From a virus: DNA of 44,070 bases. How positions within the stretch are numbered: the first letter of the stretch is position 1; each line of letters begins with the position of its first letter. The position numbers were made by a program, and so were the translations under genes. The notes beneath the pieces were generated by a model. That model saw nothing but the letters and a program-made list of their open reading frames with translations. It did not search any database and was not told where the DNA came from. Below are positions 1 to 44,070 of this stretch, piece by piece. The stretch spans positions 1 to 44,070 of the IMG/VR virus record IMGVR_UViG_3300030090_002465, one strand, 5' to 3'.

Positions 1-73
1 CAGATTGTATTATCTCCTCTAGTTCATCTACACAAGTAAGTTCCTCAATATATCTAAATACATTACTAAACAT
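1..73 (-). CDS. Small protein, partial second copy of the 38-residue gene at 43581-43697
   Basis: The start codon lies at 73 and the gene runs off the left edge, so only the first 24 codons are present. The nucleotide sequence is identical to 43625-43697, where the complete 38-residue gene is found. It is acidic, probably helical and of unknown function. Its ATG overlaps the TAA of the upstream 55-residue gene (TAATG), as in the rest of this leftward operon. It is most likely the same gene seen twice because the ends of a circular or permuted genome overlap. Confidence 0.7.
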   Translation of the reverse strand, partial: MFSNVFRYIEELTCVDELEEIIQS

Positions 74-77
74 TATT
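1..77. repeat. Left copy of 77 bp terminal repeat block A
   Basis: Bases 1-77 are identical to 43625-43701. Directly after them the two copies diverge completely (78-235 versus 43702-44015), and then a second identical block starts (236-290 versus 44016-44070). This is the pattern of overlapping genome ends that carry two alleles of an internal cassette. Confidence 0.9.
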
Positions 78-240
78 CTTTCTCCTCATAAGAAATAAAT
101 TCTACTTCCTGCTCTTTACCATTAATTGACTTGCTAACTGTCAATGATTTAATTAATACATCATCATCAGAAAATACCCTTACAATATCTCCGTCATTAA
201 TATCAATATTTAAACCAATTTTTAAAGGATGTTCCGCCAT
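73..240 (-). CDS. Small 55-residue protein of the left-end cassette allele
   Basis: It begins MAEHPLKIGL and has an alternating hydrophobic/acidic pattern (DGDIVRVFSDDD) that suggests a small beta-barrel, perhaps KOW- or Lsm-like. This is inference only. It overlaps the stop of the 78-residue gene at 240 and the start of the next gene at 73 by one base each, so translation is probably coupled. At the right end of the window the same genomic slot holds two other genes (58 and 47 residues), so this gene looks like one allele of an exchangeable cassette. The function is unknown. Confidence 0.75.
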   Translation of the reverse strand: MAEHPLKIGLNIDINDGDIVRVFSDDDVLIKSLTVSKSINGKEQEVEFISYEEKE

Positions 241-290
241 TACATATCCTCCTCAATCATTTTTAATTTACGTTTAATTTTTTCGTTAAG
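236..290. repeat. Left copy of 55 bp terminal repeat block B
   Basis: Bases 236-290 are identical to 44016-44070, the last bases of the window. The block covers the C-terminal coding region of the 78-residue membrane protein and the ATG of the cassette gene. Together with block A it frames the variable cassette. Confidence 0.9.
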
Positions 291-476
291 GTGTATGTCG
301 CTTTCTGGAATGTAGCTCCACAAAACGCTATTGACAAGTTCTACTTGTCTAATCTTTTTGTCTTTTTTACTTTCCAAACCAATATTTTTTGCAATATTTG
401 TAGTTTGGTGTAATAACCAACCAATAACAAAAGTTGTCAATGCAATACTTAAAGTTTGTAATTCAGCACTCATCAT
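240..476 (-). CDS. Small membrane-anchored protein (77-78 residues)
   Basis: An N-terminal hydrophobic stretch (about residues 7-24, containing ALTTFVIGWLL) predicts one membrane helix. A basic and then acidic cytoplasmic tail follows (KKDKKIRQ, KIKRKLKMIEEDM). Two adjacent ATGs are possible. The purine-rich AGAGAGGA lies too close to the first (476), so the second (473) is the more likely start. The gene overlaps the zinc-ribbon gene upstream and the cassette gene downstream. The function is unknown; an early host-membrane effector or structural anchor is possible. Confidence 0.75.
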   Translation of the reverse strand: MMSAELQTLSIALTTFVIGWLLHQTTNIAKNIGLESKKDKKIRQVELVNSVLWSYIPESDIHLNEKIKRKLKMIEEDM

Positions 477-694
477 TCCTCTCTTTCTAAAATATCTCGT
501 GCTAAATCTTCATTATCACAAGCATTACACACACCTTCTTTTTGTATGTAATTAAGTTCCCATTGTATTTGTTGTTTACTATCCCCACTTAAAAATCCAC
601 AATGTAAACAATATTTTTCTTTGTGTATCTTATTAAGTTTTTTGTAATTTTTCTTTTCTTTTTTAACTAAAAACTCTAACTCTTTAATTGTCAT
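473..694 (-). CDS. Zinc-ribbon mini-protein (73 residues)
   Basis: A very basic N-terminal helix (KKEKKNYKKLNKIHKEK) is followed by two CxxC knuckles, CLHC near residue 29 and CNAC near residue 56, that together form a zinc ribbon. The tail is acidic (DILEREE). Such small zinc ribbons in phage early operons usually bind nucleic acid or a host protein; the role here is inferred, not shown. The start overlaps the stop of the 36-residue gene (TAATG) and the stop overlaps the next ATG, which indicates translational coupling. Confidence 0.8.
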   Translation of the reverse strand: MTIKELEFLVKKEKKNYKKLNKIHKEKYCLHCGFLSGDSKQQIQWELNYIQKEGVCNACDNEDLARDILEREE

Positions 695-804
695 TATTTA
701 TTCCTCTCTTTCTTATTTTCTGTATCTTTTATATAATCTTTTGGCGAAAGACTAAAGTTATTTGCAGCTATCTCTTTTAATGTTACGATTTTATATTTTG
801 CCAT
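694..804 (-). CDS. Hypothetical 36-residue protein
   Basis: The sequence runs MAKYKIVTLKEIAANNFSL and ends in a highly charged tail with ENKKERNK. The pattern KIVTLKEIAANNFSL followed by SPKDYI could be a small DNA-binding helix pair, but no family is recognised. The start lies inside the preceding 81-residue gene (14 bp overlap) and the stop shares one base with the next ATG. Conservation of this tight overlap arrangement is the main support. Confidence 0.65.
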   Translation of the reverse strand: MAKYKIVTLKEIAANNFSLSPKDYIKDTENKKERNK

Positions 805-1036
805 TTAGATTTTCCTTTACTTCATCAATTACGCCTTGCACATAATTAGTTCCGTCATCCTCTCCCATAACTAACATAATGTTACCTATTAAGATGTCTA
901 TTTGTTTTCCGATTCCTAAGACAGAATCAGCCAACTGCATATCGCAGCCTAATTCTGTTGCTTTCGTATGAAGTTTTGCTCTAACTCTTTCTCTTTCCTC
1001 GTAGAGTTCTTTTAACTCTTTAGGTAGTTCGCTCAT
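791..1036 (-). CDS. Hypothetical helical protein (81 residues)
   Basis: The N-terminal half is strongly helical and charged (LPKELKELYEERERVRAKL) and likely forms a coiled coil or helical hairpin. The middle reads LADSVLGIGKQIDILIGNI and the tail is acidic. No family is recognised. Its ATG overlaps the TGA of the preceding 54-residue gene (ATGA). Confidence 0.75.
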   Translation of the reverse strand: MSELPKELKELYEERERVRAKLHTKATELGCDMQLADSVLGIGKQIDILIGNIMLVMGEDDGTNYVQGVIDEVKENLNGKI

Positions 1037-1197
1037 ACTTTATTACCAAAAATAGTTACATAAATATATCTAGGAATAATTTTTGTCTTATACATAAAGT
1101 TATTTATCCTATGATATTTTTTAGAATTTGTTTTATACAATCGCACCATATACCAACAGTATTTTTGCACGATAGCATTTTTAATTTTATACATCAT
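1033..1197 (-). CDS. Basic Tyr/Lys-rich mini-protein (54 residues)
   Basis: This gene ends in an ATGA overlap with the start of the 81-residue gene. It is very basic, with many Lys, Arg and Tyr residues (for example IVQKYCWYMVRLYKTNSKKY). Two consecutive ATGs (1197 and 1194) can serve as the start, and the ribosome binding site is weak (GAGAAAAG). No family is recognised. The gene fills what would otherwise be a gap in a fully packed operon. Confidence 0.6.
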   Translation of the reverse strand: MMYKIKNAIVQKYCWYMVRLYKTNSKKYHRINNFMYKTKIIPRYIYVTIFGNKV

Positions 1198-1203
1198 CTT
1201 TTC

Positions 1204-1362
1204 TCATTTCATATCCTCCTCGCACTCACAACAGTAAATGCTTCCTAATTGTATTTCTTTAGATTGTAAGCATAAAGCACAAGTTGGAAGTTCAAAATTG
1301 TCCAATGTAACCATTTTCCAATCAAATCCATCCCAACTTACTATGAATCCAGGAATACCCAT
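1204..1362 (-). CDS. Zinc-ribbon mini-protein (52 residues)
   Basis: The sequence has CALC near residue 28 and CCEC near residue 44, the four-cysteine pattern of a small zinc ribbon. Before it comes a Trp-containing strand region (FIVSWDGFDWKMVTL). The ATG overlaps the stop of the SGNH-like gene by one base, and a GAGGAGGAT purine run near its own 3' end can serve as the ribosome binding site for the next gene. The function is unknown; nucleic-acid or protein binding is inferred from the fold. Confidence 0.7.
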   Translation of the reverse strand: MGIPGFIVSWDGFDWKMVTLDNFELPTCALCLQSKEIQLGSIYCCECEEDMK

Positions 1363-2129
1363 TATGTGAGTATCCCTGTTTCATTTACATATCTTTTGAC
1401 TGCTCTAGCAATTCGTTTTGCTCCAATCTCATTTGGCTCAATCTCGTTGTAATAACATTTTGGAGACATTACTTCTCTAATGTCCAATACATCATAAGAT
1501 GATTTATATAAACGTGAGTTTTTATCTCTAGCTATTCTTGATATTCTGTCGTTCCACATACTTACAATAGCTTTCGCTGTGTAATCCATTCCGTAGAATC
1601 GTTGTGGATTGTATGCTAGGTTACCCTCGTAACAAGTCATCAACAGATAAGTAGCTCGTGTTTTAAATTGTTGCAACATAGTTTCGTATGCATTAGACAA
1701 TTTATCTAACTCACTAAGTAATAAACCATTTAACAAGTTTGTGTCATCAATTTCTTTAACCATTGAAATAAGTTTCAATAAGTCGTTTCCGCCTACACTA
1801 ACTACAACTAATTTAGATTTGTCGTTTATCTGATTTGCTTTTTCAATGCAATCATATATTGTATCGCCATCTCTACTTTGGTCGTTTATCATACTCATGT
1901 ATGTTTCGTTGGCGTAAGATTCTGCGAAATAGTCCACAGTTCCTTTGCCTGTTCTAGTGTAGGATTTACAATCAATAACACTATCGCCAATGAATGTGAT
2001 TTCTGCTCGTTCATTAATGTTCTTTCTGTTCAAGCTAGTCTGAATAGTATTTCCATAAAACATTTCATCCTGGCTTGAGCTTTGCCCATCAATAAACCAA
2101 TCATCTGGCATATCGTGTATTTTGGTCAT
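1362..2129 (-). CDS. SGNH/GDSL-like hydrolase, first gene of the leftward operon
   Basis: SGNH block I is present as FIGDSVID with nucleophile Ser50, block II as NDQSRDGDT (Gly88), and block III as VGGND (Gly114, Asn115). The usual block V Asp-x-x-His is replaced by N228-E-I-E231 followed by PNEIGAKRIA. The fold is clear, but the standard Asp/His of the catalytic triad is not; I recall bacterial SGNH proteins with a similar E-I-E-P form, so this may be a subfamily trait. The family cleaves esters, for example acetyl groups on polysaccharide or peptidoglycan, so a role in modifying the host surface or in removing modifications is possible. There is no signal peptide. The ribosome binding site AAAGGA precedes ATG 2129. 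It heads the leftward unit facing the 1.5 kb gene-poor region. Confidence 0.8.
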   Translation of the reverse strand: MTKIHDMPDDWFIDGQSSSQDEMFYGNTIQTSLNRKNINERAEITFIGDSVIDCKSYTRTGKGTVDYFAESYANETYMSMINDQSRDGDTIYDCIEKANQINDKSKLVVVSVGGNDLLKLISMVKEIDDTNLLNGLLLSELDKLSNAYETMLQQFKTRATYLLMTCYEGNLAYNPQRFYGMDYTAKAIVSMWNDRISRIARDKNSRLYKSSYDVLDIREVMSPKCYYNEIEPNEIGAKRIARAVKRYVNETGILT

Positions 2130-2142
2130 ATTTCCTTTCTTT

Positions 2143-2171
2143 TTGACAATCTATATTAACATATTTATATA
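2143..2171 (+). promoter_or_regulatory. Candidate sigma70 promoter, rightward
   Basis: TTGACA at 2143-2148 is separated by 17 bp from TATATA at 2166-2171. It points into the gene-poor region and would produce a long leader before the small gene at 2587. The surrounding sequence is very AT-rich, so a chance match is possible. Confidence 0.4.
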
Positions 2172-2286
2172 TTTATAGGAAGTTTTCTTTCTCTTTCTCG
2201 CTATATTTCTTTTGTTTTGGTGGTCTGGGTCGCCAGGTCCTGCAGCTTCCTGGTTGATTTGGGGGGATTCTTGGGGGATTATATAC

Positions 2287-2361
2287 CTTGTAACACACAA
2301 CCTTATATTCGTAAGCGACATTGTTAAGAGGTTCGTTAGCGATAGTATTATGTGTTACAAG
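2287..2361. repeat. 11 bp inverted repeat enclosing two operator-like direct repeats
   Basis: CTTGTAACACA (2287-2297) is an exact reverse complement of TGTGTTACAAG (2351-2361). Inside lie two near-identical 13-mers, TTCGTAAGCGACA (2308-2320) and TTCGTTAGCGATA (2332-2344), 24 bp apart and nearly symmetric about the centre. This looks like a protein-binding site or a replication-initiation element rather than a terminator, since the loop is 53 nt and no T-tract follows. Confidence 0.5.
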
Positions 2362-2586
2362 CTACAAGATGGATTAGCTTTCGGTCATATTCTCAACAGG
2401 GCTGTAATGAATATTCCTACTTGCTAATCTATCTCTAACTTCTAAATACTTATTACCTATTCAAACTATCAAAAAATAATTCGTATTTATTAGTATGTTT
2501 CTAACTATACTACGCCTGGATTTTATGCAAACAGTTGTTTACATTATATTTTATATCTAGTATTCTTAATATTGGAAAGGCAACAT

Positions 2587-2733
2587 ATGTGCAGTATTTG
2601 TGGCAAAAGATTGCGAGAAGTTGATGACAAACATAATGCTCAACCTGTCGCTCTCGGTCATGCTTGTGATTATTGTAATCTCAATGTCGTGATTCCTACC
2701 AGGATTGTCAATTTACAGAAGTCTAATGCGTAA
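2587..2733 (+). CDS. Small conserved zinc-finger protein (48 residues)
   Basis: It begins MCSICGKRLREVDD and has CSIC at residues 2-5 and CDYC at 27-30, followed by NLNVVIPTRI. I recall very similar short proteins (C-x2-C, Asn-Ala-x-Pro-Val, C-x2-C-N, VV-x-P-x-RI) in many marine phages, so the gene is well supported despite its length. The ribosome binding site GGAAAGG sits 7 nt before ATG 2587. It is the only convincing gene inside the 1.5 kb region between the divergent operons. The function is unknown; a small regulator or host-interaction protein is plausible. Confidence 0.8.
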   Translation: MCSICGKRLREVDDKHNAQPVALGHACDYCNLNVVIPTRIVNLQKSNA

Positions 2734-2831
2734 GATTCCCTCTTATAGTACGTAGACACAAGGTGTTGAAGGGTTAGTTTATTGATTTCTTGCCCTTCTC
2801 CACCTTTTTTTGTGCCTTCTCTCTCTATCCT

Positions 2832-2843
2832 TCCAGGATTTAA
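2832..2843 (+). repeat. Degenerate copy of the CCAGG-centred motif
   Basis: TCCAGGATTTAA resembles the longer motif TCCAGGTATRTTTAA found at 2912 and 3617. Confidence 0.4.
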
Positions 2844-2911
2844 CCCTGATGCAGCGCTTTCTGGGCTTCGCATCTCCTGATTTGACCCAGATTATCACCA
2901 GATTACTGTTC

Positions 2912-2926
2912 TCCAGGTATGTTTAA
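2912..2926 (+). repeat. 15 bp repeat TCCAGGTATGTTTAA
   Basis: It matches 3617-3631 (TCCAGGTATATTTAA) at 14 of 15 positions. The second copy lies immediately upstream of the methyltransferase start, so this may be a shared operator or promoter element. A further partial match starts at 3039 (ACCAGGTAATTTT). Confidence 0.5.
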
Positions 2927-3284
2927 CTACTATATCCTCGTATTTAATCAAAATGGGTACACTACATGATGTATGTGAGTCAAAACAACACAATATATAG
3001 TATGTATGTAGCGTGATAGGAAATCTATGTGTTGCTCAACCAGGTAATTTTCACTGGCTTTCAAGGCTGGGGTTCAATGCGGCGCGGCGTCTCATATATA
3101 TGTACAGTACCTAGAAATATGCTGTTAACTAGGGGTACAATATGTAGTGGTACTAGATATAGTGGTGTACCTTATAAAGGCTAGTAAGAGGTGTTTTCTT
3201 TATGTTGGCTGTTATTTAACTAAGTAAAAATGGAAAGTACAGCTAACCCTGTGTCATCCCTCCCAACCGATAACAAATCTGTTT

Positions 3285-3407
3285 ATGACTTATTTTATAT
3301 ATTATGAAGTAATAGGCTTTGACCCTAGTTATGATGGTCCTGCTAGTCCACTTTATTTAAAGTTTATAATCAAGAATCCTTTTCTAAAAGCAGGAAGAAC
3401 ACTCTGA
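3285..3407 (+). CDS. Possible 40-residue protein, no ribosome binding site
   Basis: The open frame MTYFIYYEVIGF continues to a tail with NPFLKAGRTL and has a protein-like composition (DPSYDGPASPLYLKF). No Shine-Dalgarno sequence precedes ATG 3285. An overlapping frame from ATG 3230 (25 residues, MESTANPVSSLP) ends inside it and could be the displaced N-terminus of the same ancestral gene. It could be a small gene, a decayed gene or chance. Confidence 0.3.
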   Translation: MTYFIYYEVIGFDPSYDGPASPLYLKFIIKNPFLKAGRTL

Positions 3408-3516
3408 TTGTTAGGATAAATTTAGCACAGATGTTTCCTTTTTACAAGTTTATGTTATTATTGACCCATAGGTTGCAAAAAATAATTCTTTATTCATTGC
3501 ATCCTCCTTTCTGATT

Positions 3517-3570
3517 GAACGACAATATAGGACGCTATATAGCCCTCACGCAAGTGAGGGTTAGTCGTTT
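3517..3570 (+). ncRNA. Three-way-junction RNA element
   Basis: Three perfect helices nest without conflict. P1 pairs GAACGAC (3517-3523) with GTCGTTT (3564-3570), 7 bp with one G-U. P2 pairs ATATAG (3525-3530) with CTATAT (3535-3540) around loop GACG. P3 pairs CCCTCAC (3543-3549) with GTGAGGG (3554-3560) around the GNRA tetraloop GCAA. Junction strands are 1, 2 and 3 nt. An outer helix TCCTT (3506-3510)/AAGGA (3571-3575) could extend P1 across a 6-nt internal loop. It lies about 70 nt before the methyltransferase start, so it may be a leader regulator, a separate small RNA or an origin structure. No known riboswitch core is recognised. Confidence 0.55.
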
Positions 3571-3583
3571 AAGGAAACCTAAG

Positions 3584-3599
3584 AAAAAAAATTTTTTTT
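3584..3599. other. A8T8 tract
   Basis: Eight A followed by eight T form a perfect 16 bp palindrome. A-tract DNA of this kind is intrinsically bent, and the T8 run could also give a U-tract downstream of the three-way-junction RNA, although it is separated from the last helix by more than 10 nt. Confidence 0.5.
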
Positions 3600-3616
3600 A
3601 CAGCCTACTTTTGGAA

Positions 3617-3631
3617 TCCAGGTATATTTAA
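3617..3631 (+). promoter_or_regulatory. CCAGG-centred repeat overlapping the methyltransferase start region
   Basis: TCCAGGTATATTTAA is the second copy of the 15 bp repeat and ends 8 nt before ATG 3639. No Shine-Dalgarno sequence precedes that ATG. The AT-rich part (TATATT at 3623 or TTTAAT at 3627) is placed so that, as a -10 element, transcription would start within a few bases of the ATG (a leaderless or very short leader). C5 methyltransferases often repress their own promoter, so an autoregulatory operator is an attractive but unproven reading. Confidence 0.4.
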
Positions 3632-3638
3632 TAATGCA

Positions 3639-5219
3639 ATGAGAATAGGAAGTTTATTTAGCGGTATAGGCGGAATCGAGTACGGACTAGAGCGGTCTGG
3701 ACTAGCCACCTCTTCAGAATGGATGATAGAGATGGACGAATACTGCTGTTCTATATTAAGAAAAAATTTTCCAAATACATTAGTAATAAATAAAAAAGTA
3801 GAAGAAGTAAACCCTTTGGATTTACCAAAGATAGATATACTGACAGCAGGATTTCCGTGTCAGCCTGTATCTGTAGCAGGTTCGAGAAAAGGAGTTAAAG
3901 ATGAAAGATGGTTATGGGATGAAGTATGGAGATTTATTGATGTACTTCGACCACGATACTTTATCTTGGAAAATGTCCCAGGAATATTTACAGCAAACAA
4001 AGGGAAAGCCTTTGAAAGAGTTATCAAAGATATTGCCAAGAGCAGGAGTTATAGATTTGAATGGCAAATTATATCAGCAAGAACAGTTGGTGCAGCACAC
4101 CTTAGAAAAAGATTCTTCGGAGTTGGAACATTGGGAGACACCGAACACAATGGACCACTTGAATCCGAGGACAGGGGAAGCATTGGAGAACGTATTATAC
4201 AGAGGCGACAAGGAGAAGAAATCCAAGAGAAAGTCAACAGGAAATCTCAGGGAGAATCCAAAGATAACTCAGTATTCAACTCCAAGAGCAAGTCAAGCAA
4301 CGAAACCGATAAACAAACAAGCTCCGTCAGTGAAAGCAGGGAAACACGGCTCGACATTGGAACAGGACATGGGAGAGAGAAATCCAGAGTTGATAGGGAA
4401 AAGGCTGAACTATGGATGGGTAGCACGGCTCATGGGTTTTCCAGATGGATGGCTGAGTTAGGTTTACTTAATGTATGGACAGGTAATGTTAATAATTGGA
4501 GAACTCCAACAACAGCAGATAAAAAAGAAGATGCTTTAAAACACGCAACTAAATTACTACAAGGAAAAGATACAAGAGCATCAGGTGAATCTGTACAAAT
4601 AACATTAGCTGACCAGGTAGCTATGGATGATATAAAAAATAATCCTGAACTATTTGAAAAATATAAAGACCACATAATGATGAAAAGACCTAACTTACCT
4701 GAACAAAAAATCTTTGTAGATTATTTAAGAAGTATTACTTCTATAAAAGAACTATCTGAAAAAACAGATATAAAAAAATCTACTATAGAACATTGGTTTA
4801 GATACGATACTTCAGGCTTTAGTTATCCAAATATAGAAGATTGGAATAAAATAAAACCCTTTTTATCAGAAGTTAAATACGACAAAGAAATGACAACTCT
4901 TGAATCTTTTGAATGGAAAAGCAATAAACATAAATTTGGAACACCATTAACAAGTTCTGAAAGACCTTCTATTAAAAGAATAATTGAAGGAAACAATCCT
5001 AAAAAACAATTAAGTGAAGACCCTAAAGTTTATTTTGAAGAAGATTACGATATGTGGGAAATAGGTATGCCTAGGTCTATGGAAAACTATGAAGGAAGAA
5101 AAGAAAAATTAACAGCTTTAGGTAACGCAGTAGTTCCACAATGTGTAGAGCTTGTTGGAAGATTAATATTAAGAGCTGATAAATTAAAAACTTTAGTTTT
5201 TGACAACGATATAAAATAA
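3639..5219 (+). CDS. DNA (cytosine-5) methyltransferase
   Basis: It transfers a methyl group from S-adenosylmethionine to C5 of cytosine in DNA, which probably protects phage DNA from host restriction. The motifs appear in order: I FSGIGGIEYGLE (7-18), IV GFPCQPVS with catalytic Cys74, VI ENV (111-113), VIII AHLRKRFFGVG (153-163), and X ALGNAVVPQ near residue 500. Between VIII and X lies a long variable region holding the target recognition part and an HTH-like insert (about residues 360-400, SIKELSEKTDIKKSTIEHWF). At 526 residues it is long for the family. Codons 88-274 are also read in the +1 frame by a nested gene (3901-4461). The start has no Shine-Dalgarno sequence. The recognition sequence is not predictable from this. 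Confidence 0.93.
   Translation: MRIGSLFSGIGGIEYGLERSGLATSSEWMIEMDEYCCSILRKNFPNTLVINKKVEEVNPLDLPKIDILTAGFPCQPVSVAGSRKGVKDERWLWDEVWRFIDVLRPRYFILENVPGIFTANKGKAFERVIKDIAKSRSYRFEWQIISARTVGAAHLRKRFFGVGTLGDTEHNGPLESEDRGSIGERIIQRRQGEEIQEKVNRKSQGESKDNSVFNSKSKSSNETDKQTSSVSESRETRLDIGTGHGREKSRVDREKAELWMGSTAHGFSRWMAELGLLNVWTGNVNNWRTPTTADKKEDALKHATKLLQGKDTRASGESVQITLADQVAMDDIKNNPELFEKYKDHIMMKRPNLPEQKIFVDYLRSITSIKELSEKTDIKKSTIEHWFRYDTSGFSYPNIEDWNKIKPFLSEVKYDKEMTTLESFEWKSNKHKFGTPLTSSERPSIKRIIEGNNPKKQLSEDPKVYFEEDYDMWEIGMPRSMENYEGRKEKLTALGNAVVPQCVELVGRLILRADKLKTLVFDNDIK
3901..4461 (+). CDS. Nested out-of-frame gene within the methyltransferase (186 residues)
   Basis: This frame is +1 relative to the methyltransferase and lies wholly inside it. 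It opens after a TAG and starts at ATG 3901 with a strong Shine-Dalgarno sequence (AAAAGGAG, 6 nt spacing). The product has motifs I recall from phage proteins or domains that accompany C5 methyltransferases: SWKMSQ (about 23-28), ILPRAGVIDLNGKLYQ, EKDS, WETPNTMDHLNPRTGEAL, and the terminal WVARLMGFPDGW. At the same time the methyltransferase frame across this DNA holds its motifs VI and VIII. Both frames therefore look protein-coding. The function of the nested product is unknown; an accessory or alternative specificity domain of the methyltransferase is possible. It could instead be a frame-shifted relic, but it has no internal stop and its own initiation signal. Confidence 0.72.
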   Translation: MKDGYGMKYGDLLMYFDHDTLSWKMSQEYLQQTKGKPLKELSKILPRAGVIDLNGKLYQQEQLVQHTLEKDSSELEHWETPNTMDHLNPRTGEALENVLYRGDKEKKSKRKSTGNLRENPKITQYSTPRASQATKPINKQAPSVKAGKHGSTLEQDMGERNPELIGKRLNYGWVARLMGFPDGWLS

Positions 5220-5238
5220 AATGTATTAAGATAAAAAT

Positions 5239-5254
5239 GCGTCTGGGGAGACGC
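5239..5254 (+). other. Short hairpin, GC stem with G4 loop
   Basis: GCGTCT (5239-5244) and AGACGC (5249-5254) form a 6 bp stem around GGGG. It stands 20 nt after the methyltransferase stop and 35 nt before a second, stronger hairpin. No T-tract follows, so it is not a simple terminator by itself. Confidence 0.5.
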
Positions 5255-5289
5255 CATATAAAGTAAAAGTATATGACACTGTACGACAG

Positions 5290-5311
5290 AACTGCACTTC
5301 GGTGCAGTTTT
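5290..5311 (+). terminator. UUCG-tetraloop hairpin, probable terminator
   Basis: AACTGCAC (5290-5297) pairs perfectly with GTGCAGTT (5302-5309) around the very stable loop TTCG and is followed by a short T run (TTTTGTG). It lies between the methyltransferase and the terminase block and probably terminates or attenuates methyltransferase transcription, separating early-type from structural expression. Confidence 0.65.
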
Positions 5312-5339
5312 GTGTTATCATAAAGAAAAAGGAGATAAT

Positions 5340-5405
5340 ATGCCCTACACGAAAAAAGGAAAGAAAAAGAGATACCCTTCTAAGAGGATTAAGAAGAACT
5401 CTTAG
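5340..5405 (+). CDS. Very basic 21-residue peptide
   Basis: The sequence MPYTKKGKKKRYPSKRIKKN is almost entirely Lys/Arg/Pro. An excellent Shine-Dalgarno sequence (AAAGGAGATAAT) precedes ATG 5340, which argues for real translation. It is the first frame after the terminator hairpin and leads into the terminase block. Nucleic-acid binding is the obvious inference; no family is recognised. Confidence 0.65.
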   Translation: MPYTKKGKKKRYPSKRIKKNS

Positions 5406-5407
5406 TT

Positions 5408-5506
5408 TTGATAAACATACCTTGCCCAAGATGTGGTGGAGTGTTATTACCAAGTAAAAAAATGAAATGCCTAAATAAGGAATGTAAAAACTATGGCAAA
5501 AAATAA
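5408..5506 (+). CDS. Zinc-ribbon mini-protein with TTG start (32 residues)
   Basis: The frame contains CPRCGG and CLNKEC, a compact four-cysteine zinc ribbon, ending in KNYGKK. No ATG is available before the first knuckle. TTG at 5408, two bases after the stop of the basic peptide, is the likely start and would depend on translational coupling. It overlaps the terminase start by 14 bp. The four well-spaced cysteines make chance unlikely, but the start is uncertain. Confidence 0.55.
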   Translation: MINIPCPRCGGVLLPSKKMKCLNKECKNYGKK

Positions 5507-7409
5507 ATTATGTTACGCTGCAGGATGTCATAGACCTCTTCCAAAAAATAGAAAAAAATATTGCAGTGATAGGTGTTCTAATAGAATTAACATGCAAAAA
5601 AAACGTGCTAGAAAACTAGGCGTTGAATGGGAACAAGAAGAAGATACATTAGTTATACCTAGTCAAAAAACAAATGTGCAATCAAGAAGAGGCAAAGTCT
5701 ATAATGACATTGTTGAATCAGGTTTAGCCCAGGAAATATTAGAAAAGAAAAATACAATTAAAGGTGTAGCAAAGATATTAGAAACAACTGATGGAGCAGT
5801 ATCTATGGCATATTCTGCTTATGTTGAAGATTTAGAATTAGAAAAAGCACAAGAAAAATGGTCATTACCGCAAGTTGCAGAAAAAACATTATCAGACTTT
5901 AGTGACTTTAGAGATAGATATTTTCAAACAGAACAAGGTGTAGCATACGAAACACCTGATTTTCATATTAAATGGATAGAAGAAATTATGAAAACTATTG
6001 AAGAAGGTGGACAGCACATGATATTATCACCGCCTCGTCATGGTAAAACAGATTTATTAATACATTTTGCTGTATGGTTAATCTGTAAAAATCCAAACGT
6101 AAGAATACTTTGGGTTGGAGGTAATGAAGAAATATCTAAAAATGCAGTGAGTTCTGTACTTGACCAACTAGAAAATAACGAATTATTAATAGAAGAGTTT
6201 TGTGGACCTGGAGAAAAATTTAAACCAACATCACGTACAGGTAAAGCCTGGTCTCAAAATGGTTTTACTGTAGGAACAAGAACGGTTACAGGAATTAAAA
6301 GTCCTACAATGGTTGGATTAGGACGTGGTGGTAAAATACTTTCAAGAGACTGTGACATAATAATTGCAGATGACATTGAAGACCACAGTTCTACTATGCA
6401 ACCATCTAGTAGAGAAAATACAAGAAATTGGTGGACTACAACATTATCAAGTAGAAAAGAGGAACATACAGCTATTGTAGTTATTGGTTCAAGACAACAT
6501 TATGACGATTTATATTCTCATTTGTCTGAAAACGAAAGTTGGACAACAACAATAGAAGAAGCACACGATACAGCTTGTACATTACCTGAAGAAGTAGAAC
6601 ATACAGATTGTATGTTATGGGGTTCTAAAAGAACACACAAATGGTTAATGGATAGAAAACGTGCTGCAGAAACTACAGGTGGTAGAGCTATATACGAAAT
6701 GGTTTATCTTAATGTTGCTATGCCTGAAGGACTTGCATTATTTGATAGAGTAGAAATAGAAGCATGTCGAGACCAAGGTAGAGATATAGGAACAGTACCG
6801 CCTGGAACTAGACTTATTGCAGGTTTAGACCCTGCGTCAACAGGTTACCAAGCTGCTTTTTTATGGGCTGTTGATGTTGAAAGAAATGTTTTACATATGG
6901 TAGATATGAACAACTCTTTAGGAGGAGGTATTCCACAAGCATTAAATGTAATTAAAGAATGGTGGATGAAATATAATTTATCACATTGGGTTATTGAAGA
7001 AAACGGTTTTCAAAAAGCAATAAGACAAGACAGAAGTATTAGAGATTTTGCTTCGACTCACGGAATATTTTTAGAAGGACACGAAACTCACAACAATAAA
7101 TTTGACCCAATATTTGGTGTTACTGCTATGAGACCATTATTTACTGAAAATAAAATTTCTTTGCCATATCTTGGATTTGAAGCCCAAGAAAAGGTAAACT
7201 TATATACGAGTCAGTTGGTTTATTTTAGTTCTGCAAAAACTAAAAGTAAGTCAATAGGTACAAAGACTGATATAGTTATGGCTAGTTGGTTTCCTATGAA
7301 AGCAATAAGACGTATGCAAAAAGAACGTTTTGCTGAATTAGGATACGATTATAGTCCTAGCTTTTCAGGGTACGAACCTAGTAGTATTGATATAGATAAT
7401 TGGAGATAG
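5493..7409 (+). CDS. Terminase large subunit with N-terminal zinc and HTH domains
   Basis: This is the ATP-driven DNA packaging motor and headful/site nuclease. The ATPase has Walker A SPPRHGKT (179-186) and Walker B DIIIADD (288-294). The RNase H-like nuclease begins with IAGLDPAST (Asp446) and includes WVIEENG and a later KTDIVMASW. The first 30 residues carry C7, C12, C24 and C28 (LCYAAGCH ... YCSDRCSN), a zinc-binding unit. Residues 75-115 read like a helix-turn-helix (QEILEKKNTIKGVAKILETT). No separate small terminase gene is visible, so this N-terminus may supply DNA recognition. At 638 residues it is longer than usual for the family, which fits the extra domains. The portal ATG follows its stop without a gap. 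Confidence 0.93.
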   Translation: MAKNKLCYAAGCHRPLPKNRKKYCSDRCSNRINMQKKRARKLGVEWEQEEDTLVIPSQKTNVQSRRGKVYNDIVESGLAQEILEKKNTIKGVAKILETTDGAVSMAYSAYVEDLELEKAQEKWSLPQVAEKTLSDFSDFRDRYFQTEQGVAYETPDFHIKWIEEIMKTIEEGGQHMILSPPRHGKTDLLIHFAVWLICKNPNVRILWVGGNEEISKNAVSSVLDQLENNELLIEEFCGPGEKFKPTSRTGKAWSQNGFTVGTRTVTGIKSPTMVGLGRGGKILSRDCDIIIADDIEDHSSTMQPSSRENTRNWWTTTLSSRKEEHTAIVVIGSRQHYDDLYSHLSENESWTTTIEEAHDTACTLPEEVEHTDCMLWGSKRTHKWLMDRKRAAETTGGRAIYEMVYLNVAMPEGLALFDRVEIEACRDQGRDIGTVPPGTRLIAGLDPASTGYQAAFLWAVDVERNVLHMVDMNNSLGGGIPQALNVIKEWWMKYNLSHWVIEENGFQKAIRQDRSIRDFASTHGIFLEGHETHNNKFDPIFGVTAMRPLFTENKISLPYLGFEAQEKVNLYTSQLVYFSSAKTKSKSIGTKTDIVMASWFPMKAIRRMQKERFAELGYDYSPSFSGYEPSSIDIDNWR

Positions 7410-9179
7410 ATGCCTTTAAATAGCGATAAGTTATACGATAAAATTGATTACCTAAGAATAATCAATAGAGATAATCTTCTTGATAGGTCACGTGTAAGAG
7501 ACATTATGAACGGTGGAGAAGCTGGAGTTAAAGCCTTATTGGGTGATGGTGCTAATGTTGAATACCATCAATTACCAGCACCTAATTTATTTTTAACAGC
7601 TTTAGATAGATTTGCACAAAAATTAGGTAGAAGCCCTGATTTAAAAATAGATATAATTAATGAAAAAGATTCACAACGTGCAAAAAAGAAATCTGAAAAA
7701 CTAGAACGAATTGTCATGGCTTATGACAAAAATCAAAAATTAAATATGCAATTACCACAAGTTGGTAGATGGTTACCTGGTTATGGTTTTGTTGTTTGGA
7801 CTTTAGGACATAGAAGAGATAAAGATGGTAATCCTTATCCTTATGCAGAATTAAGAGATTCTTTTACTTGTTATCCTGGATATTTTGGAAATGACCAACA
7901 ACCAAAAGAATTAGCAATAATTACAAGAGTTCCACATAAGATACTTGCAGAACAATATCCTAAAGCTAAAAGCATAATTTATGCAAGAAATACAGATGAT
8001 GAAGTATCACCGTATTCAGCATTATTAGGTTATGGTGAAAAAATGAATAATTGGTCTTATTCAAATGGTGATGGAAAAGTTGTAGTTGAGTATAGAGATG
8101 AAGAAGGAACATACGTATTTTTACCTGAAAATAAAAAAATTATAGATTTTATGCCTAACCCTTTAAAGTCAGGTCCTTGTTTTGTAGTAGCTAAAAGATA
8201 TGCTTTTGACCAACTACAAAGTCAGTTCCAACACATTACAGGTCTTATGGCTAACATGGCAAAAATTAATATTCTTGGAACTATTGCTATGGAAGATGCA
8301 GTATTTACAGAAACCAATATTGTTGGTGAAATAGAATCAGGTAAATACAGAAAAGGTAGATATGCAGTTAACTACTTAGCACCAGGCTCAAATGTATCAA
8401 AACCTGTTAACAATTTACCATATCAATTATTTCAACAAGTAGATAGATTAGAAAGACATTTACGACTAGGAGCAGCTTATCCTGTATCTGATGATGGACA
8501 ATCTCCAAATGCATTTGTTACAGGTAGAGGATTAGAAGAACTTGGTCAATCTGCTTCACTTCATGTTAGAGAATATCAAACTGTTTTAGCAGACGCTATA
8601 CAAGAATTAGATTCAAAAAGATTAGAATATGATGAAGAAATGTTTCCAGGCGTAAGAAAACCTATGGCAGGTTATCATAAAGGAACTGCTTATAAAGAAA
8701 CATATTCTCCACAATCTGATATAAAACAATTTTACACAACACGAAGAGTGTATGGTGTAATGGCAGGATTTGATGAACCGCAAAAAATAATAACAGGACT
8801 GCAATTAAAACAACAGGGTATTATTGATACTCAAACATTACAAGAAAATATGGATGGGTTAGATAATATAACAAAGATTCAACAAAGAATAAATGCAGAA
8901 AAAGCAGAGACAGTTTTATTTGAATCTCTTATGGCACAAGCTGCAGAAGGAAATCCACAAGCTACAATGGCAGCTATAGAAATAAGAAAGAATCCTTCAA
9001 AAATGTCAGAAATATTAGATAAGTTTTACACAGCAGAAGGTGAAGAGCCAACTCCTGAAGAATTAGCAATGATGGGAATGGGTGGACCACAAATTCCTAC
9101 AGGACCTGGAGGTGGATTACCTGGAATAGACCAAGTAATAGGAGCTTTAGGGCAACAAGGAGGACCTCCTAGTGGATGA
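7410..9179 (+). CDS. Portal protein
   Basis: This is the dodecameric portal at one capsid vertex through which DNA is packaged and ejected. The identification rests on position directly after the terminase, on length (589 residues), and on the mixed alpha/beta body (KILAEQYPKAKSIIYARN, NILGTIAMEDAVFTETNIVG) followed by a long helical section and a Gly/Pro-rich C-terminus (MMGMGGPQIPTGPGGGLPG). The start ATG directly follows the terminase TAG. The last 8 bp overlap the next gene. No unusual feature is seen. Confidence 0.85.
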   Translation: MPLNSDKLYDKIDYLRIINRDNLLDRSRVRDIMNGGEAGVKALLGDGANVEYHQLPAPNLFLTALDRFAQKLGRSPDLKIDIINEKDSQRAKKKSEKLERIVMAYDKNQKLNMQLPQVGRWLPGYGFVVWTLGHRRDKDGNPYPYAELRDSFTCYPGYFGNDQQPKELAIITRVPHKILAEQYPKAKSIIYARNTDDEVSPYSALLGYGEKMNNWSYSNGDGKVVVEYRDEEGTYVFLPENKKIIDFMPNPLKSGPCFVVAKRYAFDQLQSQFQHITGLMANMAKINILGTIAMEDAVFTETNIVGEIESGKYRKGRYAVNYLAPGSNVSKPVNNLPYQLFQQVDRLERHLRLGAAYPVSDDGQSPNAFVTGRGLEELGQSASLHVREYQTVLADAIQELDSKRLEYDEEMFPGVRKPMAGYHKGTAYKETYSPQSDIKQFYTTRRVYGVMAGFDEPQKIITGLQLKQQGIIDTQTLQENMDGLDNITKIQQRINAEKAETVLFESLMAQAAEGNPQATMAAIEIRKNPSKMSEILDKFYTAEGEEPTPEELAMMGMGGPQIPTGPGGGLPGIDQVIGALGQQGGPPSG

Positions 9180-9390
9180 ACAAGAAGTTTTAGTTAGGTT
9201 TATGGATATGATTAACCAAGAAGATTGGAATACTGATGTATTTACAGGAGATGCAGAAATACAACCATCAAGAATAATGATGACAAACTTCCTTACATTA
9301 CCTACACCTCATCCTGATGTTTTTATAAATATACAATTTGATTATGAATTTAATCCAGAGTTAGGAAATGAGTTACGTGGCGAAATTTAA
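9172..9390 (+). CDS. Hypothetical acidic protein (72 residues)
   Basis: It overlaps the portal by 8 bp and the next gene by 23 bp, so expression is coupled. The sequence is acidic with a beta-like C-terminal half (PDVFINIQFDYEFNPELG). No family is recognised. Its place between the portal and the internal proteins suggests a small virion or assembly factor. Confidence 0.75.
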   Translation: MDEQEVLVRFMDMINQEDWNTDVFTGDAEIQPSRIMMTNFLTLPTPHPDVFINIQFDYEFNPELGNELRGEI

Positions 9391-9766
9391 TAGAGGCAGA
9401 AAAAATAAAGATTTAGCAGCAGCAACTGATATGACAGGTGGTGGAGCTTATGCAGACATTGTTGTACCTCCACAAGCAGAAGGTGATTCGTTTGGACAAA
9501 CTAAAGATTTACAAACACAAGTAGACGCTGTAAAGAATGAAGTTGCAGCTACAGGTGGTATGCCTAGAGCTGCTATGATGCCACCTTCACCTGTAAATTT
9601 AGGTGCAGCAACAAATAAACCAAATGAACCAGTTACTTCAGGCATACCATTAGGTGCAGGAGACAATGGTGGATTAAACATGGGAACAGATACAGTAAGT
9701 AACTTTATTAAAGCTGCTAAAATAGAATTTCCTGACCCAATATGGGATGAATTGTTAGATGCGTAA
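9368..9766 (+). CDS. Hypothetical low-complexity protein (132 residues)
   Basis: The basic N-terminus (FNRGRKNKDLAAA) is followed by a largely disordered Gly/Pro/Ala-rich middle (AATGGMPRAAMMPPSPVNLG) and a short C-terminal helix (DPIWDELLDA). It shares the A of its TAA with the next ATG (TAATG). It may be a linker or assembly protein that travels with the internal core; no family is recognised. Confidence 0.75.
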   Translation: MSYVAKFNRGRKNKDLAAATDMTGGGAYADIVVPPQAEGDSFGQTKDLQTQVDAVKNEVAATGGMPRAAMMPPSPVNLGAATNKPNEPVTSGIPLGAGDNGGLNMGTDTVSNFIKAAKIEFPDPIWDELLDA

Positions 9767-12700
9767 TGTATTACCGCACAAATTTTAATTTACCATTACA
9801 CAAAGAATCTTTAGCATCTTTTAATTCTTTAAATAACGAACAAATAAATTCTTTTAGAAGAAGCATTACGCCTGAGTTAGCAGAAAAAATATTATCTATA
9901 GCTAAAGCATATCCGACATTAGATAAAAGATTAGCAGTATATACAGGATTATATGGATTAGAAGCAGATGATGATTTAATATTACGACTTGCACAAAAAC
10001 AACAAAGTGCATTAGAAAAACAACAAAGAAGTGTTAGGCAGAGTCAAGTTGGTTGGGGTAAAAGAGCAACGCAGTTAGGATTTTTAGCATTAGATGCACC
10101 ATTTCAAAACATATCACAAAATTTTAAATCTACTGTTGTAGCAGCACAAGAAACAGGAATGCCTGTAGGAAAAGCAGTAGCTAAAAACTTACTTACAGCA
10201 TTTAGTCCATCAGTAGAATTTTCAGATAAAGCTAGAGAATCATTATTAGGAGAAGAATTTGCTGAAAAATACAGGGCAACTAAAGAAGCATATGGTCCTA
10301 CAGAATGGAGAAGAGCTAGAGAACAACAGAAAGCAGGAAATCCTTTAAATTTAGGAACAGGTATTTTACCTAATTCTATGGATTTACAAGATACAGAAGT
10401 ATATAGAAAAGAAATAAAATTAGGTAAGACACCATTAGAAGCGTATATGATTGCTGAACAAACTTATGGAAAACCAATAACAGATGAATTTGAAAAAGAT
10501 GAATATAGATATAAATATACAACACCACAAGGAGAAAGAGTTCCTATATCACCTGGAAGAGTTGTTGCAGGACAATTCAGTAAAGAATCTGACGTATCGT
10601 ATGCAATAGTAAGTACGATAATTGATGGTGCTTTTAGATTAGGTGCAGACCCAATAAATATTTTATTAGGTTACGGTGCAGGAGTTAAAACTGCAGCTAG
10701 AACTGTTGTAACACAAGCTGCTGTAGATGATTTTATAAGAAATACTCCAACTATAGCTAGAGCATTAAAAACTTTAAAACCTACTAAAGGAGGAAGAGAA
10801 GCTAGAGCATTAACATTTGGAAAAACAGCAAATCAAATACTTGATACAAAATGGGGAGATGAATTTGTAGATGCTATGACTCAAAACACTTCTGTAGCTA
10901 GATTACGAATGATACCTGGTTTTAAAAAACTTGACCCTAGAGTTTTAGATTATTTAGCAAAAGTAGGTGACAAAAATATAATGAGAGAATCACTTAGAAG
11001 TTTAATGAGACAAGGTGATTTTTCAGAACTTATGGTTGCACCATACTCAGGTGCTTTTGTTGGAGATGAAATAAGATTAGCTGCACAAAATGCACCATTA
11101 ACAAAATTACCAATGCGTAAAAGTTTAGTAGGTGAAGCATCAGACGCATTAGCTAAAAGATTAGGTGGAAGTACAGACGTTGCACCACTAAGAAGAACAG
11201 TTGGTGCGTTTATGGGTAAAATGAAAAACGACCCATTTGCTGGTTTAGTAGGAATGGGAAGTCAATTAATGTATAGCCTTCCTTTAAAAACAAGAAGATT
11301 ATTTGATTTAGCACCTGATAAATATGCAGCAATAACACAAATTGCAGAAACAGTAAACAACATAGAAGGTTCTTTAATTGCTATGGGAGAAAAAGAACCT
11401 TTAAGAGATTTATTTATAAAAGAAATATTAGAATCAAAAAATCAACAAGATGTTGTTAATGTTGTCGAAAAACTAAATGAAAGAATTGCAAAATTTGTAG
11501 TAAAAAATAATCCTGATTTAGCTGAAGACCCAGATGCACTTGAAGAAATGATAAGAGTTTCAAAGGTGGTATCTAATACTTTAGAAACTAAAAAATATTT
11601 TTATGATGCAGATGGAATAGCATTATCGTTTCCAGGAACTAAAATTGAATATTTAGCTGATGCAGTTCAAAAAGCTGATGGTACTTTTCAAAGTAAAACA
11701 GTAGCTGCACCTACAGCTTTAACTATGGCTCAGTTTGCAGAACATTTTGTTCCTTTAATTGATTATCAACAATTAGCTAAAGCAGGTAAAAGATTTAATA
11801 GATTAGTTGGACCTAGTGGAAGTAGATTAAAATCTGTTATGTGGCATGACCCTAAAAAATCTGCTTTTTCTAAAATTAATCAACAGTTTTTTAAAGTTCC
11901 TAGAAAAGCATTTGTACCTGACCCTTCAAGAGGCGGAAGAGTATCATTATCTCCACCAGGAAACGTAGATTACGTATATAACGATATTTTTATGCAGAGA
12001 GTATTAAAACCATCATGGATGTTACGTTTAGCATTAGCGTTAAGAGTTCCACCTGAAGAATCAGTTCGTCTAGCATATTATGGAGGACCTAATGTATTTT
12101 CACATCCTTTACTTTTAACTTCATTAAAAAGTGATATTGGACGTAAAGGTAAAACTGTTGTACAGATGCAAGGAAGTCTAGGAGAACAATTTTTTGCTAC
12201 AAAAATATTTAATGAAGAAGCAGAGATGATAGCTGAAATGGTTGGTAACAAAGATATGGTAGATGCTGTTACTAATTTAAAATACGAACAAATTGAAAAA
12301 TCAATTAAACATTTACGATTAAATGTAAATGCAGCAGGAGAAGTAGGCGATTCTTATTTAGCATCTTTTTTACGTGGCGACAATATGACAGATTATGCTT
12401 TTGACGAAATAATTGGTGAATTACCTAAATTAAAAAAACAAAGAGTTACTGACCGTAATGTCAGATTAATGGCTGAAGATATAGTGAGTTGGGAGTTAGA
12501 AGAAATTGAAAATGCTGTTTTAAAAATTGATGGTACAACATTAGAAGGTGCTGCTGTTTCAGTTGCACCGTATAAAAGTTTAAAAACAACAATAGATACA
12601 GCAGAAGAAGGTTTTCAACAAACTATAGAACAATATTTATCACAACCAAATGTGATGAAAGCATTACAAAAAGAAAATCATGTATTACAAGTTACAAGAA

Positions 12701-15700
12701 ATTTTGCAGGAGATGTAACACAAGGAGAAGCATTAGTTCCTCCTACATTAATTGATTTAAATGTAGGGATTGTAAACAAAACTGTTAATAATATGACTCT
12801 TGAACAAGCTAAAGATACTTTAATAAACTCTTTATCAATAGCTATCAAAAGCCATGAAAGATATGTTTACCCTACTATACCTATGGTAAATGCATTAAAG
12901 AGAGATAAGTTATATAAATTAATAGATTTACGTGGTCAAATACCAAGAATAAGAGTTTATGACGGTATAGATAATATAAATATTGATTCTGTAGTAAGAA
13001 AAGAAATTCTTGAAGCTATGTTTGAAAGTAATTTTAATACAGCAAAACTAATTATGAAGAAAAAAGGTGGCTATGCACAAGCTGCACCATCAGGAACTAT
13101 TTTTAATGGTGACCCTATGTATATACAAGCTCAGTCAAATCAAACTTTATTACAAAGATTTTTACCTGGTAAAAATCGAAAATCAAAAGATGAAATGTAT
13201 TTAATGGCTAAGAAACATAAAAATACAGGTTCTGATGTAATACAAGAAGAATGGTGGTACGGATTTATTGAAGATTTATTTAGTGTAGCAAAAGACCCTG
13301 CATATGTAATGGTAGCTAGAGATGGTGTTGAAAATGCAGTTGAGTATTTTACAAAAAATCCTAATGGTAAACAATACATACAAGATTTAATACAACAAAG
13401 TGATGAGCCAGAAGTAAGAAGAATATTAGAAAAAGAATCAGAACTTAAAAAATGGTTACAAGCTATTAATTACGATATTGCAAGATTACAAGGAAATCCT
13501 TCAAGAAAAATTAGAAGAGGAAACAGAGGAATATCTCAAAGACAAGCTAGAGAAATAATACATAATGCAGAAGGAGAAATGATTCTTCCTGATTATGAAG
13601 CAGATTTATCATTAGGTTCACAACAAGTTAAAGAATTTATTGCTAATAGTGGATATTTAAATGGAGAAGATTGGCTTGAACTAGCACAAAAACATGCTGT
13701 TCAAAATAATAGAACAAGAAGTTATTATGGAAAATTTTATAAAAAAGTTAAAAAAGAATTTAATAAAGACATTGTTGAAAACGGATTAGGACCTAGAGAA
13801 CAAGCATATCTTAAATCAGGGTATGATTTTAGCAAAGGTGCAACATATGAATCATCAATGGAGAAATGGGATAAATTATTAGAAGCAGGATATAGAAACT
13901 TATTAGCAAAACCTTCTGATTGGTTAAATAGAGACCCAATGTTTAGATGGTCTTTTTATACAGAAGCACCAAATTTTATACCTACGTTTGATGAAAAAAC
14001 AACAAAAGAATTTTTAGTAGGTGCAAAACCTTGGATTGAAGGTAGTCAAATGTGGGATGATATAGTCCGTGCATCAAAAATACCTAAAATAAAAGAAGAA
14101 GTAAGTGTTACTAGCCTTGAACAAGCAGAGACGTTATTAAAATATAAAGCATTAGAAAATGTAAAAGACTTACTGTATGCAAGTTCTGACAGACATGTAT
14201 TGTCTGATGTTATGGCTACGTATGTTCCATTTCCTGAAATATGGCAAGAAGTTGCAAAGACATGGGGTAAATTAACAATAGATAATCCACAAAAATTTAA
14301 TAGAACACGTATAGCTATAGACGCAGGTAAAGAATCAAAACCTTGGGATACGCACAATGCTTTCTTTGAAACAGACCCTGTAACAGGAGAATTAATGTTT
14401 AATTGGGTTGATGTTGCTAATGTAATGACATTTGGTGTAGCATCTATTCCAGGACAAATGGGATTTGCACCTGTGCAGTCAGCTTTATTAGGAGAAGATT
14501 TAAGAGACGAAGGTGTAAAAGTAAGACCATATGGATTCTTAGAAGGTTTGAACTTAGTAGCAGCTAATGGTTTTTCACCTGGTTTTGGTCCTAATGTACA
14601 AATGGCTTACAAAGTATTTACAAAATATTTTCCTACACCAAAATTTTTAGATGATTTTATTTTAGGAAACTTTAATGCACCTGGTGGTGGTTTTAATATT
14701 GCTGATGAATTACCAGGTTGGGCGAAAGATATTATATTAAAACAACCATTTATGGGTGATGGTGCTGCTTCAGAAGAAATGGAAGCATCAGTAGCTGCAA
14801 CAGTAATGGATATATATACTATGTATTACTATGCAGGTAAATGGACGCCTGATGATACTGAATCACAAAAAGCAGCATTAATAGAAGCTATGGATGCAGC
14901 ATCAAAACATTGGATTATTAGAGGAATGGCTAAAGGTGCTTTTCCTACAGCTATACAACCACGTTATGAATTAAAAGATAAAAATGGTACTTGGTGGGGA
15001 ATACAGGTATTAGCACAAAAATATCAACAGATGCTAGAAAATAATGACTTTGATTATTTTGTAACATCACAACAATTTATTACTAGATTTGGTATTAACC
15101 CAATACCATTAAGACAAGCAACTACTGAAAAGAAAGGTAGATTTCCTGCTAGAAAAGAATCATTTAAATTTTGGCAACAAGCTGAAAATAAACAATTAAT
15201 AGAGGAATATCCACAAACAGCTATATATATAAAAATGGATAGTTGGGATGATGAATTTTCATACCCTGCATTCTTAGAAGGTTCTGAAACATTAGACCCA
15301 CAAGACTATAGAAGAGCATTACAACAAACACTTCTACAATTTGAGTTAGAGGAATACAGACAAGATTTAGTAAATGACCCATCAATGACTGATGCTGCTA
15401 GAAGAGAAGCATATACATTAAAAAAGAATAAATTAGTTGACGAATACAAAATGATTCCATATGGAAACATAGGTAATGCAATTATTAGAGCAGAACAAGA
15501 TTATGTAATGCAAGAATTTAGAATGTGGGAAGACAATGAAATATTAAAAAATTCTGCTGAGTATAAACCTCTTAAATTATTCTTAGATAAATATGATGAA
15601 GCAATAAATGTAGTATTAAACGGTGGTACTTTTACTGTGGGAGATGAGAGCTATACTGTATATGGTAGTGGTGTTAAAAATAAGACTGCTGCAAACTTAA

Positions 15701-15855
15701 AAGGTAGTAACGAAAATACTGCAGCTATAAGGATATTGTTAGATAAATATGCTAGACAATTAGCTAATGAGTATAGAGATACTAACTTTATAGACATGTA
15801 TTTAGGTAACTTTTGGAAAGAGCTAGATAACAGAAGATATGAGAAGGATTTTTAA
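9766..15855 (+). CDS. Giant virion-internal (ejection-type) protein, 2029 residues
   Basis: The protein is mainly alpha-helical and rich in Lys, Glu, Ala and Gln. An amphipathic, mildly hydrophobic stretch lies around residues 275-325 (IDGAFRLGADPINILLGYGA). Scattered aromatic-rich blocks such as WVDVANVMTFGVASIPG (around 1540) stand near the C-terminal third. I find no polymerase signature of the type seen in N4 virion RNA polymerase, no protease or lysozyme motif and no long coiled coil of a tape measure. Size, location right after the portal block and the neighbouring transglycosylase suggest an internal core protein ejected into the host during DNA entry. The next gene starts one base after its stop. 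The function is inferred from context only. Confidence 0.75.
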   Translation: MYYRTNFNLPLHKESLASFNSLNNEQINSFRRSITPELAEKILSIAKAYPTLDKRLAVYTGLYGLEADDDLILRLAQKQQSALEKQQRSVRQSQVGWGKRATQLGFLALDAPFQNISQNFKSTVVAAQETGMPVGKAVAKNLLTAFSPSVEFSDKARESLLGEEFAEKYRATKEAYGPTEWRRAREQQKAGNPLNLGTGILPNSMDLQDTEVYRKEIKLGKTPLEAYMIAEQTYGKPITDEFEKDEYRYKYTTPQGERVPISPGRVVAGQFSKESDVSYAIVSTIIDGAFRLGADPINILLGYGAGVKTAARTVVTQAAVDDFIRNTPTIARALKTLKPTKGGREARALTFGKTANQILDTKWGDEFVDAMTQNTSVARLRMIPGFKKLDPRVLDYLAKVGDKNIMRESLRSLMRQGDFSELMVAPYSGAFVGDEIRLAAQNAPLTKLPMRKSLVGEASDALAKRLGGSTDVAPLRRTVGAFMGKMKNDPFAGLVGMGSQLMYSLPLKTRRLFDLAPDKYAAITQIAETVNNIEGSLIAMGEKEPLRDLFIKEILESKNQQDVVNVVEKLNERIAKFVVKNNPDLAEDPDALEEMIRVSKVVSNTLETKKYFYDADGIALSFPGTKIEYLADAVQKADGTFQSKTVAAPTALTMAQFAEHFVPLIDYQQLAKAGKRFNRLVGPSGSRLKSVMWHDPKKSAFSKINQQFFKVPRKAFVPDPSRGGRVSLSPPGNVDYVYNDIFMQRVLKPSWMLRLALALRVPPEESVRLAYYGGPNVFSHPLLLTSLKSDIGRKGKTVVQMQGSLGEQFFATKIFNEEAEMIAEMVGNKDMVDAVTNLKYEQIEKSIKHLRLNVNAAGEVGDSYLASFLRGDNMTDYAFDEIIGELPKLKKQRVTDRNVRLMAEDIVSWELEEIENAVLKIDGTTLEGAAVSVAPYKSLKTTIDTAEEGFQQTIEQYLSQPNVMKALQKENHVLQVTRNFAGDVTQGEALVPPTLIDLNVGIVNKTVNNMTLEQAKDTLINSLSIAIKSHERYVYPTIPMVNALKRDKLYKLIDLRGQIPRIRVYDGIDNINIDSVVRKEILEAMFESNFNTAKLIMKKKGGYAQAAPSGTIFNGDPMYIQAQSNQTLLQRFLPGKNRKSKDEMYLMAKKHKNTGSDVIQEEWWYGFIEDLFSVAKDPAYVMVARDGVENAVEYFTKNPNGKQYIQDLIQQSDEPEVRRILEKESELKKWLQAINYDIARLQGNPSRKIRRGNRGISQRQAREIIHNAEGEMILPDYEADLSLGSQQVKEFIANSGYLNGEDWLELAQKHAVQNNRTRSYYGKFYKKVKKEFNKDIVENGLGPREQAYLKSGYDFSKGATYESSMEKWDKLLEAGYRNLLAKPSDWLNRDPMFRWSFYTEAPNFIPTFDEKTTKEFLVGAKPWIEGSQMWDDIVRASKIPKIKEEVSVTSLEQAETLLKYKALENVKDLLYASSDRHVLSDVMATYVPFPEIWQEVAKTWGKLTIDNPQKFNRTRIAIDAGKESKPWDTHNAFFETDPVTGELMFNWVDVANVMTFGVASIPGQMGFAPVQSALLGEDLRDEGVKVRPYGFLEGLNLVAANGFSPGFGPNVQMAYKVFTKYFPTPKFLDDFILGNFNAPGGGFNIADELPGWAKDIILKQPFMGDGAASEEMEASVAATVMDIYTMYYYAGKWTPDDTESQKAALIEAMDAASKHWIIRGMAKGAFPTAIQPRYELKDKNGTWWGIQVLAQKYQQMLENNDFDYFVTSQQFITRFGINPIPLRQATTEKKGRFPARKESFKFWQQAENKQLIEEYPQTAIYIKMDSWDDEFSYPAFLEGSETLDPQDYRRALQQTLLQFELEEYRQDLVNDPSMTDAARREAYTLKKNKLVDEYKMIPYGNIGNAIIRAEQDYVMQEFRMWEDNEILKNSAEYKPLKLFLDKYDEAINVVLNGGTFTVGDESYTVYGSGVKNKTAANLKGSNENTAAIRILLDKYARQLANEYRDTNFIDMYLGNFWKELDNRRYEKDF

Positions 15856-17439
15856 ATGAGTCAATACTTAGATGAGAAAACGTTAGAAGATATACAAAAC
15901 TATCTTGCAGAACTAGATGAAACAGGTGGTTTTGCAGATTTTCAACAAGAAGAAGGCATACAAGATTTCTTACTAGAAATAACTAAAAACATACAAGTAC
16001 CAATAAGAACGGAACAAGATGGTAATTATCTAGGTATTAAAGTATATAGTTTGTTTGATATTATATCAGGAAATACAGACTTTGATTTAAAAACAGGAAC
16101 AAGTGACGTAGAAAAATTTGCAGAAGCATCTGATGCAATATATAAGGCTACTGATATGACAACATATATTGATAGTGTTGTTAATTATTTAGAAATTCTT
16201 ATACAACCACAAACAGATAAAAATGGTATAACTGCAAGTATCGGTCCTAAATTGCTAGGTGAAGATGACACTACAGGAGCTGCTTCAGAAGAAATTAAAA
16301 TAGCATTAGGTGATGTATTTGATTTAGTTAACGATTGGTCGCAAGAAACTATTGATAATGAAGATGGTACAACAGCAACATTTTCTGATGTAAATCCTAA
16401 AATACCTGGATTATTTACAGCTAAAAAAGTAGAACAAGATTCTCAAACAGGTGAAATAGTAAGTCGTTCAAGTCAATTTTATACAGGATATAACATTCAA
16501 ATTAATGACAAAAATCAATATGTTAGATACGAAGTAGACCCTGTAACAGGAGACCCAAAATTACAATTAGTTAGAGATGAAAATGGTGACCCTATAAAGC
16601 CATGGTTTACACGTGGTTCTGCGGCAGAAGCATTTATTGGAATGTCACCTACTGAAATATTTAATATACAACAACAATTAGCTGCTGCAGGATTAGATTT
16701 ATCATCTTATAATTTTGTTCCAGGAGAAATAGACTTTTCAACAACAGAAAATGAAATAGGATTTTTAGCAAATTTAATGACACAAGCAAATGATATGCAA
16801 TGGTTAGCACCAAATATGCAATATATAGATAAAGAAGCACCAACAATATTAGGTCAATTAGCACCATTTCTTAAATTAAGAGAAGAAGATATGTTACTTT
16901 CAGGTACTGCTATAGACCCAGAATTTGAAAAACAATTAGAACAATACGGAGAAGAAGTTTTACCTCCTTCAGATATAGAAGTAAAACAAGCTATAGATGG
17001 TTTATTTGCATCTAAAGGATTAACAGCAACTGCTGCAGATTATAAAAAATATGGAGAAATATTAGCAGATTTACAATCACAAGCAGCCGCAAGAGAAATA
17101 GAAATACAGCAAAATAATCTGTCATTAAATGACATAATAGGTTTATCTACAGGAGAATATACATCAGGCGGAGATAAAGTAGTAAGATATGGTGGTGGCA
17201 GCGATATACCTACTAGCTTTAGAGATGTTAAATTTAATGTTAAATTACCTACACCTGAAGAAGCTAGAAGTCAATTAGGAAAGCCTTTACTTACTTCTAT
17301 AAATGTAGCTCAGGAATTAAATAATCAGTTTGAAAAACTAGAAGCTGGTAAAATATCAGCAGTATCTGAAATGGCAGGTAGAAGAGCTTTAGCAAATAGT
17401 TTTAGAGATAACTTTTTAGCTTTTGAGGAGAGTTGGTAA
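15856..17439 (+). CDS. Hypothetical virion-associated protein (527 residues)
   Basis: The acidic N-terminal helix region (LDEKTLEDIQNYLAELDE) is followed by a beta-rich part with VDPVTGDPKLQLVRDENGDP and an Ala/Gln-rich helical C-terminus that includes ADLQSQAAAREIEIQQNN. No family is recognised. It starts directly after the 2029-residue gene and its TAA overlaps the ATG of the transglycosylase gene (TAATG), so it belongs to the same internal-protein cluster. Confidence 0.8.
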   Translation: MSQYLDEKTLEDIQNYLAELDETGGFADFQQEEGIQDFLLEITKNIQVPIRTEQDGNYLGIKVYSLFDIISGNTDFDLKTGTSDVEKFAEASDAIYKATDMTTYIDSVVNYLEILIQPQTDKNGITASIGPKLLGEDDTTGAASEEIKIALGDVFDLVNDWSQETIDNEDGTTATFSDVNPKIPGLFTAKKVEQDSQTGEIVSRSSQFYTGYNIQINDKNQYVRYEVDPVTGDPKLQLVRDENGDPIKPWFTRGSAAEAFIGMSPTEIFNIQQQLAAAGLDLSSYNFVPGEIDFSTTENEIGFLANLMTQANDMQWLAPNMQYIDKEAPTILGQLAPFLKLREEDMLLSGTAIDPEFEKQLEQYGEEVLPPSDIEVKQAIDGLFASKGLTATAADYKKYGEILADLQSQAAAREIEIQQNNLSLNDIIGLSTGEYTSGGDKVVRYGGGSDIPTSFRDVKFNVKLPTPEEARSQLGKPLLTSINVAQELNNQFEKLEAGKISAVSEMAGRRALANSFRDNFLAFEESW

Positions 17440-18782
17440 TGGAATATACACCACAACAATTAGCAGAATTTTTACAATTTGCAGTTAATTATTTGAAACT
17501 AAATGAAGAAAAAATAGAGTTTATTAGTGATGATTTACATTTAGACCCAACTAAAGATAAGGATATACAAAAATATATTGCTATTGCTTTAGCTGAACAT
17601 GGTGAGCCTCAGACTGCAACAAGCACTGGTATTTCAACAAATACACCAGGAGATGGTGGAAATTCAAGAGGACCATGGCAGATACACATACCTACATGGG
17701 AATCAACATTAAGAACGTATGAAGTGTTTGACAAGTATGATGATATTAAAGAGGCTTTAGATGACCCTGGATTAAATGCATTAGCTGCAGTTATTATTGC
17801 ACAACAAAAAACAGGAGATGAAAGAACTGATGGAATTAATAATTGGCAAACAGTTATGAATAAATCAAAAACAGAAGCAGGAACAGAAATAATAGAGGAT
17901 GACCCATATGGAATTAAAAGTGGTAAAGGACAAGTTTATGAGTTTACTGATAAATATGAACAACAGATTATGACTGATACTTTAGGACAAGAACAGCAAG
18001 AAACAGAACTTATCCAAGATAAAGTGGGGAGTATTCAAAAAGAAAATGCTGAAAGATTTAAAGAAGACTCTATGAATATGTCATTGATAAAAGGTAAGTT
18101 ACTATCTGCACAAGAAGGTAATTTATTTAATCCATCTGAAACATTTGTACATATGGTAGGTGGAAGAATGGCACAAACAAGTGGTTCTGCTATAAATAAA
18201 ACAATTCAAAATTCATTATCTAATGTAGATGTTAGTACATTATCTAACAATATGGCATTAGATTTATATTCTTCTTTAATTAATCCATACGTTCCATTGA
18301 ATGCAGAATATGGAGGATTAAGTGCAGAAGGAGATACAACTAATATTATGGATAAATTACAAACTCAGATGTTTGAAGATGATGCCAAATATTACGATAC
18401 TAAAACTAAAAAAATATATTCAGGTAGTGAGATAAATAAAAAAGATGCATTAGTTAGAAATGCTCATTATTCAAGACTTAAAAATAGTACATCAAGTGAT
18501 GACTTGGGTAATTTAATGTTAACTTATCAATACATTTTAAGAAACAAAAATCCTTATGTGAAAGTAGATGACAGTATTTCATCAGAAGTAGCTAATAACA
18601 AAAAAGAAGATAATGAAGAAGGCGTACTAGCATCAATGGGTAATGCAATGCCTGATGATAATGCAGGTGCAAACTTCTTAAATAACTTTGAAAAAGTATT
18701 ACGTATTAATCCACAAAATGGAAATAAAAAAGTAAATAATGATGTAGGAAATGCTTCACGTGATTTTATGAGAGATAGATAA
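17439..18782 (+). CDS. Virion protein with lytic transglycosylase-like domain
   Basis: Residues 40-130 resemble the lysozyme-like/Rpf transglycosylase fold. IAIALAEHGEP carries the probable catalytic Glu53, GDGGNSRGPWQIHIPTWE (71-88) matches the usual glycine/GxWQI signature, and the stretch with GLNALAAVIIAQQ and INNWQTV completes it. The family cleaves peptidoglycan beta-1,4 glycosidic bonds, here presumably to open a path for DNA entry. The remaining 310 residues are helical and of unknown function. The ATG at 17439 overlaps the preceding TAA and has GAGGAGAG before it; a TTG two codons upstream is a poorer start. His follows the catalytic Glu where Ser is common. Confidence 0.72.
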   Translation: MEYTPQQLAEFLQFAVNYLKLNEEKIEFISDDLHLDPTKDKDIQKYIAIALAEHGEPQTATSTGISTNTPGDGGNSRGPWQIHIPTWESTLRTYEVFDKYDDIKEALDDPGLNALAAVIIAQQKTGDERTDGINNWQTVMNKSKTEAGTEIIEDDPYGIKSGKGQVYEFTDKYEQQIMTDTLGQEQQETELIQDKVGSIQKENAERFKEDSMNMSLIKGKLLSAQEGNLFNPSETFVHMVGGRMAQTSGSAINKTIQNSLSNVDVSTLSNNMALDLYSSLINPYVPLNAEYGGLSAEGDTTNIMDKLQTQMFEDDAKYYDTKTKKIYSGSEINKKDALVRNAHYSRLKNSTSSDDLGNLMLTYQYILRNKNPYVKVDDSISSEVANNKKEDNEEGVLASMGNAMPDDNAGANFLNNFEKVLRINPQNGNKKVNNDVGNASRDFMRDR

Positions 18783-18964
18783 TGGCTACAAAAATAAAAT
18801 GGAAAGATGATGAAGAGTTAGTAGAAGTATTTGAAAGCATGGGTATGCATAACATTGATGAATTTGTTGATGGAGATTACATTAAAGAAGATTTTTACAA
18901 TGATGATGGTGTTCAAACATTATTAGAAAAAGGAATGTCGTTAGCTGAAATTATAAGGTTGTAA
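18782..18964 (+). CDS. Hypothetical acidic protein (60 residues)
   Basis: Strongly acidic with two probable helices (DEELVEVFESMGMHNIDEF and VQTLLEKGMSLAEIIRL). It shares one base with the stop of the transglycosylase gene (TAATG) and ends 1 bp before the 1660-residue gene. It may act as a small partner or chaperone of the neighbouring internal proteins; no family is recognised. Confidence 0.75.
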   Translation: MATKIKWKDDEELVEVFESMGMHNIDEFVDGDYIKEDFYNDDGVQTLLEKGMSLAEIIRL

Positions 18965-18965
18965 T

Positions 18966-21900
18966 ATGCCTACAAGCAGAGGAATAAGAGTATCAGAGTT
19001 TGAAAGAACAATACTTGATAATTTAAATACACTATTAAATGAACAAGAAGGTGCTGAAGAATTAAGAAGAATTTTTAGTGAGCTTGAAGAGTCAACACAA
19101 TTAGAAGTAGTAAGAGGTATATTAGAAGAATTTGAAAGAGGTACAACAAATGATGATATTGCAAGAATGGTTGGAACACAAGCTAGTTCACAAGGTGCTT
19201 CTTTAAGTCAAGCAAGAGGATTAACTCTTGTAGACGTAATAGAGGAACTACGTTTAAATAGAGACTCGATTGTAAGTCAAAATACAAATTTAGAAACAGC
19301 GTATCTTGGAGATAGACCAGAACCTAGAAGAGAACCTAGAAGAGATGGACAAGAAAGAAGGACAAGAAATTTAGCTGAAGGATTAGATGTATTAGAAGAA
19401 GACCATAAATTTTTTACTGACTTGTACGAAGCATTAAAAGAAGATAATCCTGATTTTGAAAAAACATTTAAAGAATCTTATTCTATGGCAGAAAGAAATC
19501 CTAATTTACCATTTGAATTAAATGAATTTGATGAAATATTTGATATTAAATATAGAAATGAACTTGTTATGTTATTAGATACTTTAGGTATTACAACAAG
19601 AAAATATGGTAAAGATGTTCACCGTTCTGGAGATTGGCATCCTGTTAGTAATCAACTTTATGAATTTGTAGATTTCAGGTTTTCAGGTAGTGATTGGTGG
19701 GTAAATCAAACACCAAGTGGTAATGCAGTACAAGAGTTTGCTAAAAAGAATAAAATTGTTCTTTCTCATACTGGTTTAGCATTAGCTAGATTTAATGAAC
19801 AATATTTAGATGGAGATGGAAAATTACCTGATAATTGGGTTATGTTAAATCAGTTTGGTAATAATAGCATCAACCACCACAGTCTTCCATTAAAATCACC
19901 AAAAGAAGGAGATGTAACAATCTCTAGTAAATTTGATGAATTAGCAGAAGTACATGCTCGTAATAGATTATTTATATTTCCTGAAGATATGGAAACAGTA
20001 CAAAATAAACTTGGAAAGTTACATAATAAAATAATAAAAACAAAATTATTTGAAGGTGGTAGCGATACAATAGTTTCAAAATTAGGTAATGAAATAGGAA
20101 CAAAAGATGTTGTAAGAAAAACTAACGCTTTATTTTCATCAAGAATAAACACTACAGCACACGAATCAAGTTTTTATAAATCATTACATTTGCTTTATGG
20201 AGTAAATGATACAAATGATATTACAAAGTTAATTAATAGAGCTGTAATAGATACTGTTGTAGAACTGTCTGTAACTACTATTGGTTCTAAAAAACCAAAG
20301 GGAGCTATGGATATAAATGAAACTATTGTAAAAGATAGAATGCCAAATGGTTCACCTAAAAAATGGTTTGATAAAATAAAAACAGGCAGTCTGCCTTGGA
20401 ATAAAGTACAAAATAGAGCTGGTCAAGTATTTGGTTTAATTTATACATTACCTGATGGAACAGACATAATAACAACATTGATAAGTAGTGACTCTAATAG
20501 AACTGACTTAAATAATAATATTAGCCCTGGTGGTAATGTAACTGCTAATTTTATAAATCTTATTCCCCAAGACGTAATAGGTGCTTATCCTTCAATGAAA
20601 AAAATAAGAGGAATAAAAGGAAATTTAGTAAGACACGCCATAAGTTGGTGGAAAGAAATGATAAATTACGCAGATGAAACTGGTGTATATTTTCAAAACA
20701 CTCCTATTAATACATACGTTGGAGGTACTTATCATACGCTTGGTGGTTTCGAATATATAGAAGACCTTATAGGTGATGTTCACGCAACTTCTGATGGTGG
20801 TGGTATGACTAGAGTTCCAATACCACCTGAAATTAATAAATTAGGTAAATCTCGTGGTGGTAAATTTAAGTTTATAAATAAGATAATAGATTATCCTGTA
20901 GGTGCTCCTCACTTTGTTGGTGATACTAAAGTTACAAGAAGACCAATACATAACGCTTTAGATTCAAGAGATGTAAAATTGCTCATAGCAGCATCAGAAG
21001 GGTTTTATGATTCTGATAGTGATTATATGAAACGTAAAGATGTAAGAAATAAAGATATTATGTTTAAATATCTTAAACAAAGAAGTTTAGATGCAAATTC
21101 TTTATTCCCTATTTACAGCAATAAAATTAATGATTTGGATAATGCAGTTAGTGGTTCTTATTTAGCAGATTTTACTACGCTTAATGAAATTTTTAATTTA
21201 ATTAGCAACGACCAAATTAAAACAAGTGATATTGCAAGAATACTTTTAGCATCAGATGCATTAGATGATTATGTTTTAGGAAATTTTGTAGAAGATGATA
21301 TTCGTTATGTGGAACATCCTATATGGAAAAGAAATGAACCTTTTGCAAAAAGCATTCTTGATGAATTAGAAACAGCACAATTTGAAACAGGTGACGCAAC
21401 AAAATTTAAAAAAACATTAGAAGGTGTAAGACATTTAGCTAGTGAAAACTTTGATTGGGCAAGAGCAAATATGACTAGAGAAGCAGGGAATTTAGATTTT
21501 TTAATAAGTTCTTTATTATCACAAGCAAATGATATTGCATTAAATGATTATGAAGGTAAAACATTAGCTGATAAAATAGCTGATGTAAACGGTTCATATG
21601 CTACTGTTGAAGATGCTCGTCAATTACCTGCAGAAACTTTACAAACATACAAAGATACATTTATTAGAGAAGGTGCAGAAGTAGAAACAGTTGCAGAAGT
21701 AGAAAGACCAAGAGATGTTGTTTCTACAAATCTTGAAAACAATCTAACACAAGGAAACCTTTATAGAGAACTAGAAAATCAAGCCATGGCAATGGATGTA
21801 GATGTCTTTGAAGCAGAAAGTGGAGAGTATCTAAATGATATTGTAAACGATACGGATTTAGCTGTATTTGTTCCTGATGATATGACATTATTTGGACAAA

Positions 21901-23948
21901 TGCGTAGTGGATATGCTAGTAGTCCTGTTAGTTATTTTGATGAGATGTTGCAAATTAATCAAATGGAAGTTTTAACAGAACGTTATCAAAAATTAGCAAA
22001 TATGTTTGAATTAGGTAATGGTGCTATTGATGGTGAAGGTAGAGTAGTTCACACAGGTAAAAAAATATCAGATTATTTTAGACATGAGTTTATGAAAAAT
22101 ATAGATAAAATCGTTACTCATTCAGTAGGAGTTACTGGAACAGGAATAGAAATAATTGCTGCAGATATAGAAGTAACTCAACATAATCATGTAGATGATT
22201 TTATTGAAATGGCTCTTATTTATAAAGATAGTCAAGGTGAAATTAAAAAAACTTATGCAGTAACAAATGTAGACATAAGAGGTGGTGGTGATACTATTAC
22301 TATGTATGATACATTAGTTGCAGGTGCAGGACCTGATAATGTACCTTCATATATTTTAAAAAATGCATTACTTACAGCTATAGAAGATTTAGAAAAAAAA
22401 GCATCTGCTGATATAAATGAATCACCAAGAGAAATAAGGCATATAAATTTATTGCATGACGTAGATAACATACTAGAACACAGAATGTTTGCTATGGGAA
22501 GAGTCGGTAATGCATTAGGTGCATTTGAGTATAGAACAGATACTCATAGCGGATTTAGTGAACATCTACTTGGTGATACAACACACATAAATAGCATTAC
22601 TCCTGGTGAATTACAAGCAGGTAGTGATACTGGCTATATAGATAGAGATTTTAGAAATACACCTGATGGAAATATGAATATTGGTACATTATGGCAATCA
22701 ATAACGTTTGATGAAGTAGATTTCTATAGCCTTTATCAGACAGAGTTTACAATTCAAGAGTTAGAAATATTTATGAATGGTATAGAATCAATAGCTGAAA
22801 ACAATGACATTATTATAAGTGGAGAAATAGTAGACGTCAATAATCGTGGAGTATTAGATTTTGAAAAAAGAGGAAATAATCCTATTACTGAAATTGCAAG
22901 AGATATAGAGAATACTAATACTTTTAAACTAGGAAATTTACAAATTGATGCACCATCACATTTATTTGGACCTTATTTAGATGCTGAATTAAATAAAGTG
23001 TTTAAAGATGCACAAATATTTTCTCAACCAGGCAGACAAGCAATCGGTGAAATGGGAAATATAGGAACATATAGAATGGCTAGAAATCAAATATCAGATA
23101 CACGTTCAAATTTATACAATACAGGTCAATATGATATAGATGAACTAAGAATGAACTATTCCTTAAATAGAGATGTAGGCACAGGCTTTGGAAATGTAGA
23201 AGGTAATGTTGGTAAATTACATAGTGCATCACCTGTTAAACCTGTTCCTTTAAGAAAAGAATTAAGACAGTTAGCTAAAGCATTTGCTAAAACACCTGTA
23301 GGTAGAGCATTAGGTGTTGCCTGGAAAGGTATAGATATAGGTGAAACATTAATAGCTGCAGGATTTAAAAAAGCAAGTGAATCAGCCGCTAAACGTGCAA
23401 TAGCTAAAGGCTTAGGTGCAGCAGGTGCAGCAGCGGCCTCAGCGCCAATTACATTTGCAGCAACTGTGTGGGGAATATACGAAATATCAAACCTTATTGT
23501 ACAGATGGGTCAAGAAATACCTGATATGGTTAGCTTAATTAAAAAGAGAAACAACGTTATGAAGAATGGTCAGGATTGGGAAAAAGCTGAAATGGAAGAT
23601 AGGTTTTGGAAAGATATGGGTAAAGAAGCATTAGAAGGATTACAAGGTGCAGCTAAGTATTCTCCTGCAGAACAAATAGCAGATTTTATTTGGCAACCTG
23701 CTTTTGATGCAATAGGTAGATATGCTGAAGGAAGAGATGAAACAGAATTAAACTTTCCTGCAGTAGAAACAGTACCTGACACTAATGATATTTATTACTC
23801 TAATAGAACACCGCAAGATAAATTAGACTTAATGCAAGATAGAATTGATTATGATACTCTATTTTATGGGTATTTAAACAATAATCCAGATGCTAACGTT
23901 GTAGCTGATAGAACGTTAGAATTAACTAATACAGTATATAATAGGTAA
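18966..23948 (+). CDS. Giant virion-internal (ejection-type) protein, 1660 residues
   Basis: The N-terminal 130 residues are helical and charged (LEEFERGTTNDDIARMVG), followed by an Arg-rich linker (PEPRREPRRDGQERR) and then a long mixed alpha/beta body. Near the C-terminus, residues 1476-1520 contain an Ala/Gly-rich hydrophobic stretch (AIAKGLGAAGAAAASAPI then TFAATVWGIYEISNLIV) that could insert in a membrane, followed by a charged helical tail. This resembles membrane-active ejection proteins in general layout; no specific family is recognised. It is the second giant protein of the cluster and probably forms the translocation complex with the 2029-residue protein. Confidence 0.72.
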   Translation: MPTSRGIRVSEFERTILDNLNTLLNEQEGAEELRRIFSELEESTQLEVVRGILEEFERGTTNDDIARMVGTQASSQGASLSQARGLTLVDVIEELRLNRDSIVSQNTNLETAYLGDRPEPRREPRRDGQERRTRNLAEGLDVLEEDHKFFTDLYEALKEDNPDFEKTFKESYSMAERNPNLPFELNEFDEIFDIKYRNELVMLLDTLGITTRKYGKDVHRSGDWHPVSNQLYEFVDFRFSGSDWWVNQTPSGNAVQEFAKKNKIVLSHTGLALARFNEQYLDGDGKLPDNWVMLNQFGNNSINHHSLPLKSPKEGDVTISSKFDELAEVHARNRLFIFPEDMETVQNKLGKLHNKIIKTKLFEGGSDTIVSKLGNEIGTKDVVRKTNALFSSRINTTAHESSFYKSLHLLYGVNDTNDITKLINRAVIDTVVELSVTTIGSKKPKGAMDINETIVKDRMPNGSPKKWFDKIKTGSLPWNKVQNRAGQVFGLIYTLPDGTDIITTLISSDSNRTDLNNNISPGGNVTANFINLIPQDVIGAYPSMKKIRGIKGNLVRHAISWWKEMINYADETGVYFQNTPINTYVGGTYHTLGGFEYIEDLIGDVHATSDGGGMTRVPIPPEINKLGKSRGGKFKFINKIIDYPVGAPHFVGDTKVTRRPIHNALDSRDVKLLIAASEGFYDSDSDYMKRKDVRNKDIMFKYLKQRSLDANSLFPIYSNKINDLDNAVSGSYLADFTTLNEIFNLISNDQIKTSDIARILLASDALDDYVLGNFVEDDIRYVEHPIWKRNEPFAKSILDELETAQFETGDATKFKKTLEGVRHLASENFDWARANMTREAGNLDFLISSLLSQANDIALNDYEGKTLADKIADVNGSYATVEDARQLPAETLQTYKDTFIREGAEVETVAEVERPRDVVSTNLENNLTQGNLYRELENQAMAMDVDVFEAESGEYLNDIVNDTDLAVFVPDDMTLFGQMRSGYASSPVSYFDEMLQINQMEVLTERYQKLANMFELGNGAIDGEGRVVHTGKKISDYFRHEFMKNIDKIVTHSVGVTGTGIEIIAADIEVTQHNHVDDFIEMALIYKDSQGEIKKTYAVTNVDIRGGGDTITMYDTLVAGAGPDNVPSYILKNALLTAIEDLEKKASADINESPREIRHINLLHDVDNILEHRMFAMGRVGNALGAFEYRTDTHSGFSEHLLGDTTHINSITPGELQAGSDTGYIDRDFRNTPDGNMNIGTLWQSITFDEVDFYSLYQTEFTIQELEIFMNGIESIAENNDIIISGEIVDVNNRGVLDFEKRGNNPITEIARDIENTNTFKLGNLQIDAPSHLFGPYLDAELNKVFKDAQIFSQPGRQAIGEMGNIGTYRMARNQISDTRSNLYNTGQYDIDELRMNYSLNRDVGTGFGNVEGNVGKLHSASPVKPVPLRKELRQLAKAFAKTPVGRALGVAWKGIDIGETLIAAGFKKASESAAKRAIAKGLGAAGAAAASAPITFAATVWGIYEISNLIVQMGQEIPDMVSLIKKRNNVMKNGQDWEKAEMEDRFWKDMGKEALEGLQGAAKYSPAEQIADFIWQPAFDAIGRYAEGRDETELNFPAVETVPDTNDIYYSNRTPQDKLDLMQDRIDYDTLFYGYLNNNPDANVVADRTLELTNTVYNR

Positions 23949-23950
23949 AT

Positions 23951-25183
23951 ATGGCAACATTTAAAGAAGGTATAGGACTAGACCAAGCAGATAGATTAAT
24001 TATTGTAGATGGTAAGTATTACGCTATATACGATTACACAACGATTGATGGAAATACTATGCCTTTAGTTATAGAAGTAGATGTATTAGATGTATTAGCT
24101 AATCCAGGTGCAGCAATAGAAACAAGTATAGAACAGTTTGAAAGCGATACAGGATATATATTTCAACCAATATTTATGGTTTCACAACTTTCAAAGACAG
24201 ACCCTACAGATGAAACTACAGATTTAGATTATATTTTAAATTTTACTAGAAATCAGTTAGAGAAAAAAGCAAATGTATTAGGTAAGAAATGGTTTTTAAA
24301 TGATGACATCCAAAGATTATTCGCTTTACAAGCAATAACAGGTGAAGATATTTCAGAATATTTAGAGCCTGTATTAGAAGGATATGGAACTGCTGATGAA
24401 AGAGAATGGATAGAGTTAGTATATAGAAACCCTGATAAAGCAGAAGAAATAGTTTATGATAACTATGAAAATTTACTGTTAAGTGTTAATCAAATGAGAA
24501 TTACAGGACCTGGACTAGATTCTTTATTAAAAGATTTAGCAGCAGATGTATCATCAGGAAAATTTGGTACAGGACAAGCAGCAGCAGCTAAAGTAAATGA
24601 AATTATTAGTTACCTTACTGATAGTGTAAAAAGAAATATGGCAGGTGGAATAAATGCTGTAGATGAAGAATATAGAAAATATGTAGGAGAAATAGATGAA
24701 ACACAATCAGGAATTGCAGCAGCTTATAATTTAGTTAAAGATTATTTAGGAGAAGATATTGCTAAAACATATAGAAGTAATGGTATGTTAGAGCAATATG
24801 CAGGTCTTCTACGTGCAGATGGTTCAGCAGGATATACAGAAGGTGGTGGACCTAATGAAACAAAAATTATTAATGATTTACAAGCAGCACATGATAAAAT
24901 ATTTCCTGGTTTTGAAGGAAGTAAACATAAAGATTGGTCAGGACCTATATATGAAATAGGCGGTACTACTTTAGGTAAAAGTTTTTTAACAGCAGAAGAA
25001 AAAAAACAAATGGATTTAATATCACAAAAAGTAGGTGGAGATATGAATCTGTATGAACAAGAGTTAAGAACACAATTTAAAAATGATGCTGATTACCAGG
25101 ATAAAGTTTTATTAGGTGCTACATCAGTATTTAATCAAGACATATCAGGAGTATTTGTAGGACAAGGAATGAGTAGAAGATAA
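23951..25183 (+). CDS. Hypothetical virion-associated protein (410 residues)
   Basis: The N-terminal beta-rich part (ADRLIIVDGKYYAIYDYTTI) is followed by a mostly helical body with LLKDLAADVSSGKFGTGQ and NAVDEEYRKYVGEID. No known family. It is two bases downstream of the 1660-residue gene and overlaps the next gene by one base. Composition and position suggest a further internal or core protein. Confidence 0.78.
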   Translation: MATFKEGIGLDQADRLIIVDGKYYAIYDYTTIDGNTMPLVIEVDVLDVLANPGAAIETSIEQFESDTGYIFQPIFMVSQLSKTDPTDETTDLDYILNFTRNQLEKKANVLGKKWFLNDDIQRLFALQAITGEDISEYLEPVLEGYGTADEREWIELVYRNPDKAEEIVYDNYENLLLSVNQMRITGPGLDSLLKDLAADVSSGKFGTGQAAAAKVNEIISYLTDSVKRNMAGGINAVDEEYRKYVGEIDETQSGIAAAYNLVKDYLGEDIAKTYRSNGMLEQYAGLLRADGSAGYTEGGGPNETKIINDLQAAHDKIFPGFEGSKHKDWSGPIYEIGGTTLGKSFLTAEEKKQMDLISQKVGGDMNLYEQELRTQFKNDADYQDKVLLGATSVFNQDISGVFVGQGMSRR

Positions 25184-26304
25184 TGGTAGAAGTTTATAGA
25201 GGAGATTTAGCAGGTTCTTATACAGTTGAAAATGATTGGTGGACTGACCCTGAAACTGGAATAAGACATTTTAGAGATTTAGAATGGTATGAAAGCAAAG
25301 GTTATACTACAGATGAAAGCGTACAAGGTACTAAATTAAATGCAGATGGAGTTGAGTTAAGTGCTGAAGATATTGCAGCAGCAGCTGCTTCACAACTTTC
25401 AAGTGATAAATTTAAATTAAATCAAGTTGATTTAGAAGGATTGTTTGGAGAATACTTTGATGCACAAGCTGCACAAACAAGTACGCCAGAAGGTCCAACT
25501 ACTTTTGAACAAATGCAAGGTCTATATCCTTGGTTAGATGACAGGTTAATTACTCTTTATTTAGATAAATATACAGAATCAGGTAGTGAAAGATTAGCTA
25601 TTGCTGAAATGAGAGCAGACCCAATGATGGAAGTAGTATATCCAGGCATTAGGGATGAAGATGGAACTTTGAAAATGACTGAACAAGAATATGTTTTCGC
25701 TGTAGACAGTATGAAAGCAAGTCTAAGAAAATTTAATTTAAATCCTAATGAATTTTTAGATGATATTACTTCTGCTATAGCTGGTAAGGTAGCTCCTTTA
25801 GAGTTTGATGAAAGATTAGAAATGGGATACGAAGCTATTGTTAATAATATTCCAGAAATAAAAGAAGCATATTTAACAAACTTCGGTATTGACTTGCCTA
25901 ATGAGTCTATATTTGCTATGTTTGTTTCCCCTACAGTATCTAAAAATATACTAGAAGGAAATATACGTGCATCACAAATTTTAGGTGAAGCAGAAAGTGC
26001 AGGTATTTATGGTATTACATCATCAGCAGCTTCAAATTTAGTATCACAAGGATTAACACAAGAATCAGCTAGAAAAGGATTTTTATCCGCATCACAATCA
26101 TTAACAGGAATACAGGCAGCAGCTAGAAGTCAAGGTAGAGAAAACCTTACAGCAGTAGATTATGTTGAAGCTACACAGTTAGGTTCTGCAGAAGATGTAG
26201 AAGCACTTAACAGAATACTCGCACAACAAAGAAGTGCTAGTGCTGTTAAGACAGGTGCTAAGAAAACACAAACAGGCGAAACAACAGGATTAATCGAAAC
26301 ATAA
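25183..26304 (+). CDS. Hypothetical virion-associated protein (373 residues)
   Basis: The N-terminus has a Trp-rich segment (DWWTDPETGIRHFRDLEWYE). The middle is helical (YPWLDDRLITLYLDKYTES) and the C-terminus is rich in Ser/Ala/Gln (LGSAEDVEALNRILAQQRSA). No family is recognised. It is the last gene of the internal-protein cluster; after it comes a 200 bp non-coding leader and the scaffold-capsid genes. Confidence 0.78.
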   Translation: MVEVYRGDLAGSYTVENDWWTDPETGIRHFRDLEWYESKGYTTDESVQGTKLNADGVELSAEDIAAAAASQLSSDKFKLNQVDLEGLFGEYFDAQAAQTSTPEGPTTFEQMQGLYPWLDDRLITLYLDKYTESGSERLAIAEMRADPMMEVVYPGIRDEDGTLKMTEQEYVFAVDSMKASLRKFNLNPNEFLDDITSAIAGKVAPLEFDERLEMGYEAIVNNIPEIKEAYLTNFGIDLPNESIFAMFVSPTVSKNILEGNIRASQILGEAESAGIYGITSSAASNLVSQGLTQESARKGFLSASQSLTGIQAAARSQGRENLTAVDYVEATQLGSAEDVEALNRILAQQRSASAVKTGAKKTQTGETTGLIET

Positions 26305-26306
26305 AC

Positions 26307-26333
26307 TTGCACCACTATATATTGTGGTATAAT
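26307..26333 (+). promoter_or_regulatory. Probable promoter for scaffold and capsid genes
   Basis: TATAAT at 26328-26333 is preceded by TGG, giving an extended -10 (TGnTATAAT). TTGCAC at 26307-26312 is a reasonable -35 but with only 15 bp spacing. The same spacing and a similar hexamer (TTGCTT-N15-TATAAT) occur at 32315-32341. A short inverted repeat CCAC/GTGG straddles the spacer. It would start a transcript near 26340 and provide extra expression of the capsid. Confidence 0.6.
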
Positions 26334-26340
26334 AATTTCA

Positions 26341-26507
26341 AGCTGCGTTTGTAAGTCCGCAGGTAAATATGACTTCTATTTTGTATTCGGTCTTGATGCC
26401 TACTACAAGACCTGTCAAATAAAAAAAGTAGAGAAAAAGTGGAGATAGGCAGAGGATACTCATACACCTCTTGTAAAAATAACGTGTGAAGTAAGGACAA
26501 TTAAATA
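26341..26507 (+). promoter_or_regulatory. Structured 5' leader of the scaffold-capsid mRNA
   Basis: The 167 nt between the promoter and the scaffold ATG can form three hairpins in series: CTGCG/CGCAG (26343-26362), GGTCTTG/CAAGACC (26389-26412) and AGAGG/CCTCT (26451-26471). The ribosome binding site for the scaffold is AAGGA just before ATG 26508. In a genome where almost all genes overlap, an untranslated stretch of this size before the most highly expressed gene is probably functional, for example for mRNA stability or a translational switch. Confidence 0.5.
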
Positions 26508-26966
26508 ATGGCAGAAGAGCAAAATAACTCGGAAGTAAACGATTCAAGCGATAAAAACTGGAAAGCTATGAGAACTGAAAATGAACAATTAGCTAAAAAG
26601 GTCGCAGAATTTGAAGCTAAAGAAAGAACAAATGTTTTTAAGGAAGCAGGTCTTGATACTTCAAAGGGAGTCGGAAAAGCAGTTGAAATGATTTATGACG
26701 GTGACCTAACTGTTGAAGGAATACAATCATACGCATCTGAAGAATTTGGAGTAGAGTTTGGGCAACAAGACGGAATACAAGATACTATAAAAAGTACAGA
26801 ACAAAGTCAGGAACGTCTAAACAATATTAACCAAAGTTCGGTTGTAGATATTTACAGCGAAGATGTAGTTGGTGCTATTCGTAATATAGAACAAAAGGGA
26901 ACTACCAAACAATCAATAACTGCCAAACTTACTGCTATAGAAGAAGCTAAAAAGAACGACAAATAG
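26508..26966 (+). CDS. Capsid scaffolding protein
   Basis: This small acidic protein (152 residues) has an N-terminal coiled coil (NWKAMRTENEQLAKKVAEFE) and a charged helical C-terminus with SITAKLTAIEEAKKNDK. It lies directly before the major capsid gene. Those are the standard traits of phage scaffolding proteins, which template procapsid assembly through their basic C-terminal helix. The intergenic stretch to the capsid gene (59 bp) holds a good ribosome binding site (TAGGAGAAG). Confidence 0.8.
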   Translation: MAEEQNNSEVNDSSDKNWKAMRTENEQLAKKVAEFEAKERTNVFKEAGLDTSKGVGKAVEMIYDGDLTVEGIQSYASEEFGVEFGQQDGIQDTIKSTEQSQERLNNINQSSVVDIYSEDVVGAIRNIEQKGTTKQSITAKLTAIEEAKKNDK

Positions 26967-27025
26967 TAACTTTTAAGTCTTCTTCGAAAAAGTAAAAGTA
27001 AACAATTTAATAGGAGAAGATAAAA

Positions 27026-28144
27026 ATGGCAGACATATCGTTAACTAATAGTACGATTTATGCACAAAATATTAATAACTTTACTGGTGAATTGTTTAAA
27101 GTTGGTGGTCAAAGAACACCTTTACTTTCCTCAGTCGGTGGTCTGAACGGTGGTAAAACATTAAATTCTACATTTTGGCAAGTCCAAGTAGAAGATAATG
27201 CAACCATTTCTTCAGAACCTGACAAAGGAAAAGAAGGTGACGCACCTACAGAATACCTTGGAAGAGACAGAAGTGCATACACATATGTAACTCAAATTTT
27301 CCATAAAGGTGTACAAATGACCTATACAGCTTTAGCATCCACAGGTAATCAAAATCCTTTTGCGTTGTCAGCAGATATTGCTAATCAATCTGATGGTGAT
27401 GGAACTGTAACAGCAGCAAATGAATTAGGATTATTTGGTGGAAATCCAGTAACAGATGAATTTGCATTACAGCTTGAAAAAGCTATGGAAAAAGTAGCAA
27501 GAGAAGTAGAATGGTTCGCATTCAATGGTTCTTTCTCTGATGGTGCTAACGCAACACCAGGAACAGGAACTAGAGAAATGTACGGTATTGATGTATGGAT
27601 TACATTAAACAAGAACTCTAGTAACTCTGCAGCAGTAAACCCATTAGGTGGTAACTGCTACTACAACGACACTGCAGGTGACGGAACTGGTTCAACACAA
27701 GTCATCTCTTTCGCAACTATAGCAGGTGCGTTAAAGAGAATGTATGACAACCATGCACCAATGAAACAACCTGTACTTTGTGTTAGTCCACAACAACTGC
27801 TAGACCTTAACAACGAACTTGTTAAAGGTACAGTTGATATAGCTGGAGCAATTATTCCTAGAGATAGGAACATTGCTGGTATTGATGTAGATACAGTGGT
27901 TACACCGTTTGGTTCAATAGGACTAATGGTTATTGACCCTGACATCATGCCATCAGGTTCAGCTTTCATCTTAGACCTAGCTTACATACAACCAGTATTC
28001 ACCAATATCCCAGGATTTGGTACTGTGTTTGTTCGTGACCTAGACCAAGATGCTAACGCAAGAATTGGTAAAGCAATTTATATGGAGATGGGATTCGAGT
28101 TCGGACCTCCTTCATATCACTGCAAAATCCAAGCAGTATCATAA
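27026..28144 (+). CDS. Major capsid protein
   Basis: This 372-residue protein has HK97-type features: an N-arm (YAQNINNFTGELFKVGGQ), an extended loop region (NSTFWQVQVEDNATISSEPD), and an A-domain-like part ending GSIGLMVIDPDIMPSG and YIQPVFTNIPGFGTVFVRD. The overall pattern reminds me of the SU10-type capsid family. It follows the scaffold gene and has a strong ribosome binding site. Codons here more often end in C (AAC, TTC, GAC) than in neighbouring genes, as expected for a very highly expressed gene. Confidence 0.87.
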   Translation: MADISLTNSTIYAQNINNFTGELFKVGGQRTPLLSSVGGLNGGKTLNSTFWQVQVEDNATISSEPDKGKEGDAPTEYLGRDRSAYTYVTQIFHKGVQMTYTALASTGNQNPFALSADIANQSDGDGTVTAANELGLFGGNPVTDEFALQLEKAMEKVAREVEWFAFNGSFSDGANATPGTGTREMYGIDVWITLNKNSSNSAAVNPLGGNCYYNDTAGDGTGSTQVISFATIAGALKRMYDNHAPMKQPVLCVSPQQLLDLNNELVKGTVDIAGAIIPRDRNIAGIDVDTVVTPFGSIGLMVIDPDIMPSGSAFILDLAYIQPVFTNIPGFGTVFVRDLDQDANARIGKAIYMEMGFEFGPPSYHCKIQAVS

Positions 28145-28178
28145 AGCAAAAAGTATACAAAAAGTATAAATAATTAGT

Positions 28179-28215
28179 AGAACTTTGTGTGGCACTCCAC
28201 CGCCACACAAGTTCT
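28179..28215 (+). terminator. Long hairpin after the capsid gene
   Basis: AGAACTTTGTGTGGC (28179-28193) pairs with GCCACACAAGTTCT (28202-28215), 14 bp with one bulged T, loop ACTCCACC. No T-tract follows. It is therefore more likely an mRNA-stabilising or partial terminator/processing structure that uncouples capsid mRNA from downstream genes than a classical rho-independent terminator. Confidence 0.6.
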
Positions 28216-28232
28216 GCTATAGTAAGGAAGAT

Positions 28233-28565
28233 ATGAAAAGTAAAAGAGCTTTAATAGATGTTTCAGAAGATAATAACGATAGCCTAGCTGTAAAAACAGA
28301 TGGCATGTTACTTTGTGGTGTTGAATTTCCTGCAGCAATGACAGGTTCAAACATTACATTTGATTTTTCTATGAACGGTAGCACAGGCTGGATGGATGTT
28401 TTTGAAACAGATGGCACAGAAGTAAGCTACACAGTTTCAGCAGGAAACATGGTAAGAGTTGACCCTTCAGGGTGGGCTTTTGCAAGTAATGGCTATATAA
28501 GAGTTTCTTCTGATGGTTCAGAAGCAGCAGATAGAAACATAGTATTACACTTTAGACATAGTTAG
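28233..28565 (+). CDS. Small beta-sandwich structural protein, head-decoration type (110 residues)
   Basis: The start is at ATG 28233, preceded by AAGGAAG; an earlier GTG-type start would run through the hairpin. The chain is beta-rich (FPAAMTGSNITFDFSMNGST ... GTEVSYTVSAGN ... NGYIRVSSDGS ... NIVLHFRHS). I recall this layout (PAA-x-TG-x-x-ITFxxS, then W-R/Y-I-x-V-x-S) from phage proteins lying next to capsid genes. A decoration or neck role is inferred. Confidence 0.65.
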   Translation: MKSKRALIDVSEDNNDSLAVKTDGMLLCGVEFPAAMTGSNITFDFSMNGSTGWMDVFETDGTEVSYTVSAGNMVRVDPSGWAFASNGYIRVSSDGSEAADRNIVLHFRHS

Positions 28566-28573
28566 GAGAACCA

Positions 28574-29581
28574 ATGAGTAATATTGGTGACCTAGTAGAT
28601 AGAGTTTATAGAGAGTATCTTGAACCTATGGATGACTTAGTAAGTTATACAACTCTAAGTACAGGTGTAAATAATTCAGTAACAAGCATTGTTTTTGATG
28701 GTGATATGTTATCTATTGAAGAAGAAGATTCTTTAGATAAAGGCACAGTAATAGAAATAAATCAAGAGTTAATGATTTGTACAGATTTAAATGCTGTTAC
28801 AAATACAATAACTGTTAAAAGAGGTGCAAAAGGAACTACTGCAGCAGCACATACTGCAGGAGATATAATAAAAATATCTCCACCTTTCCCTAGGAAAAAT
28901 GTTTTTGATGCAGTTTGTGACCAAATTAAAAATTTATTTCCAACTTTATTTGCTGTTGATACACAATCTATTACAGCATCAACAGGTTATACATTAATTG
29001 GTGATTACTCTTCGCCTGGAACTCACAATTATATAGTATCAATATTAGGTGCTATATCACAATATACAGATTTTAGTGCAGGTTCAGATACTACAGGAAC
29101 AATTTTTCAACCTGTAACAACATCTTTAATAGAATTACCAAATCCTTTTACTTATACAGACGATACAAGCACAGAAAGAACAATGACATATTCTACAGGT
29201 CCTAGTGTTGTACATGCAGTACAGTTTTCAAATATAGCTTCAGGTCATACAGTATATGTAACTTTTAAGAAAAAATTTATAGAACCTACAGCAGAAGATA
29301 ATACATTAGCAAATATTGGTTTAGAAGATGAGTATGTGCCAATTATTATGGCAGGTGTAACAGCACAAATGATGGCAGGTAGAGATGTTCCTTCAGCAAC
29401 ATCAGACTATATATCTGACCAATTAGCGGTATCTAATTTTCCTGTAGGTAGTAGTAATGCTGTTAGAAATTCATTGCTTCAATACCAACAACTTTTAATT
29501 AATCAAGCAAGAAAATATCTAAGAGCCAAATATCCTGAAGCAGTATCAGTAGATGGTAAGGTATTTGGCATTCAGTCATAA
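28574..29581 (+). CDS. Head-tail connector / neck protein (335 residues)
   Basis: It starts with a helix (IGDLVDRVYREYLEPMDDLV) and then a beta-barrel like insert (TVIEINQELMICTDLN ... NTITVKRGAKGTTAAAH) of the kind found in phage baseplate or adaptor proteins, and ends in a helical region (YLRAKYPEAVSVDG). It stands between the capsid and the beta-propeller tail gene, where podoviruses encode adaptor proteins. Identification is from position and domain style, not from a signature. The RBS is AGGAGAACC. Confidence 0.6.
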   Translation: MSNIGDLVDRVYREYLEPMDDLVSYTTLSTGVNNSVTSIVFDGDMLSIEEEDSLDKGTVIEINQELMICTDLNAVTNTITVKRGAKGTTAAAHTAGDIIKISPPFPRKNVFDAVCDQIKNLFPTLFAVDTQSITASTGYTLIGDYSSPGTHNYIVSILGAISQYTDFSAGSDTTGTIFQPVTTSLIELPNPFTYTDDTSTERTMTYSTGPSVVHAVQFSNIASGHTVYVTFKKKFIEPTAEDNTLANIGLEDEYVPIIMAGVTAQMMAGRDVPSATSDYISDQLAVSNFPVGSSNAVRNSLLQYQQLLINQARKYLRAKYPEAVSVDGKVFGIQS

Positions 29582-31524
29582 TGCCTAGAGTAGCAACGAC
29601 AATAAACATAAGTAACCCAAAGAGATATGGGTATGATTTACGATTAGACAATATATTATTAAGAACTGCTGTTGGTGGCGATAGAGATATGGTTATTCAA
29701 TCTACTGATGTCACTGAACAAGGAGTAAATGTAAAACAAAACGCAGAAGATTTTACTACAGGTATTGGTCGTATTTTTTCAAGGAATGATTTTAGTGGTG
29801 GTTCTAATTTAGCGACAGCACATAGGGCTGATGGTTCTGCAAAAGATACTAAAAGATTTTGGGATAGTAAAGGGGTAGATGTTTTTGATAGTGATTTAGG
29901 AACTTCTTATTCTGTTAGTTTATTACATACAACAACAAATACCCAGGCATTAGATTCAACTGATAATGATAATAATATTGCTGTAGCAGGAACAAACATA
30001 TTTGTATCTAATGATGAAACTTTATATATTTCTACAGATGGTGGTAATAACTGGAGTACACAATCTACAAACTTAACAGCAGGTTATGAGATAAAAGGTT
30101 TAGCAGTACATGGTAGTGACCTTTATATAACTGCTAATAATGGTTCAGCAGGAGAAATAGAATTACTTCCTACTGCTAATGCAACCCCTGGTTCTTCATC
30201 ACAAAAGATGTCTGCTGCTATCTATGATAAGATATGGGCGGTTAAAGGACAGTTTTTAGTAACTATAGGTAATGCAATACATGCTTATGATGGAAATACA
30301 ACTGTAGGTTCTGCAATTATCACACTAGGAACAGGAGAAACATTCACAGATGTGTGTGATGCAGGTGCTGCTGTATTAGTAACAGCTTCTGATGGTAAGA
30401 TATATTCCTTAAAAGATGTCACAGGAACATTAACTGCTAAAGGTCAAACAGAAATTACAGGCGAGTCTCCAACTTGTATAGTTGAATCACAGGGTACAAT
30501 TTTTTATGGAACTAAAACTGCTCAAACAGGCAGTACAACTATTGGAAGATTATACCGTGCAGATTTAACTGTAGCTGATGACTTATATGTATTAGCAAAT
30601 AATCAATTAATAAAACAATGGGATGAAGATTCTATTGATAATGCACCTTATGCTTTATATACAACAAGAGACTCTGTTTATTGTGGAGTAAAAGAGTCAG
30701 CTAGTACAACTTACTTATGGAAATATTATTTACCTACTGCAGGTATAGCTAGATATTGGGAAGCAAATGCAGGTGGAAATGTTTATAGTATATGTCAAGT
30801 AAACGAAAAGTTTATTTTTACTGTAGGTGGTAGTGGAGTATATACTCAATCATCTGTATATGAAGCATCAGGTTATTTAGTATTACCTGCTGCAGATTTC
30901 TATACAGCAGAATCTAAACAATGGGTTGGTGCTGAATTATCTACAGAATCTTTACCTACTGATACCTCTGTATCAGTATCGTACTCAACAAAGTTTGAAG
31001 CTCTTAATAATTCTTCAGATAGTTCTTATGTTACAGCTATTACTCAAACAGGAGGAACAGGTGACAACGAGGTTCAGATAGAAGAAGTATCAAGGTATCT
31101 TGTTGGTAAGATAACTCTTTCAACTACTAATACATCTAATACTCCTAAAGTTAAATCAGTTCAATTTAGAGCATTACCTAGACCTGAAACAGTAGTAGCT
31201 CAAATACCTATAAATATATCAGATAGAGTAAATAGACCTGGAAGAAAACCTATTAAGGTTAAAGGATTAGGAGATGCTTTATACAACACTTTAAGAGATA
31301 AAGAAGGTGATTCTGTAACTTTAGAAATCTATGACCCTAATGAAATAATTAGAGGTGTTGTAGAAAGAATAAGTTATCCTGTACAATCCAATACAGAAGT
31401 AGGAAGTGTAGTACAATATGCTATAATTACTGTGCGTGGTACTAGGCAGAATGTTGTTACAGATGTAACATCTACAGAAGTGTTTGGTATAAACGCATTA
31501 GGATTTATAAGATTTGGAGCATAG
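29581..31524 (+). CDS. Beta-propeller tail protein, nozzle-like (647 residues)
   Basis: The body is made of repeated beta segments typical of a propeller (NIFVSNDETLYISTDGGNNW, DLYITANNGSAGEIELL, KIWAVKGQFLVTIGNAIHAY, GKIYSLKDVTG). An Asp-box STDGGNNW lies at residues 151-158. The C-terminal part (residues 540-647) looks like a separate beta domain. Podoviral nozzle proteins are beta-propellers that close the tail tube, and the position after the connector fits. It could also be a receptor-binding minor tail protein. It overlaps the previous stop by one base. Confidence 0.62.
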   Translation: MPRVATTINISNPKRYGYDLRLDNILLRTAVGGDRDMVIQSTDVTEQGVNVKQNAEDFTTGIGRIFSRNDFSGGSNLATAHRADGSAKDTKRFWDSKGVDVFDSDLGTSYSVSLLHTTTNTQALDSTDNDNNIAVAGTNIFVSNDETLYISTDGGNNWSTQSTNLTAGYEIKGLAVHGSDLYITANNGSAGEIELLPTANATPGSSSQKMSAAIYDKIWAVKGQFLVTIGNAIHAYDGNTTVGSAIITLGTGETFTDVCDAGAAVLVTASDGKIYSLKDVTGTLTAKGQTEITGESPTCIVESQGTIFYGTKTAQTGSTTIGRLYRADLTVADDLYVLANNQLIKQWDEDSIDNAPYALYTTRDSVYCGVKESASTTYLWKYYLPTAGIARYWEANAGGNVYSICQVNEKFIFTVGGSGVYTQSSVYEASGYLVLPAADFYTAESKQWVGAELSTESLPTDTSVSVSYSTKFEALNNSSDSSYVTAITQTGGTGDNEVQIEEVSRYLVGKITLSTTNTSNTPKVKSVQFRALPRPETVVAQIPINISDRVNRPGRKPIKVKGLGDALYNTLRDKEGDSVTLEIYDPNEIIRGVVERISYPVQSNTEVGSVVQYAIITVRGTRQNVVTDVTSTEVFGINALGFIRFGA

Positions 31525-32139
31525 ATGGCTAACCTAGGAAATACAGAAGTAAAGTTTTCAAACTTTTTTGAAACTACATTGAATGGTGTATTAGCATCAG
31601 GTGCAACTTCTTGTACATTAACAGCAGCACCTACATCTAATGGAACATCTAACATAGCTGCACCATATTATTTAGTTGTTGACCCTGACAATGCTTCTAC
31701 AAGAGAAGTCATTGCAGTAACAGCAGCATCAGGAACTTCCTTAAATACAATTACTAGAGATGTAGAAACTAGATATACAACAGACCCTACACATGCAGAT
31801 GGAACTGTAGTCCGTATGGCTGTTGTAAAAGAAATGTTTGAAGATTTACATGATAGAGTTGATGCAGATGTTGCTTTAGGAACTAAAACATCAGGTAATT
31901 ATGTACAAGATGTAGCTGCAGGTAATGGTTTATCTAAGACATCTAGTGCAGGAGAAGGTCAGTCTGTTGATTTACAAGTAGATATCAATGGTGCTACAGA
32001 TGGTACAAGTATTACAGTTGATGTAGAAAATGACTTAGTTTTATTATATGATGCAAATGCAACAGCAGTTAAAAAAGTGAAAGCTAGTCAAGTTGCACCT
32101 CCAGTAGAAGTTCATCCTTTCATAGTAATGGGGGGATAA
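31525..32139 (+). CDS. Tail fibre stem protein (204 residues)
   Basis: The N-terminal domain is beta-rich (GATSCTLTAAPTSNGTSNIA ... YYLVVDPDNASTREVIAVTA). The C-terminal part contains the fibre-stem phrase GTKTSGNYVQDVAAGNGLSK, which I recall from many phage tail fibres. The end (KVKASQVAPPVEVHPFIVMG) may hold the tip. It follows the propeller gene without a gap, so it likely attaches to it. Confidence 0.7.
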   Translation: MANLGNTEVKFSNFFETTLNGVLASGATSCTLTAAPTSNGTSNIAAPYYLVVDPDNASTREVIAVTAASGTSLNTITRDVETRYTTDPTHADGTVVRMAVVKEMFEDLHDRVDADVALGTKTSGNYVQDVAAGNGLSKTSSAGEGQSVDLQVDINGATDGTSITVDVENDLVLLYDANATAVKKVKASQVAPPVEVHPFIVMGG

Positions 32140-32140
32140 T

Positions 32141-32335
32141 ATGAGCATGTTAATAATGCTTAAAGAAGGTGGAGGAATAAATATAGATTCTATCGGTACA
32201 AAGATAGATGAAGATATAGATTTACTACCTGATGTTAGTTCGGTAGATTACAATACACAGATGTTGTTTTGGGTAGATAGTGGACACGCTTTACAATATC
32301 TAGATGTAGATACCTTGCTTTTGATAGATGCGTAG
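32141..32335 (+). CDS. Hypothetical 64-residue protein
   Basis: Starts MSMLIMLKEGGGINIDSIG and ends with LQYLDVDTLLLIDA. The repeated form LD-x-D-x-LLLIDA resembles a short beta-strand tail. The ribosome binding site (GGGGGGATAAT) is strong. It stands between two fibre-type genes, so a small fibre or tail accessory is likely. No family is recognised. Confidence 0.65.
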   Translation: MSMLIMLKEGGGINIDSIGTKIDEDIDLLPDVSSVDYNTQMLFWVDSGHALQYLDVDTLLLIDA

Positions 32336-32341
32336 TATAAT
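32315..32341 (+). promoter_or_regulatory. Candidate promoter before the 109-residue gene
   Basis: TTGCTT (32315-32320), 15 bp spacer, TATAAT (32336-32341). The unusual 15 bp spacing is the same as in the promoter before the scaffold gene (26307-26333). It lies in the end of the preceding gene and the short gap before ATG 32368, where a TTAGGAG ribosome binding site follows. Confidence 0.45.
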
Positions 32342-32367
32342 ATAAAATAATATTAGGAGAATAAAAT

Positions 32368-32697
32368 ATGGCAAATGCGTATAAAATACTAGGACAAGTA
32401 GCAGATGCTTCAGCTAATGATGTTGAACTCTACTTAGTTCCTGCAAGTACAGAAGCAATAGTATCTACCATTGTTATATGTAATAGAGAAGCAGCAGCTA
32501 ACACATTTACAATTGCTACAAAAGATGATAACTCTGCTGTAGCTAATCAAGATTATGTAGCTTATGGTACAACAATAGGTGCTAACGATACTATTACATT
32601 AACACTTGGTGTTACTTTAGAAGCAGGTGCAGAAATATCTGTAGGTGCATCTGATGCAAATGTAACTTTTCAAGCATATGGCACAGAAATATCATAG
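32368..32697 (+). CDS. Small beta-rich virion protein (109 residues)
   Basis: The sequence (MANAYKILGQVADASANDVE, then AIVSTIVICNREAAANTFTI and EISVGASDANVTFQAYGTEI) matches a type I recall as head- or tail-fibre related beta-sandwich proteins of marine phages, with the phrase STIxxCN present. The RBS is TTAGGAG. A dedicated promoter seems to precede it, so it may be made in high copy number, as for a fibre or decoration protein. Confidence 0.65.
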   Translation: MANAYKILGQVADASANDVELYLVPASTEAIVSTIVICNREAAANTFTIATKDDNSAVANQDYVAYGTTIGANDTITLTLGVTLEAGAEISVGASDANVTFQAYGTEIS

Positions 32698-32705
32698 AGG
32701 TTTAA

Positions 32706-33704
32706 ATGAGTATAAGAAGTATTAGAGGTTCTAGTATAAAAGGAACTAATACACTAGATGAAGCACAACCTGCATCATTTGATTGTGAGTATGTTGTACT
32801 CGCAGGAGGTTCAGGTGGTGGTGGTGGTCGTATTGGTACTGGTGCTTATAGTGGAGAATATTACAATGGCGGTGGTGGTGGAGCAGGTGGCTATCACACA
32901 AATGTAACAGGTGATTTATCAGGAGAAGATACTACTGTTGAAAATCCAATAAAAGTTTTTTTAGGTTACGACTATTATGTACAAGTTGGTGCAGGTGGTA
33001 ACGCTGCTGCATCAGGTGGAGAAACAGCAGGTGGTAGTGGTACTGAAAGTAAATTTGATTTAATTGTAATGAGTGCAGGAGGCGTTGGACAATCTCGTGG
33101 TGGCGGTGGTGGCACTGGTGGTTGTGGTGGAGGTCGTGGTGGCGGAATCTATGGTGGTTCTAGCACAGATAACAATGTTGATGGTCAAGGATTTAGAGGT
33201 GGATGGTCTGACCAAACTGGTCCTAATAACTATACTTTTGGTGCAGGTGGTGGTGTATCTGAAAGAGGTGCAGCTACTGGAGGAGATACATTTTCAGGAG
33301 TAACAGGTGGTGCAGGTATTGTATCTACTATCTTAACTTCTGCAGAAGCAACTGCCCAATCTGTTGGCGAAGTAGATAGTTCAACTGTCTATTTCGGTGG
33401 TGGAGGTGGTGCAGGTAATGGTAATGCAGGTGGACTTGGTGGTGGAGGCAATGGAGGTGCTCATCAAAATGGTGCAGGAACTGCAGCAGGTGCTAACACA
33501 GGTGGTGGAGGTGGTGGCTCTGCAGGAGGTAGTGCTCCTACCGCATCAGGTGCAGGTGGTTCAGGTGTAGTCATACTTCGTTATCCATCAGAATTTACTA
33601 TTGATGTAGATAGTGGTATAACAAGCCATACAACTATAACAAATGCAAGTGGTCAATCTGTAACAATATTTAAAGCAGGTGCTGATGCTGTGAGGTGGAC
33701 ATAA
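32706..33704 (+). CDS. Glycine-rich tail fibre / receptor-binding tip (332 residues)
   Basis: After a short N-terminal anchor (IRSIRGSSIKGTNTLDEAQP) comes a strand leading into VVLAGGSGGGGGRIGTGAYS and then many Gly-rich segments with 3-5 Gly in a row, up to about residue 285. It ends in a strand region with SGVVILRYPSEFTIDVDSG. Such poly-Gly layers form polyglycine-II tips in phage adhesins. This is the likely host-recognition protein. It overlaps the next gene by one base. Confidence 0.75.
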   Translation: MSIRSIRGSSIKGTNTLDEAQPASFDCEYVVLAGGSGGGGGRIGTGAYSGEYYNGGGGGAGGYHTNVTGDLSGEDTTVENPIKVFLGYDYYVQVGAGGNAAASGGETAGGSGTESKFDLIVMSAGGVGQSRGGGGGTGGCGGGRGGGIYGGSSTDNNVDGQGFRGGWSDQTGPNNYTFGAGGGVSERGAATGGDTFSGVTGGAGIVSTILTSAEATAQSVGEVDSSTVYFGGGGGAGNGNAGGLGGGGNGGAHQNGAGTAAGANTGGGGGGSAGGSAPTASGAGGSGVVILRYPSEFTIDVDSGITSHTTITNASGQSVTIFKAGADAVRWT

Positions 33705-34114
33705 TGGGTCACTTTGCAATAGTCAATGAAGACAAAGAAGTCATATCAGTTATTACAGGTGCTAATGAAGAAGACCAAGTTCCTGAAGGTTTTAGTTCCT
33801 GGGAAGAATATTATGCACAACATAGAACAAATTGTACTGTAGTCAGAACATCTTACAATACTTTAGAAGGAGAGCATACTAAAGGTGGAACACCTATAAG
33901 AGGAAACTATGCAGGTATAGGCATGGTTTATGATGATGTCAATGATGTATTTTATCCTAAAAAACCACACAATGGTTGGATATTAAATGAAACTACTTGG
34001 AAATGGGAATCACCAACTCCAAGACCTGCAGATGAAAATGGTAAATCTTGGGAATGGAATGAAAGCACAGAAACTTGGGATGCTGTGTTAGATAGCAACA
34101 TAACAGTTCCTTAG
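33704..34114 (+). CDS. Tail-fibre associated protein with Trp-rich C-terminus (136 residues)
   Basis: ATG 33704 overlaps the stop of the adhesin gene (TAATG); an in-frame GTG three codons earlier is less likely. The start MGHFAIVNEDKEVISVITG and the C-terminal HNGWILNETTWKWESPTP and WEWNESTETWDAV follow a pattern I recall from many marine phages (W-x-LNE-x-T-x-x-W-x-x-P ... Y-x-WNE-x-T-x-x-W). Homologues stand next to fibre genes, so a chaperone or fibre-attachment role is inferred. Confidence 0.7.
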   Translation: MGHFAIVNEDKEVISVITGANEEDQVPEGFSSWEEYYAQHRTNCTVVRTSYNTLEGEHTKGGTPIRGNYAGIGMVYDDVNDVFYPKKPHNGWILNETTWKWESPTPRPADENGKSWEWNESTETWDAVLDSNITVP

Positions 34115-34132
34115 TTATATAATTAGGTGGAG

Positions 34133-34885
34133 ATGTTTAAAAGAAAAAATTTAGTAACCTTTAGCATTACTGATGATATGCTGTTTGATAATCCACAACT
34201 ACATCCACAACCAGTAAGTAAATATATACCTGAATGGCTTAAAGAAATACCTAATGATTTACAATTAGGTTATGCACCTCATGGTATAGAAAGTTTAAAT
34301 GAATTAAGAACTGTAAAGACGTGTCCTAGTTTTATAGATATTTACAAGGAAGGTTATGTGATACTTGCACCTTATGATATGTATTTAAATTTTAATCACG
34401 ATACAAAAGAATGGAGTTTTATTACTTCAACAATTTTAGATAATTTAGCAGATAATAATACACAAGTTCAAGAACATCTTGATAAACAAATGATAGATTA
34501 TCTACCTGAATATGCACCTATTCATAAAGTTTTTAAGTTACAACTACCTATAACAGTAAATACACCTAAAGGTTATAACATGCGACAGATACCTTTACAC
34601 TATGAATTTAATCCTGATTGGCATGTAGCTTATGGTGTATATAAAGCAGATATAGTACCTGAAATAAATTTACAAATATTTTACACATCAGATAAAAAAG
34701 AAGTATTAATTAAACAAGGAACACCACTATGTATTCTTGCACCATACAAAAGAGAAAAGTTTAATTATACAATAGATAAATATGGCACTAACAAAAAAAT
34801 TGCAAAATTAAATAACAAATATTTTATGAATGCAAAAGGTAAGTTTATTAACTTTTATCATAAAAGCGGTTATCACAAAGTATGA
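34133..34885 (+). CDS. DUF6065-like protein, first of a tandem pair (250 residues)
   Basis: Recognisable elements are KYIPEWLKEIP (about 30-40), VKTCPSFIDIYKEGYVILAP (about 65-85), a beta segment with FKLQLPITVNTPKGYNM, and the end KQGTPLCILAPYKREKFNY. I recall this set (PEWxKxxP, KxCPxFxDAMxxGY, TPxGYS, GTPxxQxxPFKR) from a family of phage proteins, which I believe is DUF6065. The function is not established. ATG 34133 follows AGGTGGAG. It is clearly a paralogue of the next gene, with a 4 bp overlap. Confidence 0.72.
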   Translation: MFKRKNLVTFSITDDMLFDNPQLHPQPVSKYIPEWLKEIPNDLQLGYAPHGIESLNELRTVKTCPSFIDIYKEGYVILAPYDMYLNFNHDTKEWSFITSTILDNLADNNTQVQEHLDKQMIDYLPEYAPIHKVFKLQLPITVNTPKGYNMRQIPLHYEFNPDWHVAYGVYKADIVPEINLQIFYTSDKKEVLIKQGTPLCILAPYKREKFNYTIDKYGTNKKIAKLNNKYFMNAKGKFINFYHKSGYHKV

Positions 34886-35592
34886 AAATAATATTTAAAG
34901 CACTCGATAAAAAACATCAAGACTATATGGGTATTCCTAAACCTACAAAAACATTAATACCTGAATGGTTTAAAAAAATTCCTATGTATGCTTCAGGTCT
35001 TAACGCAGAACCTAAATTAAAACTTGCTAAAGAGTATGGAACTAACATGACAGTTCGTAAATGTGTTCCTTTTACAGATGCTATGACTATGGGATATACA
35101 GTTGAGTTACCTTGTGAAGTTGTATTAGAACAAAATAAAAATGGATATGATATAGATTGGAAGTTAAATGCTAATGTGTTTAGCTTACATCAAGCAAATT
35201 CTATAATGATAGAACCACCTTATGGGTATCATAAACATATAAGTAAATATAATTGGGGAACAATTCCATTAACACCTAAAGGTTATTCTACTTTAGTATT
35301 GCCATCTTTAATAGAACATGACAGTCCATTTAAAGCTGTACCTGCAATTATAGACACAGATGTATCAGAGTTTTCTTTTAGTTTACCAGTATGGGTATCA
35401 GACCATCACGAAGGAGTTATTAGAATAGGAACACCTATAGCACAACTATTACCATTTAAACGAGATAATTGGAATATGTCTACAGACTACTGGGCTGATG
35501 GAGAGTATGATGTACTTAGAGATATATCGTTTGCTAGAAAAGTAGCTAATCATTATTCAAGATTGATACATCAAAAAAAAGATTTCAAATAA
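34882..35592 (+). CDS. DUF6065-like protein, second of a tandem pair (236 residues)
   Basis: It shares the key elements with its neighbour in the same order: TLIPEWFKKIP, VRKCVPFTDAMTMGYTVELP, TPKGYSTLVLPS, IIDTDVSEFSFSLPVW and GTPIAQLLPFKRDNW. This copy is closer to what I recall as the family consensus. The ATG overlaps the stop of the first copy (ATGA). The pair probably arose by tandem duplication followed by divergence. Cupin-like or hydroxylase-like functions have been guessed for such folds, but nothing here shows catalytic residues with certainty. Confidence 0.75.
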   Translation: MKIIFKALDKKHQDYMGIPKPTKTLIPEWFKKIPMYASGLNAEPKLKLAKEYGTNMTVRKCVPFTDAMTMGYTVELPCEVVLEQNKNGYDIDWKLNANVFSLHQANSIMIEPPYGYHKHISKYNWGTIPLTPKGYSTLVLPSLIEHDSPFKAVPAIIDTDVSEFSFSLPVWVSDHHEGVIRIGTPIAQLLPFKRDNWNMSTDYWADGEYDVLRDISFARKVANHYSRLIHQKKDFK

Positions 35593-35597
35593 CAATC

Positions 35598-35606
35598 TGC
35601 TATAAT
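35598..35606 (+). promoter_or_regulatory. Extended -10 promoter giving a near-leaderless mRNA
   Basis: TGCTATAAT (extended -10, hexamer 35601-35606) stands right before the 46-residue gene. The expected start of transcription is near 35613, two bases before ATG 35615. No -35 hexamer and no Shine-Dalgarno sequence are visible, which fits leaderless translation. Confidence 0.55.
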
Positions 35607-35614
35607 CCTTCATC

Positions 35615-35755
35615 ATGGATTATTTAATAGGATTTTTACTAGGTTATTATGCTCGTATATTTTTTAATTGGTTAAAAGAATTAGCTGTAGTTAAATTACC
35701 TGATAATTATGTGAAAGAAGATTGGGATTGGCAATCTACTGATGACATCCAATAA
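35615..35755 (+). CDS. Small membrane protein (46 residues), probably leaderless
   Basis: An N-terminal hydrophobic helix (LIGFLLGYYARIFFNWL) is followed by an acidic Trp-containing tail (YVKEDWDWQSTDDIQ). It overlaps the next gene by 14 bp. The lack of a ribosome binding site and the TATAAT 9 nt before the ATG suggest a leaderless message. It may be part of the lysis or membrane module that follows; no family is recognised. Confidence 0.65.
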   Translation: MDYLIGFLLGYYARIFFNWLKELAVVKLPDNYVKEDWDWQSTDDIQ

Positions 35756-35927
35756 TGGTTACACAAACAAAGAAATGCTCCACATCATCAAAGAAGATGT
35801 CCAAAACTTGCATAAGAGGATTGATTTCCTTCACGAAAAAATAAATAAAACTCCTACAAGAGCTGAAATAGTTGGATGGTTAGTCGGATTAAGTAGTGCA
35901 GCAGCGTTTTTAAATACTATAATGTAA
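35742..35927 (+). CDS. XhlA-like small membrane protein (61 residues)
   Basis: An amphipathic coil (NKEMLHIIKEDVQNLHKRID) leads to a C-terminal transmembrane helix (AEIVGWLVGLSSAAAFLNTI). This is the layout of hemolysin XhlA / holin-accessory proteins, which act in host lysis at the cytoplasmic membrane. The start overlaps the preceding gene in another frame. Assignment rests on architecture and the lysis-type neighbours. Confidence 0.6.
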   Translation: MTSNNGYTNKEMLHIIKEDVQNLHKRIDFLHEKINKTPTRAEIVGWLVGLSSAAAFLNTIM

Positions 35928-35930
35928 AAT

Positions 35931-36143
35931 ATGAAAGCACAAGTAAATTTAGGACAGATACTACAAGGTGGATTAGCAGCTTTAGTTGGTTGGTTATTTA
36001 AAACAGTTAATGATTTACAGCAAGAAGTAGCTACATTAAAGGCACAAGTTGCTGCATATCAAGATAGTATTAGTGGATTTAATCAAAATTTATTAGTAAT
36101 AGAAGAAGTTATTAGAGAGATATTATTTAAGGTAGGTGGCTAA
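35931..36143 (+). CDS. Small membrane-associated coiled-coil protein (70 residues)
   Basis: A short hydrophobic segment near the N-terminus (ILQGGLAALVGWLFKTV) is followed by a coiled coil (DLQQEVATLKAQVAAYQDSI). With the preceding gene it forms a pair of small proteins of opposite topology (membrane helix last, membrane helix first), which could work together in lysis or membrane anchoring. No family is recognised. Confidence 0.65.
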   Translation: MKAQVNLGQILQGGLAALVGWLFKTVNDLQQEVATLKAQVAAYQDSISGFNQNLLVIEEVIREILFKVGG

Positions 36144-36181
36144 TGGGCGACTGTTGTGGTAGCTGTAACTGTGGGGGTTAA
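36143..36181 (+). CDS. Possible 12-residue cysteine-rich peptide
   Basis: ATG 36143 overlaps the preceding TAA (TAATG) and encodes MGDCCGSCNCGG before a stop, in a different frame from the nuclease gene it overlaps. Four cysteines in twelve residues is striking, and the coupling geometry is like that of the real genes around it. It could simply be a chance frame that helps reinitiation at the nuclease GTG. Confidence 0.3.
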   Translation: MGDCCGSCNCGG

Positions 36182-36524
36182 ATACTATTACGCTGTAGAT
36201 ATACTCAAAGTAGTTGATGGAGATACAGTAGATGTCAGAATTGATTTGGGTTTTGATGTGTGGCATAAATGTCGTGTACGACTTATGGGTATCAATGCTC
36301 CTGAATCACGAACAAGAGATAAAGAGGAAAAAGTCAGAGGGTTGGCTGCTAAAGAATGGTTATCTAAAGAATTTTATGATGCAGTAGACCCAATAGAATT
36401 ACAATCACATGGTAAAGGTAAGTTTGGTAGAATACTTGGAGAATTTTTTATTAATGGTATAAATATAAATCAATCCATGATAGACAATGGTCATGCTGTG
36501 GAGTATTTTGGAGGAAAGAGATGA
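36156..36524 (+). CDS. Thermonuclease (SNase-like) family nuclease
   Basis: This is a calcium-dependent nuclease of the staphylococcal nuclease fold: VVDGDTVDVRIDLGF (metal-binding Asp residues), CRVRLMGINAPE (Arg and Glu of the active site) and GKGKFGRILGEFFING (second Arg). The total of 122 residues is short, as is usual for phage versions. There is no ATG; GTG 36156 or GTG 36171 (MGVKYYYAVDI) may be used, and the latter begins closer to the conserved domain. It may degrade host DNA or act in DNA processing. There is no signal peptide. The stop overlaps the upstream region of the next gene. Confidence 0.85.
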   Translation: MVAVTVGVKYYYAVDILKVVDGDTVDVRIDLGFDVWHKCRVRLMGINAPESRTRDKEEKVRGLAAKEWLSKEFYDAVDPIELQSHGKGKFGRILGEFFINGININQSMIDNGHAVEYFGGKR

Positions 36525-36525
36525 A

Positions 36526-38610
36526 ATGCTTCACAAATTTAATAAAGCGGTACGATTATTTATAGTACTATTCTTAGTACTTCCTCCTATACCTGTTTAT
36601 GCTGATGAAACAACTGTAACTGAGGGCTTTGATAACCAACAAATTAACGAAGATATTACTTTCGTTTATGGCGGTAGTGATACTACTGTTGCTGCCGAAG
36701 CTGATTGCAATAACAGTCAAGCACCTGGAAGTATCAACATTGAAGATATGGATTGTCACGGCTCACAATATTATGGAGCAGATAGATACCAAATTGGATT
36801 ACGTAGCTCAACAGATTCACTTACTATTGCATTCCCTAACTCTGAAACTAAACCAATTACTGAAGTAGGTTTAAGATATGGTGCTAGAGAATCTACAGGT
36901 ACAGCTACTGTTTACTATGATGATGATACAACTTCAACAATAAACTTTATTAATACTTGGGATGCTGCAGACCCTCAAACTGTAGAGAACAGTACAGCAA
37001 CTATAGTAATAACTGCACCAACAGGTACAACAATTAATGAGATAGTAATACCAGGAGCTTCAGATAACTTACAAGATTGGTGGCTAATAGATAATGTATA
37101 TTATAAATATACTGCTGTAACTCCTACCACTACAACCACTACTACAACAACTACAACAACTACAACAACTGTTCCTCCTCCACCACCTCCTCCAACTACT
37201 ACGACTACAACACTTCCTCCTGTAATTACAGTTATTATGGATGATGGAACTGAAGCTGAGTATGAAGAATATGAAGTTGAAGATGGTACAGTTGAAAGAG
37301 ACAATCAAAGATTAGCTAACTTAGAAGAGTATGGTTGTGAAATGACTGATGCTCAGATTGAGCGTGGTGATTGTATAATAGAAATAGAAGAAGAGGAGAT
37401 ATATGAAACAGAACTTACCGAAGGAGAGGAGCTTCTTGATGATGTCATTGTGGTACTTGAATTGGCAGATGATGATGAATTTGAAGAACTTGAAGATATT
37501 GAACTTACTGAAGAAGAGCAAGAGGAAATTGAAAGACAAATTGAGATTGATATTATGGTACTTGAACTTGAGGAAGAGTTGGAGATACTTGAGTTTGACA
37601 CTAAAGAGGAAGCTGAAGAATTTATTGAAACCTATCTTGAAGTTGAAGAATACATAGAAGAATTAGAAGAATTTGAAGAAATAGAAATTGTAATTGAAGA
37701 GGATATAGACTTAATAGATGTATTAATAGCTAATGATATATTCCCTCCAGACCCAGAGGATGTAGTAGAAGACTTAAAGGAGGTCCAAGATGAACTCATT
37801 GAAGATACGATTAATATCGAGGAAGAGATATTTGAAGATGAAGTTGAAATTTATAAAGATGAAGAACAAGTTGAAGAGACTGTACTTGAAATACTTGATA
37901 TATTCGATACAGAAGATGATAAAGAAGAATTATCTGAAGAAGTAATTGAAGAAGAAGTTGCAGAGTTAGAAGAAGTTATTGAAGAAATTATCGTTGTTGA
38001 TATTCCTGAAGTAACTGAAGAAGAGCTAGAAGAATTTACTGAAGAGGAGTTAGTTGAGTATGAAGAAGCTAAAGAAGAAGCAATACAAGAGTTTGTACAA
38101 GAGCTTGAAACCGAAGAAGTTATAGAGGTTATAGAAGAAGTTAATGATATTGGTGTACAAAATCTATCTGAAGCAACAGAGGAAGTACAAGAGGTAGTCC
38201 AGGCTGTAGTTGAAGAAGCTATTGAAGAGATAGAAGAACTAACTGAAGAACAAGTTGAAGTTGTTGCTGAAGTATTACAAGTAGAAACAGAAGATGTTGA
38301 AATTATTGCTGAAGCTGTTAAAGAAGATGAATCAGTTGCTACTGCTGTTGAAGAATATGTTGAGAGAGCTGTAGAGAATAAGGATGTAGAGAACTATACC
38401 CTTGCTGATGTTGTTACTGAGGTACAGTTTGAAGAGTTTATAGAAAATCCTATAGAAAGTTTAACTGATATAAATATACAAGAAATAAGTATAAGTGATA
38501 TAGGTTCTGATATGACTAATGACCAAAAGGAAAAAGCTCAAGAAGTTGTAGTGCCAGTTATTTTGACTAGAATAGCTAGTATGGCAGCATTTATAATGAG
38601 GAAATCATAA
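36526..38610 (+). CDS. Secreted Glu-rich protein with Thr/Pro linker (694 residues)
   Basis: Starting at ATG 36526 (RBS GGAGGAAAG), it has a classical signal peptide, with basic KFNKAVR, then LFIVLFLVLP, and a probable cleavage after VYA (residue 26). Residues 27-200 form a beta-rich domain. Residues about 202-240 are a linker of Thr runs and Pro runs. Residues 250-660 are extraordinarily acidic (about one third Glu) and helical, with phrases like LTEEEQEEIERQIEIDIM. The C-terminal VVVPVILTRIASMAAFI may be a membrane segment. I recall the C-terminal phrase ENYTLADVVTEVQ from other marine phages. The Thr/Pro linker is typical of acidimicrobial secreted proteins. The role is unknown; host-surface interaction or superinfection exclusion are possibilities. 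Confidence 0.75.
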   Translation: MLHKFNKAVRLFIVLFLVLPPIPVYADETTVTEGFDNQQINEDITFVYGGSDTTVAAEADCNNSQAPGSINIEDMDCHGSQYYGADRYQIGLRSSTDSLTIAFPNSETKPITEVGLRYGARESTGTATVYYDDDTTSTINFINTWDAADPQTVENSTATIVITAPTGTTINEIVIPGASDNLQDWWLIDNVYYKYTAVTPTTTTTTTTTTTTTTTVPPPPPPPTTTTTTLPPVITVIMDDGTEAEYEEYEVEDGTVERDNQRLANLEEYGCEMTDAQIERGDCIIEIEEEEIYETELTEGEELLDDVIVVLELADDDEFEELEDIELTEEEQEEIERQIEIDIMVLELEEELEILEFDTKEEAEEFIETYLEVEEYIEELEEFEEIEIVIEEDIDLIDVLIANDIFPPDPEDVVEDLKEVQDELIEDTINIEEEIFEDEVEIYKDEEQVEETVLEILDIFDTEDDKEELSEEVIEEEVAELEEVIEEIIVVDIPEVTEEELEEFTEEELVEYEEAKEEAIQEFVQELETEEVIEVIEEVNDIGVQNLSEATEEVQEVVQAVVEEAIEEIEELTEEQVEVVAEVLQVETEDVEIIAEAVKEDESVATAVEEYVERAVENKDVENYTLADVVTEVQFEEFIENPIESLTDINIQEISISDIGSDMTNDQKEKAQEVVVPVILTRIASMAAFIMRKS
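37121..37218 (+). repeat. Thr and Pro codon repeats (linker-coding microsatellite)
   Basis: Runs of ACT/ACA/ACC codons, then CCT/CCA codons, then ACT/ACG/ACA codons encode the Thr-Pro-Thr linker of the secreted protein. Such tracts are prone to length change by slippage, so the linker length may vary between related phages. Confidence 0.8.
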
Positions 38611-38825
38611 TGTTTAAAAAAATATGGAATTGGTTTATAGAAATAATTAAAGAAACTTTAAATCTTTCCTGGACGTTAGTTGGTTTAGTAATAGCCACTT
38701 TAACTTTGACAGGAAGTGCGCAGCAAATTACTGGACTCGCAACGTTAATTACCTTAGTTATATGGTTATTAACCATAGGATTTAGAAAAGGTAAGGATGA
38801 AGTCAAAAAATCAGCAAGTAGATAG
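38610..38825 (+). CDS. Two-helix membrane protein, holin-like (71 residues)
   Basis: After an amphipathic N-terminus (MFKKIWNWFIEIIKETLN) come two hydrophobic helices (SWTLVGLVIATLTLTGSA and TGLATLITLVIWLLTIGF) and a basic tail (RKGKDEVKKSASR). This is the size and layout of class II holins, which form membrane lesions at lysis. The ATG overlaps the TAA of the secreted protein gene (TAATG). It stands just before the DUF5675 gene and a second holin candidate, so the true holin is uncertain. Confidence 0.6.
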   Translation: MFKKIWNWFIEIIKETLNLSWTLVGLVIATLTLTGSAQQITGLATLITLVIWLLTIGFRKGKDEVKKSASR

Positions 38826-38898
38826 TCAGTGTGTGTCATATAAAAATGAAAAAGGTACAAATGTTACAATTTGTAACTGCAAGTACCCTAAAAGGTAG
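38797..38898 (+). CDS. Small cysteine-containing protein (33 residues)
   Basis: It overlaps the holin-like gene by 29 bp in another frame, with GGTAAGG just before ATG 38797. The sequence ends TNVTICNCKYPKR with a CxC pair and has one more Cys upstream. It covers most of the otherwise empty gap before the DUF5675 gene, and the stop is followed at once by the RBS AGGAG of that gene. It is probably translated, but support is modest. Confidence 0.4.
   Translation: MKSKNQQVDSQCVSYKNEKGTNVTICNCKYPKR
38854..38887 (+). promoter_or_regulatory. Nested inverted repeats upstream of the DUF5675 gene
   Basis: GTTACA/TGTAAC (38863-38868 and 38872-38877) lies inside GGTAC/GTACC (38854-38858 and 38883-38887). 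The structure ends 9 bases before the AGGAG ribosome binding site of the lysis gene. It may tune lysis gene translation or be a binding site; no T-tract follows. Confidence 0.4.
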
Positions 38899-38907
38899 GA
38901 GAAAAAT

Positions 38908-39462
38908 ATGAAATTACAGGTTGTAAGGACACAATTTGGCAAAGATGCCACAAACGGTATGCTTTTCGTTGATGGACTTTTTGAGTGCTACACTCTCGAA
39001 GACCAATATCAAGCAGTTAAAGTTATGCACGAAACATGTATTCCTGAAGGAACTTATGATATAACATTAAGAACTGTCGGAGGATTTAATGACCGCTATC
39101 AGAAGAAGTATCCAGATATGCACCGTGGTATGTTGTGGATAAAAGATGTTCCAGGATTTGAGTATATCTTAATTCATCAAGGGAATACTGACGAACATAC
39201 CTCTGGTTGTCTCATAATTGGAGACACACAACAGGATTTAGACGTATCTTTCAATGGGATGGTCGGAAGCTCCGCAAATGCGTATAAAAAACTCTATCCG
39301 AAGGTGTCAAAACAGCTACTTATGGGTAATAAAGTGACCATAGAATATAGCAAAGTACAACTAGATAAGCAAGAACCATCTGATGTTTATGAAAAGTTAA
39401 GTGAACTAAGTGGAGAAATCCAAATACTAACTGCTAAACTTGATGGTAAGAATATAATATAA
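38908..39462 (+). CDS. DUF5675 family protein, probable cell-wall active lysis protein
   Basis: The sequence follows the DUF5675 pattern: GMLFVDGLFECYTLED, HETCIPEGTYDITLRT, GGFNDRYQKKYPD, HRGMLWIKDVPGFEYILIHQ, then GNTDEHTSGCLIIGD. The final H-x-S-G-C resembles the active-site region of L,D-transpeptidases, so an activity on peptidoglycan cross-links is plausible but not established. It stands between two holin-like genes, a typical lysis cassette. The last 40 residues form a helical tail. RBS AGGAG; its stop overlaps the ATG of the holin. Confidence 0.78.
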   Translation: MKLQVVRTQFGKDATNGMLFVDGLFECYTLEDQYQAVKVMHETCIPEGTYDITLRTVGGFNDRYQKKYPDMHRGMLWIKDVPGFEYILIHQGNTDEHTSGCLIIGDTQQDLDVSFNGMVGSSANAYKKLYPKVSKQLLMGNKVTIEYSKVQLDKQEPSDVYEKLSELSGEIQILTAKLDGKNII

Positions 39463-39743
39463 TGTTTGAAAAATTCAAAAGAACAAGAGACTCTGAGGGA
39501 AAGTTTAAGAAGGACTTGTGGTGGACTCCTTGGAACGAAGCATGGAGTTATAAAATGAGTGAAGACTTGAAAGATATGATTGAGCGAACAGCTTGGACAT
39601 TCGTTGAAGCCTTTATCGGTGCTTTAACTGTTGCTCCATTGGTTGGTGTAGACGCTGAAGTAATTCAGTTGGCTGCGTTAGCTGGTGGTGGAGCTGCATT
39701 AGCAGTAGTTAAAACATACGCTAAGAAACAAATTTCTAAATAA
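39462..39743 (+). CDS. Holin, r1t-like (93 residues)
   Basis: After a charged N-terminus comes MIERTAWTFVEAFIGALTVA with VDAEVIQLAALAGGGAALAV and a basic end (KTYAKKQISK). The R-T-x-x-F-x-x-A-F-x-GAL and AALAGG phrases match phage r1t-type holins of actinobacteriophages as I recall them. These form the membrane holes that release or activate the cell-wall enzyme. It overlaps the DUF5675 gene by one base. Confidence 0.75.
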   Translation: MFEKFKRTRDSEGKFKKDLWWTPWNEAWSYKMSEDLKDMIERTAWTFVEAFIGALTVAPLVGVDAEVIQLAALAGGGAALAVVKTYAKKQISK

Positions 39744-39765
39744 ACATATAGTCTTTCAATAACTG

Positions 39766-39771
39766 TATAAT
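39766..39771 (+). promoter_or_regulatory. TATAAT -10 element before the phosphoesterase gene
   Basis: A perfect TATAAT stands 20 nt before ATG 39792, in the only gap (48 bp) between the holin and the phosphoesterase genes. No good -35 hexamer is seen. It may give the last gene of the rightward unit its own transcript. Confidence 0.4.
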
Positions 39772-39791
39772 TGTATTAACAGGATTGGAGA

Positions 39792-40974
39792 ATGTATCGC
39801 AAAGAAAAACCCTATACCTGAAGAGTGGGGAAATAATTTCTATAAATCAGGTTGGAAACCAGGACTAGAAGTCAACGAACAAAGTGGATTAGGAGAAATA
39901 ACACACGTTGGAACAGACCCTAATTACAGAGAAAAGTTTGATGACATACTCTTACAATGGGGATTTGACCCTAAATTATACGAAATTGAAGGCTCAGTAC
40001 GTGCATCTGCGTGGAATACACAACTAAAAGGTGGAGAAACTACTACTTTTTATGCATTTAAAGGGATTGTACGCAAAAAAGACCCAGGACATGACAAATA
40101 TTTTAAAGAATTATTCAAAAAAGCCTCTAAAAAGCCTCCTATAACGAAGAAATATAGCGGTGGTGACACTGCTTTTATGTTTTTTATGGCTGATTGGCAG
40201 TTAGGTAAGCGAGATTTTGGAGTTGAGAATACTATTGCAAGGTATGACCAAGCATTACAGGACGCAGTTAATAGAATTAAAGATTTACGTAGGTTGAATG
40301 TAGCTATAGATGAAATCTACCTTGTTGGACTTGGTGATATTACAGAAAACTGTACATCTAGCTTCTACGCATCTCAGCCTTTCAATGTAGAACTATCACT
40401 TATAGAACAATATGCTCTTGCACGTTCAATGATAATGAAAACAATAGATACTTTCCTTCCTCTTGCAGACAAAATAGTTCTTTGTGGAGTTCCAGGTAAC
40501 CATGGCGAGATGTCAAGGGCAGGAAAAGGTGCAGTTTTTACAGACCGTCTTGATAATAGTGACATTATGCACCTACAAATATGTGAAGAGATAATGGCTG
40601 CGAATAAAGAGAGATATAAAGGGGTTAAGGTTGTAGTTCCTAATGATTATCACCAAGTTATAGAGGTTAAATCAATAACTTGTGCCTGGACTCACGGACA
40701 TATGAGTTCTGGCAGTGGCAATGCAGAAAATAAGATAGAAAATTGGTGGAAAGGACAAATGTATGGTTTTCTTCCTGCGGCAGAGGCTAAAATTCTTGTA
40801 ACAGGTCATTATCATCACTTTCGCTCTAAACAACAAGGCGACAGGACTTGGTTTCAATCTCCATCTTTAGATAAATCAATAGATTTTACAGCAAGAACAG
40901 GAATGTGGAGTCATCCAGGAGTATTAACGTTTACAATTAACAAAAAAGGTTGGGATAACCTCTGTATATTATGA
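39792..40974 (+). CDS. Calcineurin-like metallophosphoesterase, apparent frameshift near the start
   Basis: Metallophosphoesterase motifs follow in order: MADWQLGKRD, VGLGDITEN, GVPGNHGEMSR, TCAWTHGHMS and VTGHYHHFR, which bind the two metal ions. The N-terminal 125 residues (GWKPGLEVNEQSGLGEITHV ... ILLQWGFDPKLYEIEGSV) match a layout I recall from actinobacteriophage members. The main frame is open from 39763 but has no ATG/GTG/TTG until 40177, inside the domain. ATG 39792 with a GGAG ribosome binding site is in another frame and stops after 9 codons. Removing one A from the A5 run at 39805-39809 joins the two frames and gives MYRKENPIPEEWGNNF. A one-base insertion, sequencing error, slippage or an ATT start (39784) are the options. 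Confidence 0.72.
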
Positions 40975-40975
40975 T

Positions 40976-41080
40976 TTAAATGTCATACCTGTTGCATTGG
41001 TAACAAAGTCCTGTTGTTCCATCTAAGACATCAGTTTGTTGACAATTTCTGCAAGTTATTATGTCATCTTGAATAGTCAT
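40976..41080 (-). CDS. Zinc-ribbon mini-protein (34 residues)
   Basis: The sequence has CRNC near residue 10 and CYQC near residue 28, with a short loop between them (QQTDVLDGTTGL), a minimal zinc ribbon. Its ATG overlaps the TGA of the preceding 21-residue peptide (ATGA). It is the last gene of the leftward unit and its stop is one base from the stop of the convergent phosphoesterase gene. Confidence 0.6.
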   Translation of the reverse strand: MTIQDDIITCRNCQQTDVLDGTTGLCYQCNRYDI

Positions 41081-41142
41081 TTGATATTAGTTCCTATTAA
41101 GACACCTAACAATATAAGTATAAGATACTGCACTAATTCCAT
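41077..41142 (-). CDS. 21-residue transmembrane peptide
   Basis: MELVQYLILILLGVLIGTNI is a single hydrophobic helix. A strong Shine-Dalgarno sequence (AGGAGGAAG) precedes ATG 41142, and the stop overlaps the next ATG (ATGA). The combination argues that this very short frame is translated. The function is unknown. Confidence 0.55.
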   Translation of the reverse strand: MELVQYLILILLGVLIGTNIK

Positions 41143-41150
41143 TCTTCCTC

Positions 41151-41297
41151 CTAATTTTCTTGACTAAGTATTGCTGTTGCTTCTAATTCTTCAGCACAAT
41201 TCATACAATAAAAGTTATCTCCTGCAAAAACACCTTCTTCATGTGATAAATATACTATTGTTTCACATTTTTCACATAGCAGAGGCTTTCTTTTCAT
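41151..41297 (-). CDS. Zinc-ribbon mini-protein (48 residues)
   Basis: Begins MKRKPLLCEKCETIVYLS and has CEKC (8-11) and CMNC (32-35), followed by an acidic helix (AEELEATAILSQEN). The gap between the two CxxC pairs (20 residues) fits a rubredoxin-type zinc ribbon. It starts 4 bp after the stop of a 21-residue peptide. The function is unknown. Confidence 0.65.
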   Translation of the reverse strand: MKRKPLLCEKCETIVYLSHEEGVFAGDNFYCMNCAEELEATAILSQEN

Positions 41298-41300
41298 TAT

Positions 41301-41366
41301 TTACAAATTTACTATTAAATAAAATAATGAATACATTAATACAATAGATACTATTTTTAATTTCAT
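41301..41366 (-). CDS. 21-residue hydrophobic peptide
   Basis: MKLKIVSIVLMYSLFYLIVN is a basic start followed by a single membrane helix. Its ATG overlaps the TGA of the 36-residue gene (ATGA). The ribosome binding site is weak (AGAAAAAG), so coupling to the upstream gene is likely. Confidence 0.45.
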   Translation of the reverse strand: MKLKIVSIVLMYSLFYLIVNL

Positions 41367-41473
41367 TCTTTTTCTACTATTACTTCTATTGGAACATGTG
41401 TGGGTTTTTCTACAACTTTATATTCTTGTAAAACATTATCATCATCAACAATAATTTTTATTCTTATCGTCAT
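41363..41473 (-). CDS. Hypothetical 36-residue protein
   Basis: A short beta-like sequence (MTIRIKIIVDDDNVLQEYKV) with a Val/Glu-rich end (HVPIEVIVEKE). The ATG overlaps the TAA of the 76-residue gene by one base and the stop overlaps the next start. No family is recognised. Confidence 0.5.
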   Translation of the reverse strand: MTIRIKIIVDDDNVLQEYKVVEKPTHVPIEVIVEKE

Positions 41474-41703
41474 TATTCTTCTTCCTGCTTTTGTTTTTCT
41501 CTCAAATCATTCATCACTTGCATATTAAAATTGTAATCAGTTACAAATTGAACAACTAATTTATCTATCTTATGTGTGCTATGATTGTTTAATTTAATTC
41601 CTGTCTGTGAAACTTCTTGACCTCCACAGGCATTAGCTAAATTTATTGCCCATTTCTTTAATAGTTTTGGCTCTTTAAATATATTTTCTTTGCCTCTAGG
41701 CAT
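41473..41703 (-). CDS. Hypothetical protein (76 residues)
   Basis: Basic N-terminus (MPRGKENIFKEPKLLKKWAI) and a helical, Gln/Glu-rich C-terminus (MNDLREKQKQEEE). It contains one Cys and a TGIKLNNHSTHKID loop. Overlaps of one base on both sides tie it to its neighbours. No family is recognised. Confidence 0.75.
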   Translation of the reverse strand: MPRGKENIFKEPKLLKKWAINLANACGGQEVSQTGIKLNNHSTHKIDKLVVQFVTDYNFNMQVMNDLREKQKQEEE

Positions 41704-41999
41704 TAGAAAGCTCCTTTCTTCATAAGTTCCTTTTCTTGTTTTGTTTTAAGAATCGCATAACATGTTTTTATTTTATAAATATGGTAATTCTCCTCTGTAA
41801 CTTCCTTGTATTGTTCAATACAAAAATCATTACCGTCCATATCTGTTGCGTATGCTTTAGGATTGTCATTTTTTAAACTACAGAAATGCTTTCTTCTTGG
41901 CTTACTTTCAACAGTAAAGTCATGGTCTGGAAAACGTTTCTGTAGTTTGTTTACAATTTTATCTAATTTAAATGATATAGGCTCTAATCCATCTGACAT
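41703..41999 (-). CDS. Hypothetical protein (98 residues)
   Basis: A helical start (FKLDKIVNKLQKRFPDHDFT) precedes a beta-rich middle (AYATDMDGNDFCIEQYKEV) and a basic C-terminus (AILKTKQEKELMKKGAF). It directly follows the annealing-protein gene (one-base overlap), so a role in DNA metabolism is possible. No family is recognised. Confidence 0.78.
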   Translation of the reverse strand: MSDGLEPISFKLDKIVNKLQKRFPDHDFTVESKPRRKHFCSLKNDNPKAYATDMDGNDFCIEQYKEVTEENYHIYKIKTCYAILKTKQEKELMKKGAF

Positions 42000-42925
42000 T
42001 AGCTAACCTTATCATTCCAATTAGTAATAATTACACTAGCTTGTGAACCTGTTAGGTTTCCATCTCCGTAAAGTTCTTTGAGTTCTTTAACACTATCTGC
42101 GTCAAGTTTATCTTGTGCTTTTCTCATAATGTCATTAACCCATTTCATTTGACCCTCACTAGCAGGATTATCTCCTCCAAAATCGCTCATTTCATCACCT
42201 CCTTGTGTCTTTTCCTCTGTTTCAAATACTTTTTCTACATTATTAATATTACCTGTAGATTCTTCATACTTCTTCTCAAACTCATCAAGGAATTTATCCA
42301 TCATACCGTTAGACCATTTCTCAACATCTTCCATAAAATCGTCCTCAGATACAAGCCTCGCATAGACAGTTGCCTGGATTTCCTTGCGTTGTGTTTCATC
42401 AGAACATATTTCCTGCATAACATGTTTCATTTGCTCTGCATTTTTATTGTTTTTAGTTGTATTTGTCTTAGGTTCTGACACCATCTCATCAGCAACTTTT
42501 TCCATTGCAGCTTTATCTTCTGCAGTAGGTTGATTCTCTTTCTTACGCATATCAACTTTCTCTACTTTGACTTTATCGTCTTTAAATTTCTGAGTCTTAG
42601 TCATTTCCTGCATAGATGGTCGCTTCTTACCACTACCTTGATACATCCAATTAGCTAATGCTCTACCTATTGCTGACGTTTCGCAGTTCTCTACCCAGGA
42701 AGTATTATTTACATAAGCATTCCCTTGCCCTTTGGTTTCCTCTGCTATACCTGTCGCTACAGGGTTTACGTCATCTATATCTTTATAAACTGACGCTTTA
42801 ATAACAATAACTTGTGCATTTTCTGACGTATAGGTTGGTTCTGTTTCAATTCTTCCGTTTGGATTATCTTTCCAAAACTTAACTAACCTATCCTCTACGT
42901 TTTCGTATTCGTCTTGCCATCCCAT
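41999..42925 (-). CDS. Erf/Sak-like single-strand annealing protein
   Basis: The N-terminal 110 residues contain KASVYKD, PVATGIAEE and the phrase VNNTSWVENCETSAIGRALA, which I recall from phage single-strand annealing proteins of the Erf/Sak type (usually N-x-TSALENCETSAVGRALA). These bind single-stranded DNA and pair homologous strands in phage recombination and concatemer formation. Residues 110-240 are a charged, poorly conserved linker. The last 60 residues (SEGQMKWVNDIMRKAQDKLD ... LTGSQASVIITNW) look like the small helical end domain seen in several phage DNA proteins. It is the only recognisable DNA-metabolism gene of the leftward unit. Confidence 0.72.
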   Translation of the reverse strand: MGWQDEYENVEDRLVKFWKDNPNGRIETEPTYTSENAQVIVIKASVYKDIDDVNPVATGIAEETKGQGNAYVNNTSWVENCETSAIGRALANWMYQGSGKKRPSMQEMTKTQKFKDDKVKVEKVDMRKKENQPTAEDKAAMEKVADEMVSEPKTNTTKNNKNAEQMKHVMQEICSDETQRKEIQATVYARLVSEDDFMEDVEKWSNGMMDKFLDEFEKKYEESTGNINNVEKVFETEEKTQGGDEMSDFGGDNPASEGQMKWVNDIMRKAQDKLDADSVKELKELYGDGNLTGSQASVIITNWNDKVS

Positions 42926-43111
42926 TTACATATCCTTTCTTTTTTTTTCTCTATTTCTGAAGAAATCTTCTTCAGTAGTCATTGGTATTCCATCCCAATC
43001 ACATATCGGCTCGTAGTATTCTTTTGACCTACGAATTTCTAATTTATAAATCGTTCCAAATAAATCAAAACGAAACTTTTTAGGTGTCTTACTTATTTTA
43101 GTCCAAGGCAT
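42926..43111 (-). CDS. Hypothetical basic protein (61 residues)
   Basis: ATG 43111 is chosen because GGAGG stands 6 nt upstream of it; a longer frame from 43138 would run through that signal. The sequence is basic with a beta segment (KFRFDLFGTIYKLEIRRS) and an acidic/Arg-rich end (TEEDFFRNREKKRKDM). It overlaps the HTH gene by 14 bp. It is located directly upstream of the annealing protein. No family is recognised. Confidence 0.7.
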   Translation of the reverse strand: MPWTKISKTPKKFRFDLFGTIYKLEIRRSKEYYEPICDWDGIPMTTEEDFFRNREKKRKDM

Positions 43112-43304
43112 TTTCATCCTCCAATATTTTATAAACACGCTGTCTTGTTACATTATATATTTTTGCTATGACAGTAACTTTTACACCTCTTTCTCGTAGT
43201 TCCAACATATGTTCTTTTCTTGCTTTAATCATTATTAGCTTCTGCTCTTTAGCTTGTTCTAAATGGTCTGCAATTTGTGTTGCTTTTAGCTCATCATCAT
43301 TCAA
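43098..43304 (-). CDS. Helix-turn-helix DNA-binding protein (68 residues)
   Basis: The C-terminal half reads LRERGVKVTVIAKIYNVTRQ followed by RVYKIL, a clear helix-turn-helix of the sigma-70 region 4 / Hin-recombinase type: second helix VIAKIYNV, recognition helix TRQRVYKIL. The N-terminal half is a charged helix. A small transcription regulator of the phage is likely. It overlaps the winged-helix gene by 8 bp. Confidence 0.8.
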   Translation of the reverse strand: MNDDELKATQIADHLEQAKEQKLIMIKARKEHMLELRERGVKVTVIAKIYNVTRQRVYKILEDENALD

Positions 43305-43581
43305 CTAAATCCCTCATACTTTCTCTCTCTTTTGCTGTTGCTATAAGCTCATATGCACACGAGTTATTCGGTAAATCGTGTGATAATATATCGTGTCCAT
43401 CAGCTCTTAATTGGTGGATTGCTCCACTTATTCTTGGTATTCCATATTCATATATAAAAGTCATAGCGTGTATGTCTTTGTTTGGAGATAATCTTGCAAC
43501 CTCTAACATCCATAACACTTTTGCTTTCTGACTTTTTAATTTTGGAATAGGTCTGTCCTGGAAAAACTCAAATAATTCCAT
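43297..43581 (-). CDS. Winged helix-turn-helix protein (94 residues)
   Basis: The sequence shows a helix with KVLWMLEVARLSP, a second with IHAMTFIYEYGIPRISGAIH, then QLRADGHDILSH and a final strand CAYELIATA that can form the wing. I recall this type (RI/S-x-x-IHxLRxDGHxI) from small phage proteins with a winged helix. DNA binding is probable; it likely regulates phage or host promoters with the neighbouring HTH protein. The ATG overlaps the stop of the 38-residue gene by one base. Confidence 0.75.
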   Translation of the reverse strand: MELFEFFQDRPIPKLKSQKAKVLWMLEVARLSPNKDIHAMTFIYEYGIPRISGAIHQLRADGHDILSHDLPNNSCAYELIATAKERESMRDLVE

Positions 43582-43697
43582 TACTTACTTTCCTTAATTT
43601 GTATAGATTTAATTTGGTCTTTAGCAGATTGTATTATCTCCTCTAGTTCATCTACACAAGTAAGTTCCTCAATATATCTAAATACATTACTAAACAT
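43581..43697 (-). CDS. Small acidic protein (38 residues), complete copy
   Basis: MFSNVFRYIEELTCVDELEE continues as a helix with IIQSAKDQIKSIQIKESK. It is probably one or two amphipathic helices. The first 24 codons are repeated exactly at the left end of the window. Its stop overlaps the next ATG (TAATG). The function is unknown. Confidence 0.7.
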   Translation of the reverse strand: MFSNVFRYIEELTCVDELEEIIQSAKDQIKSIQIKESK

Positions 43698-43701
43698 TAT
43701 T
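43625..43701. repeat. Right copy of 77 bp terminal repeat block A
   Basis: It is identical to bases 1-77. The similarity ends at 43702, in the stop codon of the 47-residue cassette gene. Confidence 0.9.
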
Positions 43702-43844
43702 TATTCCTCTCTTTTAATTGGTGTTATTGTGTCAAATCTTTCATTAATAGATAAGTTTTCATTTATATAATCGCTTTGATAATCGTATAAATTTCCATAC
43801 CCATCTTGTAATACAATTTTATGAACATAATATTCTTTAGCCAT
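43701..43844 (-). CDS. Cassette gene, 47-residue protein
   Basis: The sequence MAKEYYVHKIVLQDGYGNLY then DYQSDYINENLSINERFD is a short beta-rich protein of unknown function. It and the next gene occupy the slot that in the left-end allele holds a single unrelated 55-residue gene. The ATG overlaps the TAA of the 58-residue gene by one base. Confidence 0.68.
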   Translation of the reverse strand: MAKEYYVHKIVLQDGYGNLYDYQSDYINENLSINERFDTITPIKREE

Positions 43845-44020
43845 TATTCCACCTCTAATTCGCTTATGTTGTAAATTAAACTAGGTTCACAACCCTCTTC
43901 TTGCCAACTATCGTCATCATCTAAAATAACAACTTTGTTGCCAATATCGTGTCTAATTATTTTTCCTGTAATATCTTGTCCAATAACTTTAACTCTTGTA
44001 CCTATATCAAAAGTAGCCAT
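43844..44020 (-). CDS. Cassette gene, KOW/SH3-like 58-residue protein
   Basis: FDIGTRVKVIGQDITGKII followed by RHDIGNKVVILDDDDSW has the G-x-x-V-x-V ... G-x-V/I ... V-x-x-D pattern of small SH3- or KOW-type beta-barrels that bind nucleic acid or protein. The C-terminus ends LIYNISELEVE. It overlaps the 78-residue gene by one base at its start and the 47-residue gene at its end. Confidence 0.7.
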   Translation of the reverse strand: MATFDIGTRVKVIGQDITGKIIRHDIGNKVVILDDDDSWQEEGCEPSLIYNISELEVE

Positions 44021-44070
44021 TACATATCCTCCTCAATCATTTTTAATTTACGTTTAATTTTTTCGTTAAG
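44016..44070. repeat. Right copy of 55 bp terminal repeat block B
   Basis: It is identical to bases 236-290 and runs to the last base of the window. It thus joins the right end to the gene that is complete at 240-476. Confidence 0.9.
44020..44070 (-). CDS. Partial second copy of the 78-residue membrane protein gene (C-terminus)
   Basis: Only the last 16 codons plus stop (ending KLKMIEEDM) are inside the window. The sequence is identical to 240-290, so it is the same gene as the one complete near the left end. Confidence 0.75.
   Translation of the reverse strand, partial: LNEKIKRKLKMIEEDM

Follow-up and report, generated by a model that had tools for sequence, protein, structure and literature searches.

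What is the branched hairpin that lies ahead of a methyltransferase gene in an uncultured marine bacteriophage (IMGVR_UViG_3300030090_002465), and does it represent a functional RNA or a chance fold? The window referred to throughout is the whole stretch of DNA that was analyzed (44,070 nt; positions 1 to 44,070 of that record). The initial annotation had described three stems, a GNRA loop, and a following A8T8 tract at this place, which it thought unlikely to have arisen by chance. The three stems and a GCAA (GNRA) loop are present in the fold of positions 3490-3620, and the element, referred to here as hairpin B (3516-3571, plus strand), is delineated by this fold, by covariation, and by a covariance-model hit. 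In the fold, it consists of P1 (3516-3523/3564-3571), P2 (TATAG-GACG-CTATA, 3525-3540), and P3 (3541-3549/3554-3562, with the GCAA loop at 3550-3553), all on the plus strand. The 131-nt segment folds at -33.2 kcal/mol compared with a mean of -21.1 (S.D. 3.3; z = -3.65) for dinucleotide-shuffled sequences, and none of 200 shuffles reached its energy. The distance from the end of hairpin B to the ATG of the methyltransferase (3639) is 67 nt (70 nt in the initial annotation). The description of the surroundings as a region without genes is correct for 2130-3638, yet much of this stretch is conserved, structured noncoding sequence, including ∼500 nt upstream of hairpin B that were found to be conserved by blastn and iterated nhmmer.

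Comparison with Rfam, which had been proposed as a check, revealed no family above the gathering threshold: Rfam 15 gave zero matches to the window at the gathering score, and permissive scans of the region and 14 relatives gave subthreshold hits only. Among known families, Chlorobi-1 RNA (RF01696) resembles the element in one hairpin (CCUCACGC.AGUGAGG plus an A-run; 26.4 bits, E = 1e-4); we rejected membership, as the gathering score is 50 and the second hairpin of the family is not properly matched. Searches of the window with ARAGORN detected no tRNA, and a blastn search of the intergenic region against phages gave no match. The element was also not found in a search of the open-access literature, including the accessible part of one paper on Actinomarinales, although absence there is no proof of its being unpublished.

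We next turned to relatives, which were collected with the methyltransferase (63 loci) and the terminase large subunit (TerL; at least 80 loci) as queries and with a pattern from the conserved upstream block (at least 119 stretches). The block at 3231-3440, used as the query, had matches in 153 of 256 locus records, and the downstream sequence was distinct in 98 of these. The hairpin position is preceded in 87 of the 98 by a pyrimidine-rich stretch with UGUUUG, UGAUUG, or a similar sequence at its end. As for the remaining 11, L168, L236, L184, L202, L185, L240, and L207 pass directly into an ORF, the sequence of L170 ends there, L072 and L133 have the hairpin by covariance model, and L134 has a weak covariance-model hit (E = 0.12). 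Sixty-two distinct sequences of hairpin B were aligned (alignment A1), and the named 16-pair structure was scored over 974 cells. Pairing amounted to 87.5% compared with 72.8% in shuffles, none of which scored as high, whereas structures slid along the alignment were merely 34-50% paired; cells with double changes numbered 129 against 43.5 expected. The loop-adjacent pair, for example, occurs as CG (25), AU (16), GC (14), and UA (7). A covariance model of the element (R1) hit the window at 3500-3570 (50.2 bits, E = 8e-11), and the next best hit had an E value of 0.82, indicating a single copy. Thus, the covariance analysis suggested at the outset yielded compensatory changes across the 62 distinct relatives, and relatives that share the flanking sequence keep the stems, with covariation, rather than losing them.

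The strand of the RNA follows from the mispairs tolerated in relatives, because G-U cells (95) greatly outnumber A-C cells (14), which identifies the plus strand. GNRA loops were present in 72 of 87 automatic picks (GCAA in 61, GCGA in 8, GUAA in 2, and GAAA in 1); the other picks comprise C-UUCG-G in L232, a flipped TCGC in L130, and 13 others, some of which still contain CUGGCAACAG. We conclude that the structure is real, lies on the plus strand, and is under strong selection, that covariation excludes a chance hairpin, and that a selected RNA almost certainly exists here. That many related viruses have conserved the shape, rather than the letters, just upstream of a DNA-packaging gene points to a regulatory RNA of viruses that had gone unrecognized. 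A DNA-level element (origin, packaging site, or cruciform), or a chance hairpin, would be an alternative, and the position does adjoin the terminase; further, the flipped loop of L130 and the inversion of another hairpin of the region (H1, see below) in L107 and L109 indicate that these palindromes behave as DNA too. We regard this as very improbable given that relatives conserve both the tetraloop class and the G-U pairs, that GNRA was swapped once for UUCG, and that covariation speaks against chance. For the origin that had been suggested, we found no evidence; the presence of G-U pairs together with GNRA loops argues for RNA rather than DNA.

The three-way junction, in contrast to the stems, did not survive as the defining trait of the element. 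P2 is present in the window and its nearest relatives, and most relatives lack it; because L378, L384, and others read TTGAACGACCCACCCTCACGCAAGTGAGGGAGTCGTT, which is the same element minus P2, this arm is best interpreted as an insertion into an internal loop that is itself variable. Own versions of a third arm occur in L068-L070 (ATCG-TAA-CGAT), L071, and L253. Judging from these aligned relatives, the insertion of the third arm is lineage-specific, and the three-way junction of hairpin B is not the conserved feature. Nor did the possible outer stem TCCTT/AAGGA stand: it is partly formed in the minimum-energy fold and unsupported by relatives, and we rejected it because its TCCT strand is the 3′ arm of a preceding hairpin (hairpin A, see below) and the letters after hairpin B are unconserved. 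The pRNA of phage phi29 has a three-way junction near a packaging gene and interlocking loops, and the reported element shares with it a three-way junction near such a gene. A packaging RNA of this kind would suit an element that adjoins TerL in one phage group and the terminase small subunit (TerS) in another; it is nonetheless exceedingly unlikely, with a junction that is not conserved, loops (GCAA, GACG, and UUCU) that are not complementary and so offer no loop pair for ring formation, and a TerL that belongs to the large-terminase family.

The conserved three-way junction of the region is a different RNA, which we call C-RNA (3238-3411, plus strand), as its alignment of 47 distinct sequences covaries. 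On the plus strand, C-RNA folds into a junction (CC.UGUGYCAC/GUGR..CAUGG) that has an inner hairpin, and it also forms a stem, UCCUGCU/AGCAGGA. Pairing was seen in 96.8% of 1126 cells compared with 91.5 in shuffles, and double-change cells numbered 58 against 14.8 expected. A covariance model of C-RNA (R2) scores 169.6 bits in the window and matches 43 of the 80 terminase loci listed, 41 of which also match R1; C-RNA is also found at L146:1248-1422. It has no match in Rfam.

Where does the RNA that contains hairpin B begin? An extended -10 promoter element, TGTTATTAT, is located at 3453-3461 (plus strand) and puts the inferred RNA start near 3468. The motif TGnTAnnnT with at least five of six consensus letters was found in 80 of 87 relatives compared with ∼4.1 of 87 dinucleotide shuffles, and TGnTAnnnT on the minus strand in 2 of 87. 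Folding of the leaders revealed a 5′-terminal hairpin A (AGG.UGCAA..AAUAA-UUCU-UUAUU..UUGCA.CCU; 3470-3505, plus strand, apical loop UUCU at 3486-3489), which is present in 65 of 68 distinct leaders, where it begins near the inferred start and ends right before the linker. UUCU is its commonest apical loop (20 of 67), and loops with three consecutive pyrimidines make up 73% compared with 56% in mononucleotide shuffles, a modest excess. The CU-rich segment CAUCCUCCUUUCUGAUUG (3500-3517, plus strand) consists of CUCCUUU and the conserved UGAUUG/UGUUUG linker. In A1, the letters of TG.TTG (columns 13-18) are invariant or at least 90% conserved, whereas CUCC is variable (TTTCCTTTC, CGTCTTCC, and others occur); CUCC/CCUU is unpaired in 49 of 67 relatives and mostly paired in 18. 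The reported element is, therefore, the 3′ hairpin of a two-hairpin RNA that begins near 3468. In the phage group of the window (group 1), a U-run directly after hairpin B is absent, so any discrete 3′ end of the group 1 RNA is putative.

The region could also be read leftward as a Shine-Dalgarno (SD) sequence (AGAAAGGAGG) followed by the ATG of a short leader peptide, and an ATG does occur 2-12 nt after an SD-like stretch in 58 of 87 relatives. The predicted peptides range from 1 to 60 amino acids and are not conserved, the excess of G-U over A-C cells and the promoter favor the plus strand, and the loops are of the GNRA type only on that strand. We rejected the leader peptide, and a minus-strand feature is very unlikely.

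The A8T8 tract had been described as following the element. It lies in a second promoter region before the methyltransferase gene (3584-3628, plus strand), which contains A8T8 (3584-3599), TTTACA, and TATATT (3623-3628), with the spacing in the window judged by eye. TATAnT or TATTAT follows the A/T tract in 45 of 72 relatives, mostly at a distance of 20-24 nt; shuffles gave an expectation of 5.2. Further, in 30 of 87 rows (hand count), hairpin B is followed directly by the start of an ORF of 29-49 amino acids that has two CxxC motifs, and in L118, L106, L112, and others this Cys-rich ORF, which has no obvious SD site, separates hairpin B from the A/T tract. Because the promoter motif follows the tract and the small gene intervenes in many relatives, A8T8 belongs not to the element but to the following promoter, which in the window is the one before the methyltransferase; we rejected the view that it is a terminator or is included in the RNA.

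The Cys-rich ORF bears on whether the two-hairpin RNA is an ordinary 5′ leader that controls or stabilizes the mRNA of a small Cys-rich protein or of late genes. Its start just after hairpin B in so many relatives, with no obvious SD, would be in keeping with such a role, but hairpin B is kept where the ORF is missing (the window lineage and many relatives), and the second phage group described below has no downstream gene on that strand where examined; we therefore consider an ordinary leader unlikely. The two CxxC motifs of the ORF are arranged around H/N-P-Y/F-W; it had no Pfam match and matched PHROG only at an E value of 0.02. After the second promoter, relatives carry a further hairpin leader of the type ACCTAAG-AAAGT-CTTAGGT. 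This second leader downstream of A8T8 (e.g. in L140 after ∼5320) also contains GTGTA-GAGG-TACAC and appears by eye to covary, and base pairing between its AGG/GGG loops and the CU-rich linker would be possible. Very lysine-rich small ORFs were also observed upstream of TerL, at 5340-5405 in the window and after A8T8 in L068-L070 (MPYTKKGKKKRYPSKR.., MPGKKKKKKKR..).

To define the distribution of the RNA, we considered the 43 of the 80 terminase loci listed that have at least 2 kb of upstream sequence. R1 hits with E < 1e-3 were obtained in 35 of the 43; the eight loci without one are L071, which has its own variant, L098, L113, L120, L122, L135, L141, and L142, and L120 and L142 carry another branched hairpin, identified by eye. 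A pattern for the UGAUUG form alone returned 40 stretches, among them 18 new loci, with C-RNA in 16 and terminase in 15; in the five exceptions, the available sequence ends nearby on that side. The position of the RNA is strictly upstream of the TerL gene. A pattern scan of genome contigs gave 118 stretches, approximately the chance expectation for 16 fixed bases, none of them C-RNA-like (best nhmmer E = 0.005). In a phage collection, TerL matched 42 records, among the matches listed mainly Streptomyces phages at <28% identity. The viral group with these RNAs consists of uncultured marine phages with only distant kin in phage records.

The same architecture recurs in a second marine phage group, where it looks free-standing. 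R1 hits were obtained in 15 of the 63 methyltransferase loci (E from 3e-5 to 0.05). All lie on the minus strand in a homologous position; they are one homologous set, and each is weak singly. In L029, the RNA lies between the 3′ end of the TerS gene (phrog_4102, E = 2e-30) and the next gene, both on the plus strand, and inspection of ORFs indicated a gene order like that of L029 in L036, L033, and L377. Nine loci were folded, including L009 of uninspected context. At the TerS-adjacent loci, hairpin A is capped by UUCU (by eye where the minimum-energy fold was ambiguous), the linker reads CUCCUUUUGUUUG or a similar sequence, and a U-rich tail follows hairpin B, whose loop is of the GNRA type. 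A blastn search of the second-group element against phages (E up to 10) gave 51 records, of which the listed ones are short, weak pieces. Common to both groups are the methyltransferase and a small ORF with NPN(W/F)xGDD at its end, which makes an exchange between them plausible. Because the RNA is on the minus strand and both flanking genes are on the plus strand, it leads no gene where examined, and this free-standing antisense placement would speak for a trans-acting RNA.

This placement is also pertinent to processive antitermination, in which the nascent two-hairpin RNA would bind RNA polymerase as HK022 put does, or a boxA-like linker and GNRA hairpin would serve an N-like factor as at lambda nut, so that a long rightward operon is transcribed. 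Lambda nut consists of boxA and boxB, the latter bound by the cognate arginine-rich N protein. The CU-rich linker followed by a GNRA-class hairpin resembles boxA-boxB, although the RNA described here has a long two-part stem and a hairpin A in front, and no N-like protein was identified here. The likeness to put is one of architecture and position: hairpin A begins within a few nucleotides of the inferred start, a second stem-loop comes next, and the whole stands at the head of a rightward operon, and the accessible part of a report on HK022 describes putL as ∼70 nt with two stem-loops just downstream of PL (PMC9378689). In contrast to put, the second-group RNA is free-standing, antisense to its neighbors, heads no gene, and has a U-rich tail. 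Further, the second promoter at A8T8, which lies downstream, would drive the operon by itself. We looked for similarity to put or nut through Rfam scans alone, and we consider antitermination possible but doubtful.

A closer parallel may be the two-hairpin small RNA LhrC of Listeria, in which, according to the part of the report available to us, CU-rich sites in loop A, in the linker, and in the terminator loop bind the G-rich SD region of lapB; RsaE and FsrA, cited there, have UCCC motifs (PMC4132741). As far as that description goes, our RNA is like LhrC in having two stem-loops separated by a pyrimidine-rich stretch and CU-rich sites in the first loop and the linker, and this order of hairpin A, linker, and hairpin B was found in 65 of 68 leaders. 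As regards a promoter and intrinsic terminator of its own, the promoter is supported, and the U-rich tail is present in the second group only. It differs from LhrC in being phage-encoded and position-locked upstream of terminase, in a second hairpin that is capped by GNRA rather than by a CU loop, and in that its targets are predicted.

We tentatively propose, at a little short of an even chance, that the RNA is a trans-acting small RNA that works by base pairing. The transcript, ∼105 nt long, would arise from a sigma-70-type promoter of its own that heads the rightward terminase/structural region. Its exposed CU-rich parts (the UUCU loop of hairpin A and CUCCUUU in or beside its 3′ arm), which match the 3′ end of bacterial 16S rRNA, would base-pair with SD regions of the AAGAAAGGA type and so block translation initiation in trans. 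The best-matching starts in this genome are those of leftward genes, and GNRA-capped hairpin B would serve as a stabilizing module, with a terminator in the second group only. Among the 38 genes of the window, the five best linker:start duplexes are all with leftward genes (p = 2.5e-4, hypergeometric, post hoc), but the best duplex was matched by 27 of 200 shuffled linkers, so its energy is not unusual. Across 17 relatives, SD strength was -6.46 for leftward genes (n = 170) compared with -4.77 for rightward genes (n = 106; p = 7e-4), with loci that are related and ORF calls that are crude; in the window alone, the difference by strand was not significant (p = 0.36). A more elaborate version, which we consider quite improbable, is an early-to-late switch in which the rightward promoter would yield a mimic of the 16S rRNA 3′ end (CCUCCUUUCU, exposed and, in many relatives, repeated in the AGUUUCCUCCUUUCG loop of a neighboring hairpin) that sequesters strong leftward and host SDs, while late genes with a weak SD or none are still translated and C-RNA acts as a partner.

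Of the readings in the initial annotation, a conserved structured RNA is borne out by the compensatory changes, and a small RNA and a cis-regulatory RNA are both still live options. If the RNA is trans-acting, RNA-level control of the phage program would be testable with a construct of ∼105 nt; if it is cis-acting, it may be a new antiterminator. In either case, two RNA families that are not in Rfam occur with very strong covariation at one fixed place in an uncultured marine phage group, and two covariance models are now at hand to annotate these regions. Few phage small RNAs are known to be conserved throughout a large clade.

Two other features of the upstream region were noted. Tandem palindromes ACTAnATnTAGT flanked by GTAC are located at ∼3120-3185 in the window and are kept in relatives; they are likely operator-like DNA sites. 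Hairpin H1, which has a conserved apical loop, AGTTTCCTCCTTTCG, is absent in the window lineage and was seen in 65 of the 98 relatives (e.g. L118 at ∼3185-3250 and L107 at ∼370-435), and its stem covaries, occurring as GTAGG/CCTAC in 43, GTAAG/CTTAC in 17, and GTTGG/CCAAC in 1.

Follow-up and report, generated by a model that had tools for sequence, protein, structure and literature searches.

Alternative mini-gene cassettes at the two ends of a marine phage contig and apparent exchange of whole genes between start and stop codons

Genes and repeated blocks at the contig ends

The window, i.e. the whole stretch of DNA analysed here, is the complete virus record IMGVR_UViG_3300030090_002465 (G000) of 44070 bases, which most likely covers the genome of a marine tailed phage once. 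The closest annotated relatives of its capsid and terminase belong mostly to actinobacterial phages (24–32% identity), and a DNA search against annotated phages gave no match to the window. No host is claimed, since the genome-bin matches point to four different groups.

The ends of the window were compared by a search for exact maximal matches. Two blocks of 77 bp and 55 bp occur at both ends in identical order and orientation (Table 1), which is far beyond chance. They are confined to the first 290 and the last 446 bases, and besides them no match of at least 12 bp was found between the left and right ends. The blocks frame two non-homologous segments: cassette A at the left end, with a specific part of 158 bp holding one gene of 55 aa, and cassette B at the right end, with a specific part of 314 bp (43702–44015) holding genes of 58 and 47 aa. 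This framing, the gene contents and the location of the junctions at gene boundaries had been described in an initial annotation of this DNA and were all reproduced here. At the side of the 77-bp block the junction stops at the (TA)ATG of the shared 38-aa gene; at the side of the 55-bp block it runs through ATGGC, common to the 55-aa and 58-aa genes. That annotation lacked two details, namely that the 77-bp block comprises most of the 38-aa gene together with the TAATG joint, and that the 55-bp block is the 3' end of the 78-aa gene. Searches of the mini-genes against Pfam and PHROG gave no significant match, and for this reason no function is claimed for A or B.

Table 1. Features of the window at and near the mini-gene slot.
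Feature	Position	Strand	Evidence or remark
77-bp block, left copy; identical to 43625–43701	1..77	.	exact match
55-aa mini-gene, allele A	73..240	-	homologue in G002/L007, homology -2 to +2 of gene
Cassette A, specific part	78..235	-	gene 98.2% identical in G002/L007
55-bp block, left copy: 3' end of 78-aa gene, its Shine-Dalgarno site, ATGGC	236..290	.	exact match
78-aa mini-gene, slot neighbour	240..476	-	first 49 bp recur with GTG start in G002, G003
73-aa mini-gene	473..694	-	L161 98.6% DNA, L162 95.4%, other gene orders
20-nt joint AAAGAGAGGAATAAATAATG	692..711	-	exact copy at 43695–43714
36-aa mini-gene	694..804	-	tail supplies Shine-Dalgarno site AAGAAAGAGAGGA found at several joints
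81-aa mini-gene	791..1036	-	in most slot versions
255-aa GDSL-lipase-like gene, conserved slot border	1362..2129	-	PF13472, 1e-9
Probable exonuclease	40177..40974	+	phrog_284, 3e-51
Second gain/loss site, 48-aa gene	41142..41363	-	absent from L126, start codon-to-start codon join
308-aa protein, probable single-strand annealing protein (Rad52/Erf type), near slot	41999..42925	-	by relatives
94-aa gene, conserved slot border	43297..43581	-	comparison of slot versions
38-aa mini-gene common to both alleles	43581..43697	-	gene-by-gene homology
77-bp block, right copy	43625..43701	.	exact match
47-aa mini-gene, second gene of allele B	43701..43844	-	divergent relative by eye, L162 2118–2261
58-aa mini-gene, first gene of allele B	43844..44020	-	96–97% identical in L133, L134 as single-gene island
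55-bp block, right copy; contig end	44016..44070	.	exact match

Another part of the window, 3100–3412, contains no long gene and lies upstream of a cytosine methylase gene (3639–5219). Its sequence is conserved among about 40 of the fetched relatives, of which many are distant, and gave no match to Rfam or to tRNAs. Possibly it is a regulatory region, an origin or a structured RNA.

Two fillings of one slot

A 99.9%-identical contig from another metagenome (IMGVR 3300030116_006571; L125/L132) passes through the join of the window ends and contains B only. It matches the window at 99.97% over 3566 bp (3801–236) and at 99.94% over 1707 bp (44070–42364), with B in between. The 43301-bp record 3300030329_002291 (G002), about 94% identical to the window over most of its length, begins near window position 36810, finishes near 36136 and spans the join with A only. 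None of the fetched records contains A and B together. A and B thus fill one slot as alternatives, and since contigs from other metagenomes pass through the join, the map is circular or permuted. The search of relatives for either cassette, suggested in the initial annotation, located B in L125/L132 and A in G002, and its proposal of two alleles at the ends of a circular or permuted genome is supported by contigs which join these ends through the one or the other.

As expected of a population bubble, the two ends of the contig cover overlapping sequence of the genome, with a difference restricted to a segment inside it. Most likely the assembler met two alleles at the slot and the contig broke there; the genome would have been closed up to the bubble and one allele written at each end. 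A and B are probably two versions within one phage population, as had been proposed. Their placement in one population is deduced from the assembly of both cassettes into a single contig. Both 55 and 77 are in the usual SPAdes k series, and the shared lengths may correspond to assembler k values, which is suggestive only. Strain heterogeneity is known to hamper viral assembly (PMC5610896). As in such cases, a genome-length contig stops where strains differ, but here both alleles are present on one contig, one per end, so that the allele pair can be read directly. The A end of the contig is only 290 bp long and could represent a minor or mis-joined strain.

The occurrence of both cassettes on one contig would also be compatible with their presence on one molecule, either as unequal terminal repeats or through a partial tandem duplication whose middle parts have diverged. 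This is very improbable given that the near-identical L125 goes from B directly into window position 291 onward, that G002 goes from A directly into the other flank, and that the two cassettes are never combined in the records fetched. It is somewhat easier to imagine, though still unlikely, that the A end is an assembly chimera in which the cassette of a co-occurring phage species was joined at the 77- and 55-bp stretches: A is backed in this genome by those 290 bp only, and elsewhere its gene is known only from the 94%-identical G002, while the near-identical L125 has B. However, A adjoins the 78-aa and 38-aa genes in the window, whereas in G002 it is flanked by the 94-aa gene and by a relative of the 78-aa gene that starts with GTG, so that A is not just a copy taken from a G002-like contig. 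L126 moreover shares, over 87 bp, the A-type joint before the 38-aa gene, which means that this joint exists in nature.

Slot versions, moved genes and the joints between them

The slot, which lies between the conserved 94-aa and GDSL genes, is a hypervariable run of mini-genes, and seven gene contents were found in the window and its near relatives. The lengths of the encoded proteins (aa) are 52-54-81-36-73-78-55-38 in the window with A; 52-54-81-36-73-78-58-47-38 in the window with B and in L125; 52-98-48-38, plus uncertain short ORFs, in L126; 52-80-41 in L129; 57-81-41-72 in G001; 57-78-39-55 in G002; and 52-77-39 in G003. When these versions are compared, homology ends within 15 bp of a start codon at 21 of 25 distinct sites (20.7% expected; p 2e-11, an approximate value because several of the 25 sites are homologous versions of one joint) and within 8 bp at 18 of them (11.4% expected). 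The ends of homology thus coincide with gene boundaries, as gene-level mosaicism predicts, and few fall within genes (+33 in the 81-aa gene, +49 in the 78-aa gene). A second site behaves like the main slot: its 48-aa gene is absent in L126, L005 and L007, where the neighbours are joined at start codons. The earlier picture of two cassettes is extended by these many additional states and by the second locus.

The homology of single genes was examined gene by gene. An all-against-all search for isolated homology blocks was replaced, since conserved structural regions were mixed into its results. Single mini-genes recur at 95–99% DNA identity in unrelated neighbourhoods, with homology from start to stop codon. 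The copies of the 58-aa gene in L133 and L134 have wholly different neighbours and are homologous from 2 nt before ATG to 2–5 nt after the stop codon. For the 73-aa gene, homology (over 218 bp in L161) extends in L161 and L162 from 2 nt before ATG to 6–7 nt before the end of the stop codon. The terminases of these two phages share 58–59% protein identity with that of the window, i.e. the exchanged gene is more alike than the backbone (98.6% DNA identity against 58% protein identity of the terminase). Homology of the 55-aa gene with its copy in G002 is equally confined to the gene, and the upstream joint differs. The suggestion of the initial annotation that whole mini-genes are exchanged at start/stop overlaps agrees well with these genes, the homology of which ends no more than 7 nt from start or stop codons. 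Judged by sequence, all three look like recent transfers, one gene at a time. The 73-aa gene copy in L162 (about 3000–3220) seems to be frameshifted in a T run, possibly by a sequencing error. The 47-aa gene which resembles that of the window lies in the same region of L162.

Most mini-gene borders, read in the sense of the genes, are TAATG or ATGA overlaps. The Shine-Dalgarno (SD) sequence is spelled by the last codons of the preceding gene at 10 of 17 borders in the minus-strand arm of the window and at 10 of 12 borders in a stretch of L134. In the fetched loci, the share of Glu among the four C-terminal residues is 36% in mini-genes with TAATG joints and 9% in those separated by 25 bp or more from the next gene, compared with 7.6% inside these proteins. 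The 20-nt joint occurs exactly twice in the window (0.01 expected). Conserved sequence is therefore present at the joints as the 20-nt repeat, the SD-TAATG overlaps and the Glu-rich tails. Since a unit from ATG to TAATG carries the ribosome-binding site of its successor, a swap of such a unit keeps the neighbours readable. In L134 (2600–4300) nine consecutive borders have TAATG after a purine-rich SD, and most of the tails resemble EEE or EKE.

Some joints appear to bear traces of rearrangement. L126 and L129 carry a joint in which the 36-aa gene's tail (AAGAAAGAGAGGA) meets that of the A gene (GAGGAGAAAGAATAATG), the two tails having only GAGGA in common; this joint looks like a deletion between two SD sites. 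In G001, 28 nt of the tail of the 36-aa gene, SD included, are repeated before the next gene. No described precedent for a TAATG chain with tail-encoded SDs as interchangeable joints was found in a limited literature search, which is weak evidence.

Exchange of mini-genes and relation to known systems

Taken as a whole, the data are best explained by a circular or permuted genome with a slot for alleles A and B, in which mini-genes are swapped from start to stop codon (probability about 0.8). The initial reading, two alleles of one slot and exchange of whole mini-genes at start/stop overlaps, largely holds, with neither half fully proven. The slot lies in an operon whose tiny genes are linked through TAATG or ATGA overlaps, with the last codons of many of them forming the SD site of the next one. 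Owing to such joints, a gene could be replaced from start codon to stop codon without harm to its neighbours. We infer that A and B coexisted in one sample, that this caused the break in the assembly, and that recombination took place at or near SD-TAATG joints during co-infection, probably assisted by the annealing protein and exonuclease of the phage itself.

The window's 308-aa protein is a probable single-strand annealing protein, by indirect evidence. Its counterparts in L068 and L041, which share its C-terminal part, both match the annealing proteins of phrog_3290, and that of L068 also matches PF04098 above the cut-off. The structure model of the 308-aa protein itself is poor, and its fold search returned nothing at E ≤ 0.001, so the annealing role rests on the relatives. 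The N-terminal parts of these counterparts (L068, 2979–3941; L041, 1848–2813) differ from that of the window protein and are Rad52/Erf-like. This suggests that the annealing domain itself may be swapped.

As for the mechanism, the start-codon joints could have arisen by random illegitimate recombination followed by selection against broken genes, which is compatible with the two alleles and is the favoured view for mycobacteriophages (PMC3029335). The chances of this are close to even. Tightly overlapping genes offer little other room for junctions, and in a small sample the joints on either side of exchanged genes show no greater similarity than random pairs of joints do; this comparison does not favour guidance by joint homology, and random recombination with selection remains a full rival. 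The use of the shared GAGGA in L126 and L129, the 28-nt copy in G001 and the reuse of the exact 20-nt joint speak against a purely random process. A more far-reaching reading appears rather doubtful: the mini-genes would be self-linking units from ATG to TAATG which encode, in a Glu-rich tail, the ribosome-binding site of the next gene, the repeated joint would allow the annealing protein to shuffle them singly with translation still coupled, and this modular architecture would have been selected for exchange. The many slot states and small cassettes might also bring to mind a programmed diversity device such as an invertase, a diversity-generating element or an integron-like array, but its probability is negligible: every slot version has the same orientation, the joints are plain SD-TAATG sequences, and no invertase or reverse transcriptase gene was found among the subset of proteins searched.

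The start-to-stop exchange preferred here resembles several known systems. Gene-boundary mosaicism and boundary sequences are established ideas (PMC3029335), and short conserved boundary or linker sequences have been discussed (PMC3029335, PMC3861242). The slot has in common with such mosaicism new joints located at the borders of genes, the swapping of small genes as units and conserved joint sequence; the difference lies in the nature of the joint, which at this locus is a signal for translation (SD plus TAATG), is encoded by the end of the upstream gene and recurs at many borders. In mycobacteriophage Island3 gene 68, compared with Brujita (PMC3029335), an extra small gene repeats the tail of the upstream gene, like the 72-aa gene of G001, but the repeat is about 50 bp there as against 5 to 28 nt and many genes here. 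Hyperplastic regions of T4-type phages, shuffled through PeSL promoter/stem-loop cassettes according to work cited in PMC4503421, share with the slot hypervariable small genes of unknown function and repeated short intergenic elements. Scans for promoters and terminators at the slot gene borders remained at chance level, with no enrichment of the early promoter and stem-loop that mark PeSL borders, and overlap of the genes leaves almost no room for such elements. Morons, too, are small genes that occur singly in one relative and are lacking from another, but they carry their own promoter and terminator (PMC3029335), whereas the slot genes appear without them and most overlap their neighbours by TAATG or ATGA.

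Whether phage mosaic joints originate from dedicated linkers or from random recombination plus selection is not established (PMC3861242). The locus described here is a clear and useful example of mosaicism of a known kind, in which the joint is unusually explicit. It brings together almost identical genomes whose slot is filled differently, single genes that have moved between distantly related phages, scars of deletion within a ribosome-binding site, and a recurring joint for which tolerance of swaps has an evident reason. It also shows that a contig of linear appearance can be a closed genome interrupted at an allele, with consequences for how the completeness of uncultivated viruses is judged. 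As far as can be read from their genomes, these related phages show mini-genes being traded as whole units cut at start and stop signals.
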